Assembly (NCBI RefSeq): GCF_019056395.1
Contig: NZ_CP077639.1
Coordinates: forward strand, 1,738,001 to 1,802,000
Direction: 5' to 3'
Length of the DNA stretch: 64,000 nucleotides
From: Terribacillus sp. DMT04
GTDB taxonomy: Bacteria; Bacillota; Bacilli; Bacillales; Amphibacillaceae
The notes beneath the pieces are model-generated. The model saw only the letters and a program-made list of their open reading frames with translations. It searched no databases and had not been told where the DNA came from. A program made the position numbers and the translations under genes. This document shows positions 1 to 64,000 of this stretch, piece after piece (position 1 is the first letter of the stretch; each line of letters opens with the position of its first letter).

Positions 1-810
1 TAAGAAGGGGGTAATCTCCTCATCCTTTACTTTTCGTCCCATCACAAACTGCTGTGTTGATTCCAGATTCACAAGAATGACATTCTTTCCTTTTGCAACA
101 CCAAAATAATCAGACTGAATATCCTTGTTGGTGCGCTCCAGGTAAGCAGCAGCTTTCTCATAATCTTTCTTTGACGCAAATTCACTGCTGAGCTCAGCGC
201 GAACAGTTTGGTAGATATCATATCCGTGGTAATAAACCGGACCTAGCTCACTTACCTTAGCAGTACGGTTAAAGCTGCCATCATGCTGATCTCCAGCGCC
301 AATTTGACTAATGCCGATGTTAAGTCCAATAAGCAGGATAATAGCACTAGTAAAAACTCCTTTTCTCTTCCAGGTCAAACGCACCGGTTTCGGCCGTTTG
401 ACCAGCCACCAGATTAGCAGAAAAACGGTATCCGCAAACAACACCAAATCTAGCGGGTCCATCAATTCTACTGTACTCTGGCTAAGACCGCCGACGTTCT
501 GGAATTGGAATAGGATAGGCAATGTCACAAAGTCGATGTAAAAGCGAAAATACAGTAAGTTACCGTAGAGAACGCCTGTCAGGATTATATGCAGAATTAA
601 TAGTGAGCCGGCTCGCAGTTTACGAGCAAAAACGTATAACAGCAGCACGAGCACTGCGACAGACGACAAACTTGAAAAAAACAACTGTATATAATCAAAC
701 GGTTCATATAATGGCAAGTCGAAATAGATAATACTTATTAGATACATCTTACATAACAGAAGGACCGCTCCAACCGAGCAGTAACCTTTGACAGTGGACA
801 AAAATCTCAT
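1..810 (-). CDS. lipoteichoic acid synthase family protein, N-terminal part (cut by window start)
   Basis: This is the first 270 codons of a gene running off the left edge. LtaS-family enzymes polymerise glycerol phosphate from phosphatidylglycerol onto a glycolipid anchor on the outer membrane face. The N-terminal ~190 residues form about five hydrophobic segments, as in LtaS. A linker then leads into the start of the sulfatase-like catalytic domain, with NVILVNLEST carrying the conserved metal-binding Glu. The nucleophilic Thr lies outside the window. The ATG at 808-810 overlaps the stop of the upstream fusion gene as ATGA, so the two are translationally coupled. Bacilli carry several LtaS paralogues (LtaS, YfnI, YqgS, YvgJ), and the paralogue cannot be fixed from this part. 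Confidence 0.85.
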   Translation of the reverse strand, partial: MRFLSTVKGYCSVGAVLLLCKMYLISIIYFDLPLYEPFDYIQLFFSSLSSVAVLVLLLYVFARKLRAGSLLILHIILTGVLYGNLLYFRFYIDFVTLPILFQFQNVGGLSQSTVELMDPLDLVLFADTVFLLIWWLVKRPKPVRLTWKRKGVFTSAIILLIGLNIGISQIGAGDQHDGSFNRTAKVSELGPVYYHGYDIYQTVRAELSSEFASKKDYEKAAAYLERTNKDIQSDYFGVAKGKNVILVNLESTQQFVMGRKVKDEEITPFL

Positions 811-2411
811 TGGGTGATAGTTTCCTTCTTTCCGATCAGGCTGGCAAGTTCCTCCGTGACACGAACCAGATCCTTCTCTTCATGATGCCCCATAACAGCT
901 AACTGCACCCAATTGTTTTCAATCAAGTAGCTGCTATTGCAGCTGATCAGGAATCCTTTCTCCGCAAGTATGCGTCCAACCGTTTCGGACCGGCATTCCT
1001 TAGGAAGGGTGATTGTCAGTATACCTGGAGCACGGCATGTGTTGTCTGCCAAAATGGAAATTCCCTTTTGATTGCAAAGGCTGACAAGTTTATCTGTCAA
1101 CAAGCTAACTTGCTTTATAATATTCTTTTTTTCCCATTGATTGATTGCTACAGTTAGTGCCGCGAGCTGATTAGAAGAATGTGTAAATGGTGTACTTTCA
1201 TATTCATGGTAAAGACCAAGATCCAGATAACGCGGAATGCTGTTTGCGATTTTGATTTCATGATGATAGAAAACGAATGCTAACCCCGCGTAAGAAGCCA
1301 ATCCTTTGCCGCTTCCAGCGGTTGCTAAAAAGACATCGCTCAAATCAATGGGCATATTACCAAGGGAGCTGCAGCAATCCAGGATAAGCTTGCTGTCTAT
1401 ATGCTTGGTGATTCGCTTCAGCTTATCCAAGTCCTGCAGCACACCAGTTGACGTTTCTGCATGTACAGCCCAGATCCATCCAACACGATGCTTCTTTGCT
1501 TCTGCTAAAATGTGCTGATAATCAAATGCTTGTCCCCAAGGTATCTCCAAGGTAGTGAAAGATAGTCCTGCCCGCTGTGCGTGATCTGTCAGTCGCAAAC
1601 CAAATTCACCATTCACGAGGATAAGTCCGTGCTGTTTTAGAAGGGAAAGCTGAGCTGCTGCAGCATCATTTCCAAGTGTGCCCGATCCCAGCATAATTTG
1701 CACCTGTGAAGAATGTGTCAGTTTTTTAAGTTTGTCACGCAGCTGATGAAGCTGATCAATAAAAACAGGCGCGCGATGCGACCGTGCAGTCTGACCCATC
1801 GCCTGCTTTACTTCGTCGGCCATAGGAACAGGTCCCGGCAGAAAGCTAACAGGTTCTTGCTTCGAAAGTATTCGCTGAAAAGCCCGAGCTTTACGCTGGA
1901 ACAATTTTTCCGTCACGTACATCGGCTGGAACTGCGCATCTCCATTTCCAGTCAAACTACCAAACGGAACGAATCCCATATGCCGGTAGAGCTTTTGCTG
2001 CCGCATAACACCGGAAATAACAGCCATGTCAAAGCCATTATCTAGACAATAGTTAATCAAAGCCTCAGCAAGGCGGAAGAAAACAAAGCTGTTCCGATAA
2101 GCTTTTTCAACAGCAAGCAGCCGAATTTCACATTTGGCTTTATGCGGAGGAAGAAGATCATCAAGGTTATCTAATTTCTGATCAAGTGAAAAAGGTCTAT
2201 TCGAACGAAAAGCAATCATAGCAACGACCACTTGTCCGTCAAGCCCAATAATATATGTATTTTCTTCATTAAAGCGATCGATTCGGCTGCGTCCCTCATT
2301 CTCTTCATGCTGAGGAATTTCTTCTGTAAACGTACGATAATTCAGAGCGTGTATTTGTTCGAATTCCCATGTTTCTGTTGCGATTTTATACTGTAATTGT
2401 GTCGAATTCAT
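807..2411 (-). CDS. fusion of GNAT-type acyltransferase and class-V PLP aminotransferase
   Basis: Two-domain protein of 534 aa. Residues 1-180 look like a GNAT acyltransferase of the autoinducer-synthase/FeeM sort (EIRLLAVEKAYRN core, HMGFVPFG near the end). Residues 188-534 resemble the alanine-glyoxylate/2-aminoethylphosphonate aminotransferase family: PGPVP entry motif, GSGT at 242-245, HAETSTG at 317-323, the PLP-ring Asp in LILDCC (D345), and a likely Schiff-base lysine K369 in ATAGSGKG. The gene lies 6 bp after a plsY-type gene and overlaps an LTA-synthase-type gene by 4 bp, which suggests a role in lipid or polyglycerol-phosphate chemistry. The family matches are by motif, the substrate is unknown, and the pathway is inference. 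No frameshift is seen between the domains, so the fusion appears genuine. Confidence 0.75.
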   Translation of the reverse strand: MNSTQLQYKIATETWEFEQIHALNYRTFTEEIPQHEENEGRSRIDRFNEENTYIIGLDGQVVVAMIAFRSNRPFSLDQKLDNLDDLLPPHKAKCEIRLLAVEKAYRNSFVFFRLAEALINYCLDNGFDMAVISGVMRQQKLYRHMGFVPFGSLTGNGDAQFQPMYVTEKLFQRKARAFQRILSKQEPVSFLPGPVPMADEVKQAMGQTARSHRAPVFIDQLHQLRDKLKKLTHSSQVQIMLGSGTLGNDAAAAQLSLLKQHGLILVNGEFGLRLTDHAQRAGLSFTTLEIPWGQAFDYQHILAEAKKHRVGWIWAVHAETSTGVLQDLDKLKRITKHIDSKLILDCCSSLGNMPIDLSDVFLATAGSGKGLASYAGLAFVFYHHEIKIANSIPRYLDLGLYHEYESTPFTHSSNQLAALTVAINQWEKKNIIKQVSLLTDKLVSLCNQKGISILADNTCRAPGILTITLPKECRSETVGRILAEKGFLISCNSSYLIENNWVQLAVMGHHEEKDLVRVTEELASLIGKKETITQ

Positions 2412-2417
2412 TGTAAG

Positions 2418-3014
2418 TCACCTTTCGTTACGTAATAGCAAATAACTCCAGGCAGCTCTCACATGTGTGTGATGTGCTGCTAGGACAAGGACAGTCACTA
2501 CAACGTAAACTGCGAATGTAAGTACGCCCAACCGTAAAAGCGGGAGCAGTGCAGCTGTAATCACGTAAGCGAGCAATCCTGAGGCACTAAATCTTCTTAA
2601 GAAAAGATAGATACATAGAAATACGGCAATTAAGAGAAAGGTTGCTTGATAAGAAAAGATTACAAGTGCTCCAAGTGACACAGCAATTCCTTTACCGCCG
2701 CGAAAACGAAGCTGAATCGGGAAAATATGCCCTAATACGGCCGCAACAGCACATAGACCTGCGATAACTTCTGTTCCACCGCTCCAATGGACAAGCAGCA
2801 CAGCAAGCATGCCTTTAGCTAAATCAAATATAAGAACGAGCAGAAAGCCTTTCTTCCCCATTGATCTTCCGGCATTTGTCGCGCCTGCATTACCGCTTCC
2901 AGTCGTTCGTATATCAATTCCTTGCTTCCATTTCACAAGATAATAAGCTCCATTCAAGGAACCTAGAATATATGCTAGAACAATCCACCACCATGCAAAC
3001 ATTTCGCCTTCCAT
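2418..3014 (-). CDS. plsY: PlsY-family acyl-phosphate:glycerol-3-phosphate acyltransferase
   Basis: PlsY moves an acyl group from acyl-phosphate to the sn-1 position of glycerol-3-phosphate at the membrane. The 198-aa product has about five membrane segments. Motif 2 (GSGNAGATNAGRS) and motif 3 (GHIFPIQLRFRGGKG) are intact. The first motif, usually GS-x-P-x-G, reads GSLNGAYY and so lacks its proline. The ATG at 3012-3014 follows AAGGTGG at good spacing. It is the first gene of a unit with the GNAT/aminotransferase fusion and an LTA-synthase homologue. Since Bacilli normally keep housekeeping plsY elsewhere (next to parE), this is probably a second, specialised copy. That last point is inference. 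Confidence 0.85.
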   Translation of the reverse strand: MEGEMFAWWWIVLAYILGSLNGAYYLVKWKQGIDIRTTGSGNAGATNAGRSMGKKGFLLVLIFDLAKGMLAVLLVHWSGGTEVIAGLCAVAAVLGHIFPIQLRFRGGKGIAVSLGALVIFSYQATFLLIAVFLCIYLFLRRFSASGLLAYVITAALLPLLRLGVLTFAVYVVVTVLVLAAHHTHVRAAWSYLLLRNER

Positions 3015-3403
3015 AAACTGACACCACCTTGCGTAGTTCCATAGTATAAATAAACAAGTAAACTTTCAATGATATTTGACAAAATTTTACCTAAATTAGG
3101 ATATAAAAAACGAGCCTGCGACAATACAAGATTAATTTATCCTAAAACCCAATGATTAAAAATCTACGCTTCTTCATGCAGCCTTCTGGGATGCTGTCTC
3201 TAGCTTGAAGTAGACACCGACAAGAAGATTGCTTCTTATTTTCGAGGATTCTGCGTACACTGCTTACAGGAGTGAAGGCTTCCCTTAACACAACTCCGCT
3301 TCGTTTCCAATGCAAAAAATCCAAACAACGCTGCTGTTCATTGCAGTGTTGTTTGGATTTTTATAAAGCTTAAATAGTAATTTCCCAGCTTCCTATCATT
3401 CTC
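3015..3403. other. intergenic stretch between plsY-type gene and yozE
   Basis: About 390 bases separate two minus-strand units. The left part should hold the promoter of the plsY unit; TTGAAA and TATACT occur 15 bp apart on the minus strand near 3044-3070, which is a weak match. TTAGGATA near 3096 and TATCCTAA near 3138 are inverted copies about 34 bp apart. The right part carries the hairpin at 3314-3363. The 150 bases between (about 3150-3310) form an open minus-strand frame with no ribosome binding site or recognisable protein, and I see no function in them. Confidence 0.5.
3314..3363 (-). terminator. bidirectional hairpin terminator after yozE
   Basis: Long stem AAAATCCAAACAAC...GTTGTTTGGATTTT with an inner GCTGC/GCAG continuation, A-rich on one side and T-rich on the other. 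It works in either direction and ends the DUF72-to-yozE transcript. A near-copy of the outer stem is found at 44005-44054. Confidence 0.85.
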
Positions 3404-3619
3404 TTATTCCGACGATTCATAAGTGCTCCACAGACGGTCGAATACCTGTAAAGATCCGTGAAACGGACTGTTCCACTCTAGGTATTCGCTAATCTCATCA
3501 TAAGAAGAACTGTGCTTTGGGAAGTTATGTTCACCGAACATCCAGTCAGCAAGACGGCTCTCATCGGTCGGTTTCTTTCGTCCGCGATGCGTCATCATAT
3601 AATGATAAAAAGATCGCAT
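3404..3619 (-). CDS. yozE: YozE family protein (UPF0346)
   Basis: Small 71-aa soluble protein of the YozE/UPF0346 family, recognisable from the MRSFYHYMM start, the FPKHSSSYDEISEYLE core and the aspartate-rich FDRLWSTYE end. YozE proteins are short three-helix-bundle proteins of unknown function, widespread in Firmicutes. The ATG at 3617-3619 directly abuts the stop codon of the small membrane peptide upstream, and GAAGGTG inside that peptide's last codons serves as ribosome binding site. It is the last gene before the terminator at 3314-3363. Confidence 0.9.
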   Translation of the reverse strand: MRSFYHYMMTHRGRKKPTDESRLADWMFGEHNFPKHSSSYDEISEYLEWNSPFHGSLQVFDRLWSTYESSE

Positions 3620-3727
3620 TTATTCACCTTCTTTCTTGAACTTGCTCTTGTTCCTCCAAACGGGATAATAAATTGTCAGTACGATTAGAAGAAAGAAACA
3701 AGCAGGCGGCAATAGCACGTAAAGCAT
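3620..3727 (-). CDS. 35-residue single-span membrane peptide between dfrA and yozE
   Basis: The reading frame starts with ATG at 3725-3727, directly after the dfrA TGA, and ends with TAA at 3620-3622, directly before the yozE ATG. The peptide begins MLYVLLPPACFFLLIVL, giving one hydrophobic span of about 20 residues, then a basic tail (RNKSKFKKEGE). It has no strong ribosome binding site and would depend on coupling to dfrA translation. The exact end-to-end packing between two genes and the membrane-span composition argue for a real gene, but no family is recognised. It could instead be a spacer that is open by chance. Confidence 0.5.
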   Translation of the reverse strand: MLYVLLPPACFFLLIVLTIYYPVWRNKSKFKKEGE

Positions 3728-4222
3728 TCAGCGCTTCACTCGGTCATACTTGATGAAATAATAATCATATGGATTGCGTTCGTCCTTCTCGCCTTTTTCC
3801 CGCCCTGTTTCCTGCCAGTCTTCCATTGAAATAGCAGGAAAGAAAGTATCTGCCGGGAAAGATTCATCTATATACGTCATATAAATACGGTCTGCTATTT
3901 TTACTGTTTGCGCAAAAATATCGCTTCCGCCGATAACGAATATCTCTTGATTTGGATGCTTGTCCGCTAACGATTCTATTTCCTTTGTATCATGCAAGAC
4001 AATCACTTGACCAGCCTCGAAATTATCATCTCTCGTCAGTACAACATTCGTTCGGTTAGGCAGCGCACCATTCATCGAATCCAGCGTTTTTCTTCCCATT
4101 ACAATAATCTGATTTGTTGTTTTCTCCTTAAAGAAGCGCAAATCTCTGGGAAGGCGCCACGGCAAGTCGTTGTTATATCCAATACCGCGATTTTGATCCA
4201 TTGCAAATAATAAAGAAATCAT
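3728..4222 (-). CDS. dfrA: dihydrofolate reductase
   Basis: Reduces dihydrofolate to tetrahydrofolate with NADPH, restoring the cofactor oxidised by thymidylate synthase. The 164-aa protein has the classic start MISLLFAMDQNRGIGYNNDLPW, with substrate-site residues in LPWRLPRDLRFFK, the NADPH-binding VMGRKTLDS, and IFVIGGSDIF. Length is normal for the family. GAGGAGG at about 4229-4235 precedes the ATG. It lies 11 bp after thyA, the usual functional pair. Confidence 0.95.
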   Translation of the reverse strand: MISLLFAMDQNRGIGYNNDLPWRLPRDLRFFKEKTTNQIIVMGRKTLDSMNGALPNRTNVVLTRDDNFEAGQVIVLHDTKEIESLADKHPNQEIFVIGGSDIFAQTVKIADRIYMTYIDESFPADTFFPAISMEDWQETGREKGEKDERNPYDYYFIKYDRVKR

Positions 4223-4233
4223 TGTATTCCTCC

Positions 4234-5193
4234 TCAGACTGCGACTGGCGCTTTAATAGCTGGATGCGGTTCATAGCCGACGATTTCCAAGTCTTCCATA
4301 GCAGCATCGAATACCGAACGGAAACTGTCTTTAATTTTCAGAGTTGGCAATTGTTTAGGTGTGCGGCTAAGCTGTGTTTCCACTTGCTCCAAGTGATTTG
4401 TATACAAGTGTGCATCTCCGATTGTGTGAATAAATTCTCCAACTTCCAAACCGCATTCTTTCGCAATTAAATGCGTCAGCAAACTATAGCTGGCAATATT
4501 GAACGGGATGCCAAGGAAGATATCGCCGCTCCGCTGGTACAGCTGGCAAGATAATTTATTATCCGCAACATAAAATTGGAACATCGTATGGCATGGCGGT
4601 AATGCCATTGTCGGCACATCTTCTGGATTCCATGCGGAAACAATCAATCTTCGTGAATCTGGATTTTTCTTGATCATTTCAATTATGTCTTGCAATTGAT
4701 CGATTGTCTCGCCTTTGGTTGTCTGCCAGCCTCTCCACTGCTTTCCATATACATCGCCCAGATGACCAAACTTTTCACTAAAGTCATCATCAGTCAAAAT
4801 GAGCTGCTTAAACTTATTCATTTCTGTATCATAAGCCGCGCGGAAAGAATCATCCTGCAATGATCTGCGTCCGAAATCTGTCATGTCAGGTCCATCGTAC
4901 GCCTCACTTTCGACCCAGTTCTTAAACGCCCATTCATTCCAGATATTATTGTTATGTTCCAGCAAGTAACGAATGTTTGTGTCTCCTTTTAAGAACCAAA
5001 GCAGTTCACTTGCAATAAGGCGGAAAGGCACACGTTTTGTCGTCAAGAGCGGAAAACCTTGGTTCAAATCAAAACGCATTTGATAACCGAATACGGAGAC
5101 CGTACCGGTTCCTGTACGATCTTCTTTTTTTGTACCGTTATTTAAGACATATCTGCATAAATCCAGATAAGTTTGTTCAGAGGTTGTCATCAA
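4234..5193 (-). CDS. thyA: thymidylate synthase
   Basis: Makes dTMP from dUMP using methylenetetrahydrofolate. At 319 aa it is the long form typical of Lactobacillus and Staphylococcus, with a roughly 50-residue insertion around residues 90-140. The catalytic Cys lies in [10 protein letters not shown] (about C201), the phosphate-binding Arg pair in [11 protein letters not shown], and [18 protein letters not shown] is intact. The frame opens with TTG at 5191-5193, immediately followed by ATG at 5188-5190. AAAGGA sits 9 bases from the TTG and 12 from the ATG, so either start is possible. It is co-transcribed with dfrA. Confidence 0.95.
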
Positions 5194-5207
5194 CTATCAC
5201 ATTCCTT

Positions 5208-5822
5208 TTATCGTATATCGTCACACGGCATGTCCCATTCCTCAAAAAACTGATTTAGGAAACTTTCCATGAAAGCATGTCTTTTCTTGGCCATCTGGTT
5301 AGCTGTGTCCGTATGTAACGTTTCTTTCAATTTTAATAGTTTATCATAAAAATGCTGAATGCTCGACTGCTTGGGATCATTCGGCCAATGAATAAGCCGG
5401 CTGGCAGCACCGCCAAAAGCGAATGTCCGTGCAATTCCGATTGCACCAATAGCATCCAAACGGTCGGCATCTTGAATGATTTTTCCTTCCAGCGTTTCTG
5501 GTATACGCCCCTTGCTGTATGATATATCCTTGCATACTTGGAAAATCTCTCGTATCGTGCTTTCTTCCAATTCAATTCTTCGCAGAAATGCTTGCGCCTC
5601 AGCAATGGCATCTGCCGGCTGATCAAACAGTTTATGATCTCCAATATCATGCATCCAGCCAATAGCTTCCGTTAGAAACGGGTCCGCACCTTCTTTAAAT
5701 GCTATCTTACGGCCCATTTTTGCCACCCGTTTCATATGGTAAAAGTCATGTCCCGTTGCATCTTCTCGAAAGATAGTATGCGCATAGCGCTCCATCTCTT
5801 CCAATTGTTTTTCCTGTTCCAC
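5208..5822 (-). CDS. HD-domain phosphohydrolase (YpgQ-like)
   Basis: 204-aa metal-dependent HD hydrolase. Metal ligands are visible in HDFYHMKRV (about residue 25), GWMHDIGDHK (HD pair near residue 57) and IIQDADRLDAIGAIG (Asp near residue 118). The last block and the following ARTFAFGGA are hallmarks of the B. subtilis YpgQ group, for which nucleotide pyrophosphatase activity has been reported; the substrate here is not known. The start is GTG at 5820-5822, with AAGGAT at 8 bases. It sits between the DUF72 gene and thyA in the same direction, so a link to nucleotide metabolism is plausible but inferred. Confidence 0.85.
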   Translation of the reverse strand: MEQEKQLEEMERYAHTIFREDATGHDFYHMKRVAKMGRKIAFKEGADPFLTEAIGWMHDIGDHKLFDQPADAIAEAQAFLRRIELEESTIREIFQVCKDISYSKGRIPETLEGKIIQDADRLDAIGAIGIARTFAFGGAASRLIHWPNDPKQSSIQHFYDKLLKLKETLHTDTANQMAKKRHAFMESFLNQFFEEWDMPCDDIR

Positions 5823-5841
5823 TAGTCAACATCCTTCCTAA

Positions 5842-6690
5842 TCAAAATAAATGAAGCTGTTCTGGCGGGGGATCTGGCAGCTTTTGACCGAGCAGCTGCA
5901 TCATTTCTTTCGCATTATCACTCGCATCGCCTCCGGAATTGTTATTGAATAGCAGAACAACGCGTTTACAGGACTGCTCGAGTCTGGAAGCTGCAGCTTG
6001 CCATTCTTTCAATTCCGCTTCATTATAACGATACAAAAAGCGAACTTTCCGCCAGTCTTCCCTTCCGTGCTGGTTCCAGCCATGGACATTTCGTCCGTGA
6101 AATCGCACGAGTGTCATTTCTTTGTTCGTAGCTATCGGAACAGCTGGAACAGAACCACTTCCCGCTTGCGGTTCATCACAGACAGTATGGATGAAATCCA
6201 ACTCCTGCAAAAGGTGCAGCGTTTGCGTTCGATAGGCTTCTGTATACCAAGATTGATGCCGAAATTCAATGGCGACCGGCAGCCCTTTTGTCAACGACCG
6301 AATATAGCGAAGCCGATCGATACTAGCCTTCTCGACCTTAAACCAAGGCGGAAATTGAAAAAGAATAGCGGCCAGTTTGTCTGCTTCAATGACCGGCTGA
6401 ATAGAGGAGTGAAAAGCTTCAAATAAACGTGCAGCTTCTGCTCGCGTCATCTTTTTCCTGCTCTGTCCCGTCATATCTTGATGCGCTTTTATAATGAAAG
6501 AGAAATCCGCCGGCGTTTCGGCTGTCCATTTTTCGTAGTTGCTCATCGGCTGAATGGCATAGAAGGATGCGTCTATTTCTACCACATCAAAATGCGTGCT
6601 GTATGTTTTTAACTTCTGCTGTCGCTCTTTTGCCTCTGTATATAACTTGTCATGATCGCCCCAGCCTGTCACACCGACTTGAATCGCCAT
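5842..6690 (-). CDS. DUF72 family protein
   Basis: 282-aa protein of the DUF72 (YecE/YunF) family, a TIM-barrel fold of unknown biochemical function. Family signatures are the start IQVGVTGWGDHD, VVEIDASFYAIQP, FSFIIKAHQDMT, ILFQFPPWF, the AIEFRHQSWY strand and a C-terminal LLFNNNSGGDASDNA block. An AAAGGAGG site lies 6 bases before the ATG. It is the first gene of the run to yozE. Its divergent neighbour is the cold-shock gene. Confidence 0.88.
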   Translation of the reverse strand: MAIQVGVTGWGDHDKLYTEAKERQQKLKTYSTHFDVVEIDASFYAIQPMSNYEKWTAETPADFSFIIKAHQDMTGQSRKKMTRAEAARLFEAFHSSIQPVIEADKLAAILFQFPPWFKVEKASIDRLRYIRSLTKGLPVAIEFRHQSWYTEAYRTQTLHLLQELDFIHTVCDEPQAGSGSVPAVPIATNKEMTLVRFHGRNVHGWNQHGREDWRKVRFLYRYNEAELKEWQAAASRLEQSCKRVVLLFNNNSGGDASDNAKEMMQLLGQKLPDPPPEQLHLF

Positions 6691-6880
6691 AACTTTCCTC
6701 CTTTCGACCTTCGTTAATTTCTTTTATTGTAATAGAATCGCAGAATCCCTTCAACGATGAGGATTCCTGGCAGAAAATAAGGAGAAGATGTCGCAATATT
6801 TGAGTAATAAGCAATCTCGCAGACTATTTTCCTTGATGGGAAAGCGGTTACTTTCCCATCGCATCTGTGTTTTTCCCTAC

Positions 6881-6909
6881 TTGACGCATTTTTCAAAATA
6901 AGCTATATT
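6881..6909 (+). promoter_or_regulatory. SigA-type promoter of the cold-shock gene
   Basis: TTGACG (6881-6886) and TATATT (6904-6909) are separated by exactly 17 bp. Transcription should start near 6916, leaving a leader of about 150 nt before the csp start codon, the length usual for cold-shock mRNAs. Confidence 0.75.
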
Positions 6910-6926
6910 GGTGGCAAGCAAACAAG

Positions 6927-7000
6927 ATGAGCGGAATTAGAACGTCGGCAGCTTGTTAGAAGAGCTCATGTATTCCGCCCTTCTAACAAACTGCCTTTTT
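6927..7000 (+). promoter_or_regulatory. csp leader: intrinsic terminator with competing upstream pairing
   Basis: The leader contains a terminator-shaped hairpin: GGCAGCTTGTTAGAAG (6947-6962) pairs with CTTCTAACAAACTGCC (6980-6995) apart from one bulged or mismatched base, followed directly by TTTTT. The hairpin loop (6963-6979) contains ATTCCGC (6972-6978) and GCTCAT (6964-6969). These are complementary to GCGGAAT (6931-6937) and ATGAGC (6927-6932) just upstream. The upstream pairings and the terminator stem cannot form together except as a pseudoknot. This is the layout of an attenuator or RNA thermosensor. The pairings are seen directly; the regulatory role is inferred. Confidence 0.6.
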
Positions 7001-7067
7001 CATTTCTTGCACGTCTTTTTGTAATTTTATACGTTTTCTGTGAAACGTCTTTAGGAGGATAAGGAAT

Positions 7068-7268
7068 ATGCCAAACGGAATTGTCAAGTGGTTTAACGCT
7101 GAAAAAGGTTACGGATTCATTCAAGTTGAGGACGGTAACGATGTGTTTGTACATTACTCCGCCATCCAGGAAGAAGGCTTTAAAAACCTTGAAGAAGGTC
7201 AGGAAGTATCCTTTGAAGTAATCGAAGGAGACAGAGGCCCCCAAGCAGCTAACGTAGTAAAACTATAA
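7068..7268 (+). CDS. cspD: cold-shock protein (CspA/CspD family)
   Basis: 66-aa single cold-shock domain that binds single-stranded RNA and DNA and acts as an RNA chaperone. Both RNA-binding motifs are present: RNP1 in KGYGFIQV and RNP2 in VFVHYSAI. The start [16 protein letters not shown] and length are typical of Bacillus CspB/CspC/CspD. AGGAGG lies 8 bases before the ATG. Expression is probably controlled through the long structured leader; a rho-independent terminator follows at 7281. The choice of cspD over other paralogue names rests on synteny with ypdP and is tentative. Confidence 0.95.
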
Positions 7269-7280
7269 TATTGTACATAA

Positions 7281-7308
7281 GCGGCAATCCATAGGGTTGC
7301 CGCTTTTC
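7281..7308 (+). terminator. terminator of the cold-shock gene
   Basis: GCGGCAA (7281-7287) pairs with TTGCCGC (7297-7303), followed by TTTTCTT. It lies 12 bases after the csp stop codon. Confidence 0.85.
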
Positions 7309-7327
7309 TTTATAATACTGTCGAATG

Positions 7328-7356
7328 TTGCATCGGCTTAGAAAAAAGCGTATACT
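7328..7356 (+). promoter_or_regulatory. SigA-type promoter of the queuosine transporter gene
   Basis: TTGCAT (7328-7333) and TATACT (7351-7356) with 17 bp spacing, ending 39 bases before the start codon of the transporter gene. Confidence 0.65.
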
Positions 7357-7395
7357 CTTCCATTGTCTAAGTAATTTTAACTAGGAGGAGCAGCA

Positions 7396-8079
7396 TTGAA
7401 CAACGAAATATTATGGATTGTATTTGCAGTTATAAATTTTATTCTGCTGTTAGTCATGTATCGTTTGTTCGGACGACTTGGATTGTTCGTATGGGTCGGG
7501 ATGGCGACAGTTGTGGCAAATATACAGGTAACGAAAACCATTGAACTATTCGGTTTAACAGCAACGATGGGTAACATTATGTTCGGGACAATCTTTTTAG
7601 CGTCTGATATACTGAATGAAAACTATGGCAAGAAAGCAGCCAGAAAAGTAGTTGGACTCGGGTTCGCTAGTTTGATCACGATGACGCTGATTATGCAAGG
7701 TGTGCTTTTGTTTGACCCAGCAGAGAGCGACTTTGCCCAAGGATCCCTCAGCACCATATTTGGTTTTATTCCCCGCATTACACTTGGAAGCTTGCTTGCA
7801 TTTGGAATTAGTCAATATTTAGATGTATGGCTCTATGCGCTCATTAAGCGTCTGCTTCCAGATGACAAATACTTGTGGGTGCGGAATAACGGCAGTACGA
7901 TGTTCAGTCAGCTGATAGATACACTTGTCTTTTGTACGATTGCATTTGCAGGCGTATATGAATGGTCTGTGTGGATTGAGATATTCATTTCGACTTATGT
8001 ATTAAAATTCATTGTCAGCATTATCTCCACGCCGTTTTTATACGGAGCAAAGCGTATGTCTCGTAAAATAGAAGATTAG
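7396..8079 (+). CDS. ypdP: queuosine precursor transporter (YhhQ/VUT family, DUF165)
   Basis: 227-aa integral membrane protein with about six hydrophobic segments. It belongs to the DUF165/QPTR family that imports queuosine precursors (preQ0/preQ1) for tRNA modification. Family marks are VANIQVTKTIELFG, FLASDILNENYGKKAARKVV, the conserved FAQGSLSTIFG stretch and SQYLDVWLYALIKR. Length and spacing match the family. Translation starts at TTG (7396-7398) with GGAGG 7 bases upstream; no in-frame ATG lies nearby. The next gene begins 12 bp later, so the two are co-transcribed. Confidence 0.9.
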   Translation: MNNEILWIVFAVINFILLLVMYRLFGRLGLFVWVGMATVVANIQVTKTIELFGLTATMGNIMFGTIFLASDILNENYGKKAARKVVGLGFASLITMTLIMQGVLLFDPAESDFAQGSLSTIFGFIPRITLGSLLAFGISQYLDVWLYALIKRLLPDDKYLWVRNNGSTMFSQLIDTLVFCTIAFAGVYEWSVWIEIFISTYVLKFIVSIISTPFLYGAKRMSRKIED

Positions 8080-8091
8080 GAGGAATGGGTA

Positions 8092-8484
8092 TTGATCGAG
8101 GTATATACCGACGGTGCTACCAGCGGTAATCCAGGGTTAAGCGGTGCTGGTATTGTCATCGTCTATGAAGGTATGCGCAAGACGTACAGCGTTCCGCTTG
8201 GCATGATGACGAATCATCAAGCGGAGTTCTGGGCTATCATCAAAGCGCTGGAAATTTGCCAGAACGATCATCCCGAGGCGATTATCTCCTTGCGCTCTGA
8301 TTCTCAGGCAGCTGTACAGGCCATTGATAAGGAGCATACAAAAAACAAGGATTTTCAGCCCCTTTTAGAGCAAATCCTACAGTTAAGCAGTGGTTTCCCC
8401 TATTTCTTCATTAAATGGATACCAGAGAAACAGAACAAAGCAGCAGATCAGCTTGCACGGGAAGCAATCCGGCAGCTTCAATGA
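8092..8484 (+). CDS. ypdQ: ribonuclease HI-like protein
   Basis: 130-aa RNase H fold. The four acidic catalytic positions are present: D7 (VYTDGATSGNPG), E45 (NHQAEFWAI), D70 (RSDSQAAV) and D119 (KAADQLAREA). It lacks the handle region of E. coli RNase HI, like B. subtilis YpdQ/YpeP, for which weak or no RNase H activity has been reported. The start is TTG at 8092-8094 with AGGAGG overlapping the stop of the preceding gene. The 3' end overlaps the convergent minus-strand gene by 7 bp. RNA-DNA hybrid cleavage is likely but not certain. Confidence 0.88.
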   Translation: MIEVYTDGATSGNPGLSGAGIVIVYEGMRKTYSVPLGMMTNHQAEFWAIIKALEICQNDHPEAIISLRSDSQAAVQAIDKEHTKNKDFQPLLEQILQLSSGFPYFFIKWIPEKQNKAADQLAREAIRQLQ

Positions 8485-8762
8485 GATTGAAGATGTAATC
8501 CTTTATTAGCAAGCAGTTCTTCTGCTTGTTTTTTTGTTTGTACATTGTCTTCCTTCATTAAATCCAATACACTCAGATAGAAACTGCCATCAAACGCGTG
8601 TTGAAACCGCAGCGTTACCTGGACAGCAAAAATAACTTTCCAATCAGATGCATTAGCAAAGTTTTTGCCAAAGTAAATAAATTGAATGTCTTCATCTGTT
8701 AATTTAAAACCCTTCGCCCATAAATCATCCAGAAAACAGGCCAAACTTTGTTTATTCACCAT
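8478..8762 (-). CDS. conserved small protein of unknown function
   Basis: The frame is open upstream to 8855, but the ATG at 8760-8762 (MVNKQSLACFLDDL) is chosen because AAAGGAG lies in front of it and nothing suitable precedes the longer start. That gives 94 aa, mostly helical, with the conserved-looking blocks LWAKGFKLTDEDIQFIYFG and FDGSFYLSVLDLMKE. It may belong to a Bacillaceae DUF (DUF6123 was considered) but the assignment is not secure. It is convergent with the RNase H-like gene and overlaps its last 7 bp. Confidence 0.7.
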   Translation of the reverse strand: MVNKQSLACFLDDLWAKGFKLTDEDIQFIYFGKNFANASDWKVIFAVQVTLRFQHAFDGSFYLSVLDLMKEDNVQTKKQAEELLANKGLHLQSH

Positions 8763-8956
8763 GCGCAAAAAAGCTCCTTTATTAGAAAATCCGCCTCTTA
8801 TTATAGCATTCTTGTTACCTGTTTCAATAGAATAGCGAAAATTCCTGTTTATCATATTTATTAGATTATTCAGATTTGACTAACTTTTCTCATAAGTATT
8901 TACAATTCAAAAATTTGGCATTAAACTAAAAAAGCTATACGAAAGGGGATGTTAGT

Positions 8957-9496
8957 TTGAGAAAGTTAATGTATTTGTTTGCATCAATGGCTATCGTAGC
9001 TATCCTTGCAACAGGTTGTGCCAGCGCTGATTCAGAAAGTAAATCAGACAGCGGATCTGATACGACAGAAAAGACGGAAACAACAGATACTAAAAAAGAA
9101 TTGCTTCAAACACAAATGGATTTTACAGCTGATTTCAGCACTTATTATGCGCCTATTTCAGCTTACCAGGCTGCTGCAGCTGACGAAGCTACCACAGAAG
9201 CTGCATTAAACACAGCGGCAGAATCTGCAAAGAAAGCCGCTGATGAAGGAGCAGCTAAACTGGCTGATTACAAGTTGGAAAGCAACCTTTCTGACGAACA
9301 AAAAGAAACGTATACAACTTCACTTGACTCTTTGAAATCTTATTTTGAGGAAATCAGCAAAAGTATCGATGCTTCAGCAGCGGAGCCAAACTTCGACGCA
9401 GCTCAGAAACACTTCGATACATTCCAGTCTGACCTAGAAGGTATCTATAAAGAAGCTGACTTGAACGTACCAGACATGGCACAGGCATTAAGCTAA
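8957..9496 (+). CDS. lipoprotein, function unknown
   Basis: The start is TTG at 8957-8959, with AAAGGGG about 9 bases upstream; the only nearby ATG (8949) runs into a stop. The product has a lipoprotein signal peptide with lipobox LATGC, so Cys21 would be lipidated. A Ser/Asp/Thr-rich linker (about residues 22-50) and an Ala-rich helical domain of about 125 residues follow. No enzymatic motif is visible. Such proteins are membrane-anchored outside the cell, often coiled-coil. A strong bidirectional terminator follows the stop directly. Confidence 0.8.
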   Translation: MRKLMYLFASMAIVAILATGCASADSESKSDSGSDTTEKTETTDTKKELLQTQMDFTADFSTYYAPISAYQAAAADEATTEAALNTAAESAKKAADEGAAKLADYKLESNLSDEQKETYTTSLDSLKSYFEEISKSIDASAAEPNFDAAQKHFDTFQSDLEGIYKEADLNVPDMAQALS

Positions 9497-9530
9497 AAAA
9501 ACGATGCAGATTCTCTGCATCGTTTTTTTA
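9497..9530. terminator. bidirectional terminator between lipoprotein and M32 peptidase genes
   Basis: AAAAAACGATGCAGA pairs with TCTGCATCGTTTTTT. It starts right after the lipoprotein stop codon and ends one base before the stop of the convergent minus-strand gene. Confidence 0.9.
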
Positions 9531-11021
9531 TTATAGTTGATAGATCTTGCTGTATTTTTCCGTCAAGTAAGTGACAAGATAATCTGCGTTCAATCCTTCG
9601 CCTGTAACATCTTGCAGCAATTCCAAGGGTTTCTTCGCTTTTCCGTATTGATGAATTTGCTCTGTAAGCCATTGTTTAATCGGTGCAAAGTCTCCTGCTT
9701 CTATTAAGCTGTCTGTATCCAGAGATTCTCGCATTTTTTTATTAAATTGCGCTGCATACATATAGCCTAAAGCGTAGGATGGGAAATAGCCGAAATCACC
9801 GCCGGACCAGTGGATATCCTGCAGAACGCCTTGTGCATCACTTTCCGGTACTATGCCAAGATACTCTTTCATCTTCTTATTCCATATCTCTGGAAGCTCT
9901 GCAACCGTAATTTCATCTTTAAACAAAGCTTTTTCTAATTCATAGCGAATCATGATGTGCAGCGCATAAGTCAATTCGTCTGCTTCTATGCGAATGTAAG
10001 AAGCTTTAACTTCATTAACCGCCTGATAGAAAGCAGCAAAATCGATTTCCTGCAGAGATGCAGGAGCGTATGTCTTAAATTCCTCGAAATGCCCTTTCCA
10101 AAATGCTTCACTTCTCGCAACGAAATTCTCCCAGAATAAAGACTGTGATTCATGGATTCCCATGCTCGTGCCTCCAGCTAACGGTGTAGCTGCTAATTTA
10201 TCACTGATATTTTGTTCATACAGTGCATGCCCGCCTTCATGAATGGTACCAAACACAGCCATTCGGAAGTCTTCTTCATCATATCGCGTTGTAATTCGGA
10301 CATCATTAGAATTCAGCGTAATTTCGAAAGGATGAATCGTGTCATCCAGTCGCCCCGCATCAAAGTCATATCCCATTTTTTTCAAGACAGCCACGGTAAA
10401 TGCTTTTTGCTGCTCCTTGGAGAAGTGTGTTTCCAGCACGCTCACATCCGGCTTCACAGGTGATTGTTTAATCTGCTCCAGCAATTGTGTCAGTGATTTT
10501 CTCAGCGCTGGGAATACCTCATCAAGCTTCTTCATTGTAATACCTGGCTCATAAAGATCTAAAAGCACATCATAAGCATGCTGATTAGGGTTCCAGTACG
10601 AAGCGAATTTCTTTTTGTAGGCAACGAGTTCTTCCAAATAAGGCTGAAGCAAGCTAAAGTCGCCTTTTTCTCTCGCCTCTCCCCACACAGATTCCGCTTT
10701 TGATTGCAGCATAATATAGGCTTTATGCTCGGCTTCAGGGATTTTCTTATTACGGTCGTATTCTTTTTCGCTTTCTGCCAAAGATTTCACTAAAATATCA
10801 TCCGTTGCACTTGGCTTCAGTTCATCAATCAGTTCTTTCAGTCTGTCAGATGTAGACAGGCGGTGTGCTTGCTGCGATAAATAACCAATCGCTTCAGCCC
10901 GCTGTTCCATACCGGCTTTAGGTGCCTTCGTACGCAAATCCCAATGCATAAGGGCTATTGCTTCTTCGTAGGCTTTCTGTTCCTGTATTAAGTCCCAATA
11001 TTGCTGTGTTGCATCTGACAT
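9531..11021 (-). CDS. ypwA: M32 family metallocarboxypeptidase
   Basis: 496-aa cytoplasmic zinc carboxypeptidase of the M32 (Taq/YpwA) family, which removes C-terminal residues from peptides. The metal site HEGGH is at residues 261-265, followed by the family motif HESQSLFWE at 290-298 and the C-terminal GGDFGYFPSYALGYMYAAQ block. Length matches B. subtilis YpwA (about 500). It lies 18 bp after the methyltransferase gene in the same direction, as in B. subtilis, where ypwA and ypsC are neighbours. Confidence 0.92.
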   Translation of the reverse strand: MSDATQQYWDLIQEQKAYEEAIALMHWDLRTKAPKAGMEQRAEAIGYLSQQAHRLSTSDRLKELIDELKPSATDDILVKSLAESEKEYDRNKKIPEAEHKAYIMLQSKAESVWGEAREKGDFSLLQPYLEELVAYKKKFASYWNPNQHAYDVLLDLYEPGITMKKLDEVFPALRKSLTQLLEQIKQSPVKPDVSVLETHFSKEQQKAFTVAVLKKMGYDFDAGRLDDTIHPFEITLNSNDVRITTRYDEEDFRMAVFGTIHEGGHALYEQNISDKLAATPLAGGTSMGIHESQSLFWENFVARSEAFWKGHFEEFKTYAPASLQEIDFAAFYQAVNEVKASYIRIEADELTYALHIMIRYELEKALFKDEITVAELPEIWNKKMKEYLGIVPESDAQGVLQDIHWSGGDFGYFPSYALGYMYAAQFNKKMRESLDTDSLIEAGDFAPIKQWLTEQIHQYGKAKKPLELLQDVTGEGLNADYLVTYLTEKYSKIYQL

Positions 11022-11039
11022 ACTATCCGCTCCCCTTTT

Positions 11040-12176
11040 TCAGATATGTTTACCAAAATACTGATAATAGTCGGTCTTAATAAAACCGTTGAATAGCTTG
11101 CGTTTTTTCGTCGCTTGTTTTCCGTAACATGATTCGAAGCCTTCATGTGATGTCAGGATATAACCGCTCCAAGTAGGGTTTTCCTGCATGATACCGCCAA
11201 GCTGCCGATATGCTTTTTCTACCTCAGGACGATCTCCGAGTCGTTCACCATACGGCGGGTTGGTAATCATATAGCCATTATGAAGCCTAGGATTCCAATC
11301 GGATACTTGCATCTGTTTCCAATCAATCAATTCGCCAAGGCCAGATTCCATGCTGTTCTGTTTCGCAATATCAATCATTTTATGATCAATATCGGATCCT
11401 GAGATATGCAGTTCCTGATCGTAGTTCGCCAAGTCTTCTGCTTCTTCTAACGCTTTTTCCCAAATGTCAGATTTAATCCAGTGCCAGTTTTCCGCATCAA
11501 ATTCGCGGTTGAACCCTGGTGCGATATTTTGACCAATTAAAGCAGCTTCAATGGCAATCGTACCACTGCCGCAAAACGGGTCATGCAATGGAAATTCCGG
11601 GCGCCAATTTGTCAAGAGCACCAATGATGCAGCTAATGTTTCTTTGATTGGCGCCTCGCCTTGTCCGACACGATAGCCGCGTTTATGCAAGCCAGTACCG
11701 CTCGTATCCAATGTCAAACTTACTGTATCTTTCAAAATGGCAACTTCAATACGGTGACGAGGACCTAATTCGTCAAGCCAGGATGCAATACCGTATTTTT
11801 TCTTTAACCGTTCAACGACAGCTTTCTTCACAATACGCTGGCAGTCAGGAACGCTGTATAGCGTGGACTTGACGCTTTTTCCGATAACTGGGAACTCGCC
11901 ATTTTCTTGTATATACGTCTCCCAAGGTAAATCCTTTGTTTGTTCAAAAAGTTCATCAAAAGTAGTTGCTTTAAACTCTCCGACAAGCACTTTAATTCGG
12001 TCAGCTGTCCGAAGCCATAAATTACAGCGTGCAATAGCCGACGGATCTGCCTGGAACAGCACTCTTCCGTTGTCTACTGTTACGTCTTGATAGCCCAGCT
12101 GCTTCACTTCACGTGCTACAACAGATTCTAAGCCCATTGCAGCTGTTGCAATCAGGGTCACTTGCCTGTTCATCAT
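11040..12176 (-). CDS. ypsC: THUMP-domain class I rRNA methyltransferase (RlmL/YpsC type)
   Basis: 378-aa protein with an N-terminal THUMP RNA-binding region (about 45-155) and an N6/N2 methyltransferase domain. The SAM-binding HDPFCGSGTIAIEAALIG starts near residue 198, and the catalytic NPPY is at 306-309 (ITNPPYGERLGD). This is the arrangement of the RlmL-type 23S rRNA guanine-N2 methyltransferases; the exact target base is inferred. GAGG precedes ATGATG at 6 bases. It follows rnpB directly, as in B. subtilis. Confidence 0.9.
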   Translation of the reverse strand: MMNRQVTLIATAAMGLESVVAREVKQLGYQDVTVDNGRVLFQADPSAIARCNLWLRTADRIKVLVGEFKATTFDELFEQTKDLPWETYIQENGEFPVIGKSVKSTLYSVPDCQRIVKKAVVERLKKKYGIASWLDELGPRHRIEVAILKDTVSLTLDTSGTGLHKRGYRVGQGEAPIKETLAASLVLLTNWRPEFPLHDPFCGSGTIAIEAALIGQNIAPGFNREFDAENWHWIKSDIWEKALEEAEDLANYDQELHISGSDIDHKMIDIAKQNSMESGLGELIDWKQMQVSDWNPRLHNGYMITNPPYGERLGDRPEVEKAYRQLGGIMQENPTWSGYILTSHEGFESCYGKQATKKRKLFNGFIKTDYYQYFGKHI

Positions 12177-12202
12177 GTAAAACCTCGCTTTTATGTATTA
12201 AA

Positions 12203-12238
12203 AAGCCCTCTCTAGCTGAAACCAGTTAGAAAGGGCTG
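12203..12238 (-). terminator. terminator of rnpB
   Basis: On the minus strand, AGCCCTTTCTAACTGG pairs with the CAGCTAGAGAGGGCT arm and runs into TTTTTA. It lies about 13 bases after the 3' end of RNase P RNA and before the ypsC start. Confidence 0.85.
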
Positions 12239-12250
12239 TTTGTTGTATAC

Positions 12251-12655
12251 AGTGGACCAAAATGAATGTTCTGTAAGCCATGTTCTGTACCGATGCACTG
12301 CGAGCGGTGGTCAGCCTCGTACAACGGCAGTAATCATCTATCTACAAGCGTATTGCCTGTCCCTTTTTAGGTTGAATTCCCATAATCAAGGGTGCCCCTA
12401 CCAACATTTGGGTTGCTCACTCGTGGGGTTTACCTCGTTCCACTCAGCATGTTTCCAAGCTGACTACGTCACTGTGGCACTTTCAAGACATGTCGGCCAT
12501 ATCCAAAGACTTAGGCGTTCTGCCTGCCGTTAGCATATAATGCTACCTTGGCTTATGAATTCGCCAAGCACGAACACTACAGACATCTCAGTCTGTGTGA
12601 GCATGGACTTTCCTCTGCATTGCTGCAGCGATTACTCAAACACTCATTAAAGTTG
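12251..12655 (-). ncRNA. rnpB: RNase P RNA, Bacillus type (class B)
   Basis: Catalytic RNA of ribonuclease P, which matures tRNA 5' ends. Universally conserved segments are read on the minus strand: GAGGAAAGTCCATGCTC near the 5' end, GAAAGTGCCACAGTGACG, GTGGAACGAGGTAAACCCC, AGATAGATGATTACTGCC, and ACAGAACATGGCTTACAG near the 3' end. The P1 helix closes between AATGAGTGTTT at about 12640-12650 and GAACATTCATT at about 12263-12273. About 405 nt is the usual length. The 5' end is set from the promoter at 12663-12691 and is good to a few bases. Confidence 0.95.
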
Positions 12656-12662
12656 CTTTCTT

Positions 12663-12691
12663 ATTGTAGACGTTTCGACGTTAATAGTCAA
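12663..12691 (-). promoter_or_regulatory. strong SigA promoter of rnpB
   Basis: On the minus strand TTGACT (12686-12691) and TACAAT (12663-12668) are separated by 17 bp. The start point falls near 12655. It lies between gpsB and rnpB and partly abuts the gpsB stop. Confidence 0.85.
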
Positions 12692-12703
12692 GACCGTCCG
12701 GAC

Positions 12704-13066
12704 TCAAACATCGTTTTCAGCGAATTTCTTGCCAAATACTGCTTTCTCCAAGTTAGATAAACGTTTCAAAATATCATAATTGACTTGGTGATTCGTCTGC
12801 GTTTCTCGTACAGGAGCAGGTTGCTGCGGTGTTTGTTCCTTTTGCTGCAAGATGGACCGGGATTGTCTGCCCTCTCCCGACTGCTGCTGTCTCAGTCGTT
12901 CATTTTCACTTTTTAAGCGATCGATTTCTTTTTGGAATGTCTCATAATCTTGAATGATCTTGTCCAAGTACTCGTCAACTTCATCTTGATTATAACCGCG
13001 CATGCCGGTTTTGAAGTTTTTTTCAAAAATATCTTTTTGTGTTAGTTGGATATTTGCCAAAGCCAT
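12704..13066 (-). CDS. gpsB: cell division protein GpsB
   Basis: DivIVA-type coiled-coil protein that shuttles between septum and lateral wall and docks penicillin-binding proteins. The N-terminal domain ([31 protein letters not shown]) is the lipid-binding, PBP-interacting module. Next come a coiled coil to about residue 70, a Gln/Pro-rich linker, and the C-terminal [14 protein letters not shown] trimerisation helix. The ATG at 13064-13066 is chosen over an upstream GTG (13070-13072) because GAGGTG lies 8 bases before it. Length of 120 aa is slightly above B. subtilis GpsB (98) because of the linker. Confidence 0.92.
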
Positions 13067-13141
13067 ACACAATTCACCTCATTTATACGATTGTATATAA
13101 GTATATTCTTTCAAAACTAACTCAGAATGTCAATTTTCAAC

Positions 13142-13720
13142 TCACGTCTGGTTCCAATAAGATGGATCATTCATCTGTTCTCGCTCCACCGTGTCCTGTA
13201 AGTCCAGTGCAGTCATATAATAAATCTCATAGTCATGTGAATCTTTATAACGCTGCGCTTCCTTCAGAAAGAAGTCCACGCTGCCTGTTTGATTTTCATC
13301 ATACATCACGAGCGCCGCATCGGTTTTGGATAACATCCATTTATCCCGCGCTTTAAATTGGTGAGCTCCCTTATAGTCGCCTTCGTAAATTGGCTGATAA
13401 AAGTCCGCCAGCATAATCAGTTCCTGATATGCTTCCTGCAGTTCCTCTGACCAGCGTGCATCTTGGTTATCAAACGGCGGGATAACCGCCAGCTGGATAT
13501 CATAATCTGCTTCCTTTAAATCAAGCACGATTTGCCCTGCCCATAACTCGATACCAGTTTGTCCGGATAAAAGCACCCATTCCAAACCGATTTCCATTAA
13601 TCCGAGCAGCTTGTCTCGTATTGTTTCTTTCACATAGTGGACACGAGGGTCGTTCATCTTAAAGATTCCCATTTCATAATGCTTGTATCCTGTGACGTAT
13701 AATTTCTTCATTAGATACAT
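13142..13720 (-). CDS. ypsA: YpsA family protein (DUF1273, SLOG superfamily)
   Basis: 192-aa Rossmann-like protein of the YpsA family. The nucleotide-binding part is recognised in LYVTGYKHYEMGIF, EWVLLSGQTGIELWAG and AALVMYDE. In Firmicutes YpsA has been linked to cell-division inhibition and lies upstream of gpsB, as here. Two starts are possible: ATG at 13718-13720 with AGGAG only 3 bases away, or ATG at 13709-13711 with a 12-base spacing. Function beyond the family link is not established by sequence. Confidence 0.88.
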   Translation of the reverse strand: MYLMKKLYVTGYKHYEMGIFKMNDPRVHYVKETIRDKLLGLMEIGLEWVLLSGQTGIELWAGQIVLDLKEADYDIQLAVIPPFDNQDARWSEELQEAYQELIMLADFYQPIYEGDYKGAHQFKARDKWMLSKTDAALVMYDENQTGSVDFFLKEAQRYKDSHDYEIYYMTALDLQDTVEREQMNDPSYWNQT

Positions 13721-13755
13721 GTTCTCCTATCTGCTTGCTGTTACTATCTAAACAT

Positions 13756-13783
13756 AAAAGAGCTGGCTTGCGCCAGCTCTTTT
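13756..13783 (-). terminator. terminator of cotD
   Basis: Perfect 12-bp stem AAAAGAGCTGGC/GCCAGCTCTTTT around the TTGC loop, six bases downstream of the cotD stop. It is symmetric, so it could act from either side. Confidence 0.88.
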
Positions 13784-13789
13784 GTCAGA

Positions 13790-14194
13790 TTAATACCATT
13801 TCTTTTGCGTTGGTTTTGGTTTCGGAGCCATTTGCGGCTGCTGCATCGGCTGCTGGTACATTTCTGGGCTTACTTGCTGCGGCATTGGCATTGGCTGTTG
13901 CATTGGCATTGGCATCGGACCGCAATCTTTACAAGGATTAGGCATTGGTTTGTTGTCGTGTACAGGGCTTAGGTGCGTTTCTTCGCATGTTTCTTCATTT
14001 GCGAAGGATGTTGTATGCGGGTACATATGAACATTGTTCACTTTATGATGATTCACCACTGTTGTGTGGACAGGGTGTATATGCTCAATTACCTCTTGAG
14101 AGTAAGTGTGTTGTACGTTGTTCATGACAGGGTCAACGACAGTCTTCGTCCCGCAGTGCACTGGATGCGGCGGGCAATGATGTCTTCTGCGCAT
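13790..14194 (-). CDS. cotD: CotD family spore coat protein
   Basis: 134-aa inner spore coat protein. The N-terminus MRRRHHCPPHPVHCGTK and the His-rich central region (NVQHTYSQEVIEHIHPVH) are diagnostic of CotD. The C-terminal third is a Pro/Met/Gln-rich low-complexity tail with repeated MPMPQQ-like units that is longer than needed for the core. The ATG at 14192-14194 is chosen because AAGGGG lies 9-10 bases upstream; the frame extends further but without a ribosome binding site. A SigK-type promoter is readable at 14226-14253, matching mother-cell expression in B. subtilis. Confidence 0.9.
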   Translation of the reverse strand: MRRRHHCPPHPVHCGTKTVVDPVMNNVQHTYSQEVIEHIHPVHTTVVNHHKVNNVHMYPHTTSFANEETCEETHLSPVHDNKPMPNPCKDCGPMPMPMQQPMPMPQQVSPEMYQQPMQQPQMAPKPKPTQKKWY

Positions 14195-14225
14195 GTTCTT
14201 TCCCCTTTCTGTATTGGATTCTTTA

Positions 14226-14253
14226 TAAGATATGAAAGGAGGAAGGAACATGT
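14226..14253 (-). promoter_or_regulatory. SigK-type promoter of cotD
   Basis: On the minus strand CATATCTTA (14226-14234) matches the SigK -10 consensus CATANNNTA at every fixed position, with the -35 AC dinucleotide 17 bases upstream (14252-14253). This fits the late mother-cell timing known for cotD. Confidence 0.6.
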
Positions 14254-14274
14254 ACTATGACAACCACCTATATT

Positions 14275-15318
14275 TCAGGCGTTTCTTCTAATTAATCTAT
14301 CCGTATGTTGCAGTGCAGATATAGATTGGGCTCCAATACCTAACATACTGATACGCAGTTCAAGTTCCAGCTGTTCGAATCGTTCCATCAGCATATCCGC
14401 TGATTGTACAGCTTCCGGCAAGATTGAACGTCCAAATCCTGCCATGTTGGCTCCAAGAGCTATCGCTTTTGCTGCCTCTGCACCATTTGTAATACCGCCG
14501 CTTGCGATTAAACATGCTGGCGGTGTGGACAACTTACTAAGCTGTTCGACGCAAACAGCTGTAGGAATGCCCCAATCCAGGAACGCAGAAGCCGCATTTT
14601 GCTTAATGGGGTCTTGGGAACGGTACTTCTCCACTTCAATCCATGAAGTGCCTCCTGCCCCTGCTGTATCTATGAATTGTACCCCGGCTTCAATCAATTG
14701 CGAACACGTATCGGGAGCAATACCAAACCCTACTTCTTTCACACCAACGGGCACAGACAACTTCTCAGTTACTTTGCTAATTTTACTTAACAAGCCGCTA
14801 AAGTCTGTGTCTCCTTCATCCTGGAAAATTTCTTGCATACTGTTCAAGTGCAATACAATAGCATCAGCTCCTGTGATCTGGATGATCTGCTCACATTCGG
14901 CAGCGGCGTATCCATAATTCAGCTGTACGGCGCCAATATTAGCAAATATTGGAATAGACGGTGCTTCCTCACGCAATTGAAAACTGGCAGCTGCCTCTTT
15001 ATTTTCCAATGCTACGCGGCTGGAGCCAAGTCCGAGCGCCCAACCCTTTGCTTGTGCAGCTTTGGCTAAATGGCGATTGATTTCATGAGCACGCGGAGTC
15101 CCCCCTGTCATGCTGCTAATCAAAAAAGGTACTTTCACTTGCTTGCCAAGAAACACTGTCGACGTGTCGATCGATTTAAAACTGATCTCAGGCAATGCTT
15201 GATGCTCAAATCGATACCTTTCAAATCCAGTAGAAATCCCTTTTCCCTGAACCTGTTCATTTAACGTAATATGTATATGTTCATCTTTTCGATTATGTAT
15301 GGATTGTCCTTCTGTCAT
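14275..15318 (-). CDS. fni: type 2 isopentenyl-diphosphate isomerase
   Basis: FMN- and NADPH-dependent enzyme interconverting IPP and DMAPP. Signatures are RKDEHIHITLNEQ near the start, PFLISSMTGGTPRAHEIN, GLGSSRVALE, VGVKEVGFG, AGAGGTSWIEVE and the flavin-phosphate-binding IASGGITNGAEAAKAIALGA. The ATG at 15316-15318 has GGGGG 7 bases upstream and is preferred over the ATG at 15340. About 347 aa, normal for Idi-2. It is the last gene of the carotenoid operon, where it would balance the precursor pool for farnesyl diphosphate. Confidence 0.93.
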   Translation of the reverse strand: MTEGQSIHNRKDEHIHITLNEQVQGKGISTGFERYRFEHQALPEISFKSIDTSTVFLGKQVKVPFLISSMTGGTPRAHEINRHLAKAAQAKGWALGLGSSRVALENKEAAASFQLREEAPSIPIFANIGAVQLNYGYAAAECEQIIQITGADAIVLHLNSMQEIFQDEGDTDFSGLLSKISKVTEKLSVPVGVKEVGFGIAPDTCSQLIEAGVQFIDTAGAGGTSWIEVEKYRSQDPIKQNAASAFLDWGIPTAVCVEQLSKLSTPPACLIASGGITNGAEAAKAIALGANMAGFGRSILPEAVQSADMLMERFEQLELELRISMLGIGAQSISALQHTDRLIRRNA

Positions 15319-15342
15319 TCCTTTTCCCCCTGCTTTTTGCAT

Positions 15343-16812
15343 CTATCCTTTTATAATGGCTTGTGCCGTCATCTTTCCGCTCAATGTGACCATTGGTGTG
15401 CCGCCTCCTGGATGCGTTGATCCACCGGCAAACCATAAACCTTTAATATGCTTGTCTTTATTGCTGATCCGGAAAAATGCCTGCTCAAAGCTGTTTGAAC
15501 TCATCCCGTAAATAGCACCTCTGTATGCGCGAGTACGAACGGCTAAATCTTTCGGTGTTTGCACTTCCTCGTAGATAATTTCGTTTGACAGCGCGGTAAG
15601 CCCATTCGTTTCAAGCTGCTGGATGAGCTTTCTTTTGTACTGTTGTTTATCCTGTAATTGATTGATGCCTGTCAGGTACGGCGCATTGGCCAGCACAAAC
15701 AGATTACTCATACCGGTTGGTGCAAGATCTGGGTCATCTGCTCCTGAGAAACAAATATACAAAGCTGGATCCTTCACATATTGCTTGTCTTTAAAAATTG
15801 AAGAAAATTCCGCTTGGTAATCTTCTGGGAAGAATACATTATGATGCGCTAATTGACTGTATTGCTTTTTCACACCAAGAAGCATCGTAAAACCTGATAA
15901 AGAAGGCTCTAATTTCTTTAGTTTCGTATCTGAAACATGCGGCCGATCTGATGCATCCACAAGTCCGCTATATAAGCTGATTGCATCGCCATTGCCAATT
16001 AACGTATCACAGGGGTAATTACCTTTGGTTGTCGTCACGCCGGTTACAGCACCATGGTTAACCTGAATACTCGTCACATCTGTCTCTTTTTGAATGTGTA
16101 CGCCTAACTCAGCAGCAAGTTTTTCAAATGCTTCGACGAGTTGATAAGTGCCGCCTGTTATGCCATATACACCTTTTCCAGTTTCCAGAAAAGCGAGCAT
16201 CGCAAATATAGAAGGTGCCTGATAAGGAGAGGAACCAATATAAGTCGCATACCTGCCGAAAAGCCTCCGCGTATTCGGATGACGAAAGTAACGGCGCAGC
16301 AAAGACTGAAATGTTTGCAAAGGCCGGATGCGAGCGAAATCACACAGCAGTTGCGGCTGCAGCTTTTCTTCCCAAAGAAATAGCGGCTTTTCGAGAAATG
16401 CCTCTTCTGACATTTGGAACAGCCTTTTACTTTCCGCTAAGAAAGCTGGGTACGCTTTGGCGTCTGCTTTGCTGTAAGAAGCAATTTGCTCCTGCATCAC
16501 TTCCACGTCAGCTGTCAACTCCACAACCGACCCATCCGGAAAGAAATTCTTCCCGATTGGTGTAATCGGATAAAAATTAAGATAGTCACCGGCTTTACGC
16601 CCTGTATCTTGAAAAACTTGTTCAAATATATGTTTCATTGTAATCGTACTTGGACCTAAATCAAAATGAAACCCCGCCGCATTGACTTGCTGCAGTTTTC
16701 CACCGAGTGTTTTGTTTTTCTCCAGGAGTTGGACTTGCCAGCCTGCATACGCAAGATAAATGCTGGCAGTAAGGCCGCCCAATCCTCCTCCGATGATAAT
16801 AGCACGTCTCAT
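15343..16812 (-). CDS. crtP: CrtP-type 4,4'-diaponeurosporene oxygenase (CrtNb)
   Basis: 489-aa FAD-dependent carotenoid oxidase. The N-terminal dinucleotide fold reads IIIGGGLGGLTASIYLAYAG. Features that group it with staphylococcal CrtP rather than the desaturase CrtN are FDLGPSTITM, FFPDGSVVELT, YRGAIYGM and the C-terminal GGSTHPGGGTPMVTLSGK. CrtP oxidises the terminal methyl of a C30 carotene towards the aldehyde. The ATG at 16810-16812 overlaps the stop of the glycosyltransferase gene as ATGA and has AGGAG 9 bases upstream. The frame is open further upstream, inside the preceding gene, without support. The exact oxidation product is inferred. Confidence 0.85.
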   Translation of the reverse strand: MRRAIIIGGGLGGLTASIYLAYAGWQVQLLEKNKTLGGKLQQVNAAGFHFDLGPSTITMKHIFEQVFQDTGRKAGDYLNFYPITPIGKNFFPDGSVVELTADVEVMQEQIASYSKADAKAYPAFLAESKRLFQMSEEAFLEKPLFLWEEKLQPQLLCDFARIRPLQTFQSLLRRYFRHPNTRRLFGRYATYIGSSPYQAPSIFAMLAFLETGKGVYGITGGTYQLVEAFEKLAAELGVHIQKETDVTSIQVNHGAVTGVTTTKGNYPCDTLIGNGDAISLYSGLVDASDRPHVSDTKLKKLEPSLSGFTMLLGVKKQYSQLAHHNVFFPEDYQAEFSSIFKDKQYVKDPALYICFSGADDPDLAPTGMSNLFVLANAPYLTGINQLQDKQQYKRKLIQQLETNGLTALSNEIIYEEVQTPKDLAVRTRAYRGAIYGMSSNSFEQAFFRISNKDKHIKGLWFAGGSTHPGGGTPMVTLSGKMTAQAIIKG

Positions 16813-17930
16813 TGATAATATCTCCTGCCTTTCCATTCGTATCCTTCCCCTCGCCAATGAATACGTATGGCATCGAACGCGAGTAAGATGAAGAAGCTGC
16901 ATGCAAGCGGGTGAAGAAAACAGAGCCATCTCTGTATTCCTGCTTGAAAAGCAATATGATAGTTAATCAGTACTCCGAGTGCATAAGCAGCTGCAGCCAT
17001 TAACACTGTCTGCATATCACCATTCACGATACCAATAATTGCGGATACAACCGGGATTATATACAGCACACTATAAAGAAGACAAATAAATAACGTTAAG
17101 AAAATATTGTTGCCAGTTCCGGAAAAGATGTTTTTCCGAAATCCAAGCCAAACCTCAGCATTCTTTTCATACATCCGCATACTGGCAAATTGTTCCCCTC
17201 GAAGCAAGGCAACCGGGGATTTTGCTTGTTTCATCAAGCGCATCAAGGCCATGTCATCGACAATAGCAGATTTTATAGCGGCATGCCTTCCCGCATTTTG
17301 ATAGCTTTGCTTGTGAATACAAATAAAAGCACCATGAGCGGCTGCAAATTTAGGATCGTCACTTCTTTGCACTTGTTTGATTGGTAAATGGCATATCACT
17401 AAAAAAAGCATAAAAGGAACAAGCATTTTCTCCATAAACGTATGAACACGCTGTCTCGGAAAGGCTGAAACCATCTTAAATCTGCCATCCAAATAACGCT
17501 GCAGCCGCTGAAGTCCTTTCGCTTCCAGGGTCACATCTGCATCCAAAAATAAAAGCCACTCCCCCGTCGCGTTTTCGCCGAGCTGCTGGCAGGCATAATT
17601 CTTTCCTGTCCAGCCAGGAGGGAGCTCTTTTCCACAAAGCAGCGTTAAAGGCAATTTATGCGCATATTGACGAACAATCGTTGCGGTCTGATCATTAGAA
17701 TGGTCATCCAAGACCAGTATTTCTTTTATGTAAGCTTGCTGGTCAATCAAACTCTCCAGCAGCCGGCCAATGGTTGCTTCTTCATTTCGTGCAGGGATGA
17801 GCACACTCAATCGCTGCTTGCTTGGCGCTGGAACATGTTGAGATGCTTGTGGGAAAGTTCGACTATTATAGAGATTCCAGATCAGCTGCAGAAGGAGCAA
17901 GCATATGATTGAAATTAATAAAGCAAACAT
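16809..17930 (-). CDS. crtQ: family 2 glycosyltransferase, carotenoid (CrtQ-like)
   Basis: 373-aa membrane-attached GT-A enzyme. An N-terminal membrane anchor (about 1-20) is followed by the catalytic domain: LSVLIPARNEEATIGRLLESL, LVLDDHSNDQT, the metal-binding LLFLDADV, and RSDDPKFAAAHGAF. About three C-terminal hydrophobic segments follow (270-360). This architecture is that of CrtQ, which glucosylates the C30 carotenoic acid of staphyloxanthin-type pathways. The ATG at 17928-17930 has AGGAGGAGG upstream. It ends overlapping the crtP-like gene. Sugar and acceptor are inferred from the operon. Confidence 0.85.
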   Translation of the reverse strand: MFALLISIICLLLLQLIWNLYNSRTFPQASQHVPAPSKQRLSVLIPARNEEATIGRLLESLIDQQAYIKEILVLDDHSNDQTATIVRQYAHKLPLTLLCGKELPPGWTGKNYACQQLGENATGEWLLFLDADVTLEAKGLQRLQRYLDGRFKMVSAFPRQRVHTFMEKMLVPFMLFLVICHLPIKQVQRSDDPKFAAAHGAFICIHKQSYQNAGRHAAIKSAIVDDMALMRLMKQAKSPVALLRGEQFASMRMYEKNAEVWLGFRKNIFSGTGNNIFLTLFICLLYSVLYIIPVVSAIIGIVNGDMQTVLMAAAAYALGVLINYHIAFQAGIQRWLCFLHPLACSFFILLAFDAIRIHWRGEGYEWKGRRYYQ

Positions 17931-17943
17931 TGTCCTCCTCCTT

Positions 17944-18606
17944 TTAGCTGATTTGCGCTTGCGGATGTGTATTGGATCCGCCGATGATCGTCTGTTTTTG
18001 CATATCCGCTTGATCTTCCAGTATTTTGGATAAATACATACTAATGCTGTCTCTCGTCATATTTTGCCAGTCTTCTGTAATTGGCTCACCGAAATGGAGT
18101 GCTGCACTTGGTTTTTTCTTTTCCCCAAAATAATAATGAAGCGTCACAGGAACAACTGGGCAGTCCGATTGCTGCAGCAGATAGCCAATACCCGTTTGAA
18201 ACAGATAAGGGCGCTTGTCTTGATGCAGAATCTCACCTTGCGGAAACAGCCAGACATGATTGCCACTCTCAAGCAGCTGTCGCGCATAGTGCAGCGAGAT
18301 AAGGACATCACGTATTTTTTGTTTATCTACTGAAAAAGCGCCTAACTTCCGAAAAAAACGGTGCTCTTCCATCCCTTTCTGTGCCATCATCATATAATGA
18401 TTCCCTTTGAGAAGCCTTTCCGTAGCTTGGAAGACCAACAAGCCATCCCACCACGAACTATGATTCGCAATAAAAATGGCAGGTTTGACGGGTGACTGTA
18501 CAACTCCAGTCGCTTCTACGCGGTCAAAATGCCTAGGAAGTAAATAATATTTTTGATATGCAGCGAATAATTCAATGAACCAACGCTTTTTTTCTGCCTG
18601 AATCAA
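17944..18606 (-). CDS. PlsC-type lysophospholipid/carotenoid glycoside acyltransferase
   Basis: 220-aa acyltransferase with the PlsC motif NHSSWWDGL (NHxxxxD, around residue 48) and the second motif FPQGEILHQ (about residue 121), plus a VPVTLHYYFGEKKKP block. In C30 pathways of Bacillus and Planococcus a PlsC-type enzyme (aT) adds a fatty acid to the glycosylated carotenoid; staphylococcal CrtO is a different, shorter family. The start is TTG at 18604-18606 with GGGAGG 7 bases upstream, and the gene overlaps the preceding one by 35 bp. A role in ordinary phospholipid synthesis cannot be excluded, but its position inside the operon argues against it. Confidence 0.82.
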   Translation of the reverse strand: MIQAEKKRWFIELFAAYQKYYLLPRHFDRVEATGVVQSPVKPAIFIANHSSWWDGLLVFQATERLLKGNHYMMMAQKGMEEHRFFRKLGAFSVDKQKIRDVLISLHYARQLLESGNHVWLFPQGEILHQDKRPYLFQTGIGYLLQQSDCPVVPVTLHYYFGEKKKPSAALHFGEPITEDWQNMTRDSISMYLSKILEDQADMQKQTIIGGSNTHPQAQIS

Positions 18607-19303
18607 TTACTTTCCTCCCTTGCGTAATCAATACAAATACAATGGCAAGCCCAGCCACGATGACAAACCCTTTCTTCAGAGCAAGCAATCCGAAAAATAA
18701 AAACATAAGCTGAAGCAGGCGAAATGACGCATGATTTGCAGCCTTATCTTTTTGTAAAGGAAGCAAAAGAGACAATACTGCCGCCAGTATGAACCATGTT
18801 ATAAAATTGGTTGCCGGAATTCCATAATAAAATCCGCCTTCATTCCACTGCCAGAAATCCCATGCTAGTGCAACCGGGTCCAGTATTAAATCAATGAGCA
18901 CTACCCATGTGCCAGTCTCTAAAGCCCGAAGCCATTTATTTTTCTGTGTGCTGATCATCGTGCTGTTCACAATGAATCCTACCCAAGCTATGGCAATCGT
19001 AAATGGCACATTCAGAATAGGGAGCCCCAGCATGGGCGTATACCTATACTCACCAAAAGGAAATCCGCTATAAACACTTAATGCTTCGATTAACAACGTC
19101 GTTACACCTATTGAACCTAGAATGAAAAGTGACTTGCTTATGGCAGTCTTCTGGAAAAAATAAGGATACCCTTCTGCTAACACTGCCGCCGCATATAAAA
19201 TCATAAAAATACTATTTGCAAAATATAACCATTCTGGAAGTTCCCAGAACAAAAGCAATAAGAGACCGATCAGCAGCCAAATAGTAAAAATGCGATAAAT
19301 CAC
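18572..19303 (-). CDS. cruF: CruF-like carotenoid hydratase family membrane protein (DUF422)
   Basis: 243-aa polytopic membrane protein with about seven hydrophobic segments and the DUF422/CruF marks VLAEGYPYF, IEALSVYSGFPFGEYRYT, VPFTIAIAWVGFI and VLIDLILDPVALAWDFWQWNEGG. CruF enzymes add water across a carotenoid end double bond. In Planococcus-type C30 clusters a cruF gene supplies the hydroxyl group later glycosylated. The start is GTG at 19301-19303, overlapping the crtM stop as GTGA without a good ribosome binding site, so translation is probably coupled. The assignment rests on family resemblance and cluster context. Confidence 0.8.
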   Translation of the reverse strand: MIYRIFTIWLLIGLLLLLFWELPEWLYFANSIFMILYAAAVLAEGYPYFFQKTAISKSLFILGSIGVTTLLIEALSVYSGFPFGEYRYTPMLGLPILNVPFTIAIAWVGFIVNSTMISTQKNKWLRALETGTWVVLIDLILDPVALAWDFWQWNEGGFYYGIPATNFITWFILAAVLSLLLPLQKDKAANHASFRLLQLMFLFFGLLALKKGFVIVAGLAIVFVLITQGRKVIDSGRKKALVH

Positions 19304-20163
19304 GTAATAGATTCTCGTTTTCGGCGGGATCTTTGTTTTCTGGCAGCTTGATAGAGTGCCAGTTTTCGTACTTGCGGCACATATGCTCGATTGTGAAATA
19401 CGTCGTAGTCGTTTTCTTTAATAACATCCATAATGGCCGCATAATAGCTGCTAGCAAGCGTAATGGCAAAGGCGCTGTCTTCTGGATACGTATCAAGACC
19501 AGCTAAACCTTCCGCAAACCATCCTTGCGCAATTGTCATCATATTATCTACCATTTGGCGGAATTCTGAAGATATCTCTTTGCTATGAAGCGCTTCTTCC
19601 GTATAATCAAATGCCGTCATGATAGTGAGCGGTAAATACCGGCGTCCTCGTTCTAAATCCTCTCCGACATCACGTAATATATTGACGATTTGCATTGCTT
19701 TTCCAAGCTGTATGCCAGCTTGTACAATCTGTTCGTTCGGATAATCATGCAGTACCGGCAGAAGCATCTCCCCCACCGATCCCGCGACATGATAACAATA
19801 ATCTTCCAGCTGGTCGAATGTCAGATAGATGGTATTTGCTTCGTCCATTCGCTGGCCTTTCATTTGAGTAAGGAAAGGCGCAGGTTGCAGATTGGGAAAA
19901 GTATCGAAAAGCCAACGCAAAGATGGCCAAATAAAATGCCCATCTGCTTGTTCAAGATTGCGAAAATGTGCTTCCAGTTCATCTAAGGTATACACACTGT
20001 TTTCTGGTTCATCCATGCTGTCATCAATCATTCGGCAAAATGTATAGATGACAAATACAGCCTCCCGACGCGGAGAAGGAAGTCCGCTGAATGCTTGGTA
20101 AAAGCTTGTGGAGTGCTGCTTCATCGCTTTTTCACATGCTTTCGCGTATGGTTTTTTGAGCAT
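19300..20163 (-). CDS. crtM: dehydrosqualene synthase CrtM
   Basis: 287-aa trans-isoprenyl synthase joining two farnesyl diphosphates to 4,4'-diapophytoene (dehydrosqualene), the first committed C30 carotenoid step. The two Asp-rich motifs are intact: DDSMDE at 47-52 and NILRDVGEDLERGR at 161-174; SFYQAFSGLP and RRYLPL also fit. The ATG at 20161-20163 is chosen because AGGTGG lies 6 bases upstream; a GTG at 20176 extends the frame by five residues without a site. It overlaps crtN by 32 bp. Confidence 0.93.
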   Translation of the reverse strand: MLKKPYAKACEKAMKQHSTSFYQAFSGLPSPRREAVFVIYTFCRMIDDSMDEPENSVYTLDELEAHFRNLEQADGHFIWPSLRWLFDTFPNLQPAPFLTQMKGQRMDEANTIYLTFDQLEDYCYHVAGSVGEMLLPVLHDYPNEQIVQAGIQLGKAMQIVNILRDVGEDLERGRRYLPLTIMTAFDYTEEALHSKEISSEFRQMVDNMMTIAQGWFAEGLAGLDTYPEDSAFAITLASSYYAAIMDVIKENDYDVFHNRAYVPQVRKLALYQAARKQRSRRKRESIT

Positions 20164-21610
20164 AATAGTCCACCTCACTCATGATTAATTCACTCAGATT
20201 TTTAGCTCCTTGCATGACAATTGGCACGCCTCCGCCCGGATGGACAGAAGCGCCCACAGCATACAGTCCTTTTATTGGAAAAGGTTTATTTTGCGGACGG
20301 AAACCGCCGGATTGGAACAAACTCGGAGCAATTCCGAAACTTCCGCCTTGGTAAAGTCCAGCATGCTGTGCATCTGCTGGTGTGCGCACCTTCAGCCATT
20401 CAATTGATTCTTTTAATCCTGGCAAAAGCAAGCGCTCTGCTTTGTCTAGGACACGTTCTGCCAGTAAGTCTTTTTGCTGCTCCCAGTCAATCTTATTGCC
20501 AGAAGGAACGGGAACCAGAAAATAAAGAGCAGATTCTCCCGCAGGTGCTGCTGCGGCATCAATGGATCCTGGATGAAAAACGTAAAAAGACGGATCTTCC
20601 GGAACAGTTTGCGACTCAAAAACAGCTCGCATATTCTTTTCAAACTGCTCTGGCAGCACAAATTGATGCGTGTTTAAGTTGTCCCATTTCCGGTTTGCTC
20701 GGATATAAATGAGCAGACAGCCGCTCGAAGCCTCGGGCTGTTTTCTGGCAGGTTTCTTTTGATCAAGCAAATCATGTATCGCTGGAAAATCGCCATTGAA
20801 TACAACACTGTCATAAGCTTCAAACGAACCATTCACGTTAATTCCAGTCACTTGCTTTGCTGATTTGTGTATCCGATCTACTTTGGAATTGCAGTGAATT
20901 TCAATTCCTCTTTCTTTGCAGTAAGACACTAATGTGTTCACAAATCCTGCATATCCGCCTTTCACATACCAAATGCCATGAATATGCTCACTATACGAAA
21001 TCAGTCCGTAAATCGCCGGTGTAGCATAGGGAGAACCTCCAATGTATAACGATTGAAGCGCGTAAGCATGCTGCAGTTTTGGATCGGTAAAGTATTTGCC
21101 GATATAAGCATGCACATCGCGATACGCTTTAGACTTATAAAGAAAATGTAAGTTAGCAGGTGTAAAAAAACGGCGTTTGTTGGAAAAATCCTGTTCCAGA
21201 AACTGTTTAACTCCGATACGGTATACTTCTTCCATATCCGAAATGAATTGATCATAATGCGGAAGCTCACTTGGGAACTTATGCGACAGTTCCTCCCGCT
21301 GACGAGCAGGATCTGAATACTTTGTATAACTCGTCCCATCCGCAAAATGAATGTCATATAACGGATCGCATTGGACGATATCGAGCGCCTCGGCTGGAAT
21401 CTCACATGCTCTTAGTACATTACGAATCATATCCGGCAGCAGCACAATTGTCGGCCCTTGGTCTATCTGAAACACACCATCTGTTTCGTATTGCATTCTG
21501 CCGCCCGGCTGCTCATGCTGTTCATAAATGGTTACCGCATGCCCCTGCCTTTCTAAAAGCAGTGCCGTCGTCAGACCGCCAATACCCGCACCAATTATGG
21601 CAATCTTCAC
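20132..21610 (-). CDS. crtN: dehydrosqualene desaturase CrtN
   Basis: 492-aa FAD-dependent desaturase converting diapophytoene to yellow 4,4'-diaponeurosporene or further. The N-terminal fold IAIIGAGIGGLTTALLLERQG and the CrtN-specific IDQGPTIVLLPDMI resemble staphylococcal CrtN. The C-terminal GASVHPGGGVPIVMQGAKN block is the carotenoid desaturase signature. The start is GTG at 21608-21610 with AAGGTG 5-6 bases upstream, overlapping the upstream paralogue's stop as GTGA. Adjacency to crtM supports the assignment. Which of the two remaining paralogues shares desaturation cannot be settled by reading. Confidence 0.87.
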   Translation of the reverse strand: MKIAIIGAGIGGLTTALLLERQGHAVTIYEQHEQPGGRMQYETDGVFQIDQGPTIVLLPDMIRNVLRACEIPAEALDIVQCDPLYDIHFADGTSYTKYSDPARQREELSHKFPSELPHYDQFISDMEEVYRIGVKQFLEQDFSNKRRFFTPANLHFLYKSKAYRDVHAYIGKYFTDPKLQHAYALQSLYIGGSPYATPAIYGLISYSEHIHGIWYVKGGYAGFVNTLVSYCKERGIEIHCNSKVDRIHKSAKQVTGINVNGSFEAYDSVVFNGDFPAIHDLLDQKKPARKQPEASSGCLLIYIRANRKWDNLNTHQFVLPEQFEKNMRAVFESQTVPEDPSFYVFHPGSIDAAAAPAGESALYFLVPVPSGNKIDWEQQKDLLAERVLDKAERLLLPGLKESIEWLKVRTPADAQHAGLYQGGSFGIAPSLFQSGGFRPQNKPFPIKGLYAVGASVHPGGGVPIVMQGAKNLSELIMSEVDYYAQKTIRESM

Positions 21611-23130
21611 GTTGTCACCTTCTCTTTTGTCGCTTTAAACGTGTGCGATGCTTTTTTTTCGTAATAGTCGTTCACCAAATCAGCACTGATTTTGGCTGAT
21701 TGAAAAATGGTTGGCAGCCCGCTGCCAGGATGAGTGCCGCCCCCGACAAGATAACAATGTGATAGTTCCTTCACTTGATTATGCGGGCGATTATACATCA
21801 TCTGATCCAGTGAATGCGCCAGATTGAACACAGCTCCTTGATGGATATTCATCGCTTCCCAATCTGCAGGAGTGATACAATACTCTGCTTCTATCAACGC
21901 TTCTGCGTTTTCGACATTGGCTTCCCGTTCCAGTATCCTTAGCATTTTTTCACGCATTCGAGGTGCTGCTTCTTGCCAATCTATATCCGAATCGGTGTTC
22001 GGCACAGGCATAAGCATGTAAACTGCTGATTTTCCTGCAGGAGCCGTCGTTGGATCCAGTTTTGTCGGATAATGGATATACACAGACGGGTCTTCTGAAA
22101 GGACTAGCTGTTCTGTCATTTCCTCTACATTCTTTTTGTAATCATCTGCAAATACAACCGTATGGTGTGCCAAATCTACTTCCTGTTTCAAGCCTAGATA
22201 AAGCATCATCGTAGAGCAGGAGTATTTTTTATTGGTAATTTTTTTCTGGAACTTATTTGACCATTTCTTCTCGAACAAATGCTGCACACTATAGCTGTAA
22301 TCTGCGTTGATGACAACATCATCGGCATAAATTTCTGATCCATCTTCTAAACGTATGCCCTTTGCCTGCTTTCCATCTGTCACTACTTGTGCAACGGGAG
22401 CATCAGTATGAACAATTCCGCCGTATTCTTCAATAACCTGGCGCATTGCTTCACACACACGATTAACCCCGCCTATTGGGTGATACAGACCAAATTGATG
22501 CTCCAGATAAGAAAGGATTGTAAAAGTACCTGGACATTTCCAAGGCGACATACCCAGGTATTTAGCTTGGAAGGTAAAAGCATATTTCAAGCGTTCATCA
22601 TGAAAATAAGTGGACAGCTTGCTGTAAACCGATTGAAACATATCCAGTTTCGGCAGCGCATGCAGGACATCTTTGCTTAAGTATGTTCTTCTATGTAGAA
22701 AGGGACGTCGCAGCAGTTTTTCAATCCGATTAAATTTCTCTCCTTCTTTATCCATAAATCGAATAAACCCTTCACTTTCACCTGGAAAGACGCGCTCAAT
22801 CTCTTCCAGCATCTCCTTCCTATTGACTCTAGGGGTAAATGTTGTATCACCAAAGCGAAGTGTATATAAAGGATCCAGTCTTTGCAGCTGAACATAATCA
22901 CGCAAATTTCGTCCCGCTTCCTCAAACATTTCTTCCAAAAGCTTGGGCATCATAAAAAATGTTGCGCCTAAATCAAACTGAAAGTCTCCCAGTTTTAAAC
23001 GTGAAGTTCGCCCGCCAATTACACTGTTTTTTTCATATATTTCTACGTTGTATCCTTTTGACGCTAACAGCATTCCTGCTGTCAAGCCTCCAGGACCAGC
23101 TCCGATTACTACGACTTTTTTCTTATGCAA
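21607..23130 (-). CDS. third CrtN-family carotenoid desaturase/oxidase
   Basis: 507-aa FAD-dependent amine-oxidase-fold enzyme: VVVIGAGPGGLTAGMLLASKG at the N-terminus, FDLGATFFMMPKLLEEMF, and GGGTHPGSGLPTIFQSAKI at the C-terminus. It is the first gene of the operon and differs in its active-site neighbourhood from both other paralogues, for instance GATFFMM in place of GPTIVLL. C30 clusters with three such genes usually label them crtNa, crtNb and crtNc; this may be the main desaturase or a CrtNc-type oxidase acting on the aldehyde. The start is TTG at 23128-23130 with GGAGG 7 bases upstream. Confidence 0.82.
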   Translation of the reverse strand: MHKKKVVVIGAGPGGLTAGMLLASKGYNVEIYEKNSVIGGRTSRLKLGDFQFDLGATFFMMPKLLEEMFEEAGRNLRDYVQLQRLDPLYTLRFGDTTFTPRVNRKEMLEEIERVFPGESEGFIRFMDKEGEKFNRIEKLLRRPFLHRRTYLSKDVLHALPKLDMFQSVYSKLSTYFHDERLKYAFTFQAKYLGMSPWKCPGTFTILSYLEHQFGLYHPIGGVNRVCEAMRQVIEEYGGIVHTDAPVAQVVTDGKQAKGIRLEDGSEIYADDVVINADYSYSVQHLFEKKWSNKFQKKITNKKYSCSTMMLYLGLKQEVDLAHHTVVFADDYKKNVEEMTEQLVLSEDPSVYIHYPTKLDPTTAPAGKSAVYMLMPVPNTDSDIDWQEAAPRMREKMLRILEREANVENAEALIEAEYCITPADWEAMNIHQGAVFNLAHSLDQMMYNRPHNQVKELSHCYLVGGGTHPGSGLPTIFQSAKISADLVNDYYEKKASHTFKATKEKVTT

Positions 23131-23159
23131 CGGACAACCTCCATTCTAATTAGTACTGT

Positions 23160-23185
23160 ATACCCGGTTGTAGAAAGAATTAACC
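23160..23185 (-). promoter_or_regulatory. SigB-like promoter of the carotenoid operon
   Basis: On the minus strand GGTTAA (23180-23185) and GGGTAT (23160-23165) are 14 bp apart, against a SigB consensus of GTTTAA-N12 to N15-GGGTAT. The -10 is perfect and the -35 matches five of six. It ends 29 bases before the first start codon. No SigA-type pair with acceptable spacing was found here. The staphylococcal crt operon is known to be SigB-dependent. Confidence 0.65.
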
Positions 23186-23210
23186 TATCAAACGATAAAT
23201 TAATTTTAAA

Positions 23211-23241
23211 AAAATCAAAGTGCCGTACGCACTTTGATTTT
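23211..23241. terminator. bidirectional terminator between cdd and the carotenoid operon
   Basis: Perfect 13-bp stem AAAATCAAAGTGC/GCACTTTGATTTT around CGTAC. It closes the cdd transcript 12 bases after its stop and insulates the carotenoid promoter that follows. Confidence 0.9.
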
Positions 23242-23253
23242 ATATGGTCATCC

Positions 23254-23670
23254 TTATTTAGCTGCTTCTTCATCAGAGAACAAATCGTCCGGCTGAAAAG
23301 AAAATGGAAGCAATTCTTCCATAGTAATGCTTTTACTGTTTCCATGCATATTGGAGATATGGATTACCGCTTCAGGCGTGAAGAACTCCGCCATTACTTG
23401 ACGGCAGGAACCGCAAGGCGGCACCGGACGCTCGGTATTTGCGACAACAGCAATCTCTGCAAATTCCTTTTCACCATTCGCAATTGCCTGAAATATTGCT
23501 GTTCGTTCTGCACAGCATGTAACAGGATAAGCTGCATTTTCGATATTGCAGCCTTGGTAAACGTTTCCGGATTTTGTCAAAACCACAGCTCCGACACCGA
23601 ATTTCGAATATGGAATATAAGCTCGCTCTCTTGCTTGTTTTGCCAAGCTAATCAATTCATCTTTTGTCAT
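23254..23670 (-). CDS. cdd: cytidine deaminase
   Basis: Deaminates cytidine and deoxycytidine to uridines in pyrimidine salvage. The 138-aa protein has the zinc-site motifs CAERTAIFQAI (catalytic Glu) and PCGSCRQV (two Cys ligands), with YSKFGVGAVV near the N-terminus, typical of the small homotetrameric class. The ATG follows the yppE stop by one base, so the two are co-transcribed. In most Bacilli cdd lies near era/recO, so its place in the yppE neighbourhood is unusual. Confidence 0.95.
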   Translation of the reverse strand: MTKDELISLAKQARERAYIPYSKFGVGAVVLTKSGNVYQGCNIENAAYPVTCCAERTAIFQAIANGEKEFAEIAVVANTERPVPPCGSCRQVMAEFFTPEAVIHISNMHGNSKSITMEELLPFSFQPDDLFSDEEAAK

Positions 23671-23671
23671 C

Positions 23672-24046
23672 TTACTCTTCCTCTCCTTCTAACCGTTCCA
23701 AATCTTCATTAAGCAGTTGGATGACGTAACCGATTGAATGATGGTAATCCATATATCGTTCCGATCGGATGTCTATGTAATAGCTGTGCAAAATGATTAG
23801 ATGGATATTCTCTTCTGTCGACTGGATTTGCTGCGGGTGCACATTCACTTCCCGCTGCTGTACAAACGCAGCAGCAGCTTCGTTCCACTGCTGAAGCAAA
23901 TCATACATCGGCTTTGTCTCCCGCTTTACCAGCTCAAAGAATTCTTTATCTTTTTTATCTGATGGCGGCTCATGCGTCAAAAACCGCTCTTTAAGAACCG
24001 CCATCTGCTCTGATAGCTGGTTATTGTAGGCGCGTAATGTTGTCAA
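23672..24046 (-). CDS. yppE: YppE family protein (DUF1798)
   Basis: Small helical-bundle protein of unknown function, recognised as YppE/DUF1798 from ETKPMYDLLQQWNEAA and NIHLIILHSYYIDIRSERYMDYHHSIGYVIQLL. The TTG at 24044-24046 (start TTLRAYNNQL) is preferred because GAAGGG stands 6 bases before it. The ATG at 24065-24067 has no ribosome binding site and lies only a dozen bases from a TATAAT sequence at 24079-24084. About 124 aa results. It heads a two-gene unit with cdd. Confidence 0.82.
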   Translation of the reverse strand: MTTLRAYNNQLSEQMAVLKERFLTHEPPSDKKDKEFFELVKRETKPMYDLLQQWNEAAAAFVQQREVNVHPQQIQSTEENIHLIILHSYYIDIRSERYMDYHHSIGYVIQLLNEDLERLEGEEE

Positions 24047-24091
24047 TAATATCCCTTCTCTGCTCATCGTGTTGTTCTATTATACAAGCTC

Positions 24092-24307
24092 TCAGGCTAA
24101 TTTACCATGTTCAAGACAGCTTTTCTCCCGCTTTCTATCCAGACGATATTCGGCACGCAGCAATCGTTCAATCAAAGGCTGCTTCATTTCCATACGAGAA
24201 CGATTAGCCTGAACAGTGAGCCGCTGATCTAATTTCCGATACGTACCAGTTAACTGAAACAGTGCAAGCTGCAGCTCTTCCTTTGTTGCCCCTTGTTGAT
24301 TTTGCAT
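24092..24307 (-). CDS. small hypothetical protein, highly charged
   Basis: 71-aa reading frame starting at the ATG at 24305-24307, preceded by a near-perfect AAAGGAGG at 7 bases; the much longer open frame upstream is ignored. The product is helical and Arg/Glu/Leu-rich (LQLALFQLTGTYRKLDQRL, IERLLRAEYRLDRKRE), with no membrane span. It occupies a position where B. subtilis carries small yppF/yppG genes, but I do not recognise either. It is divergent from sspM. Confidence 0.6.
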   Translation of the reverse strand: MQNQQGATKEELQLALFQLTGTYRKLDQRLTVQANRSRMEMKQPLIERLLRAEYRLDRKREKSCLEHGKLA

Positions 24308-24395
24308 ATGAATACCTCCTTTTATGTGTAGTTTTCTGCTAGCAGCTGACTTCTCCTGCTCACCTGACAAAACAACAAAAAATACGTCGTGCTTC

Positions 24396-24425
24396 GCATG
24401 AATCAGACCTGTTTCGCTCATCCTA
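24396..24425 (+). promoter_or_regulatory. SigG promoter of sspM
   Basis: GCATG (24396-24400) fits the SigG -35 consensus GHATR, and CATCCTA (24419-24425) fits the -10 consensus CATNHTA, with an 18-bp gap. It lies 20 bases before the sspM start codon, as expected for a forespore gene. Confidence 0.7.
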
Positions 24426-24444
24426 AGCTTAAAGGAGGGTGATA

Positions 24445-24558
24445 ATGATGAAAAAGCCAGAAAAGAAAACATCAACCGGACAGAAACGCCCGACAGCCCG
24501 CACAGCAGGCGATGGTTATGATAAGAAGTTAGATGGACCAAACCGTCCTTCCGTATAA
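24445..24558 (+). CDS. sspM: small acid-soluble spore protein M
   Basis: 37-aa basic protein whose end DKKLDGPNRPSV matches the invariant DKKL-x-GPNRPS tail of B. subtilis SspM, a minor small acid-soluble spore protein. The start is ATGATG at 24445-24450 with GGAGG 6 bases upstream. A consensus SigG promoter precedes it and a strong terminator follows, so it is a monocistronic forespore gene. Its location near yppC/yppE and recU also agrees with B. subtilis. It is shorter than usual gene-calling cut-offs. Confidence 0.88.
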   Translation: MMKKPEKKTSTGQKRPTARTAGDGYDKKLDGPNRPSV

Positions 24559-24565
24559 GCCGAAG

Positions 24566-24601
24566 AAAGCAAAGCGATTAATCGACCGCTTTGCTTTTTC
24601 T
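24566..24601 (+). terminator. terminator of sspM, overlapping the yppC 3' end
   Basis: AAAGCAAAGCG (24566-24576) pairs with CGCTTTGCTTT (24587-24597), followed by T residues. The stop codon of the convergent yppC gene (24578-24580) lies in the loop, so the yppC coding end forms one arm. Confidence 0.85.
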
Positions 24602-25540
24602 TTTGAATAACTTGCTTGTTCTATTCATCATACTTCGCTTCCAATAAAACAACGCACCTGCAGGATGGTGTGTTGTTTTATTAGGCTCGGTCAGCCAATT
24701 CTGCTTCACACCCCCACAATGGTACCAATCCGGTCGAATAGTATCTTCATGCTGAATAATCTTGTAGCACTCTCGCAGTTTTTTGCTGTTGTTGGTTCTG
24801 TATTGGCTGTACCGTTCATAATCTTCACGTGAGCCAGAATGCGGCACAGTCTGAGCGAACTGAAGGAACATGTCATGCAGCAAGGGATCAAAAAGCAGCT
24901 TACTCAGCTTTTTTCCAAGCTGTATTCGTTTGTTCACGCTTGTGAAATGGTGTGCATGCAGTCCATACAATTCTCCTTTTAAAGTTGGAAAAAAGACTGC
25001 ATTAAGCCGGAGCAAATCCTGCAGCCGATACGGCCATCGGCTGAAAACATGTTTTTTATAGAAAGATTGTACAATCACAGGCGAACCGATCACATGCTGT
25101 TCGTTAATGATTAAGCTATACAGCAGCTGCTGTCCATCTCCTTCCTTTATATAATTGTGCCAAACTTCTTCCATATACACGGATACACGGAAATGACGCA
25201 GGTGATCGATCATGTTAATTTGTTCTTTCTTATGTGCTTCGTACAGCAGAAGCTGCGGATAGGCGTCTGAAAAAATGAGCCAATTCGCTCGCTCATACAG
25301 AGAAAATAGTTGTTTTCTGACTCGAGCAGGCAGCAATCTTTGAAACATCTCCAGCTGTAAATCTGTCATATTCCATCCGGCATTCCTGGAAACCATGGAG
25401 GCTAAAAAAGACCAGCGTATTTCTGGATTTGCTTCATAAAATGCTTGATATGCCATCGTTCTTCGGATATTATCTAAGTTCGCAGCAGTTGTTTTCTCTT
25501 TAATAGAAGCAAGCAGCAGCGCGGTTTTACTATTTGTCAT
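24578..25540 (-). CDS. yppC: DUF2515 family protein (YppC)
   Basis: 320-aa protein of the DUF2515/YppC family, which has no known function. Typical blocks are NIRRTMAYQAFYEANPEIRWSFLASMVSRNAGWNM, INEQHVIG, and a C-terminal Trp-rich part. The ATG at 25538-25540 is chosen because AAAGGGG lies 6-7 bases upstream; ten more codons are open before it. It is divergent from recU, as in B. subtilis. Its last codons overlap the sspM terminator. Confidence 0.85.
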   Translation of the reverse strand: MTNSKTALLLASIKEKTTAANLDNIRRTMAYQAFYEANPEIRWSFLASMVSRNAGWNMTDLQLEMFQRLLPARVRKQLFSLYERANWLIFSDAYPQLLLYEAHKKEQINMIDHLRHFRVSVYMEEVWHNYIKEGDGQQLLYSLIINEQHVIGSPVIVQSFYKKHVFSRWPYRLQDLLRLNAVFFPTLKGELYGLHAHHFTSVNKRIQLGKKLSKLLFDPLLHDMFLQFAQTVPHSGSREDYERYSQYRTNNSKKLRECYKIIQHEDTIRPDWYHCGGVKQNWLTEPNKTTHHPAGALFYWKRSMMNRTSKLFKRKSKAVD

Positions 25541-25631
25541 GAAATTGCCCCTTTTAGCAGTTGAGATCACGGCACAAAGTGAAGTATTCTAAGGATTATG
25601 GTATGATCAATCCTATAATGGGGGGAGAAAT

Positions 25632-26240
25632 GTGCAATATCCTAATGGGAAAAAGATCATCAAACAGACTGCTGCCCCTAAACTCAAGCAGCATGTCGAT
25701 TTTGGAAACAGGGGGATGACATTAGAGGAAGATATCAATGAGACAAATGAATATTATCTTGCCCAGCAAAAGGCTATCATCCATAAAAAACCTACCCCTG
25801 TTCAGATAGTCCAAGTCGATTACCCAAAACGAAGTGCAGCGGTAATTAAGGAAGCTTATTTCAAGCAAGCATCCACTACGGATTATAATGGCGTTTATCG
25901 CGGAAAGTATGTAGACTTCGAAGCGAAGGTTACCAAAAACAAAACCTCCTTCCCGCTGTCCAATTTCCACGAACATCAAATCAACCATATGGAGCATGTA
26001 TGCAGCCATGGTGCTATTTGTTTTGTCATCATGCGCTTTTCCGCGCGTGATCAGACATTTTTTTTTGAAGCAGAGAAACTTTTTCCGTGGTGGAAACGTC
26101 AATATGATGGTGGCAGAAAATCTATCCCATATGAGACAATAGCGGAAGAAGGATACTTGGTACCGATGAGATATCAGGCAAAGGTCGATTATTTACACAT
26201 CATCGATCAGCTTCATTTTAGAACGGAGGAAGAGGAGTAA
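25632..26240 (+). CDS. recU: Holliday junction resolvase RecU
   Basis: 202-aa endonuclease that cuts Holliday junctions in recombination and chromosome segregation. Signatures: the N-terminal MQYPNGK start, FGNRGMTLEEDINETNEYYL, and the nuclease core YRGKYVDFEAKVTKNKTSFPLSNFHEHQINHM, which supplies the metal-binding Asp, Glu and Lys. The start is GTG at 25632-25634 behind GGGGGAG; the ATG two bases earlier is out of frame. Its TAA shares one base with the ponA ATG, so the two form the classical recU-ponA operon. Confidence 0.95.
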   Translation: MQYPNGKKIIKQTAAPKLKQHVDFGNRGMTLEEDINETNEYYLAQQKAIIHKKPTPVQIVQVDYPKRSAAVIKEAYFKQASTTDYNGVYRGKYVDFEAKVTKNKTSFPLSNFHEHQINHMEHVCSHGAICFVIMRFSARDQTFFFEAEKLFPWWKRQYDGGRKSIPYETIAEEGYLVPMRYQAKVDYLHIIDQLHFRTEEEE

Positions 26241-28885
26241 TGGCAGAAAAAGGCCAATCTCGTGCATCACGCAGAAAACAGACAAAAAAGAAAAAACCTT
26301 TATGGAAGAAAATTATTTTAACGATTGTATTGTTAGGTGTATTATGTGTTGTTGCAGGCGGTGCTGTGTTTGGATATTACGCAGCTACTGCTCCAGATTT
26401 GGATGAAGAAAAATTGACTGACCCCGCCTCAAATATCATCTACGATATGAACGGTGAAGAATTTGCAGAATTAGGGTCGGAGAATAGACGGAAAGTTAAC
26501 TTTGATGAATTGCCGCAGCAGCTAATCGACGCTGTCACCGCAACGGAAGATTCTCGTTTCTTTGAACATAACGGCATTGATATCATTCGTACTGGAGGCG
26601 CAGTACTCGCTAACTTCCAAGACGGATTTGGAGCAGAAGGCGGCAGTACAATTGATCAGCAGGTAATCAAACGTTCCTTCCTCTCTCCAGAGAAAACGGT
26701 TAAACGAAAGATGCAGGAATGGTGGCTCGCCTTAAAGCTTGACCGCCAATATTCCAAAGAAGAAATATTAGAAATGTATTTGAATAAGGTGTTTTATGGA
26801 CAGTATGCCTACGGTGTAGCTACGGCAGCCGAAACGTACTTTGGAAAAGACGACTTAAACGAACTTACCTTGCCGGAAACCGCTTTGCTGGCAGGTTTGC
26901 CGCAGCGTCCAACAGCATATAACCCGTATGAAAATCCTGACTTGGCACAAGAACGAATGAATACTGTTCTTGACTTGATGGTACAGCACGAGAAAATAAC
27001 ACAAGCAGAAGCCGATGAAGCGAAACAAACAAAAGTCGAAGATCTTCTTATTGAAAAGCAGCCGCAAGCAAATAAATACGGCGCTTTCCTTGATCAAGTA
27101 CAAAAAGAATTAAGCGAACGATTTGAAGATACTAACCTTAACTTGGATGGCATGAAAATCTATACAACATTAGATCCAGATGCACAGGAAACAGTCGAGA
27201 GTGCACTTAGTGAAGACAGCGGTATTGTATGGCCGGATGAACAGCTGCAAGCTGGGATCACCTTGCTTGATACGAAGAGCGGTGCAATCCGTGCGATTGG
27301 CGGTAACCGGAATAATGAACTTGGTGGTTTTAACTACGCTATTCAAGGTATCGGGAACCAGCCTGGTTCTAGTATAAAGCCGCTTGTAGATTATGCTCCG
27401 GCATTTGAGAATGGCGTTTACACATCAACTTATGAGCAAATTAATGACGAACCGATATCCATTGATATTCCTGGTTCGGATCCTTTTGAACCTCAGAACT
27501 GGGATAATAGATTCCACGGCTGGACAAGTGCAAGAACTGCCTTAGCGCAGTCTTATAACATACCGGCAGTTAAAACGCTTCAAGCAGTTGGGTTAGAAAA
27601 AGCGGAAGACTTTGCTAATGGACTTGGATTAGAATTCAATTCTGAAAGCGGCATGTTGTTATCAGACGCTATTGGCGGCGGTACGCACTTCCACTCCATC
27701 GATATGGCAGGAGCATATGCAGCTTTCGGTAATGAAGGTATCTACACAGAGCCTTATGCGATTACAAAGATTGAATTCAGCGATGGCAGTACATTAGATA
27801 TGAAACCAGAATCAAACGCGGCCATGAGTGAATCAACTGCTTATATGGTAACAGACATGATGCGTTCGGTTATGACAGAAGGTACTGGGACAATGGCCAA
27901 TGTTTCTGGTTTAGATATTGCTGGTAAGACTGGTACAACAAATAAAGATGGTCAACAAGGCAGTCCGGATTCCTGGATGAATGGTTTAACAACAAACTAT
28001 ACACTTTCCATTTGGACGGGTACAGCTGACGACTCCATAATCGACGGCGGTTCTGCCGGTACAAATGTATCCAAATTATTATTTAAGAGAATTATGACCG
28101 AAGTGCACGAAGGCAAAAACACAGGAGAGTTTCAAAAACCCAGCAGCGTAGTGGAGGCGAAAGTCGAAAAAGGCTCTCGCCCCGCTGCTTCTCCAAGCTC
28201 TGCTACCCCCTCCTCTTCCATTTTGACGGAGCTATTCCTGAAAGGCCACCTTCCAGGAACAACTTCAGAACGTTATGTTGAGGAAGAGATTGATCCTGTA
28301 ACTGGTTTATCTGCCAGCTATGATGAAGCTAGTAATAGCATTAACGTAAGCTGGAATTACGATGGAGATGCTGAATTCAGTATGAGTGCTGAGCCTAACG
28401 GTTCCCAAACAACTACTGACACATCTGCAGTCATAGAAAACGTTGAAGCTGGACAAACCTACAATATATCAGTTACGGCTTCAGTTGATGGTGAAGAAAG
28501 TGAAGCAAAAGCTACTTCGGTAACCGTTCCTGGTGAAGAAGAAAATGCTGAAGAAGAAGAAAATCCTGAAGAAAATGCGGACGAGCAGCAGGAACAGGAC
28601 ACAGAAAATCAGCCGAATCAAGACGAGCAGAATGATCAAGAGCAAAATGATCAAAATGAAAATAACGATCAAAATGGTAATACTAACAACGAAAATAACG
28701 GAAACCAAGGAAACAATGGTAACGGAAATTCCAATCAGAATGAGGATCAGTCAGGCAATGAGCAAGCGGAAGAGCCAGCTGATGAGGAGCAAGAAAACAA
28801 TTCTGAAGAAGAAGCCAATAGTGACTCCGGTTCCGATGCTGATCAAAATCAAAACGAAGATTCAGAACAACAGCAATCTGAATAA
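26240..28885 (+). CDS. ponA: class A penicillin-binding protein 1A/1B
   Basis: 881-aa bifunctional peptidoglycan synthase. Order of parts: a basic cytoplasmic tail, a membrane anchor (about 24-48), a GT51 glycosyltransferase with catalytic Glu in TATEDSRFFEH (E103), and a transpeptidase with SSIK (nucleophile S377), SYN at 438-440 and KTGT at 563-566. A fibronectin type III-like domain (about 685-770) follows, and then a tail of roughly 110 residues made almost only of Glu, Asn, Gln and Asp. The tail is a low-complexity acidic extension and may be wall-spanning. Its start overlaps the recU stop. Confidence 0.96.
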   Translation: MAEKGQSRASRRKQTKKKKPLWKKIILTIVLLGVLCVVAGGAVFGYYAATAPDLDEEKLTDPASNIIYDMNGEEFAELGSENRRKVNFDELPQQLIDAVTATEDSRFFEHNGIDIIRTGGAVLANFQDGFGAEGGSTIDQQVIKRSFLSPEKTVKRKMQEWWLALKLDRQYSKEEILEMYLNKVFYGQYAYGVATAAETYFGKDDLNELTLPETALLAGLPQRPTAYNPYENPDLAQERMNTVLDLMVQHEKITQAEADEAKQTKVEDLLIEKQPQANKYGAFLDQVQKELSERFEDTNLNLDGMKIYTTLDPDAQETVESALSEDSGIVWPDEQLQAGITLLDTKSGAIRAIGGNRNNELGGFNYAIQGIGNQPGSSIKPLVDYAPAFENGVYTSTYEQINDEPISIDIPGSDPFEPQNWDNRFHGWTSARTALAQSYNIPAVKTLQAVGLEKAEDFANGLGLEFNSESGMLLSDAIGGGTHFHSIDMAGAYAAFGNEGIYTEPYAITKIEFSDGSTLDMKPESNAAMSESTAYMVTDMMRSVMTEGTGTMANVSGLDIAGKTGTTNKDGQQGSPDSWMNGLTTNYTLSIWTGTADDSIIDGGSAGTNVSKLLFKRIMTEVHEGKNTGEFQKPSSVVEAKVEKGSRPAASPSSATPSSSILTELFLKGHLPGTTSERYVEEEIDPVTGLSASYDEASNSINVSWNYDGDAEFSMSAEPNGSQTTTDTSAVIENVEAGQTYNISVTASVDGEESEAKATSVTVPGEEENAEEEENPEENADEQQEQDTENQPNQDEQNDQEQNDQNENNDQNGNTNNENNGNQGNNGNGNSNQNEDQSGNEQAEEPADEEQENNSEEEANSDSGSDADQNQNEDSEQQQSE

Positions 28886-28895
28886 CATGCTAAAC

Positions 28896-28933
28896 AAAAA
28901 GACAGTCACTCCTATTAGGATGACTGTCTTTTT
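28896..28933. terminator. bidirectional terminator between ponA and nth
   Basis: AAAAAGACAGTCA pairs with TGACTGTCTTTTT across a 12-base loop. It serves ponA on the plus strand and nth on the minus strand, whose stop codon touches it. Confidence 0.88.
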
Positions 28934-29585
28934 AATTTGCTTCTGCTTTTAAACGTTTTTTACCTTCACGGCAAATGTCATTCAGAGGACATGCTAAACA
29001 ATTTGGATTTCTTGCTTTACAGTGATAACGCCCAAAAAAGATCATGCGGTGATGCGTATCGCTCCATTCATCTCGCGGCACTTTTTTCATTAATGTGTTT
29101 TCTACTTCTGTCACATTATCTTTCCAGCGGCATAATCCCAGGCGCTTGGACACTCGTTCTACATGCGTATCTACGGCAATAGCTGGTTCATGGAATGCAA
29201 CGGATGCCACGACATTGGCGGTCTTGCGCCCTACTCCAGCAAGCTTCACCAATTCATCACGTGTATCTGGTACGATTCCATCATAATGGTCAATCAATGT
29301 TTGACACAGCTTCTGAATGTTTTTTGCTTTGTTACGGTATAGACCGATAGATCGAATATCATGCTGCAGTTCCTCTAGTGACACTGCTAAATAATCTTCT
29401 GGTGTTTGGTATTTCTTGAAAAGATCTTTTGTTACCTTATTTACTAGGTTATCTGTGCATTGCGCAGATAACAATACGGCAATAACGAGCTCAAACGCAT
29501 TTTTGTGAACCAATTCACAGGCTGCTTCGGGAAACATATCCTGCATCGTATCCAACACTCTGCGTATTTGTGTTTTGTTCAGCAT
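28932..29585 (-). CDS. nth: endonuclease III
   Basis: 217-aa DNA glycosylase/AP lyase removing oxidised pyrimidines. The helix-hairpin-helix LAGVGRKTANVV holds the catalytic lysine K121, the catalytic Asp is D139 in AVDTHVER, and four Cys (189, 196, 199, 205; C-x6-C-x2-C-x5-C) bind the [4Fe-4S] cluster. The ATG at 29583-29585 with GAGGAGGAG upstream is taken, overlapping the dnaD end by 13 bp slightly inside; the extended frame has no site. In B. subtilis ypoC follows nth; here nth meets the ponA terminator directly. Confidence 0.95.
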   Translation of the reverse strand: MLNKTQIRRVLDTMQDMFPEAACELVHKNAFELVIAVLLSAQCTDNLVNKVTKDLFKKYQTPEDYLAVSLEELQHDIRSIGLYRNKAKNIQKLCQTLIDHYDGIVPDTRDELVKLAGVGRKTANVVASVAFHEPAIAVDTHVERVSKRLGLCRWKDNVTEVENTLMKKVPRDEWSDTHHRMIFFGRYHCKARNPNCLACPLNDICREGKKRLKAEAN

Positions 29586-29598
29586 ATGCAGCTCCTCC

Positions 29599-30312
29599 TC
29601 AGTCTTCTTCCAGCCAATTGTAATATACACTCACATCACGTGCTGGTGCTGTTTGCTGTTCTGCGCGCACGGCAGCTGCAGCTGGGCGCTGATTTTCGTG
29701 GAAGGATTTGCTCTCTTTGCGTGCTTGTTCTACGGAACGTACACCTTTACGTTTCCATTCTCGTAAGATCCGGTCGATATAACGGAAATTCAACTTGCTC
29801 ATGAGCACCGCTTCACGAAGAGCGGCTTTGATTAAGGATGGCGGCTGCATATCCTCATCCAGCCATAATGTAACTGTTTCTATCTCAAAAGGAGATAGCG
29901 GGCGGCCAAACTCCTGCTCAAATAAAATGAAGATAGCAGCTTCTTCTTCTTTATCTGTGTTCTTTTCCGGCTCTGGATAGACAGTTTCCTGAAAGACGAG
30001 GTTCCACAAGCCGTTCAAGCTGTATGCCTGGCTGCGTACAGCACTATCCTGCACATCATCTATTTGAATCATGTTGCGCTGCACAAGCTTTCGCAATATT
30101 AATGCTACATCACGCTCCGACAGCGTTACTCTTGCTGCCAATTCATCTGTTGTTGGGAACATAGTACCTTGCTGCTGGAAAAAGCAAATATGCAAGATAA
30201 CCATCATTTCCGTTTCGTTTAAGCCAAGTGTTGTATATCTTTCCATTAAAATACCGGGAAAGGAAATTGGATTTCCCAGTATTTGCTGGTAGTTCAAATG
30301 ATTGTTGTTCAT
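29599..30312 (-). CDS. dnaD: DNA replication initiation protein DnaD
   Basis: 237-aa primosomal protein that works with DnaB and DnaI in loading the replicative helicase. The N-terminal DDBH1 winged-helix domain (MVILHICFFQQQGTMFPTTDELAARVTLS) and the C-terminal DDBH2 domain (FEQEFGRPLSPFEIETVTLWLDED, then the YIDRILREWKRKGV DNA-binding motif) are both visible. A flexible Ala/Gln-rich tail closes it. GGGAGGAG precedes the ATG. It is followed by nth in the conserved dnaD-nth unit. Confidence 0.95.
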   Translation of the reverse strand: MNNNHLNYQQILGNPISFPGILMERYTTLGLNETEMMVILHICFFQQQGTMFPTTDELAARVTLSERDVALILRKLVQRNMIQIDDVQDSAVRSQAYSLNGLWNLVFQETVYPEPEKNTDKEEEAAIFILFEQEFGRPLSPFEIETVTLWLDEDMQPPSLIKAALREAVLMSKLNFRYIDRILREWKRKGVRSVEQARKESKSFHENQRPAAAAVRAEQQTAPARDVSVYYNWLEED

Positions 30313-30335
30313 CTGGGTTCTCCTCCCTTTAATAG

Positions 30336-30368
30336 GACAATCCCTCGTCTAAAGGACAAGGGATTGTC
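30336..30368. repeat. inverted repeat between asnS and dnaD
   Basis: GACAATCCCT (30336-30345) is inverted as AGGGATTGTC (30359-30368), and AGGACAA occurs directly repeated at 30334 and 30353. There is no T-run on the minus strand, so it is not a good terminator for dnaD-to-asnS traffic. It could be an RNA-stability or protein-binding element in the dnaD leader or 3' side. Confidence 0.5.
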
Positions 30369-30386
30369 AATATTTCTATTTTATTA

Positions 30387-31679
30387 TTATGGGTACAAGC
30401 GATTCAGCAAGCGCGGGAATGGAATCGTTTCGCGAACATGCTCTACGCCTGAAAGCCAAGCAACGGTTCTTTCTAGTCCAAGTCCAAAGCCTGAATGCGG
30501 CACACTGCCGTACTTACGCAATTCCAAGTACCAGTTATACGCATCTCCAGTTAAGTTGTGCTCTTCATAGCGTTTTTCCATCAGTTCCAGATCGTCAATA
30601 CGCTGCGATCCGCCGATGATTTCTCCGTATCCTTCTGGAGCGATTAAGTCGGCACAAAGGACAACATCTTCACGATTTGGATCCGGCTTCATGTAGAATG
30701 CTTTGATTTCAGCTGGGTAGTGCGTGATGAATACTGGTTTGTCGAAGCTTTCCGCAATCGCAGTTTCATGCGGTGCACCAAAGTCTTCTCCCCACTCCAC
30801 ATCATCAAAACCTTTTTCTTTCAGCAAATCAATTGCTTCATCATACGTAATACGCGGGAATGGTGCTGTTACTTTAGCAAGCTTCTCGGTATCACGGCCT
30901 AAAATTTCAAGGTCCAGTTTGCAGTTCTTCAGTACAGAAGCAACCAGGTAGCTGATGTAATTCTCTTGAATTTCCAAGCTTTCTTCGTGTTCCACAAACG
31001 CCATTTCCGGCTCAATCATCCAGAACTCAATCAAATGACGACGTGTTTTAGATTTTTCAGCACGGAAAGTCGGACCAAAGGAGAATACTTTGTTGAACGC
31101 CATTGCTGCTGCTTCCATGTAAAGCTGTCCGCTTTGAGAAAGGTATGCTTCTTCATCAAAGTATTTTGTATGGAACAATTCTGTCGTACCTTCTGCAGAA
31201 GAACCTGTCAGAATTGGCGGGTCAATTTTTGTATATCCATTTTCGTGGAAGAACGCATAAGTAGCACGAATGATTTCATTTCTGACTTTCATAACAGCAT
31301 GCTGTTTTTGAGAACGAAGCCACAGATGGCGGTTATCCATCAAGAATTCTGTTCCATGCTCTTTTGGTGTGATTGGATAATCTGTAGCCGCATGAATTAC
31401 TTCCACACCGCTTACTTGAATTTCGTAACCAAAAGAAGAGCGGCTGTCTTCTACAACTTTCCCTGTTACATAGAGGGAAGTTTCCTGCGTCATATTTTTA
31501 GCTGTTTGGAATACTTCCTCGGATACGTCGCTTTTTACGACCACGCCTTGGACGAATCCTGTACCGTCACGAAGCTGCAGGAAAGCAATCTTTCCGCTGG
31601 ATCGTTTATTGCGGAGCCAAGCCCCAATTGTTACTTCTTCTCCTACATGCTCATTAAGCTTTGCAATTGTAGTCTTCAA
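30387..31679 (-). CDS. asnS: asparaginyl-tRNA synthetase
   Basis: 430-aa class II synthetase charging tRNA-Asn. It has an N-terminal OB-fold anticodon domain ([26 protein letters not shown]) and class II motifs 1-3, among them [41 protein letters not shown] (motif 2) and [13 protein letters not shown] (motif 3). The start is TTG at 31677-31679; between GGAGG and the start codon lies an uninterrupted run of nine T (shared with the codon). B. subtilis has aspB between ypmB and asnS; it is absent here. Confidence 0.95.
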
Positions 31680-31717
31680 AAAAAAACCTCCAATGTCTGT
31701 CTACATATGTAGTTGTC

Positions 31718-32248
31718 TTATTTATATTGGCTGGATAGAGCAAAGCTTTCCAGCTGCTCCAACCCATCAAGTGTGTAGTAGCTGTAGCCTAAACGGTCCT
31801 CACCGTCATGGAATGTTATTTCCCATGCTGGTTCATCCTCATGCAATCCAAGTCGGATATCGTCCAGTTCACAGTTATTGCCGCACGCAGACTGCCAGCT
31901 GCTTTTTGCCTGCTGTTCATCAGCAGTTTCTGTCGTATAAATGATTTGTTCCGGGTCTTTCTCGCCTTTTATTCGGTAAGCGATGGCTTCTTGTCCGTCA
32001 GCTTGTTTACCAGTGACAACATGGTATACATGCTCGCCATTAAAGCGTGTCACTTCATCTGCTTCTTCAAGATCAGTATGTTCTGCAACAAAGGTCTCTG
32101 AGGATTCAAAGCCTGCAGTACGCTTGTCCTCTGCTGTATAGTAGACATATATACCGCAACCGAGTAAAAGCAGCAGTACAGCCGAAACAGCGAGAATGGT
32201 GATTTTAGCCCACTTAGGTATGGTAAATCGTGAATATCGCCTTATCAT
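31718..32248 (-). CDS. ypmB: YpmB-like membrane-anchored protein (DUF5590)
   Basis: About 176-aa protein with one N-terminal membrane span (ITILAVSAVLLLLLGCGIYVYYT) and an extracytoplasmic domain resembling a cystatin-fold PepSY-like module. A recognisable feature is the phrase GEDRLGYSYYTLDG. The start is set at the ATG at 32246-32248 because GAGG lies 6 bases upstream; the ATG at 32258 has none. It overlaps the end of ypmA by 35 bp. Function is unknown; the ypmA-ypmB pairing and position before asnS are as in B. subtilis. Confidence 0.85.
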   Translation of the reverse strand: MIRRYSRFTIPKWAKITILAVSAVLLLLLGCGIYVYYTAEDKRTAGFESSETFVAEHTDLEEADEVTRFNGEHVYHVVTGKQADGQEAIAYRIKGEKDPEQIIYTTETADEQQAKSSWQSACGNNCELDDIRLGLHEDEPAWEITFHDGEDRLGYSYYTLDGLEQLESFALSSQYK

Positions 32249-32387
32249 GATCTTCCTCATCCAATGCTAGTCCGAACATCAAGTCCTTTTCTTTCAGTGT
32301 ACGATTCAGGGAATCAACCAGCTTGTACAGGTCACTGCTGTATTGTACACGAACGGTGGACAATGTCTCCATTTTATTATTTTCCAT
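32214..32387 (-). CDS. ypmA: YpmA-like small protein (DUF4264)
   Basis: 57-aa soluble protein starting at the ATG at 32385-32387 with GGAGG 7 bases upstream. The sequence (TVRVQYSSDLYKLVDSLNRTLK, then MFGLALDE) is that of YpmA/DUF4264, a Bacillus-conserved small protein of unknown role. It is shorter than the usual cut-off when counted from the correct start. It is followed by ypmB with a 35-bp overlap and is likely transcribed from the promoter at 32483-32512. Confidence 0.82.
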   Translation of the reverse strand: MENNKMETLSTVRVQYSSDLYKLVDSLNRTLKEKDLMFGLALDEEDHDKAIFTIYHT

Positions 32388-32482
32388 CCTGTAACCTCCG
32401 AGCAATCCATTTACATGATTTGTTACTCATAGACACAGCTTTCTGCAACAAACTAATACATGTTGAGAAGCAATCCATTCTT

Positions 32483-32512
32483 ATTATACCAGTTGTACTG
32501 GTGTAATTCTAA
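32483..32512 (-). promoter_or_regulatory. extended -10 promoter with palindromic operator, ypmA-ypmB
   Basis: On the minus strand TGGTATAAT gives a perfect -10 (32483-32488) with the TG extension; a weak TTAGAA stands 18 bases upstream. The palindrome ACCAGT-TGT-ACTGGT (32488-32502) lies exactly on the spacer and touches the -10, as a repressor operator would. No regulator was identified. Confidence 0.45.
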
Positions 32513-32560
32513 GACGAGTTCAAAGTTTTTTCAACAAAAATCTTCCTTCACCCAGCAGTT

Positions 32561-32587
32561 GTGCGTCCTAGTGGCGCACTTTTTTTT
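32561..32587 (+). terminator. hairpin with T-run reading opposite to dinG
   Basis: GTGCG (32561-32565) pairs with CGCAC (32575-32579), followed by eight T on the plus strand. The run abuts the dinG stop. In the direction of dinG transcription no T-run follows, so it would end only plus-strand or antisense transcripts. Confidence 0.4.
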
Positions 32588-35351
32588 ATAACCATTGCTC
32601 TGCCAGCTCTAAAAGTTCTGCAGTGCTTTGGTAATGTGTCGGTACTTCAGGGATGGACGCAGTAAAATAATTGCCGTATCTTGTCTTCATCATTCGATCA
32701 TCACAAACAAACACGATACCTCTGTCACTGGAAGAACGTATAAGTCGGCCGAATCCTTGTTTAAACCGAATGACAGCATTTGGCAATGCGAGTTCCATAA
32801 AGGCATTCTTTCCCTCTGCTTTCAGCTTGGCTGCTTTTGCTTCGTAAATCGGATGATCAGGCGGCTGAAAAGGCAGCCGAACGATGACAAGACAGCTTAA
32901 GTCCTCTCCTGGAATGTCTACTCCTTCCCAGAAAGAGCTCGTTCCAAAAAGAATCGATTTCTTATTGCTTTGGAAATTCTTTTTCAATCTGTCTCGGCTT
33001 CCACTCGTGATTCCTTGCGCGATCAACGTATAATCCTGATCATCTGTCAATTCCTTTACTAATCCATGCGCTTTCTTCAGCATGTCATAAGAAGTAAACA
33101 GCACGAGCATCCGTCCGTCTGTTACAGCAGCTAGACTAAGAATAGCTTCGCATACTGCGTAAATAAACGGATAGTTATCCTTCCCTCGAACATCGGGAAA
33201 ATCGTTTGGAACGAGCAGCTGTACTTGTTCTTGATAAGAGTACGGCGAATCGAATCGCTTCGTGACCGTCTGTTCATCTAACCCTAACTGTGCTTGAATA
33301 AAATCAAAAGACTGTTTCATCGTTAAGGTTGCACTTGTCAGCACGATGCTTTTCTTTTCTGAAAAGAAGCGCTCGAGCAGCATATCCGCAATATCAAGTG
33401 GCTCACTGTACAAGTACACGGAATTGCGTGCTCCATACACATCTACTTCTATCCATTTAACCTCGTCATCATCTATTACAAGGAACATACGTTCAATTGA
33501 ATCAATAATTGACTGCAGCTGATTGACTGCATTTTGCAGCGAGTCGGCCATCTTTTTATCCGCTTGTTTTTCCGCTGTTTTCACGAGCTGCAGTAAATGA
33601 TGGATACAATCTCTGATACCGAATAGAAGCCTGCTGCTCATCTCGGCAATCACTAACAGCGCCTTTGTGTGACGCACTTCTTCCAACCGAAGCTGCATTC
33701 GTCCGATATCGTTCGTTCCCAGTTTATTACGATGCTGAGATAAAACAAAATCATGGATATAACGGAACATATCATCCGCTTCTATTTTTGTTTGTTCCCA
33801 TAAGCTTTGCCATAGCAGCACTTCTGCTTGGGGATGTGGCAGCTGCTCTGTTGCTTTGTCATAAACCTTATTGGCATGGGAAAGCATATGATGGATGGAT
33901 ACGTAGTCAAGCGCCAGTCCGAAATGCTTAGCAGCTGTTGCTTCAAAGTGATGCGCCTCATCAATGATAGCTCGCTCATACGAAGGCAGCAGCTGGTATT
34001 CTTCCTGCATATCACTGCAAAGCAATGCATGGTTTGTCACAATAATATCAGCTTGCCATGCTGCTTTTTTGGCCCGTTGGTAAAATGAACGGGAAAACCA
34101 TGGCGAAAACGGATCTTGGGTATCCTCTGCATCAGCCGACATATGCAGAAAGAAGCGTTTGCCGCTTGAAGGCAAGTTCACCTCATCAATATCCCCAGTT
34201 TCTGTAATCGTCAGCCATACGAGCAAAATCGCTTTCGTTAACGTAATATCATAATTGTCATTAGCAGTTTGCTGCAGCTCCGATTCAAATCTGCTGAGAC
34301 TTAAATAATGCTGTTTCCCTTTTAACAGTGCTGCTTTAAAGGAAAAAGGCAGCAAGCGCTGGAGAAGCGGAATCTCCTTTTCCATCAGTTGTGCCTGCAG
34401 CTGTGTCAAATGTGTACTAATGACAATGCGATTCTTTTTCTTAACTGCTGTGTATACGGCCGGAAGCAAATAAGCAAGTGATTTTCCTGTCCCAGTCTCT
34501 GCTTCGAGCAAAGCATGTCTGCTGGAATGGAATACATCATAAATCTGCTCACTCATTTCCTGCTGACTGCTTCTTGGTTCATAGCGCTGCATGCCTTCCG
34601 ATAATAAACCGTCTTTCCGATATACCTGATCGGCCAGCTCACCGAAAGACTGTGCAATAGCTGCATCGGTACGTTCGTTTTCCGGCCGCTTCCGGATTGC
34701 TAAACCACGATACACTTCCAACCCATTGTCCTGCTCCGCTTCAAAACTAAGATCCTCTAGCCTAGCTTCAAGCAGCTCCCTTAAATCACTTTTAAGTGCA
34801 CGTTCCAGTGTGAGAAGATGCGCAATTGTTTCATATGGGAGCTTGTCCAGTTTCTCGAGTAGTGACAGCAGAAGCTCAGCCGTAACCAGTGTATCAGACA
34901 GCGCCCGATGCGGCTGATCATGCTCAAAGGAGAGATATTCACTAAGTACACTCAGCTTATAGCTTGGTGCGGTCGGCAGCATAATCCGCGCCAGCTCAAC
35001 TGTATCAAGTACCGGACAGGAAATGGGCGAGAAGCCCGCTTCTTCCAAAGAACTATTCAAAAAGCGCAAATCAAAATTCGCATTGTGTGCTACTACATAA
35101 CTATCTTGAAAAAATGCCGCTATTTCTTCCGCAACTTCTTCAAAATGCGGTGCTCCAGTCACATCTTCATCAGATATGCCTGTCAGCTGCGAAATGAAAG
35201 GTGGAATCGGCATACCGGGATCCAGCATTGTCTGAAACTGATCTGTGACTACACGTCCTTGGATAACGACAATCCCTACCTCTATGATTTTATCGCCATT
35301 CGACGGCGCGTGTCCGGTTGTTTCTAGATCCACCACTACAAATTTGTCCAT
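32586..35351 (-). CDS. dinG: DinG-family helicase with N-terminal exonuclease domain
   Basis: 921-aa two-part protein. Residues 1-170 form a DEDDh 3'-5' exonuclease (VVDLETTGHAPSNGDKIIEVG, VAHNANFDLRFL, PHRALSDTLVTAELL). The rest is an XPD-like superfamily 2 helicase with Walker A AETGTGKSLAYLLPA near residue 285, DEAH box (DEAHHFEA), VLTSATLT, and the C-terminal FGTSSFWEGVDIPGE and QGFGRLIRS. No iron-sulfur Cys cluster is apparent in the helicase insert, as in other Gram-positive DinG proteins. GGAGGG precedes the ATG. The panD terminator separates it from the pan operon. Confidence 0.93.
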   Translation of the reverse strand: MDKFVVVDLETTGHAPSNGDKIIEVGIVVIQGRVVTDQFQTMLDPGMPIPPFISQLTGISDEDVTGAPHFEEVAEEIAAFFQDSYVVAHNANFDLRFLNSSLEEAGFSPISCPVLDTVELARIMLPTAPSYKLSVLSEYLSFEHDQPHRALSDTLVTAELLLSLLEKLDKLPYETIAHLLTLERALKSDLRELLEARLEDLSFEAEQDNGLEVYRGLAIRKRPENERTDAAIAQSFGELADQVYRKDGLLSEGMQRYEPRSSQQEMSEQIYDVFHSSRHALLEAETGTGKSLAYLLPAVYTAVKKKNRIVISTHLTQLQAQLMEKEIPLLQRLLPFSFKAALLKGKQHYLSLSRFESELQQTANDNYDITLTKAILLVWLTITETGDIDEVNLPSSGKRFFLHMSADAEDTQDPFSPWFSRSFYQRAKKAAWQADIIVTNHALLCSDMQEEYQLLPSYERAIIDEAHHFEATAAKHFGLALDYVSIHHMLSHANKVYDKATEQLPHPQAEVLLWQSLWEQTKIEADDMFRYIHDFVLSQHRNKLGTNDIGRMQLRLEEVRHTKALLVIAEMSSRLLFGIRDCIHHLLQLVKTAEKQADKKMADSLQNAVNQLQSIIDSIERMFLVIDDDEVKWIEVDVYGARNSVYLYSEPLDIADMLLERFFSEKKSIVLTSATLTMKQSFDFIQAQLGLDEQTVTKRFDSPYSYQEQVQLLVPNDFPDVRGKDNYPFIYAVCEAILSLAAVTDGRMLVLFTSYDMLKKAHGLVKELTDDQDYTLIAQGITSGSRDRLKKNFQSNKKSILFGTSSFWEGVDIPGEDLSCLVIVRLPFQPPDHPIYEAKAAKLKAEGKNAFMELALPNAVIRFKQGFGRLIRSSSDRGIVFVCDDRMMKTRYGNYFTASIPEVPTHYQSTAELLELAEQWL

Positions 35352-35371
35352 GTTCCACCCTCCATACTGCT

Positions 35372-35405
35372 TAGAAAAGAAAGACTCTTATCCTGGATAA
35401 GAGTC
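35372..35405 (-). terminator. terminator of panD
   Basis: GACTCTTATC (35383-35392) pairs with GATAAGAGTC (35396-35405), followed on the minus strand by TTTCTTTTCT. It lies between panD and dinG. Confidence 0.85.
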
Positions 35406-35428
35406 CAATCAACTACCTATTTCTGTCC

Positions 35429-35815
35429 TCATAGCATGACAGTAAGCGGCGGTTCTTCTTCGATGATCTCTTGAATTGTATTATCTGCATTCATAAGCGC
35501 AATCTTCGGCTTAAATTGAATGAGCTCATCATCTGAAAGCATCGCATAGGAAACGATAATCACCACATCACCTTTTTGTACCAGCCGTGCAGCAGCGCCG
35601 TTCAAACATATAACGCCGCTGCCTGATTCACCTGGTATAACATACGTCTCAAGTCGGGCGCCATTGTTATTATTTACGATTTGTACTTTTTCATGTGGCA
35701 GTATACCTACCTGCTCCAATATTTGTGAATCAATTGTTATACTTCCAACATAATGCAAGTTCGCTTCCGTCACACGGGCGCGATGAATTTTCGCCTTCAT
35801 CATCGTGCGGAACAT
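35429..35815 (-). CDS. panD: aspartate 1-decarboxylase
   Basis: 128-aa pyruvoyl enzyme making beta-alanine from aspartate for pantothenate. The precursor cleaves itself between G24 and S25 in [10 protein letters not shown] to create the pyruvoyl group. [27 protein letters not shown] and [22 protein letters not shown] complete the family pattern. It lies 16 bp after panC and ends the panB-panC-panD unit at the terminator at 35372. Confidence 0.96.
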
Positions 35816-35831
35816 ATACTAGCCCCCTATA

Positions 35832-36707
35832 TTAGAAACGGTCCATCCTAGATCCGTCTGCTTCCAAAACTATATTATCAATCAATCTGGCCTTCTCAAA
35901 AAAGACGGCAGCTGCAATGATAATGCGCTCGCTTATATCTTCAACAGGCTTTAGCTCCGGATATGATAAAATTTCAACGTAGTCTATTCTACCACTTGTT
36001 CTACTGATAATAAATTCTTTTACATGCTTTATCACTTTTTCCGCTTCATTTTCACCATTAGCAATCAGTTGTTTTGCTTGCTGCAGTGCCTGCTGGATGA
36101 CCGGAGCCTCTTGTCTCTCTTGCTCTGATAAATAAACATTACGACTGCTTTTAGCTAGTCCATCAGCTTCTCGTACGGTCGCTACTGGAACAACTTCCAG
36201 TGGAAAATTAAGATCATCAACCAAGGCTTGCACAACAGCGACCTGTTGTGCATCTTTCAATCCAAAATAGGCCCGATCTGGCTGGATTAAGTGAAACAGT
36301 TTAGCTAAAACCGTTACGACACCATCAAAATGTCCTGGACGAGATTTGCCGCAAAGTACATCGACGCGATCCGTTACTTGCAGTTTGATTGTACTGTCAC
36401 CCGGATACATAGCGGATGCATCCGGCATAAAGACAATATCAATACCTTCTTGCTCGGCAATCTGCTGATCACGCTCCATATCTCTTGGATACGTTTCAAA
36501 ATCTTCTCCTGCACCGAATTGCAGCGGATTTACAAAGATACTTAACACGGTAATATCATTTTCTGCTTTCGAATGTCTCATTAACGCTTGATGGCCTTCA
36601 TGCAAATAACCCATGGTCGCTACGTAGCCGACAGATTTTGCTGTCTTTGCCAGAGACTGTCGTTCCTGCTGCAGATCTTTAAGATTCGTTATGATTTTCA
36701 TATTCAT
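35832..36707 (-). CDS. panC: pantoate-beta-alanine ligase
   Basis: 291-aa ATP-dependent ligase joining pantoate and beta-alanine through a pantoyl-adenylate. It belongs to the HIGH-superfamily: [18 protein letters not shown] (MGALHxGH motif), [30 protein letters not shown] and the KSSRNVYLS block (KMSKS-like). The ATG at 36705-36707 overlaps the panB stop as ATGA, giving coupled translation. Confidence 0.96.
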
Positions 36708-37534
36708 TCTCCTATTTTAGGCAACGCTGCTTCATCCATTGTAAAGCTTTGGTGCTCATTTGGAAAAACGCCATTCTTCACATTTTCCCGGTATGTTGTA
36801 AACACATTTGTAACTGTCTCATTTAAATCTGCATAGCTAACTGCAAATTTCGGAAGACGATCCACTCCAAAACGACTTATATCATGAAAGACGAGCACTT
36901 GCCCGTCCACTTCTGCTCCCGCGCCGATACCGATAACTGGAATGGTTAATTCTTTTGCAATTAGCGCAGCAAGCTGCTTTGGTACACATTCCAATACAAG
37001 AGCAATGGCTCCATATGCTTCTACTTTTCTGGCATCTTCCAGCAATTGCTTGGCTGTCTGCTCGCTCTTGCCTTGTACCTTATATCCGCCAAGTATATGA
37101 ACGGACTGCGGTGTAAGACCAAGATGGCCTACTACTGGTATACCGCCGACGGCAAGCGCCTTGATATTATTCAAAATTATCTGCTCGGCTCCTTCGAGTT
37201 TCAACGCCTGCGCTCCTGTTTCCTGGAATATCCGTCTTGCTTGCGGAATAGTTTCTTCCACAGATACATGATAGCTCATAAACGGCATATCCACGACCAC
37301 AAACGTATCCTTTCCGCCTCGCGTTACCGCTTTGCCATGGTGAATCATATCTTCTACAGTGACAGGAATGGTTGACTCATAACCGAGTACAACCATCCCT
37401 AATGAATCTCCTACAAGCAGCATGTCCATTCCAGCTTGCTGTGCTAACTTGGCGGTCGGATAATCATATGCAGTTACCATGGTAATTTTCTCATTGGTTT
37501 CTTTCATCTTTTGAAGATCAAGTCTCGTTTTCAA
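36704..37534 (-). CDS. panB: 3-methyl-2-oxobutanoate hydroxymethyltransferase
   Basis: 276-aa TIM-barrel enzyme adding a hydroxymethyl group from methylene-THF to alpha-ketoisovalerate. Conserved: [46 protein letters not shown] and [17 protein letters not shown]. The start is TTG at 37532-37534 with GAGGAG 7 bases upstream, inside the end of birA. It is the first gene of panBCD, read through from cca-birA. Confidence 0.95.
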
Positions 37535-37538
37535 TGCT

Positions 37539-38519
37539 TCACTCCTCTAGCCATTCTAATTCAGCAGAATAAATACGCTGTGTCTGCCCATCTTGTTTTT
37601 CCAAGATCAGCTCACCTTCTTCACCAATTCCTTGAAATACTGCCTCAAAAACAGCTGTTGGAGTCGTAACTTTTACTCTCCGGCCAAGACGGGAGGCAAG
37701 CTGCATCCATTCTTCCCGAATACTTGCAAAACCAGCTGTTGTGTAAAGTGCATAAACGCTTTCAATTTCTTTCCAAATGAGGTGAATAAGCTCTTGGCGT
37801 TTCCATTCTTTTTGTGTCTCGATATGTAAGGATGTTGCCTTGTCTTGTATATCCGGCGGCAAATCTGTTTTTGTCTGGTTGACGTTAATTCCGATACCAA
37901 GCACGATATGATGAATATAATCCTGTTCTGCTTGCATTTCGGTCAGTATTCCAGCCAGTTTCTTTTCATTAAGATAAATATCATTCGGCCACTTAATACA
38001 AGCGTCTATGCCTTCTTTGCGGAAAGCTCTTGTTATGGCAACTGCTGCCGCTAACGTTAGCTGCGCTGCTTCTCGCGGACCAAATTCCGGACGGATAATC
38101 AAGCTCATCCAAATGCCTGTTCCAGCCGGTGAATGCCAGCTTCTTCCCTTTGTTCCTTTTCCGCTCGTCTGTTTATCAGCAAGCACTACGGTTCCATGTG
38201 CAGCTCCTTGGTCAGCTAGCGCTTTGGCTAACATCTGCGTGGAATCAAGTTCTTTCTCAAAGATAATCTTCCGTCCGATCCAGGCAGTATCAAGCTGCCA
38301 GTTGAGCGTATTTTTGCTTAATTTATCAGGCGACTGCCGCACTTGATAGCCTTTGCGCGGGACAGCGTCAATCTCGTAACCATCTGCCTCCAATGCTTTC
38401 ATATGCTTCCAAATAGCAGCTCTGGAGATACCAAGCTGATCGGACAAGTACTGGCCTGACACATAAGCACCTTCATGCTCCTGCAGCACTCGAATTAGCC
38501 GGTTACGCGTTGTATCCAT
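37539..38519 (-). CDS. birA: bifunctional biotin-protein ligase and biotin operon repressor
   Basis: 326-aa BirA with a DNA-binding N-terminus: helix-turn-helix [20 protein letters not shown] at about 24-43. The ligase domain carries the biotinyl-AMP loop [23 protein letters not shown] and the catalytic [19 protein letters not shown], followed by an SH3-like C-terminal part. It both biotinylates acetyl-CoA/pyruvate carboxylase carriers and represses biotin genes; targets are not in this window. Its start overlaps the cca end by 17 bp. Confidence 0.95.
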
Positions 38520-39672
38520 GAAGCACCCACTCCTTCAGCCGTTCTTTATCATTTGGAATTCGGTTTTCCACCACTGCTTTTTCAGCAGCTTCGAATAACT
38601 CACGAATCCAGCTGCCTTTTTTTCTGTCTGGAAACCAGCTGACAAAATCTCCGCCAGAAACAGCCAAATCAGCCCGCTGATGGATTGGCAGCTGCGCTCT
38701 TATTCTCTCAACATCAGCTTGCACGTCTTTATCCTTATAGATTGCCATCAATCGGCTATACCCTGCATCCAAGTGGGATGGCAGCTGATAAACTGTCCAA
38801 GCTGCCAAATCACTTTGCATTATATCAAACAACGCTTGCGCTTCTTGTTTGACGCTATTGGACAGTTTCCAATCTTTCACCCAGTCTTGGACAGAAACAC
38901 CGCTGTAAATGGCGCAAAGCGCGATCCATTCACTTAATCCGCCGAGCGGCTGCATACGCTGCTCCAGCTTGTCAATTAGAGCAGGATGTTTTTTGAAAAC
39001 TGGCAATGCCTCCCACAGTTTTGCTTGCGAAAGCAAACGCACAGCTTTTTTAGCATGGTCGCCGCGGCATAATTTCTCAAGCTCGATTGCAACGCGTTCA
39101 ATAGCAATTCGGTTCAGCCACGAACGCCTGCTTTCCATCACTTCGCGAGCTTCCTGGTCCAATTGATAGCCAAGCTGGGAAACGAATCTAACTCCTCGCA
39201 TCATGCGCAGCGGGTCTTCCTCAAAGCGATCATATGCATTGCCAACTGTAGTGAGCTGTTGTTTTTGAATTGCTTCTTTTCCTGAAAATGGATCTACCAT
39301 CTCGCCATTTCTGTTCATTGCAATTGCATTTACTGTATAATCGCGCCGTGCTAAGTCGGCTGTGATATCCGTTACAAACTCCACACGATCTGGATGCCGG
39401 TAATCCGAATACGTTCCTTCTGTTCGGAATGTCGTAATTTCAAAGCTTTCCTTTTCATAACGAACTAAAACCGTTCCATGCTCAATGCCGACTGGAATAA
39501 CTTTATCAAAAACTTTCATGACTTGCTCCGGTTTGGCAGAAGTCGCAATATCCAGGTCACCAACAGACTTGCCAATTAAGTAATCTCGTACAGCACCGCC
39601 GACCAGATAGGCTTCATAGCCATGAAGCTCGAGTTCGTGCATAACTCGGAACGCTTTTTCAAATATTTTCAT
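38503..39672 (-). CDS. cca: CCA tRNA nucleotidyltransferase
   Basis: 389-aa class II nucleotidyltransferase that adds or repairs the tRNA 3' CCA end. The catalytic head is YLVGGAVRDYLIGKSVGDLDIATSAKP (GG motif and two metal-binding Asp). RRDYTVNAIAMNRNG, EEDPLRMMRGVRFVSQL and the C-terminal helical tail region follow. The ATG overlaps the bshA stop as ATGA. The order bshA-cca-birA-panB is that of B. subtilis. Confidence 0.95.
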   Translation of the reverse strand: MKIFEKAFRVMHELELHGYEAYLVGGAVRDYLIGKSVGDLDIATSAKPEQVMKVFDKVIPVGIEHGTVLVRYEKESFEITTFRTEGTYSDYRHPDRVEFVTDITADLARRDYTVNAIAMNRNGEMVDPFSGKEAIQKQQLTTVGNAYDRFEEDPLRMMRGVRFVSQLGYQLDQEAREVMESRRSWLNRIAIERVAIELEKLCRGDHAKKAVRLLSQAKLWEALPVFKKHPALIDKLEQRMQPLGGLSEWIALCAIYSGVSVQDWVKDWKLSNSVKQEAQALFDIMQSDLAAWTVYQLPSHLDAGYSRLMAIYKDKDVQADVERIRAQLPIHQRADLAVSGGDFVSWFPDRKKGSWIRELFEAAEKAVVENRIPNDKERLKEWVLHGYNA

Positions 39673-40796
39673 CGTAATACCTCTTTATAAATGGCTTCGT
39701 ATTGCGCAACGATATAATCCGAATGAAAAGCTTCCTCTGCGTGACGAATTGCTGCTTCAGAGAAGTTCTTCCACTTCTCCTCATCTGTGAGTAACTCCAA
39801 AGCGAAAGCAGCCATTTGAAACACATCTCCAAGTTCCGTTACAAAGCCATTTTTCTTATGCTGAATAACTTCCGGTATACCGCCCACATCTGTCGCTATA
39901 CATGGCACACCGCATGCCATTGCTTCTAATAAAACAAGCCCAAAGCTTTCTTTTTCAGATGGCAGCAGCATCAAATCGGCCATATTCAGCAGTGCAGCTA
40001 CATTATTTTGTTTGCCCAAGAAAAGCACATTATCCTCTAGTCCCCGTTCCTGTACATTGCGAAGAATGTCTGAGTATTCCGGTCCGTCTCCTATGAGCAG
40101 CAGCTTGCTGGGCAGTTTTTCCTGCACATACGAAAAAACCTGTACAACATCCTGTACACGCTTTACCTTGCGGAAATTGCTTATATGTACGATCACCTTC
40201 TCATGATCCTCAATGCCAAATTGTTTCCGGATATCTTTCACGTCGGCTGGATGATAAATCGCTTCATCAATAAAATTATAAACAACATCAATTGGACTTG
40301 TCACATCAAGCATCTCTCTCGTTTGCTTTACGAGGCTCTCGGAGACCGCTGTCACTTTATCGCTCTCCTCAATCGCATGAATGATCATTTTGCGCAGTCC
40401 ATTATCAATACCAAGCACCGTAATGTCCGTGCCGTGCAGTGTCGTCACAATCTTTACATCCCGCTTGGCAATCGCTTTTGCCAAAATAGCGCAGATTGCG
40501 TGCGGAACAGCGTAATGAACATGCAAAACATCAAGTTCCTCTTCATCAATGACTTCAGCCATCTTATTGGCAAGCACTAAATCATAAGGTGGATATTGAA
40601 AAACAGGATAATGACTCATCTCTACCTCATGAAAAAATACATTGGGAAGCAAGGTGTCAAGCCGGAAAGGGACACTTGACGTAATAAAGTGAATATCATG
40701 CCCTTTTTTGGCAAGTTTCTTACCGAGCTCCGTCGCAATAACGCCGGAGCCCCCAAGTGTTGGATAACAGGTGATACCAATTTTCAGTTTTTTCAT
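39669..40796 (-). CDS. bshA: N-acetyl-alpha-D-glucosaminyl L-malate synthase BshA
   Basis: 375-aa GT4 glycosyltransferase making GlcNAc-malate, the first step of bacillithiol, the low-molecular-weight thiol of Bacilli. [44 protein letters not shown] and the UDP-sugar site [19 protein letters not shown] (E-x7-E) are clear. It overlaps the mgsA stop by 4 bp. In B. subtilis the deacetylase bshB1 lies between mgsA and bshA; here it is absent, so deacetylation must rely on a gene elsewhere. Confidence 0.95.
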
Positions 40797-41215
40797 AGGT
40801 CAGGCTCTCGATCACGGATGATTTCACGCCAATCAAAATCGCCTCTGTCTAGACCTCGAATAAAGATTTCAGCAGCCGCCAGATTTGTTGCAAGCGGGAT
40901 ACGATGTACATCACACAAACGCATAAGGGCGCTCACATCTGGTTCATGCGGCTGAGCTGTTAGCGGGTCACGGAAGAAAATAACCAAATCCATTTCATTG
41001 GTTGCGATGCGGGCACCGATTTGCTGATCTCCACCAATCGGACCTGACTGAAACAGCTCCACGGGCAATCCAGTTGCTTCCTTAATACGAGTTCCTGTTG
41101 TACCTGTTGCATACAGCGTATGTTTTTTTAGCATTTCTTGGTATGCAACTGCAAAACGGACCATTTCTGGTTTCTTCTTATCATGGGCAATTAACGCAAT
41201 ATGCAAAGCCAACAC
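40793..41215 (-). CDS. mgsA: methylglyoxal synthase
   Basis: 140-aa enzyme converting dihydroxyacetone phosphate to methylglyoxal, a glycolytic overflow valve. The active site elements [41 protein letters not shown] and [17 protein letters not shown] are complete. The start follows the dapB stop by one base, and its own stop overlaps bshA. Confidence 0.95.
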
Positions 41216-41216
41216 C

Positions 41217-42023
41217 TCAATCCAATATATTTTCCAAACCGTATGCTAACACGTTCATTTTCATGACCCGTTCTACAGCAAGCTGTACACCAGACATGAA
41301 GGATGCACGGTTAAAGGAATCATGCTTAACGGTAAATTGCTCTCCCGGTGCACCGAAAAGCACTTCCTGATGCGCCACAAGTCCTGGCAGACGTACACTG
41401 TGGATTCGCATGCCATAGAAATCAGCGCCGCGAGCTCCAGCGTGTGTTTCTTTTTCATCTGGATGTCCTTGTTTAGCAGGCTCCCGTACTTCTTGAATTA
41501 ACTGCGCCGTCTTAACAGCTGTACCACTCGGGGCATCCAGCTTCTGATCATGATGCTTCTCGATGATCTCTACAGTAGGGAAATACTTTGCTGCTTGCTT
41601 CGCAAATTGCATCATAAGCACTGCGCCAATAGCAAAGTTTGGCGCGATAATGGCTCCAATACCTTTTTCTTCGCTCAATGCATGCAATTCTTCAAGCTGT
41701 TCATCTGTGAAACCAGATGTACCTACCACCGGGCGCACAGCATGCTCAATTGCAAGCTTTGTATGGGTATAACCTGTTTCCGGAACAGTCAAATCGATTA
41801 GCACATCCGCTTGCACTTCTGCGAAGCATCGAGCAGCGTCTGTATAGATGACCGCGTCACTGGCTGTAAGGCCCTCGATATCTTTGATGCGTACTCCATC
41901 ATGTTTATGATCAATCGCTCCAACTAGCTCAAAGTGGTCTGTGCGCTCAATCAGCTGCAGCGCTTCCGACCCCATTCGGCCTCTAGGTCCTGCTACGATA
42001 ATCTTAATTGTATCTTGTGTCAT
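41217..42023 (-). CDS. dapB: 4-hydroxy-tetrahydrodipicolinate reductase
   Basis: 268-aa NAD(P)H-dependent enzyme of the lysine/diaminopimelate and dipicolinate branch. The N-terminal nucleotide fold is [30 protein letters not shown] and the catalytic [23 protein letters not shown] (the H-H-x-x-K-x-D-x-P-S-G-T motif) are present. It overlaps ypjD by 4 bp. The reaction feeds both peptidoglycan and spore dipicolinic acid. Confidence 0.96.
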
Positions 42024-42367
42024 TCTAAATCATCCTCCTGTGTCTTCTTCGTCCATCTGTCTTTATCTCTTGTTTCGAATTTAGACATTGATTGCTCGAA
42101 TGCTTCAGATAAGTCAATATCCAGCGAATTGGCAAAGCATGTCAGCACAAAGATGATATCTCCGAGTTCATCTGTCACGGTGTTAGCTGCTTCACTTTTT
42201 TTCTTCGGTTTTTCACCATATGTATGATTTACTTCCCTTGCCAGCTCCCCTACTTCTTCGGTCATTCGGGCAAGCATGCTGAGCGGAGAAAAATAACCTT
42301 CTTTAAATTGGGAAATATAAGCGTCAACACGTGCTTGTATTTCCTTGGTTGTATATGTTGAACTCAT
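42020..42367 (-). CDS. ypjD: MazG-like nucleotide pyrophosphohydrolase YpjD
   Basis: 115-aa all-alpha NTP pyrophosphatase. Metal-binding glutamates and aspartates lie in [14 protein letters not shown] and the [17 protein letters not shown] block, the E-x2-E...E-x2-D pattern of MazG/dUTPase-2 folds. AAAGGA precedes the ATG. It heads the ypjD-dapB-mgsA-bshA-cca-birA-panBCD run, a nearly gapless series with several overlapping pairs. Confidence 0.92.
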
Positions 42368-42449
42368 CGCGATCTTCCTTTCGCTATATCATTACCATGT
42401 TAGCTTAAAAGAGTCATCTTTGACAAATGTTTTTACCTGCAGGATAAAT

Positions 42450-42478
42450 TTGTAGCGTTAGCCATAGTTGTCTATAAT
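42450..42478 (+). promoter_or_regulatory. promoter of the YitT-family gene
   Basis: TTGTAG (42450-42455) and TATAAT (42473-42478) at 17 bp. A second candidate, TTGACA at 42420-42425 with GATAAA 17 bp later, overlaps it. The region also divides the divergent ypjD operon from this gene. Confidence 0.55.
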
Positions 42479-42511
42479 ATAGAAGGAATTGTCACTTTTA
42501 GGAGGTAAGTT

Positions 42512-43384
42512 ATGTTTAAACTGCGTTTGAAGAACATCTTGTTTATCCTGCTTGGCGCGGCTATCTTTTCGTTCGGTATTGTGCATTTTAATATTGCCAA
42601 CAAGCTTGGTGAAGGCGGATTCACCGGTATAACACTTATTTTGCTTTTCGAATTCGACTGGGATCCAGCTATTACGAATTTAGTGTTGAACATTCCGCTG
42701 TTTCTGATCGGCTGGAAGTTCCTAGGCCGCACAACATTCGCATATACCATTATCGGAACAGTTGCTGTATCTGTGTTTCTGCGATTGTTTCAGACGTATT
42801 CCTTCCATATTGACTTAGGAAATGATCTCTTAATCGCATCGCTTTTAGCGGGTGTATTTATTGGCGTCGGCCTCGGCATTATTTTTCGATTTGGAGGTAC
42901 AACTGGCGGTGTCGATATAATCGCTCGTCTGGCAAATAAATATGTCGGCTGGACAATGGGGCGCACGATGTTTATGTTCGATGCTGTCGTCATCGTCACT
43001 TCCGTTCTTACTTATCTTGATTTGATTCGAGGCATGTATACACTTGTTGCTGTATTTGTTGGTGCGCGTGTCATTGACTTTATTCAAGAAGGTGCCTACT
43101 CAGCCCGAGGAGCTACTATCATTTCCAATAAAAGTGCCGATATTGCCAATCAAATCCTCAAACAAATGGACAGAGGTGTAACAGTACTTGATGGCCGCGG
43201 CAGCTTTACAGGCGAAAAACGTGATGTGTTGTACTGTGTTGTAGCTAGGAATGAAATTGTCCGACTAAAAGCGATTATTACATCGGTTGATCCGCATGCT
43301 TTCGTCGCTTTAAGCGAAGTACACGATGTGATGGGAGAAGGATTTACACTGGATGCAGAAAAGAATCCGTATCAAACAGATTAA
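42512..43384 (+). CDS. ypjC: YitT family membrane protein (DUF161/DUF2179), YpjC-like
   Basis: 290-aa protein with about five hydrophobic segments in the first 190 residues (for example NILFILLGAAIFSFGIV, GVFIGVGLGIIFRFGGTTGGVDIIARL) and a cytoplasmic C-terminal DUF2179 domain (residues 200-290) with GVTVLDGRGSFTGEKRDVLYCVVARNE. Members lack a confirmed substrate; YpjC of B. subtilis is in the corresponding position but in a different orientation relation. GGAGG lies 8 bases before the ATG. Confidence 0.88.
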   Translation: MFKLRLKNILFILLGAAIFSFGIVHFNIANKLGEGGFTGITLILLFEFDWDPAITNLVLNIPLFLIGWKFLGRTTFAYTIIGTVAVSVFLRLFQTYSFHIDLGNDLLIASLLAGVFIGVGLGIIFRFGGTTGGVDIIARLANKYVGWTMGRTMFMFDAVVIVTSVLTYLDLIRGMYTLVAVFVGARVIDFIQEGAYSARGATIISNKSADIANQILKQMDRGVTVLDGRGSFTGEKRDVLYCVVARNEIVRLKAIITSVDPHAFVALSEVHDVMGEGFTLDAEKNPYQTD

Positions 43385-43450
43385 GCTAACAGATGCATCT
43401 TGGGCGATGAATTGGTAAAGTAGAGAGAACTAAACGAATGGGGTGAGAAA

Positions 43451-43975
43451 ATGGAACTTTCCGGAAAGAAAATACTTTCTTTTGTGAGTGATGATTTCGA
43501 GGATTTGGAATTATGGTATCCGGTTTTACGATTGCGGGAAGCTGGCGCAGAGGTTCATTTAGCAAGTGAAACTGCTGAGACGGTCTACAAAGGAAAATAC
43601 GGCGTTCCAGCAACGTCAGATATATCCTTTGAAGATGCAGATCCACAGCAGTATGATGCCCTTCTCGTACCTGGCGGCTGGTCCCCGGACAAGCTGCGCC
43701 GTTATGACAGTGTATTAGAAATTACGCGTCATTTCCATACACATAAAAAAGCAATTGGTCAAATTTGTCACGCTGGCTGGGTGCTCATCTCTGCCGACAT
43801 CTTGGATGGTGTGAACGTCACCAGCACACCTGGCATAAAAGATGATATGACAAACGCCGGAGCCATTTGGCATGATGAACCAGTTGTTGTGGATGGACAT
43901 ATCGTCAGCAGCCGCCGACCACCTGACTTGCCCGATTATCTTCGTGAACTAATCAAAGTGATACAAGCTCAATAA
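43451..43975 (+). CDS. DJ-1/PfpI family protein
   Basis: 174-aa protein of the DJ-1/PfpI superfamily, related to B. subtilis YraA and YfkM (general stress protein 18). The nucleophile elbow reads IGQICHAGWVLIS with the catalytic Cys followed by His, and the acidic partner is in SFVSDDFEDLELWYP. Family members are variously described as glyoxalases, deglycases or proteases; the true reaction is unsettled. GGGGTGAG precedes the ATG. The terminator at 44005-44054 follows. Confidence 0.88.
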   Translation: MELSGKKILSFVSDDFEDLELWYPVLRLREAGAEVHLASETAETVYKGKYGVPATSDISFEDADPQQYDALLVPGGWSPDKLRRYDSVLEITRHFHTHKKAIGQICHAGWVLISADILDGVNVTSTPGIKDDMTNAGAIWHDEPVVVDGHIVSSRRPPDLPDYLRELIKVIQAQ

Positions 43976-44004
43976 TAAAGCAGGCACTTATTTCTGCTTG
44001 CATG

Positions 44005-44054
44005 AAAAAATCCAAACGATGCTGTTGTAAAATCACAGGGTTGTTTGGATTTTT
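44005..44054. terminator. bidirectional terminator after the PfpI-type gene
   Basis: AAAAAATCCAAAC (44005-44017) pairs with GTTTGGATTTTT (44043-44054). It serves the plus-strand PfpI gene and the minus-strand YjcZ-type gene. The outer stem is the same as at 3314-3363. Confidence 0.85.
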
Positions 44055-44089
44055 AACTGTTACACTATTTCAGCCTTAACGCTACTAGG

Positions 44090-44179
44090 TTAAGCCCAGC
44101 TTGCACCAACAATAATCAATAGAATAAACAAAACAACAATCAAATAAAATCCTGCATTTCCGTATCCGCCTGCACTCAT
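44090..44179 (-). CDS. YjcZ family sporulation peptide
   Basis: 29-residue peptide starting MSAGGYGNAGFYLIVVLF and ending in IIVGASWA: a short Gly-rich head then a single membrane span. This is the layout of the YjcZ/YhaL-like tail-anchored sporulation peptides common in Bacillaceae. AGGAGG lies 10 bases before the ATG at 44177-44179. It is followed by the hairpin at 44005-44054. Too short for normal gene calling. Function in the spore is assumed from the family name, not known. Confidence 0.82.
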   Translation of the reverse strand: MSAGGYGNAGFYLIVVLFILLIIVGASWA

Positions 44180-44232
44180 ATTCGAACACCTCCTGCTTCA
44201 CTCTTAGAACATCTTATGTAAGGAGTGCGTAT

Positions 44233-44349
44233 ATGGTTCGGCGGCTGCTAGGATACAGGATGTTCAGGAAATTGTTAGATAAAAAAACACACGCACCTCA
44301 TCTCCTTCTGGCATGCGACCTGCAATTAAGTTTTGCTTTTCTGTCATAA
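44233..44349 (+). CDS. possible 38-residue peptide
   Basis: An ATG at 44233 follows AAGGAG at 7 bases and opens 38 codons to TAA at 44347-44349. The product begins MVRRLLGYRMFRKLLDKK and is basic, then hydrophobic. It sits alone between the YjcZ-type gene and yugP and has no visible family. The site and distance are good but the frame is short enough to be chance. Confidence 0.25.
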   Translation: MVRRLLGYRMFRKLLDKKTHAPHLLLACDLQLSFAFLS

Positions 44350-44360
44350 GTAAATTTGCA

Positions 44361-44390
44361 CAAAAAAAACACCCCGAAGGATGTTTTTTA
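44361..44390 (-). terminator. terminator of yugP
   Basis: On the minus strand AACATCC and GGGTGTT close over a TTCG tetraloop, followed by eight T. The hairpin starts right after the yugP stop. Confidence 0.88.
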
Positions 44391-44391
44391 A

Positions 44392-45078
44392 TTAATCTTC
44401 ATCTCCGCCGACAAAGAACATAAGGATGAAGCGGACAAGCTCGGCTACAGCTACAAGCGCTGCTGCTACGTAAGTCATTGCTGCTGCATTCAATACTTTC
44501 TTCGTCGCACGCTCTTCATCGTTACGGATGACGCCTGTCGATACAAGCTGCGTCATTGCCCGGTTTGAAGCGTTAAACTCAACCGGTAATGTAACCACCT
44601 GGAACAATACCGCAATAGAGAATAGCGCGATACCAACTCCAACAAGCTGTAATGCTCCAAAGATTGCGCCAGCAATAATAAGAATGAAGGAGAGGTTATT
44701 CCCCCACGCTGCTGCCGGAGCTAGCGCTGTACGGAACTTCAGGAAGCCATAACCTTCTGCATCCTGCATTGCGTGTCCAACCTCGTGGGCAGATACTGCG
44801 GCAGCTGCCATAGAATGACCATGGTAGTTGCTGCTGGAAAGACGAACAACTTTGTGACGCGGATCATAGTGGTCGGACAATAGTCCGCGCGTCTCTTCGA
44901 TTTGCACATCATATATACCATTATCATCTAAAATCTTTCTTGCGACTTGTGCACCAGTCATAAGCGATGACGTTTCTACTTTTGAATATTTCTTGTACGT
45001 GCTCTTTACCTTCGATTGTGCCCATAAAGGGATAATCAGAAGCAGTGCTATATAGATAATATAAGCACCTAGTGACAT
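44392..45078 (-). CDS. yugP: YugP family zinc metallopeptidase
   Basis: 228-aa membrane-embedded zinc peptidase. The metal site HEVGH is at residues 98-102. An N-terminal span (about 4-20) and two to three more hydrophobic segments (110-175, 200-222) surround it; FNASNRA is also family-typical. The ATG at 45076-45078 is chosen because GGAGG precedes it at 8 bases; sixteen extra codons are open upstream. Substrate unknown. It lies where Bacilli have ypjB-ypjC neighbours. Confidence 0.9.
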   Translation of the reverse strand: MSLGAYIIYIALLLIIPLWAQSKVKSTYKKYSKVETSSLMTGAQVARKILDDNGIYDVQIEETRGLLSDHYDPRHKVVRLSSSNYHGHSMAAAAVSAHEVGHAMQDAEGYGFLKFRTALAPAAAWGNNLSFILIIAGAIFGALQLVGVGIALFSIAVLFQVVTLPVEFNASNRAMTQLVSTGVIRNDEERATKKVLNAAAMTYVAAALVAVAELVRFILMFFVGGDED

Positions 45079-45150
45079 TATGCATTCCTCCGTAAAATGG
45101 TTTATGGAACAACTTATTAAGGTCAATTTTAGTCAAGATTCCGAAAAAAA

Positions 45151-45474
45151 TCAACTGTTACGATCCCTGTTCACACTTTTGTCATTTTCTGCTCGGTATT
45201 TTTTATAGCCGACATAAACCAATGTGCCGACAATACTTGCACTAATACCAAGTATTCCCCAGAACTTGGCTGTATCATAACTATTGTTTTCCGGGACAGT
45301 GACCGTGTATAAATACGCAGGCAATGCATAATCTTGTTGGTCAAACGTTTGATTAGAATTGTCGTAAGATGGCGATTGTGCCTCTGTTTGCGATGGCTGC
45401 AGAATAGCGGCAACGTTGGCAACGATAAAAAAAGAGGCTGTCAGAACAACAATGACGAGAAGCAGCTTTTTCAT
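45151..45474 (-). CDS. small secreted/membrane protein, possibly a shortened YpjB
   Basis: 107-aa protein with an N-terminal signal segment (LLLVIVVLTASFFIVANVAA), a Ser/Gln/Asn-rich middle of about 45 residues and a C-terminal membrane span (FWGILGISASIVGTLVYVGY) followed by KKYRAENDK. This end resembles the C-terminal anchor of the sporulation protein YpjB, and the gene lies next to ypjA where ypjB belongs. YpjB is about 260 aa, so most of the extracytoplasmic domain would be missing. The ATG at 45472-45474 has GAGGGG 6 bases upstream. The YpjB link is a context-based inference. Confidence 0.6.
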   Translation of the reverse strand: MKKLLLVIVVLTASFFIVANVAAILQPSQTEAQSPSYDNSNQTFDQQDYALPAYLYTVTVPENNSYDTAKFWGILGISASIVGTLVYVGYKKYRAENDKSVNRDRNS

Positions 45475-45544
45475 GAGCATCCCCTCTTTTTTAGGAGTTC
45501 CTACAGCCTATGCAATGGTGATTATTTGTATGACAGCATCCGCC

Positions 45545-46126
45545 TTAATGAACAGATTTATCTTTCCGCTGTGTAGCAATATAACCAACGATTATGGATA
45601 CGATGCTCAGCCAGAACGTAAAATAACCAATTTCGTTACTATAATCTGCTGTCAGCCGGCCGTAAATCGGCATCATATCAAACACATAATCAATAATATC
45701 ATTGTGCAGTACGACGATTGCTGCAACAGCCAAGTGCTGAAGCTTCACTTTATAAAGCGGTGCATAAAGCAATCCCTGGATTGCCATTGCTAAATGAGAT
45801 GCAATCAGCATATACCCTTGCCAGGAAAGCGTTCCATTTAAAGCGAGCGTCAGCAAGTTCATCACAACCGCCCATATGCCATATTTAAATAATGAAACGA
45901 TAGCAAGTGCTTCAATATAGCCATTACGTTTACCGAGCAGCAGCAATCCTAAGAAAATAGTGAAAAAGAGACTAGCTGTCGGACTGTCTGGAACAAAAGC
46001 CAGAAAGACAGCTGGTGTTATTTCGAGCTGCCAGCCATACCATATATACCCGTAGATTGTTCCAAATAGGTTAACTATAAATAAAAGCATGATTATGTAC
46101 CGATGAAAAAGAAGCCGATAGATCAT
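45545..46126 (-). CDS. ypjA: DUF1405 family membrane protein YpjA
   Basis: 193-aa polytopic membrane protein with about six hydrophobic stretches. DUF1405 marks are GYIWYGWQLE, FVPDSPTASLFFTIFL, KYGIWAVVM and HNDIIDYVFDM. Function is unknown. In B. subtilis ypjA comes right after qcrABC; here the upstream neighbour is ypiB with a terminator between. AAAGGG precedes the ATG. Confidence 0.9.
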   Translation of the reverse strand: MIYRLLFHRYIIMLLFIVNLFGTIYGYIWYGWQLEITPAVFLAFVPDSPTASLFFTIFLGLLLLGKRNGYIEALAIVSLFKYGIWAVVMNLLTLALNGTLSWQGYMLIASHLAMAIQGLLYAPLYKVKLQHLAVAAIVVLHNDIIDYVFDMMPIYGRLTADYSNEIGYFTFWLSIVSIIVGYIATQRKDKSVH

Positions 46127-46216
46127 AGACGCGCCCTTTCCTAAAAACTGTTATGTATTTCTTGTTATCTATTTTAGCAGATAATTTCTTGTCTATCTGA
46201 AGAATATAAATAGAAA

Positions 46217-46245
46217 AAGAAAAAAGATGCGCAACTTAGCGCATC
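46217..46245 (-). terminator. terminator of ypiB
   Basis: GATGCGC (46226-46232) pairs with GCGCATC (46239-46245), followed on the minus strand by TTTTTTCTTTTTC. It lies four bases after the ypiB stop. Confidence 0.9.
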
Positions 46246-46248
46246 AAT

Positions 46249-46818
46249 TTAAATGTGTTCAATTATACTTTCCTCTTCGTCTTTCAATTGTTTCATCGCC
46301 CTGCTAAGCAAACGGAATTTCTTTTCGTCTCTCTTATCAAGCGCTAAATCAATTGCTTCTTGCAACTTTCTCTTTTTGTATTGAAAATGGGATACATCAA
46401 GAAGTCTTGTTGCCAGCTGCCGGTCTTCTTTTGTTACATAATGATCTTCCGGCAAGAAAGGATTGTCTTCCAGTACTGCAACATATTCCATACTTTGATT
46501 AGCATTCTTGAAATTGAGTTGAATATAGACAGGGTCTTTCTTGTTCATGCGAATATCATGGAATGATTTTTCCGCATCGGTCGTGACGATATTGTCTTTA
46601 TAAAACCGAAATGGTACTTCCTCTGAACAATGGGCTGATATGATGATTCCTCTGGGACTGAATCTTGCTTCACGAATAAAATGAACATTATCAAGAAATG
46701 AATCATGATTGATTAAGTAATTCAAGATCCAGACACTTTCCCTGCGCTTCAATTGATAATTGTCTAAGAACCAGCGAATGAACGTTTTCTTATCCTGCAT
46801 GGTAACGGAAATATGCAT
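46249..46818 (-). CDS. ypiB: YpiB family protein (UPF0302)
   Basis: 189-aa protein of the UPF0302/YpiB family: KKTFIRWFLDNYQLKRRESVWILNYLINHD near the N-terminus, GIIISAHCSEEVPFRFYK, and the C-terminal IDLALDKRDEKKFRLLSRAMKQL. YpiB proteins have been linked to LPS-assembly-like or TPR partners but no activity is established. The ATG at 46816-46818 has GGGAGGGGG upstream. It follows ypiA, as in B. subtilis. Confidence 0.9.
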   Translation of the reverse strand: MHISVTMQDKKTFIRWFLDNYQLKRRESVWILNYLINHDSFLDNVHFIREARFSPRGIIISAHCSEEVPFRFYKDNIVTTDAEKSFHDIRMNKKDPVYIQLNFKNANQSMEYVAVLEDNPFLPEDHYVTKEDRQLATRLLDVSHFQYKKRKLQEAIDLALDKRDEKKFRLLSRAMKQLKDEEESIIEHI

Positions 46819-46862
46819 ATGTGCCCCCTCCCAGAAAGCGAAAAGATTTCAATTCAATACAT

Positions 46863-48116
46863 TTATTGAGACAAGAGCCGATTGATATTCTCTTCGACTT
46901 CGATATCAGACGGCTCCAAACGAAGATACTCTTTAAGTATTTCGACAGCCTGCTGCATCCTCCCTTCTTCTAATAAGAAATATCCATATTCTTTTAGAAA
47001 ATCGCTATCATCTTTGAAATTAGTATATGCTTCCCCATAAGCGTTTAATGCCTCTTCAAACGATTCCGTTTCATTATAGGCACGTGCCAGCTCCCATCGA
47101 TAAGCTGCATCTTCTTCATCTGTATCCAATACGTGCGTCAATAATTCAATGATTGCTTCGTGGTCTTCATCTAACTTGAAGTTCTCAATCAGATAAAGAA
47201 CGGCTTCTTTATAACCTGGGTCCAGCGCAATGGCATGACGAACAAGGTAATAGCTGCGGTCGTTCTTTCCAAGCTGTCTGGCAAGGCGGCCTGCGGTAAA
47301 GTACAGCTTCTGGTTAAACTCATCCAATGATAGTCCTTTTTCTGCTGTTTCAAATGCTTTTTCCATCAATCCTTCTTCTTCGTACGCTTTTGCTAAGTAT
47401 TCATAAACAGAAAGATAATCCGGCTCTTGTTTGACTAACTTTTCCCACGTGCTGATTGCGATATCATATCTGGATAATTTGAATGCTGTAAATCCATAAC
47501 TGAACAGCTGTTCCACATCATCTACGTCTGTTTCTTGGTAGTAAGTCAACGCTTTTTCGAATTCACCAGTTGCTGCATACGCTTCTGCAAGTCGGAGCGC
47601 AATATCAATATCACCCATTGCTGTTTGTATTTCGTATACTTTTTCATAATACGTAATAGCTTTCAAATAAGAACCAGTAGATAAAGCAAGTTCTCCCAAC
47701 GCTAAATCAAGTACCGGCTCTGATGGATCAAATCGTTTTGCTGCGAGCAGCTTTTGCTCTGCAACTTCAAATAATCCTTGTGCTTCGTACAAATCAGCGA
47801 GCTGCATTTGGGCAGGAACATAAAATTCTTCGTCTTCTACAATTTGATCGAGCTTATCGATTGCTTCTTGGTCTTCATTTAAATCAATAAACAATTCAGC
47901 CAGCATCATTTTGAGTTCCATTTCATCCGGGAACATCTGCTCCAATTGCAGCAAAACAGTTTTTGCTTCCTCGTGCAGCCCCCACTGCATATACAGTTCA
48001 GCTATCGTGAATTTTTCTTCTTCACTTGCAGAAGGCAAATACGCTTCCAACGTATCGACTGCTTCTTGAGGTTTGTCATTCTCCATAAGAGCTATTGCTT
48101 TACTTAATTCTTCCAT
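46863..48116 (-). CDS. ypiA: TPR-repeat protein YpiA
   Basis: 417-aa protein almost entirely made of tetratricopeptide repeats (about ten), for example YMQWGLHEEAKTVLLQLEQ and AEAYAATGEFEKALTYYQE, forming an alpha-solenoid for protein contacts. It is acidic and has no signal or membrane span. The ATG at 48114-48116 (MEELSKAIALM) is chosen over the GTG at 48123 because AAGGAA needs the longer spacing. The gene pairs with ypiB. The partner is not known. Confidence 0.88.
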   Translation of the reverse strand: MEELSKAIALMENDKPQEAVDTLEAYLPSASEEEKFTIAELYMQWGLHEEAKTVLLQLEQMFPDEMELKMMLAELFIDLNEDQEAIDKLDQIVEDEEFYVPAQMQLADLYEAQGLFEVAEQKLLAAKRFDPSEPVLDLALGELALSTGSYLKAITYYEKVYEIQTAMGDIDIALRLAEAYAATGEFEKALTYYQETDVDDVEQLFSYGFTAFKLSRYDIAISTWEKLVKQEPDYLSVYEYLAKAYEEEGLMEKAFETAEKGLSLDEFNQKLYFTAGRLARQLGKNDRSYYLVRHAIALDPGYKEAVLYLIENFKLDEDHEAIIELLTHVLDTDEEDAAYRWELARAYNETESFEEALNAYGEAYTNFKDDSDFLKEYGYFLLEEGRMQQAVEILKEYLRLEPSDIEVEENINRLLSQ

Positions 48117-48200
48117 TCTAAACACTTCCTTCTATTTTACACGCCTATTGGCTTTTGCTTCTTTCTTCAGTGTAACCTAAAGCTAGTGTTTACGCACAGC

Positions 48201-48231
48201 AAAAAAGCCTGATTCCCTCAAAGGGAATCAG
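48201..48231 (-). terminator. terminator of the aro-his-tyr operon
   Basis: CTGATTCCCT (48209-48218) pairs with AGGGAATCAG (48222-48231), followed on the minus strand by GCTTTTTTG. It lies directly after aroA. Confidence 0.92.
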
Positions 48232-48234
48232 ACA

Positions 48235-49527
48235 TTATCTATTTTGAAGCATCTTTAGGTCGTTAAAGAAATCGGGATAAGAGATGTTAATACTGTCCGC
48301 GTCTTTTAATATTGTTTCTCCATCAGCAAGTAAACTGGCAATACTAATCATCATGCCAATGCGATGGTCACCAAAAGAGTCAGCTTCTGTTCCTTGCAGC
48401 TTTTGGTTTCCTTTGATAACAAGACCATCCGGAGTCGTCACCAATTCTGCTCCGAAACTTCGCAGTGTGCTGGCAATTGCTTCAATTCGATCGCTTTCTT
48501 TATAGCGCAGCTCTTCAGCATCTTTGATTATAGTCTCCCCTTCTGCCTGTGTTGCAAGCAGCGCTAGGATCGGCAGTTCATCTATCAGACGCGGGATAAC
48601 ATCGCCTCCGATTTCTGTGCCTTTCAAAGGACCATATCGGACGGTAATGTCACCTATCTTTTCACCTGCTTCTGTCTGGTGCTCCTGGATCTCAATTGCT
48701 GCGTCCATAGATTGCATCACATCCAAAATACCGGTGCGTGTTGGATTTAGTCCCACATTCTTTAACGTCACCTGACTACCAGGTACAAGGCATGCTGCTA
48801 CTAAGAAGAATGCCGCTGAGGAAATATCTCCCGGCACATATACATCAGCTGCTTGCAGTGTCTGTCCGCCTTTAATGGTAACAGTTGTGCCACTCACATC
48901 CACTTGGGCTCCGAAGCTGGTGAGCATCTGTTCTGTATGATCCCTCGTTTTCACGTCTTCAGAAATCTTTGTTTCACCGTCTGCTAATAAACCGGCCAGC
49001 AATAACGCTGACTTCACTTGCGCACTTTTGACTGGTGTATGATACGTTAAGTGAGATAGCTTTTGTCCATCAACTGCCAAAGGCAAATATTTACCTTCCG
49101 CACGTCCGTTAATTTTTGCGCCCATTTGCCGTAAAGGAACGGTAACACGGTCCATTGGCCTTTTCGTTAAGGATTCATCACCGTATGCAGTAATGTGAAA
49201 TGGCAATGCTGCAAATACACCAAGCAGCAGACGGGCAGTCGTGCCAGAGTTGCCAAAGTTAATCGGTACAGTCGGTTCTTTGAAACTATCTTTCCCGTCA
49301 CTGCTAATGGTAACTGTATTTCCTTCTTGCTCAATCGAGACACCCAGCGCTCGAAATGCATCTATTGTTCGCAGGCAGTCCTCTCCGTCCAGAAAATGAC
49401 GAACAGTCGTCTGCCCTTTTGCAAGTGCGCCAAAAATAATGCTTCGATGTGAAATCGACTTATCACCTGGAACAGTTATCGTACCAGTCAGTTCTTTTGC
49501 AGCCGGCTGCAGTTTTATATTTGTCAA
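48235..49527 (-). CDS. aroA: 3-phosphoshikimate 1-carboxyvinyltransferase (EPSP synthase)
   Basis: About 430-aa enzyme of the shikimate pathway. Class II EPSPS signatures are VPGDKSISHRSIIFGALAKG, NFGNSGTTARLL, DESLTKRPMDRVTVPLRQMG, GDISSAAFFLVAA and DELPILALLA. Start: the TTG at 49525-49527 (TNIKLQPAAK) has AAAGG about 9 bases upstream, whereas the ATG at 49534-49536 touches the ribosome binding site; the first choice is preferred. It is the last gene before the terminator at 48201. Confidence 0.94.
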   Translation of the reverse strand: MTNIKLQPAAKELTGTITVPGDKSISHRSIIFGALAKGQTTVRHFLDGEDCLRTIDAFRALGVSIEQEGNTVTISSDGKDSFKEPTVPINFGNSGTTARLLLGVFAALPFHITAYGDESLTKRPMDRVTVPLRQMGAKINGRAEGKYLPLAVDGQKLSHLTYHTPVKSAQVKSALLLAGLLADGETKISEDVKTRDHTEQMLTSFGAQVDVSGTTVTIKGGQTLQAADVYVPGDISSAAFFLVAACLVPGSQVTLKNVGLNPTRTGILDVMQSMDAAIEIQEHQTEAGEKIGDITVRYGPLKGTEIGGDVIPRLIDELPILALLATQAEGETIIKDAEELRYKESDRIEAIASTLRSFGAELVTTPDGLVIKGNQKLQGTEADSFGDHRIGMMISIASLLADGETILKDADSINISYPDFFNDLKMLQNR

Positions 49528-49540
49528 TGCTATCATCCTT

Positions 49541-50638
49541 TTAATCTTGTATCTTCACTTCGTAGCCGAATACTTCTAAAACGCCTTTTGCTTTCAACTG
49601 CATTTTTTGTTCAGCAAAGCTGAGACGAAGCACACCTGTCAGTCCTTCGCGAAGCTCGAGTATTTGAATGTTGACAATGCTCAAACCAGCATCCGCAATT
49701 ACAGCAAGTACTTTTTGCAAGGCACCTGGCTGATCCGTAATGTCAACGTACAAGTCATAATAACCTGGTATAGCACCTTTTTTTCTCGGTTCTAATCCAT
49801 CTCGATAACTTTTCGCATCGGTAAGATACGTATGAATTTCCTCTCTCTTATCCTCTGCAAGAAGTGTACGAAAAGTTTGCATTTCCCTAATCCAGTCATC
49901 CAGAAGCACGGCCATCTTTTCTTTGTTTTGGAAAAAAATATCCTGCCACATGCCCGGATTACTAGAAGCAATACGTGTTATGTCCCGAAAACCGCCCGCG
50001 GCAAGTTTCGGCAAAAAGCTATGTTTTGCTTCCCACTTTTTCGCCTGCTGCACGAGTGCAGATGCAATGAAGTGCGGAAAATGGGAGACAACCCCAGTCA
50101 TCTCATCATGCTCTTCCGCCGATAATGTAATAAACGTACTTTTCGTCCCAGACAATAGTTGTTTGAGTCTGTCGATATGTACATCTGTTGCTTGCTGCAC
50201 CGGCGTCATTACGTAAATAGCATTTTCAAAAAGATGCGCCTTGGAAGCTTCAATCCCTTGTTTATGAGAGCCGGCCATTGGATGACCGCCGACAAATGTA
50301 ATTCTGTCAGAGCGCAAAGCAGCTGCTTGCTGAAATATCGGACCCTTAACAGAAGAAACGTCTGTCACTAGCACGTCTTTTTGCAAATCTATGCTATCAA
50401 GCTGCAGGAGCAGCTCTACAGATTTGGAAACAGGAGCGGCTAACAAAATAATGTCAGCCTTACTGGCAGCTTCTTGAAAAGAAGTCATTGCTTCATCAAT
50501 AATATGGTGCTGAAGCGCATATGCCAATGTACTTTCCCGCTGGTCCACTCCAATTAGATGCACATCTTGATGCGTGTGTATATTTCGGGCAAGCGAGCCC
50601 CCGATCAGACCGAGTCCTGCGATTACGACTGTCTCCAT
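49541..50638 (-). CDS. tyrA: prephenate dehydrogenase with ACT domain
   Basis: 365-aa NAD-dependent enzyme making 4-hydroxyphenylpyruvate for tyrosine. The nucleotide fold is VVIAGLGLIGGSLARNI; FVGGHPMAGSHKQGIEA and GGFRDITRIASS belong to the catalytic part. A C-terminal ACT domain (about 290-365; DITDQPGALQKVLAVIADAG) likely mediates tyrosine feedback. The start follows the hisC stop by one base. Confidence 0.95.
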   Translation of the reverse strand: METVVIAGLGLIGGSLARNIHTHQDVHLIGVDQRESTLAYALQHHIIDEAMTSFQEAASKADIILLAAPVSKSVELLLQLDSIDLQKDVLVTDVSSVKGPIFQQAAALRSDRITFVGGHPMAGSHKQGIEASKAHLFENAIYVMTPVQQATDVHIDRLKQLLSGTKSTFITLSAEEHDEMTGVVSHFPHFIASALVQQAKKWEAKHSFLPKLAAGGFRDITRIASSNPGMWQDIFFQNKEKMAVLLDDWIREMQTFRTLLAEDKREEIHTYLTDAKSYRDGLEPRKKGAIPGYYDLYVDITDQPGALQKVLAVIADAGLSIVNIQILELREGLTGVLRLSFAEQKMQLKAKGVLEVFGYEVKIQD

Positions 50639-50639
50639 C

Positions 50640-51740
50640 TTAGCTTTCTTTCACACTAGTCAGGTATTGGTCGAGCAATACAGTAAATTCTGTCATATCT
50701 TTTTCATTGCCAATGGTAATGCGGACACTGTTCGGAATGCCAAGCGCATCGCCGGAACGGATGATATACCCTTTAGAAAGCATATGCTGAAACAGTTCAT
50801 CACCGCTGACAGGCAAGTCATAAATTAAGACAAAGTTTGTATGTGACTCAAAGTATTTGATTTGATGGGCATCACAGAAAGCTAAGAAACTATGCTTTAC
50901 TTGATTGTTCTTCGCGATAGATTCTTTAATGAACTGCTGATCATCAAGCGCAACAATGGCTGCTTTTTGAGCGATGGTAGTATTGTTGAACGGACTTCTG
51001 ACTACATTAATTTTATGGATGACGTCCGGATGACCGATTCCGTAACCAACACGCAGAGCTGCTAATCCATATGCCTTGGAAAATGTCCGAAGTGTTAGCA
51101 GATTCGGATATGTATCCAGGGCAGCTAATGTGTCAAAGTAATCATCTGTTTCCAAAAATTCGATGTAAGCTTCATCAGCTACAACCAGCACTTCTGCAGG
51201 AACTTGGCGGATAAAGTTCTCAAAATCGGCTTTGTTTATATGGTTGCCTGTTGGGTTGTTTGGCGTACACAGCCATACAATGCCTGTCTTTTCATCGATT
51301 GCATCCAGCATTGCCGGTAAATCATGAAATCCGTTTTTCGTTTCAATTGCTCGAACTTCTGCTCCTTCAATTAAAGCATGATGCGGGTATTGAGAGAAAG
51401 ATGGATGTGCCATTACGGTGTTCAACCCAGGTGCAAGGAAGGTACGGCAAAGCATCATAATAATTTCATCAGAGCCAGCACCCAATACAAGCTGATCCAG
51501 ATTAACACCATAACGCGCAGCCAGCTTTTCCTTCAGTGCTGTACCGTATCCATCCGGGTAAATCTCTTGCTCATCCGCAAAAGTAGGCAGCGCCTCTCTT
51601 ACTTTAGAAGAAAAACCATACGGATTTTCGTTAGAAGCCAGTTTTACAATTCGGTCCAATCCGAATTCTTTACGAACTTCTTCCATCGGTTTTCCTGGTT
51701 TGTAAGCTGTCAATTCATTTAGAATCTGTTTTGCTTTCAT
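50640..51740 (-). CDS. hisC: histidinol-phosphate aminotransferase
   Basis: 366-aa PLP enzyme of histidine synthesis that in Bacilli also transaminates in tyrosine and phenylalanine synthesis, which explains its place here. LASNENPYG, GAGSDEIIMMLCRTFL, NPTGNHINKADFENF and TLRTFSKAYGLAALRVGYGI (PLP lysine in FSKAYG) are present. The ATG at 51738-51740 with AGGAGGAG upstream is used; fifty upstream codons are open but unsupported. It overlaps the aroH stop by 4 bp. Confidence 0.95.
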   Translation of the reverse strand: MKAKQILNELTAYKPGKPMEEVRKEFGLDRIVKLASNENPYGFSSKVREALPTFADEQEIYPDGYGTALKEKLAARYGVNLDQLVLGAGSDEIIMMLCRTFLAPGLNTVMAHPSFSQYPHHALIEGAEVRAIETKNGFHDLPAMLDAIDEKTGIVWLCTPNNPTGNHINKADFENFIRQVPAEVLVVADEAYIEFLETDDYFDTLAALDTYPNLLTLRTFSKAYGLAALRVGYGIGHPDVIHKINVVRSPFNNTTIAQKAAIVALDDQQFIKESIAKNNQVKHSFLAFCDAHQIKYFESHTNFVLIYDLPVSGDELFQHMLSKGYIIRSGDALGIPNSVRITIGNEKDMTEFTVLLDQYLTSVKES

Positions 51741-52111
51741 TGATGCTCCTCCTTTAAGTCTGGACGCAGCTTGATTGCTTGCCCGTGATAGACGTGGTGA
51801 ATGTGCGGCTGCGAAAGAGCAGTACGTGCTGTCAGCATAACTCGAATACATTTTGACAGACCGCTCTCGATGTCCAGCTCTTGCATGCACATGACAGGAA
51901 CATATGTCCAGTCATTGCGAAACGAACGCAATGCCTTTGCCGGGAACGTTTTCGTGAGATCAGGCGTTGCCGAAATTAATACTTGCACAACATCTTCCGG
52001 TTCGATATTGTTCTTGGATACCATTTCTTCCAGCATAGCTGCTGTTGCTTCTATTATCTGTTTCTCGTCATTCTCCTGTACCGTCGTTGCCCCGCGGACT
52101 CCACGTATCAT
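51737..52111 (-). CDS. aroH: chorismate mutase, AroH type
   Basis: 124-aa monofunctional chorismate mutase converting chorismate to prephenate. The AroH-fold motifs are MIRGVRGATTVQENDEKQI, VLISATPDLTKTFPAKALR, PVMCMQELDI and CIRVMLTART. It follows aroB by 2 bp and overlaps hisC by 4 bp, so nothing lies between aroH and hisC, where B. subtilis has trpEDCFBA. Confidence 0.95.
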   Translation of the reverse strand: MIRGVRGATTVQENDEKQIIEATAAMLEEMVSKNNIEPEDVVQVLISATPDLTKTFPAKALRSFRNDWTYVPVMCMQELDIESGLSKCIRVMLTARTALSQPHIHHVYHGQAIKLRPDLKEEHQ

Positions 52112-52113
52112 GC

Positions 52114-53187
52114 TCAGCTCATCCTTTCAAGGAAAGATGTCACGGCACGAGAAAGCTTAGCATGTTCTACCTTCTCTGTTACCGGCTTTCCGATTTCACG
52201 TAGCAGTACCATATGTACTTCTTTGTTTTCTGACTTCTTATCCATCTGCATTCTTTTGATAAGTCTTTCAGCTGAAAATTCAGGTAATTGCAAAGGATAT
52301 TCGTTTCGTTCGAGCCAGCTGCGGAATGCATCCAGCCGCAAGTCTGCGCCAAATTCTTCTTCGCTTAATTCCAATGCAAACAGCATGCCGATGGCAACGG
52401 CTTCCCCGTGAGTAAAAGTGCCATAACCTGCTTCAGCTTCAATCGCATGACCAAGCGTATGACCAAGATTTAAAAACTTACGCAAGTCGTTTTCTTTTTC
52501 GTCCGCTTCGACAATTTTTGTTTTCACTCGAATACCAAGAGATAGATCATTTATAAGCTGGACTTGATTTTCTTTATCAATCTGGTTTCTATCTAGAAGA
52601 TCATACAGAAAATCTGTATCACCGATATATGCTTCCTTGATTAATTCAGCATACCCGCTGCGCACCTCTTTTTCTGGCAATGTTGAAATTGTTTCTACAT
52701 CGTAAACGACAGCTGTCGGAGGATAAAAACTGCCAATTAAGTTCTTCCCTGTATCATGATTAATTGCCACCTTGCCGCCGACACTGGAATCATGTGCAAG
52801 AATAGTAGTAGGAAGCTGAACAAAGTCAATACCGCGCATATACGTGCTTGCGACAAAACCTGCTAAGTCCCCAATTACACCGCCGCCGAGCGCAAGGACT
52901 AGTGCTTTGCGGTCCAGTCCTGCCTCGAACATGCTGTCTAATAGATCAAAATACATATCCTTGCTCTTCGCTGCCTCACCAGGCTCTATTATCTTGACCG
53001 TAACATTGGCTGCCGGCTGAAGCGAAGCTACATAGTCGTCCAGATAATAGGGGGCAATTGACGTGTCTGTCACGACAAACACGGATTGATAGGATTTTGA
53101 CAGGAATGCAGCAAGATTATGCCGGATACCTGCCCCTACAGAAACGTTATAACTAGACTGACTTGCTTGGACTGTAATTTGTTCCAT
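52114..53187 (-). CDS. aroB: 3-dehydroquinate synthase
   Basis: 357-aa NAD- and metal-dependent cyclase of the shikimate pathway. GDLAGFVASTYMRGIDFVQLPTTILAHDSSVGGKVAIN, NLIGSFYPPTAVV, the metal His in LNLGHTLGHAIEA and THGEAVAIGM are all present. The ATG shares one base with the aroC TAA. It is part of the aroC-aroB-aroH-hisC-tyrA-aroA unit. Confidence 0.96.
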   Translation of the reverse strand: MEQITVQASQSSYNVSVGAGIRHNLAAFLSKSYQSVFVVTDTSIAPYYLDDYVASLQPAANVTVKIIEPGEAAKSKDMYFDLLDSMFEAGLDRKALVLALGGGVIGDLAGFVASTYMRGIDFVQLPTTILAHDSSVGGKVAINHDTGKNLIGSFYPPTAVVYDVETISTLPEKEVRSGYAELIKEAYIGDTDFLYDLLDRNQIDKENQVQLINDLSLGIRVKTKIVEADEKENDLRKFLNLGHTLGHAIEAEAGYGTFTHGEAVAIGMLFALELSEEEFGADLRLDAFRSWLERNEYPLQLPEFSAERLIKRMQMDKKSENKEVHMVLLREIGKPVTEKVEHAKLSRAVTSFLERMS

Positions 53188-54353
53188 TAAAACACCCGAA
53201 TTTCTTCCCGGTAGTTTTTGATCGCCTCTTGCAGCTTTGGAAATTGATCATTCGGGAACTGCTCTAATATCGCTTTTGCGATTTCAAATGCCACAACATG
53301 CTCCATTACCAATGCAGCAGCTGGCACAGCACAGCTATCGGAACGTTCGATACTTGCATTGAACGGCTCCTTCGTCTCAATGTCCACACTTTGCAATGGT
53401 TTATAAAGTGTTGGAATAGGCTTCATGACGCCTTTGACTACAAGCGGCATTCCTGTCGTCATCCCGCCTTCTAAGCCGCCAAGACGATTTGTTTTTCGGT
53501 AATATCCTCTTTCTTCTTCCCATGCAATCTCATCATGTACTTGACTTCCTGGCAATCTGGCAGCTTCAAAGCCAATTCCGAATTCCACGCCCTTGAAAGC
53601 ATTGATGCTTGATACCGCTCCAGCAATTCGTCCATCTAGCTTACGATCATAATGAACATACGATCCAATTCCGGCCGGAAGACCTTCGACGTAAACTTCC
53701 ACCACACCACCAATGGAGTCACCGTCTTTTTTCGCTTGGTCAATTGCGTCTACCATCATTTCGGCTGCTTCTGGATCAAGACTGCGCACAGACGAAGCTC
53801 TGGAAATTGTATTTCTTTCTTCATATGTATATTCCGGATACTCAGCTGCTTTAATACCGGCAATTTCTTTTGTATAGCCGACAATATGTATGTCAAGTTC
53901 TGCTAAGATTTTCTTAGCAACTGCTCCAGCTGCCACACGTGCAGCAGTCTCCCGAGCAGATGATCTTTCCAGCACATTTCGCATATCGCGATGGCCGTAT
54001 TTTAAAGCTCCATTCAAATCAGCATGTCCAGGTCGCGGACGGCTGACAATTCGGCGGACGGCTTGCGGATCTTCTACTGGGTCTTCCCCCATTACATCAA
54101 TCCAATGCTTGAAATCATCGTTATGGATAACAAGTGCAATTGGCGAACCAAGCGTGTATCCGTGACGCACACCGCCAACAATATCAACTAAGTCTTTCTC
54201 GATTTGCATGCGTTTCCCGCGACCATGCCCCTTTTGTCTTTCCAGCAAAGAAGCGTTGATATCAGAGGCTGTCAACGGTAGATAGGAAGGAACACCTTCT
54301 AAGATAGTTGTTAGCTGTTTACCATGTGATTCACCTGCAGTTAAGTAGCGCAT
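53187..54353 (-). CDS. aroC: chorismate synthase
   Basis: 388-aa FMN-dependent enzyme making chorismate from EPSP. Signatures are [35 protein letters not shown]-like [46 protein letters not shown] and [20 protein letters not shown] precedes the ATG at 54351-54353. It is the first gene of the aromatic supra-operon; upstream lies a merR gene rather than cheR directly. Confidence 0.96.
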
Positions 54354-54461
54354 CTATATTCCTCCGTTGTTTGTAGTTCTTTGTAATTTTATTTACTATA
54401 ACATAACTCGTTTCTTATGTGGGAACTATTCTGACAATATTTCTGATTCTGTTCTTTGCAT

Positions 54462-54755
54462 TTATTTTCTAGTCAGATTGTCAAATACCTGCCGAAGTTT
54501 TTTCATGCGCACTTCGACTTTTTGAGAAGACGCTTCTACTGTATAACCGTCTTCGATCAATTCTTTCATCAAGACGATTTTCTTAATCATGTAATAATCA
54601 AACCTTCTAGTAGTATGCGCTTGTTCTTCAACACTCTTAATATAACCTTTATCTTCCCAATAGCGCAGCTTACGAATTGGAATATCGGTAATTTTGGCAA
54701 CATCTCCAATCGTCACCGCCATTTGCTTCAGCAGACTGTAATCAATGTCGTCCAC
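54462..54755 (-). CDS. MerR family transcriptional regulator
   Basis: 97-aa regulator with only the DNA-binding half of MerR: the winged helix VTIGDVAKITDIPIRKLRYWEDKGYIK, the second wing region HTTRRFDYYMIKKI, then a short helix (KVEVRMKKLRQVF). No effector-binding domain follows. The GTG at 54753-54755 is taken as start because AAAAGGGG stands 8 bases upstream, while the ATG at 54777 lies only ten bases from the TATAAT at 54789. It is divergent from a DUF2798 membrane protein with overlapping promoters, which suggests it controls that gene and itself. Confidence 0.85.
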   Translation of the reverse strand: MDDIDYSLLKQMAVTIGDVAKITDIPIRKLRYWEDKGYIKSVEEQAHTTRRFDYYMIKKIVLMKELIEDGYTVEASSQKVEVRMKKLRQVFDNLTRK

Positions 54756-54788
54756 TGTTTTCACCCCTTTTAACTCCATTTAATGCCT

Positions 54789-54837
54789 ATTATACGTCAT
54801 ATTGAACATTTGACAACTTAGGAAGATTAGATATAAT
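54789..54837. promoter_or_regulatory. divergent overlapping promoters of merR and DUF2798 gene
   Basis: Plus strand: TTGACA (54810-54815), 16 bp, TATAAT (54832-54837). Minus strand: TTGTCA (54811-54816), 16 bp, TATAAT (54789-54794). The two -35 boxes occupy the same bases, so polymerases compete. Both -10 boxes are perfect. Confidence 0.7.
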
Positions 54838-54869
54838 TATTGGAGATTAGTTACAAAAGGAGTACAATC

Positions 54870-55103
54870 ATGTTTGTAAATTTAAAAACACATCGTATTG
54901 TTTGCAGTTTTCTGACCGCAGCAATAATGACTGCCATCATTTCTTTCACTTTAACAGCGGTTAATTCAGGATTGCATGCTTTTTCTTACCATACGTGGTT
55001 CCGTTCATGGATTATTGCATTTTTGCTCGTATTCACCATCTCTTTTTTCCTTCCTAAGCTTGTACATCACCATGTATCAAGAGTTGTGAGAATTAAGGAA
55101 TAG
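54870..55103 (+). CDS. DUF2798 family two-span membrane protein
   Basis: 77-aa protein with two hydrophobic helices (IVCSFLTAAIMTAIISFTLTAV and WIIAFLLVFTISFFLPKLV) around a short outer loop. This is the layout of DUF2798, a small membrane family of unknown function. The ATG at 54870-54872 has AAAGGAG 8 bases upstream. It is transcribed from the promoter at 54810-54837 and ends at the terminator at 55105-55158, so it is a single-gene unit beside the divergent merR. Confidence 0.8.
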   Translation: MFVNLKTHRIVCSFLTAAIMTAIISFTLTAVNSGLHAFSYHTWFRSWIIAFLLVFTISFFLPKLVHHHVSRVVRIKE

Positions 55104-55104
55104 A

Positions 55105-55158
55105 AAAAAACCAAACATGCTGTGATTTTAAATCGCAGTATCGTTTGGTTTTTTTATA
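55105..55158. terminator. bidirectional terminator between DUF2798 gene and cheR
   Basis: AAAAAAACCAAAC pairs with GTTTGGTTTTTTT, with an inner CTG...CAG helix. It ends the plus-strand gene and, from the other side, cheR, whose stop is at 55176. Confidence 0.88.
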
Positions 55159-55175
55159 ACTATACCATTGGCTTG

Positions 55176-55982
<807 letters not shown>

Positions 55983-56082
55983 CTATCATACTGTATAACA
56001 GGCAGACTTGGTAGCTGAAAATAATAAAAAAGTAGCAGAAAAGCAATTAAACAAACATCTATTCCGTATAATGGGTAAAGGT

Positions 56083-56121
56083 ATGATGCCTTATAATTGC
56101 AAACTGATTATGTCTTATAAT
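56083..56121 (+). repeat. two 15-bp direct repeats upstream of cheR
   Basis: ATGATGCCTTATAAT (56083-56097) and ATTATGTCTTATAAT (56107-56121) match at 13 of 15 positions and are 24 bp apart from start to start, a little over two helical turns. They may form a regulator binding pair. Confidence 0.5.
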
Positions 56122-56235
56122 CTCTAGCGACATGGAGAATCTAAGCTTTTCATATATCCTCCTTTGCTGTTGTTTTGGATGCTGAATGAGAACGGAAACC
56201 GAACGATGCATCTCCACTACTTTACCCGTGACATA

Positions 56236-56295
56236 ATAAAAAATCCGAACTAAAAATAAACTCTTATAGAAGAATTCATTAAAGTTCGGATTTTT
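56236..56295 (-). terminator. terminator of ndk
   Basis: AAAAAATCCGAACT (56238-56251) pairs with AGTTCGGATTTTT (56283-56295) across an A+T-rich loop of about 30 bases. It is symmetric in its A and T runs and lies 24 bases after the ndk stop. Confidence 0.8.
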
Positions 56296-56318
56296 CTGGC
56301 TATATAACTTCGCTCTCT

Positions 56319-56768
56319 TTATTCATATAACCATTTTGCTGTAACTTGCTCGTAGCTGAGCAGTTCATCTGCATCAAACATATTTGTGATTTCGCGTTCT
56401 GCACTTTCTGCACTGTCAGAACCATGGATAATATTGCGGCTCATTTCCATGGCATAGTCTCCTCTGATTGTTCCCGGTGCAGCTTCTGTCGGTTTGGTAG
56501 CGCCAATCATGCTGCGTGTTAGCGCAACTGCATCTTTGCCTTCCCATACCATTGCAAATACCGGACCTGATGTGATGTAACTGATGAGTGAACTAAAGAA
56601 AGGTTTATTTTCATGTTCTATGTAATGTGTTTTAGCTTGCTCTTCTGTTACAACCATCATCTTAGCGGCGCGAAGCTTGAGACCTTTCTTTTCAAATCTC
56701 GTTACAATATCACCAACTAAACCGCGTTGAACGCCATCCGGTTTTACCATCAAAAATGTGTTTTCCAT
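56319..56768 (-). CDS. ndk: nucleoside diphosphate kinase
   Basis: 149-aa enzyme balancing NTP pools through a phospho-histidine. The active His is H115 in [43 protein letters not shown] and SAEREI are all canonical. Length is normal. AGGAG lies before the ATG. It is read after hepT and ends at the long-loop terminator at 56236. Confidence 0.96.
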
Positions 56769-56830
56769 TATAATACTTCTCCTTTTAGTGGACTTGCTGC
56801 CATCATACCAAAGATGTAAGCGTTTTACAA

Positions 56831-57802
56831 TTAGGAGCTTCGCTTCCCGATATGTCTAGCAATCTGTTTTAACGTATTACGATCTCTTGTTGGCGGCAGC
56901 TTGTCCAATTCTTGATATGCTTTCTGTAAGTAACGATCACTTATTGCCAACGAACGTTTTATAGCGTCTGACGATTTGATATGCTGAATGAATGGCTGCA
57001 ATTTTTCCTGATTCAACTGCTCCGGATTACGAAATGCTTCCGTAAGCTTTTCTCTGAAAGCATCATCTTCGCAAGCAAATAAAGCAGGCAATGTCATATT
57101 CCCCTGCAGCAAATCGCCTCCGGCTGGTTTTCCCAAATCTGCTTCTGATGCAGTGAAGTCAAGCACATCGTCAATGATTTGATAGCTCATGCCCACATAA
57201 TAGCCATAGCGATACAATGCCCGTTCATAAGCAAGCGGTGCTCCAGATGCAATTGCCCCAATGCGGGAACTCGCTGCAATTAGAATAGCTGTCTTACGCC
57301 GTATCCGCCGTAAATAATCTTTCACATGCTGTTCAATACGATATTTATCTCTTATTTGTTCTACTTCGCCTATACAAAGCTCCACAATCGTATGTGCAAG
57401 AATCTGATGTGCGCGAGGTTCTTTTAGGTTGGACAAGTATTCCAAAGAACGCGCAAAGATGTAGTCACCTGCATACATGGCTACTTTATTGTCCCATTTC
57501 GCTTTTACAGTGGGTTTTCCACGCCGGAGCTCTGCGTCATCAATAACATCATCATGGACGAGCGAAGCCATATGAATCAGCTCAAGTGTCACGGCTACTG
57601 TTTGAATACGTGGCAGTTCGTAAGTGCCGAACTTCCCGCTCAGCAAGACAAACACTGGGCGGATTCGTTTGCCGCCGGCACGCAAAAGCTGTACCGACGC
57701 ATCCTCCAGGACCGGATGCTCAGCGCGGATTATGTCAGTCATTGCATCCTCGATTTTGTCCAGGTCCTTTTTTAAATATGAGTAAATCATCGGTAATTTC
57801 AA
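56831..57802 (-). CDS. hepT: heptaprenyl diphosphate synthase component II
   Basis: 323-aa catalytic subunit making the C35 side chain of menaquinone-7. Both Asp-rich motifs are present: [18 protein letters not shown] (first DDxxD) and QIIDDVLDF (second). [13 protein letters not shown] supplies the substrate-binding Arg. It works with the non-catalytic component HepS, encoded two genes upstream. The start is TTG at 57800-57802 with AAGGTG 7 bases upstream. Confidence 0.94.
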
Positions 57803-57839
57803 TTCACGTCACCTTCATCCGTTCAAGACTGCTGCCAGC

Positions 57840-58559
57840 TTAGTCTTTCATTGCTGGCTTCTCTCCCATATGCATGGCGGCTACTCCGCCGGTATATGTT
57901 TTAATCTTTACATTAGTCAGCCCAGCTTGCTGGAATAAACTCCGAAGTTCTTTCTTCCCGGGAAAGTCTTTCGCAGATTCTTGCAGCCAGCTGTATTCAT
58001 CATAACTTTTAGCCAAAAGTTTTCCTAAGACTGGCATGATTCGCTTGAAATAAAAATAGTATACTTGTTTGAAGCCAATTGTAGTAGGCTGCGATGTTTC
58101 CAGGCATACCACTTTACCGCCAGGCTTGACGACGCGATACATTTCTTTTAGTACTTGCAAATAGTCAGGGACATTCCGCAGACCAAAACCGATTGTCACA
58201 AAGTCAAAGGTATTATCCTCAAAGGGAAGCTCCATTGCATTTCCCCAAGTAAATGTTAATTGTTCATGCGGCTTCTCTTCTATCTTCTTCTCTGCTACCG
58301 ACAGCATGTTTTTACTGAAATCAAGTCCAGTCACATGTCCTGTCGGTCCAACAGCTTTTGCGAGCGCAAATGACCAGTCTCCGGTGCCGCAGCATACGTC
58401 AAGCGCCGCATCTCCGGGCTGAACATTCATCTTCTTCATGACACTTCGTCTCCAAGCTCGATGGCGCCTGAAGGAAATGACTGAATTCATAAAATCATAG
58501 CGATCGTATATTTTTTCGAAAACGTGATGTACACGCTGTTCTTTCGTCTCTTGTGCCAT
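57840..58559 (-). CDS. menH: demethylmenaquinone methyltransferase
   Basis: 239-aa UbiE/MenG-type SAM methyltransferase for the last step to menaquinone (called MenH in older B. subtilis usage, MenG in newer). [16 protein letters not shown] is the SAM site; [21 protein letters not shown] and [14 protein letters not shown] are specific. It lies two bases after hepS, with GAAGGG upstream, and before hepT, the classical gerC order. Confidence 0.95.
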
Positions 58560-58561
58560 AA

Positions 58562-59344
58562 TTACCCTTCTTCCAGATATAACTCTTCCTGCCGGTTTTC
58601 CTGAAGCAAAAGTCTGCGAGCTGCAGCTGCATAAACTTGCGGCATTTTGTGGAGGTTTCGCGTCAGTCTCTCGCTCGCTTCCTCCAGCTCTTGATTGATT
58701 GCTTCGGTGATGGTCAGGGTGCTGTGGTCTTGTTCTAAGATCTTACCTAGTCTTATGATGAGCGGCGTCGGCTCATTCATAAATGCTTCTTGGTTCAGCC
58801 TGCTGATAATAAAATAATCAACGAGCGGTTCCAATTCCTTTGTCTTTATGAATGGTGATGCGGCAGCATAAAATAATGCCCCTTCCATTCGGCCAAGAAT
58901 ATGGAAAAACGCAGCAGCAGAATCTGTATCATAATAAAGTGCCATCTTCTGCTCGTTAATCTCTTTAATCGCAGTTGCTAATAAAGCGACCATATCAATA
59001 TCTTCAAGTTCAGCTAAAATTTTATAGTAGAGCGCACTGTAATAGTTACCTGCCAGCACAGTTAACTGTCTGTCTACTCTTTCATCTGCTGTCTCATCAG
59101 CCTTCGTCGTCCGGATTACGAGGTCATGTGTATCCAGCGCCATTTGGATCAGCATAATCGTGACGATATAGTCTGTCTGCTGCTTATCGGGCAGGTTAGC
59201 TTGACCAAATAGTGTCTGCAGCAGCAGCAGCTTGTAGTCATCTAAGTATGGTATATCCAAATTTTCGTCAAGATAAGCCTGCTGCATGCGATTCTCTATT
59301 TTTTTTCGTAGTGTATGTAATTCTTCCATGGATGCATAGGACAA
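58562..59344 (-). CDS. hepS: heptaprenyl diphosphate synthase component I
   Basis: 260-aa helical non-catalytic subunit of heptaprenyl diphosphate synthase. Typical marks are [29 protein letters not shown] and a helical acidic end. The start is TTG at 59342-59344 ([11 protein letters not shown]), with AGGTGA 5 bases upstream; a longer open frame exists without support. Between this gene and hbs B. subtilis has mtrA and mtrB (folate enzyme and TRAP); neither is present. Confidence 0.9.
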
Positions 59345-59440
59345 AACAATCACCTGCGCCCTTTTTCGTATTTCAAACTGTATAAGAAGTATTATAGCAT
59401 AGCAAGGTATGATTCGTCTTGTCTGCCATCTTGCCATAGA

Positions 59441-59477
59441 AAAATGAGGGATACCTGATAGAATCAGGTATCCCTCA
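59441..59477 (-). terminator. terminator of hbs
   Basis: Perfect 15-bp stem TGAGGGATACCTGAT (59445-59459) and ATCAGGTATCCCTCA (59463-59477), then TTTTTC on the minus strand. It is one of the strongest hairpins in the window. Confidence 0.93.
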
Positions 59478-59494
59478 CTTTAGCCCATATGTAA

Positions 59495-59767
59495 TTACTT
59501 CAAGACATCCTTAAGGGCTTTGCCGGCTTTAAACGCTGGCACTTTGCTAGCTGGGATTTCGATTTCTTTCCCAGTCTGCGGGTTACGGCCTTTACGTGCA
59601 GCACGCTCGCGTACTTCAAAGTTACCGAAACCAATCAATTGTACTTTGTCACCTTGTTTCAAAGAATCCATAATAGAATCGAAAACTGCATCTACAGCAT
59701 TCGTAGCATCCTTTTTAGAAAGATCGCTTTTCTCAGCAACAGTATTGATTAGATCTGTTTTATTCAT
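59495..59767 (-). CDS. hbs: DNA-binding protein HU
   Basis: 90-aa HU histone-like protein; dimers bend and compact DNA. The family pattern is complete: [53 protein letters not shown] and [17 protein letters not shown]. The ATG at 59765-59767 is preferred to the adjacent ATG at 59768 because GGAGG is then 7 bases away and the product starts as B. subtilis HBsu does. Its own promoter region lies in 59768-59963. Confidence 0.96.
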
Positions 59768-59963
59768 CATTACACCTCCCTGGCATTACCTTGAACAATA
59801 AGACAATAGCGTATGCTATCATTTGTTCACTAAGACGACAGGTTTTATACCTATCTATACCGCTCACTTTGCGATATCAACGCTTATCATATACGACTTA
59901 GCATCATATTTCAACAATTAACGTCAGAATTCCTTAAATTTATCGTTTTCACGGGTTTTTTGC

Positions 59964-59990
59964 AAAAAAATAAAGCGGCTCATTGCCGCT
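59964..59990 (-). terminator. terminator of spoIVA
   Basis: AGCGGC (59974-59979) pairs with GCCGCT (59985-59990), followed on the minus strand by TTTATTTTTTTGC. It starts at the last base of the spoIVA stop codon. Confidence 0.85.
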
Positions 59991-61468
59991 CATAGAATGA
60001 TCGCAATAAGACCGCCTGATCCTTCGTTGATAATTCGCTCTAACGTCTCTTTTAGTTTATATCTGGCATTTTCAGGCATCAGCGAGATTTTGCCTTGAAT
60101 CCCTTCTCGAACAATAGAGTTGAGGGAGCGGCCGAAAATATCTGAATCCCAGATGGATAGCGGGTCTTCCTCGAAGTCTTGCATCAAGTATCGAACGAGC
60201 TCCTCGCTCTGTTTCTCTGTACCGATAATTGGCGCAAACTCGGAATGAACATCGACCTTAATCATATGGATACTCGGTGCGACAGCTTTCAGACGGACAC
60301 CGAAGCGTGAGCCTTGGCGGATGATTTCCGGTTCATCCAGTGCCATATCCTGCAAACTCGGCGCTGCAATACCATAACCTGTTTGCTTTACCATATGAAG
60401 GGCGTCCGATACTTGATCATATTCTCGTTTTGCATGCGAGAAATCCTGCATCAGCTGCAGCAAATGATCCTTTCCGCGAATCTCTTCACCGACGATCTCT
60501 TTAAGTACCTGATCATACAGCGCATCTGGAGCGTGCAAGTCAATTTCAGCAACACCTTCGCCTAGCTCCATCCCGGCAAGGTTCGCTCTTGCGATATAAT
60601 CGTATTCATCAAAATACCCTACAACGCGATCGACATCACGAAGGCGTTTGATATCTTTTACTGTTTCCTGAATGGCTGCTTGGTAGTTTGATCGAAGCCA
60701 ATGATCTTCCTTGAGTACCATCACCCAGCTTGGCAAGTTTACGTTCACTTCAAGCACTGGAAACTCATATAACGACTCCCGAAGTACGCTGTATACATCA
60801 TGTTCTGTCATGCTCTCAACACTCATTGCCAGTACAGGAATATCATATTTTTCAATCAATTCCTGGCGAAGCAGCTCTGTATTCTGGTTATGAGGTGTAA
60901 CGGAATTGATTACCATGATGAATGGCTTGCCGACTTCCTTTAATTCCGATACAACACGTTCTTCAGGCTCCACATAGTCTTTGCGCGGTATCTCACCGAT
61001 TGAGCCATCTGTTGTTACAACGACACCAATAGTACTATGTTCTTGAATAACCTTCCGAGTGCCAATTTCAGCAGCATCATGGAATGGAATCGGTTCTTCA
61101 TACCATGGTGTATTAATCATCCGCGGTCCATTTTCATCTTCAAAACCTTTTGCACCTTCAACTGTATAACCTACACAGTCTACAACACGAACACTTACTT
61201 CCAACCCTTCATCCACTTGCAGCGACACAGCATTATTTGGAACGAATTTAGGCTCTGTAGTCATAATCGTCCGGCCGGCTGCGCTTTGTGGCAGTTCATC
61301 TTGGGCGCGGGCTCTCTCCGCTTCATCCTCCATATTAGGCAGGACAACCAATTCCATGAATTTCTTAATAAATGTCGATTTTCCCGTTCGGACAGCCCCT
61401 ACCACCCCAAGGTAGATATCGCCGTTTGTCCGTTTCGAGATATCTTTAAAAATATCTACTCTTTCCAA
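59990..61468 (-). CDS. spoIVA: stage IV sporulation protein A
   Basis: 492-aa mother-cell ATPase that polymerises on the forespore surface and anchors the coat. The Walker A motif is GAVRTGKST at residues 24-32 (K30); WYEEPIPFHDAAEIGTRKVI, the central EHSTIGVVVTTDGS, and the C-terminal LKETLERIINEGSGGLIAIIL match the family. The start is TTG at 61466-61468 with GAGGGG 5 bases upstream, giving exactly the 492 aa of B. subtilis SpoIVA; the ATG at 61496 adds an unsupported ten residues. A SigE promoter is at 61525-61554. Confidence 0.96.
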   Translation of the reverse strand: MERVDIFKDISKRTNGDIYLGVVGAVRTGKSTFIKKFMELVVLPNMEDEAERARAQDELPQSAAGRTIMTTEPKFVPNNAVSLQVDEGLEVSVRVVDCVGYTVEGAKGFEDENGPRMINTPWYEEPIPFHDAAEIGTRKVIQEHSTIGVVVTTDGSIGEIPRKDYVEPEERVVSELKEVGKPFIMVINSVTPHNQNTELLRQELIEKYDIPVLAMSVESMTEHDVYSVLRESLYEFPVLEVNVNLPSWVMVLKEDHWLRSNYQAAIQETVKDIKRLRDVDRVVGYFDEYDYIARANLAGMELGEGVAEIDLHAPDALYDQVLKEIVGEEIRGKDHLLQLMQDFSHAKREYDQVSDALHMVKQTGYGIAAPSLQDMALDEPEIIRQGSRFGVRLKAVAPSIHMIKVDVHSEFAPIIGTEKQSEELVRYLMQDFEEDPLSIWDSDIFGRSLNSIVREGIQGKISLMPENARYKLKETLERIINEGSGGLIAIIL

Positions 61469-61524
61469 AAGATCCCCTCCCGATCTAATTCGATGCATGG
61501 ACAGTCTTAGCTACATACACTAGC

Positions 61525-61554
61525 AGTTTATGATGTTGTCCTATCCAAATATGC
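61525..61554 (-). promoter_or_regulatory. SigE promoter of spoIVA
   Basis: On the minus strand GCATATT (61548-61554) matches the SigE -35 consensus KMATATT. CATAAACT (61525-61532) matches the -10 CATACAMT at seven of eight positions, with a 15-bp spacer. The start point would fall about 50 bases before the TTG start. Confidence 0.7.
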
Positions 61555-61670
61555 TAGAAATAATGGATTCCTTGCCTGCTGGCATCAAGGGCTAATTTTT
61601 GCAGGAAAGGACGAACAGCATATTGCCCTCTGCCGATAATCTATGCACGGAAGTTGGGGATCATACCCAT

Positions 61671-61699
61671 AAAAAAAAGAAGAAGCAGAGAGCTTCTTC
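61671..61699 (-). terminator. terminator of the SpoVIF-type gene
   Basis: GAAGAAGC (61679-61686) pairs with GCTTCTTC (61692-61699), followed on the minus strand by eight T. It lies about 110 bases after the upstream gene's stop. Confidence 0.85.
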
Positions 61700-61808
61700 T
61701 CAAAAGAGACTAAATATACCTAAGGCAACCTAGAAAAATATGCTGGTGCGAGTTAGTTTATGCGTAAAGGGCGAGGGATGGTAAGTTGTTCTGCCCATTT
61801 CACGCTTC

Positions 61809-62069
61809 TTAGTTTTTGAAAAACTTACTCAGCGTGTTCATATCCGCCGGCATGTTATTACCGACAATTGCTTTAACGATTTTATCTTCTTTTTCTTTTG
61901 TCAGCGGTTTGCCTGCCATTGCTGCCAGCTGCTTTACCAGACCGCGAACGGTTGCTTCATCTTGGAAATTCGCACTTTTTACAGAGTTAGCCACCTTATA
62001 GATATCATCAGCCTTGACATTAGATTTCTTTTGAATCTGATCAATCAAGTTTTTCTGAAAGTCCGCCAC
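61809..62069 (-). CDS. SpoVIF (stage VI sporulation protein F) family protein
   Basis: 86-aa protein: NLIDQIQKKSNVKADDIYKVANSVKSANFQDEATVRGLVKQLAAMAGKPLTKEKEDKIV is the SpoVIF/YjcC family pattern (late spore coat assembly, SigK-controlled in B. subtilis). AAGGAGG precedes the ATG. In B. subtilis the corresponding slot between gpsA and spoIVA holds yphE and yphF. The family match is by eye, and whether this is the functional SpoVIF or a paralogue is open. Confidence 0.85.
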   Translation of the reverse strand: MADFQKNLIDQIQKKSNVKADDIYKVANSVKSANFQDEATVRGLVKQLAAMAGKPLTKEKEDKIVKAIVGNNMPADMNTLSKFFKN

Positions 62070-62126
62070 ATTTATTCCTCCTTGCAGTTTAACTACGAAA
62101 CAGTATATGCAAGAAGAGAAAAAAGG

Positions 62127-63161
62127 TTAGCGTGTATTCAATACATCTTGAAGATCGTTCATTTCATGCTTCGGCAGTCTTGTCATCAATTGATCAACAA
62201 TATCCTTTGCCTTCGCACCATGGAAAAGAACTTGGTTAATACCTTGCGTAATTGGCATATCCACACCAGCCTGCTGGGCAAGCTCAGCAACGGCTTCTGT
62301 CGTACGCACACCTTCGACAGCCATTCCCATCTGGTCCAATGCCTCATCAAGAGTCATTCCTTTACCAAGCATATTACCGGTGCGCCAGTTGCGGCTGTGC
62401 ACACTTGTGCACGTCACAATCAAATCTCCCATTCCGGATAATCCGATAAATGTAAGCGGATTGGCTCCGAGCTTTGTACCAAGACGCGCAATTTCTGCTA
62501 GTCCGCGCGTGATTAATGCTGCTTTCGCATTATCTCCGTATCCAAGACCATCGGAAATACCTGCGCCTAATGCGATAATATTTTTAAGAGAACCGCCAAA
62601 TTCTACTCCTACCATGTCGGTAATCGTATACACTCTGAAATTCTCATTCATGAAGAGTTCTTGTATCTTCTGCGCTTCTTCCATATCAACAGAAGATGCA
62701 CTAAGCGTCGTTGGCTGCCGTTTGGCAACTTCCTCGGCATGGCTTGGACCAGACAGAACGACAACAGGACGGTGATTCACTTCCTGTAACTCTTCCTCTA
62801 TCATTTCAGATACCCGCTTGCTTGTCTTCGGTTCAATGCCCTTCGTTGCGTGGGCAATAACAGCATCTGCTGGTAGATGGTCAGCAAGCTTTGCTGTCAC
62901 TTCCCGTATTGCTTTCGCAGGAACGACTAAGATAACTGCCGCTGTATCGCGCACAGCCTCCTCCATCGATTCATAAGCAGTAATACCTTCAGGCAGTACA
63001 ATGCCTGGAAGGTATTTCTCATTTTGATGTGATGCGTTCATGCTAGCAACTTGATTAGGATTATGCGACCAGAGCCTCACGTTATGACCATTATCCGCTA
63101 AGACCATGGCAAGGGCAGTTCCCCAGCTGCCTGCTCCGAGTACTGCTATCTGTTTCGGCAT
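62127..63161 (-). CDS. gpsA: glycerol-3-phosphate dehydrogenase [NAD(P)+]
   Basis: 344-aa enzyme making sn-glycerol-3-phosphate, the backbone for phospholipids and teichoic acids. The N-terminal nucleotide fold is IAVLGAGSWGTALAMVLADNG. The catalytic domain has VEFGGSLKNIIALGAGISDGLGYGDNAKAALITRGLAE with the active lysine, and GMGDLIVTCTSVHSRN. GAGGAGG lies 9 bases before the ATG. It follows der, as in B. subtilis. Confidence 0.96.
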   Translation of the reverse strand: MPKQIAVLGAGSWGTALAMVLADNGHNVRLWSHNPNQVASMNASHQNEKYLPGIVLPEGITAYESMEEAVRDTAAVILVVPAKAIREVTAKLADHLPADAVIAHATKGIEPKTSKRVSEMIEEELQEVNHRPVVVLSGPSHAEEVAKRQPTTLSASSVDMEEAQKIQELFMNENFRVYTITDMVGVEFGGSLKNIIALGAGISDGLGYGDNAKAALITRGLAEIARLGTKLGANPLTFIGLSGMGDLIVTCTSVHSRNWRTGNMLGKGMTLDEALDQMGMAVEGVRTTEAVAELAQQAGVDMPITQGINQVLFHGAKAKDIVDQLMTRLPKHEMNDLQDVLNTR

Positions 63162-63182
63162 ACATATCCTCCTCGTTCCTGA

Positions 63183-64000
63183 TTAAGATCTTCTTCTTGG
63201 GAAGATTTTGATTGGCGTTCCTGTGAAACCGAATGCTTCTCTAATTCTATTTTCTAAGAAACGGACATAAGAGAAGTGCATGAGTTCCGGATCGTTTACG
63301 AATACAGCAAAAGCTGGCGGCTTGACGGCTACTTGTGTCGCATAAAGTACTTTCAAGCGCTGGCCTTTATATGTTGGTGCCGGATTCATTGCTAAAGCAT
63401 CCATAATGACATCATTCAGAACGTTTGTCTGAATGCGTTTCGCGTGATTCTCACTCGCTGTTAAAATAGCAGGCATTAGTGTATGAATACGCTTTTTCGT
63501 TTTGGCAGACAAGAAAACAATTGGTGCATAGTCGAGATAAAGGAAGTGCGCTCTGATCTCGTCTGTGAATTCCTTCATTTTCTTTTCATCTGACTCGACT
63601 GTATCCCATTTATTCACAACGATAACAATCGCTTTGCCTGCATCATGTGCATAACCTGCGATTTTTTTATCTTGCTCGATAATGCCTTCTTCTGCATTGA
63701 TTAGCACAAGAACAACATCCGACCGCTCAATTGCCTTCAAAGCTCGCAAAATACTGTATTTCTCGGTCGTTTCATACACTTTTCCTCGTTTACGCATACC
63801 GGCTGTATCGATAATGACAAAGTCCTGGTCTTCACGTGTGAATGTTGAGTCAACTGCATCACGTGTTGTTCCTGCCACGTCACTAACGATTACACGATCT
63901 TGGTTAAGCAATGCATTCACAAGCGATGACTTCCCAACGTTCGGACGTCCGATTAAGCTGAAATGTATGGTTTCTTCATCTTCCACCATTTCAGCGCGTT
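63183..64000 (-). CDS. der: ribosome assembly GTPase Der (EngA), C-terminal part (cut by window end)
   Basis: The reading frame is open to the right edge (codons ...R-A-E precede the internal Met at 63987-63989), so the first GTPase domain lies outside. Visible are the second GTPase domain, with P-loop [16 protein letters not shown], switch [12 protein letters not shown] and the specificity motif VVNKWD, then the C-terminal KH-like domain ([34 protein letters not shown]). Der acts in 50S subunit assembly. The Met at 63989 should not be read as the gene start. Confidence 0.96.

Follow-up and report, generated by a model that had tools for sequence, protein, structure and literature searches.

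What might a cell make with a glycerol-3-phosphate acyltransferase homologue, an acyltransferase fused to an aminotransferase, and a lipoteichoic acid synthase homologue encoded in one tight run of genes? These genes lie at the start of a 64,000-nucleotide stretch of Terribacillus sp. DMT04 (the window), with the following features.

2418..3014, minus strand: plsY-like gene, 198 aa; PF02660 (G3P_acyltransf), 142 bits
807..2411, minus strand: fusion gene, 534 aa; FeeM-type GNAT acyltransferase plus class-V PLP aminotransferase (Aminotran_5)
1884..2396, minus strand: GNAT half of the fusion, residues 6-176
819..1856, minus strand: class-V aminotransferase half of the fusion, residues 186-531
1..810, minus strand: 5' part of the ltaS-like gene, 270 of 611 codons in the window; NF053595
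3041..3069 (L002 10070-10042), minus strand: promoter-like site upstream of plsY, TTGAAA-17-TACTAT

Coordinates, spacing and domain calls agree, confirming the original prediction of three coupled minus-strand genes, with a 6-bp gap between the plsY-like gene and the fusion and a 4-bp overlap between the fusion and the ltaS-like gene. The ltaS-like gene runs off the window and is whole in the genome (611 aa, L002:5976-7811), and a terminator-like hairpin (10 pairs, 7 of them G-C) with TTTTT after it begins 5 nt past its stop codon. Terminator-like sites are somewhat commoner in the stretch than in shuffled sequence (8 versus 4.6, standard deviation 2.2); promoter-like sites are not (13 versus 11.4). 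Two further LtaS homologues and another PlsY are encoded elsewhere in the genome, which places the unit outside the housekeeping LTA set, as had been predicted. The plsY-like, fusion and ltaS-like genes are one co-linear unit. With a probability of about one half, we propose that its product is an analogue of phosphatidic acid with a serinol core and an amide link, made by chemistry that we infer from the domains and their residues.

Distribution of the plsY-fusion pair

A sample of 398 Bacilli contains 50 genomes with the fusion, and plsY is its direct neighbour in 38; in a 194-genome sample of the Verrucomicrobial phylum the same holds for 10 of 11; a further set of fusion loci has the two genes adjacent in 24 of 25. 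A named Cytobacillus plasmid carries plsY-fusion-ltaS. An ltaS gene lies next to the fusion in 4 of these 50 Bacilli genomes (ltaS detection came from 1,500-base flanks in 30 of the 50 loci) and in 0 of the 11 fusion genomes of the Verrucomicrobial sample, counts that speak against ltaS being central to the unit. What stays together is plsY and the fusion; ltaS joins this core in particular lineages. The expectation that the fusion would sit beside both partners in other genomes was borne out for plsY and mostly failed for ltaS; a fusion without ltaS next to it is the common state, and one without adjacent plsY is rarer (12 of 50 and 1 of 11).

Elsewhere in the genome, 11 of these 12 unlinked Bacilli cases have a PlsY with a GARN motif and without Ser142 or Asn180, a class assigned from the residues outside any tree. 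Among 61 genomes, the source genome included, the operon PlsY is present in all 17 that have the fusion. The 44 fusion-less genomes show one GARN-type PlsY (G039, no fusion detected) and one divergent copy without Ser142 and Asn180 (G056), a count that leaves three high-scoring extra copies (G013, G039, G044) and one fragment (G022) unread. Two fusion genomes depart from the pattern: Saezia has no PlsY beside its fusion and a single PlsY of housekeeping score, and G168 has no PlsY of the altered type.

A search for a constant third partner, made by Pfam scan of ten neighbour genes picked by eye at nine loci, returned unrelated families (SNF2 helicase, fatty acid desaturase, ABC transporter, DAO oxidoreductase, beta-propeller, aminopeptidase P, cupin and SDF transporter) and left two of the ten without a clear match. 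The unit also occurred in 1 of 80 Krumholzibacteriota genomes (L043). Because this occurrence is on a 7.6-kb contig and its PlsY and fusion group among those of the Verrucomicrobial sample, it is possibly misbinned, and we set it aside.

Residue changes in the operon PlsY and the fusion protein

We compared 120 different PlsYs (69 operon and 51 other, mostly housekeeping) drawn from 142 frames, with close relatives still among them. The PlsYs of L143, where the fusion is split into two frames, and of L050, where the fusion frame begins too far upstream, were counted as operon copies, since plsY and fusion are adjacent in both. The operon copies share with PlsY the fold family, the GGKG loop, His177 (in all PlsYs compared) and, in most, the phosphate clamp (Ser35 in 68/69, Arg45 in 64/69 and Lys104 in 57/69, with Arg in place of Lys104 in 11). 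However, Ser142 is kept in none of the 69, versus 49 of the 51 others; Asn180 is kept in 19 and lost in 50, versus 51/51; and Arg takes the Thr41 position in 50, versus 0/51. The window protein keeps all three clamp residues and has Gly at the Ser142 position and His at the Asn180 position.

In the tree, the operon PlsYs fall outside the clade of the 51 others; as the root is drawn, those of Terribacillus, which keep Thr41, fall on the housekeeping side, with weak support (66/86). Most genomes with an operon PlsY also retain a normal one. Housekeeping status is disfavoured by the separate PlsY in the genome and by the position of the operon copies in the tree, and the operon PlsY is, judged by its sequence, a specialised paralogue. 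In the solved PlsY, Ser142 and His177 are reported to contact the 2-OH of glycerol-3-phosphate; residue 142 is Ser in 52.6% and Ala in 33% of 7,288 homologues, and N180H nearly abolishes the activity of Aquifex PlsY (PMC5700162, accessible portions). The changes in the operon copies could mean another acceptor or poor activity, and the clamp kept in most of them suggests a phosphorylated three-carbon acceptor. A third PlsY type, with a GASN motif and Val at the Ser142 position in 13 copies, is found with and without the fusion.

The GNAT half of the fusion resembles FeeM and AHL synthases and has a FeeM-type long-chain N-acyltransferase domain. In the predicted structure (mean pLDDT 87.9), the aminotransferase half matches the fold of PhnW and belongs with the PhnW/AGT group, and Lys369 is at the PLP-lysine position. 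Gln503 is present in 29/29 fusions, versus Arg in 11/11 readable controls; the controls came from related genomes and are class-V aminotransferases other than the fusion, 13 frames of which L032 (28 aa) was dropped and L020 ends before the Arg column. In a wider alignment of 91 rows, some genes appearing twice, Gln503 is found in 79 and the position is gapped in 12, and divergent members of family f49 have some aminotransferase signature positions changed or gapped. We take the replaced Arg to be the residue that binds the acidic group of the substrate in PhnW/AGT-type enzymes. By inferred orthology, the fusion is probably an N-acyl serinol synthase, a known enzyme type. The idea of an undescribed lipid or polymer pathway survives best as a pathway to a lipid with an amino-derived core, in which the fusion itself is most likely not an undescribed enzyme.

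In the pathway that we propose, dihydroxyacetone phosphate would be aminated by the aminotransferase half, yielding serinol phosphate (2-amino-1,3-propanediol phosphate). With long-chain acyl-ACP or acyl-CoA as donor, the FeeM-like GNAT half would N-acylate this compound; the resulting N-acyl-serinol phosphate would be the amide counterpart of a lysophosphatidic acid. The dedicated PlsY, with its contacts to the glycerol-3-phosphate 2-OH altered, would then acylate the free hydroxyl to yield N,O-diacyl-serinol phosphate. The outcome would not change if PlsY acted first, on dihydroxyacetone phosphate. On this view N-acyl serinol would arise either as an intermediate that has lost its phosphate or through breakdown.

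We consider it rather unlikely that the fusion instead has free N-acyl serinol as its end product, secreted or used as a signal, with PlsY and LtaS adjusting acyl supply or present incidentally. Such a product would fit the report that E. coli carrying N-acyl serinol synthase-type genes makes N-palmitoyl serinol (PMC9605164, PMC11271093, accessible text), as well as the missing PlsY neighbour in the 12 Bacilli genomes and Saezia. However, 11 of those 12 genomes encode an altered PlsY at another place, and the loss of the 2-OH serine in every operon PlsY is hard to explain as general supply.

Distinctly unlikely is a unit whose aminotransferase makes 2-aminoethylphosphonate (AEP), another phosphonate or an amino acid, leading to an N-acylated phosphonolipid or an N-acyl amino acid lipid. 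The aminotransferase half does have PhnW-AepZ as its best family match, in keeping with its fold, and a PEP mutase model matched below cut-off in 9 of 21 fusion genomes. Yet the PhnW-AepZ match (134.5 bits) is below the equivalog cut-off of 360.8, the active-site Arg has become Gln503, and PEP mutase scored above cut-off in 0/21 fusion genomes, although also in 0/14 control genomes, so that this search has no positive control; these results lower the case for such products, and the PlsY clamp kept in most sequences suggests a phosphorylated three-carbon acceptor.

The PlsYs without Ser142 of the GASN type and in G056, together with the PEP mutase search without a positive control, lowered our odds for the serinol phospholipid readings. 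Counting against our best reading are also the exceptions Saezia, G168 and G039 and the usual absence of ltaS; Ser142 loss is not unique to the operon PlsY.

The operon LtaS and the wider proposal

The ltaS-like protein scores 630 bits against NF053595 over the whole gene, below the equivalog cut-off of 970. In a tree with 24 paralogues, all 20 operon LtaS proteins form their own clade; this tree omits more distant homologues and two short operon frames (L106 and L107), whose genomes are represented by L217 and L218. As in LtaS lipoteichoic acid synthase, the catalytic Thr, metal ligands and substrate residues are present, with nine catalytic or substrate positions identical in 20/20 operon proteins (residue numbers after S. 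aureus LtaS). The operon LtaS differs in its separate, fusion-linked clade, its score and in Tyr474 and Gly477, where the compared paralogues carry His and Ala. Its best solved relatives are 2w8d, 4uoo and 2w5q. A consensus scan of the ltaS strand found no promoter-like site within several hundred bases upstream of the ltaS start. The clade and score rule out a housekeeping identity, and the clade and the scan speak against the concern that the gene is an unrelated housekeeping ltaS with its own promoter. The operon LtaS is a specialised paralogue with an intact catalytic set.

These features would suit a unit whose point is ltaS, with PlsY and the fusion building the anchor of a special lipoteichoic acid or modified glycerol-phosphate polymer: in the compared set the clade is specific to fusion operons. 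We place this explanation at long odds, since ltaS so seldom adjoins the fusion in the two samples counted above and the core exists without it. A chance neighbourhood, or a unit in decay, is hardly credible: the split frame in L143 and the single internal stop in four of the 50 Bacilli fusion matches are outweighed by tight spacing, conserved active-site residues and an order conserved in distant genomes, with the three genes recurring in other genera and the plsY-fusion pair in Verrucomicrobial genomes.

For the serinol phospholipid, the least certain step is the last, in which the dedicated LtaS paralogue of some Bacilli would use the lipid, or its dephosphorylated form, as a glycerol-phosphate acceptor or anchor. 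Some Bacilli and some Verrucomicrobia share a gene set seemingly built for a phospholipid with serinol, not glycerol, at its core, and in some Bacilli a gene of the kind that makes teichoic acids has been joined to this set. As a tentative but serious possibility, bacteria of at least two phyla may make membrane phospholipids on a serinol core (N-acyl, O-acyl-serinol phosphate) through a bifunctional synthase and a re-tooled PlsY, with the lipid serving in some Bacilli as anchor or acceptor for a dedicated glycerol-phosphate transferase and gut N-acyl serinol arising as a by-product.

If so, N-acyl serinol, described in the accessible literature as a commensal signal acting on the human receptor GPR119, would also matter to its producers, as a member of a phospholipid pathway, and the lipid class would take a middle place between glycerophospholipids and lipids of the ceramide type. 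With an amide where an ester would otherwise be, such a lipid would be expected to withstand phospholipases and alkali. The comparison also names a specific residue set by which PlsY may accept a new substrate, and points to a possible new type of anchor for teichoic-acid-like polymers.

Comparison with known systems

The proposed logic of GNAT N-acylation followed by O-acylation resembles that of ornithine and glycine lipid synthesis. There, a PlsC-type enzyme places the O-acyl group on a 3-hydroxy fatty acid, whereas the present unit would use a PlsY-type enzyme and a phosphorylated core.

The closest known enzyme is the N-acyl serinol synthase, a human-microbiome N-acyl synthase (MIBiG BGC0001683) reportedly described by Cohen 2017, whose characterised gene is said also to have an aminotransferase domain. 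The fusion is probably of the same type: both would N-acylate a serinol, and Bacillus is among the sources, the genes that gave N-palmitoyl serinol having been taken from two strains, Bacillus sp. 2_A_57_CT2 and Desulfitobacterium hafniense DP7 (PMC9605164, accessible text). The Bacillus cluster is reported as the nearest, though weak, match of two phosphonate clusters (PMC12795557, accessible text), which a half resembling an AEP transaminase would explain. For that system, however, N-acyl serinol is treated as the product and a host GPR119 ligand, and the available portions of the reports mention no PlsY or LtaS partner. Conversion of N-acyl serinol to phospholipid-like lipids appears in the accessible text of one paper as speculation only, and by host enzymes (PMC12594153). 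The literature covered, mostly non-subscription papers and parts of the marine serinolipid papers, describes no bacterially made serinol phospholipid and no PlsY partner.

The first step has a parallel in rhizobitoxine synthesis, where, in the available part of the report, the N-terminal PLP domain of RtxA turns DHAP into serinol phosphate (PMC3222319). Both proteins would thus join a PLP aminotransferase for this conversion to another enzyme; the likeness drawn here is one of reaction and architecture, and the RtxA partner domain resembles O-acetylhomoserine sulfhydrylase, whereas that of the fusion is a GNAT.

The three-gene unit and its distribution

The genome carrying the window (G000; 3.5 Mb) encodes a fusion of an FeeM-like GNAT N-acyltransferase with a class-V PLP aminotransferase, flanked by two genes on the same strand:

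3014-2418, minus strand, plsY-like gene
2411-807, minus strand, fusion gene
from 810, running out of the window, minus strand, ltaS-like gene (611 aa whole)

The original prediction had described these genes as one unit, and they are real. Because a 6-bp gap separates plsY from the fusion, the fusion and ltaS overlap by 4 bp, and a strong terminator-like hairpin begins 5 nt past the ltaS stop, the arrangement fits a single transcript of all three genes. The next gene downstream of the unit, past the hairpin, encodes an SDF-family transporter.

The nearest named relatives of the fusion are from Terribacillus species. A full-length fusion was present in all 10 genomes of the genus (this one included) and in 7 of 51 other relatives, and it also occurred in named Jeotgalibacillus, Cytobacillus, Peribacillus, and Bacillus contigs, in Verrucomicrobial MAGs, and in Saezia. 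Among 25 loci from Terribacillus, other Bacilli, Verrucomicrobial MAGs, and Saezia, plsY adjoined the fusion in 24, the exception being from Saezia. An even draw of 398 genomes of the class contained 50 with the fusion (E <= 1e-60), and inspection of all 50 neighborhoods showed plsY adjoining it in 38 and ltaS in 4. The phylum of a Verrucomicrobial genome had the fusion in 11 of 194 genomes, with an adjoining plsY in 10 of these 11; the 11th fusion match is partial. We searched the genomes of the 12 Bacilli without an adjacent plsY with PF02660 and found an unlinked PlsY with a GARN motif, Met142, and Asp180 in 11, while the search of the remaining genome, G168, gave no such GARN-type PlsY. 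The functional partnership therefore appears to be between PlsY and the fusion. The ltaS gene joins the plsY-fusion pair in a subset of Bacilli, for example on a 690-kb plasmid of a named Cytobacillus spongiae.

An FAD oxidoreductase-like gene lies just upstream of a plsY-less fusion in two genomes (L117:351-1478 and L146:1241-2425); the L117 gene, the only one of the two scanned, belongs to the DAO family. One genome has its fusion gene broken into two frames with an intact PlsY frame alongside (L143:1531-3101), and a MAG contig labeled Krumholzibacteriia has a fatty acid desaturase gene at the fusion end (L043:4146-5345). A contig titled Pseudomonas sp. ISL-84 (L039, JAGGRA010000010.1) carries a Bacilli-type operon, and a PlsY of the genome under that name (L158) is sister to a PlsY of a Cytobacillus genome. 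This record name looks wrong.

Residue changes in the operon PlsY and LtaS

A second, better-scoring PlsY was present in 17/17 fusion genomes of one set and in 16/19 of another. The three exceptions were a MAG with the operon PlsY alone (G454), a MAG in which the other PlsY match is a fragment (G455), and a Saezia genome with a single, housekeeping-scoring PlsY (G462). The 51 other PlsYs analyzed grouped in a single starred clade (98/92) that contained none of the operon PlsYs.

Residue counts by Aquifex position, from an alignment that includes Aquifex PlsY (operon copies; other, mostly housekeeping, copies)
Ser35: 68/69; 50/51
Arg45: 64/69; 50/51
Lys104: 57/69; 51/51
His177: 69/69; 51/51
Ser142: 0/69; 49/51 (imperfect control)
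Asn180: 19/69; 51/51
Thr41: 19/69; 49/51
Arg41: 50/69; 0/51

According to the retrieved passages on the PlsY structure, Ser142 and His177 contact the 2-OH of glycerol-3-phosphate (G3P), Asn180 contacts the G3P phosphate, and Thr41 contacts the acyl carbonyl (PMC5700162). In the operon PlsYs, Ser142 is replaced mostly by Gly, and the loss of this contact fits an acceptor without a free 2-OH. Such an acceptor could be N-acyl-serinol phosphate, with its bulky amide at C2, or dihydroxyacetone phosphate, with a ketone there. The same passages report Ser142 in just 52.6% of 7,288 PlsY homologues, and a third PlsY type with a GASN motif has Val142 with Asn180 retained (13 copies read), making the other PlsYs an imperfect control for Ser142 loss; the change thus distinguishes the operon PlsY from housekeeping PlsY and not from every paralogue.

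The GASN type occurs in Bacilli genomes both with and without the fusion (L237, L248, L250-L253, L256, L257, and L259-L263). One genome in which the fusion was not detected (G039) has a lone operon-type PlsY with the GARN motif, Ala142, and Gly180 (L254:1972-2532). In another genome without the fusion, G056, a 368-aa gene is immediately followed by a divergent PlsY whose motif is GAAN (L255:1907-2524) and which likewise lacks Ser142 and Asn180.

In a tree built by a quick method with no bootstrap, one branch with 100% SH-aLRT support split 20 operon LtaS proteins of several genera from 24 same-genome paralogues. Nine catalytic or substrate positions are conserved in the operon proteins, and four positions are consistently different, two of them right after the GDHYG motif. 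We read the operon LtaS as a putatively active glycerol-phosphate transferase whose acceptor has changed; naming that acceptor would be a guess.

Probable relation to N-acyl serinol synthases

The original prediction had interpreted the unit as a possible lipid or polymer pathway. The lipid pathway is kept and narrowed: we infer a pathway to a serinol-based amide phospholipid, deriving its substrate steps from what is known of the enzyme families, which residues have changed, and which genes co-occur.

According to the retrieved text of PMC9605164, Escherichia coli made N-palmitoyl serinol when given genes of either Bacillus sp. 2_A_57_CT2 or Desulfitobacterium hafniense DP7; excerpts of PMC11271093 and PMC10666787 name Gemella instead. 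The excerpts of these three papers and of PMC12795557 make no mention of PlsY or LtaS partners of the synthase. In an excerpt of PMC12795557, two phosphonate clusters have as their closest, though weak, match the MIBiG entry BGC0001683, the N-acyl serinol cluster of Bacillus sp. 2_A_57_CT2. Such a match would be expected if BGC0001683 held a domain like 2-aminoethylphosphonate transaminase. We therefore consider the fusion a probable member of the N-acyl serinol synthase family.
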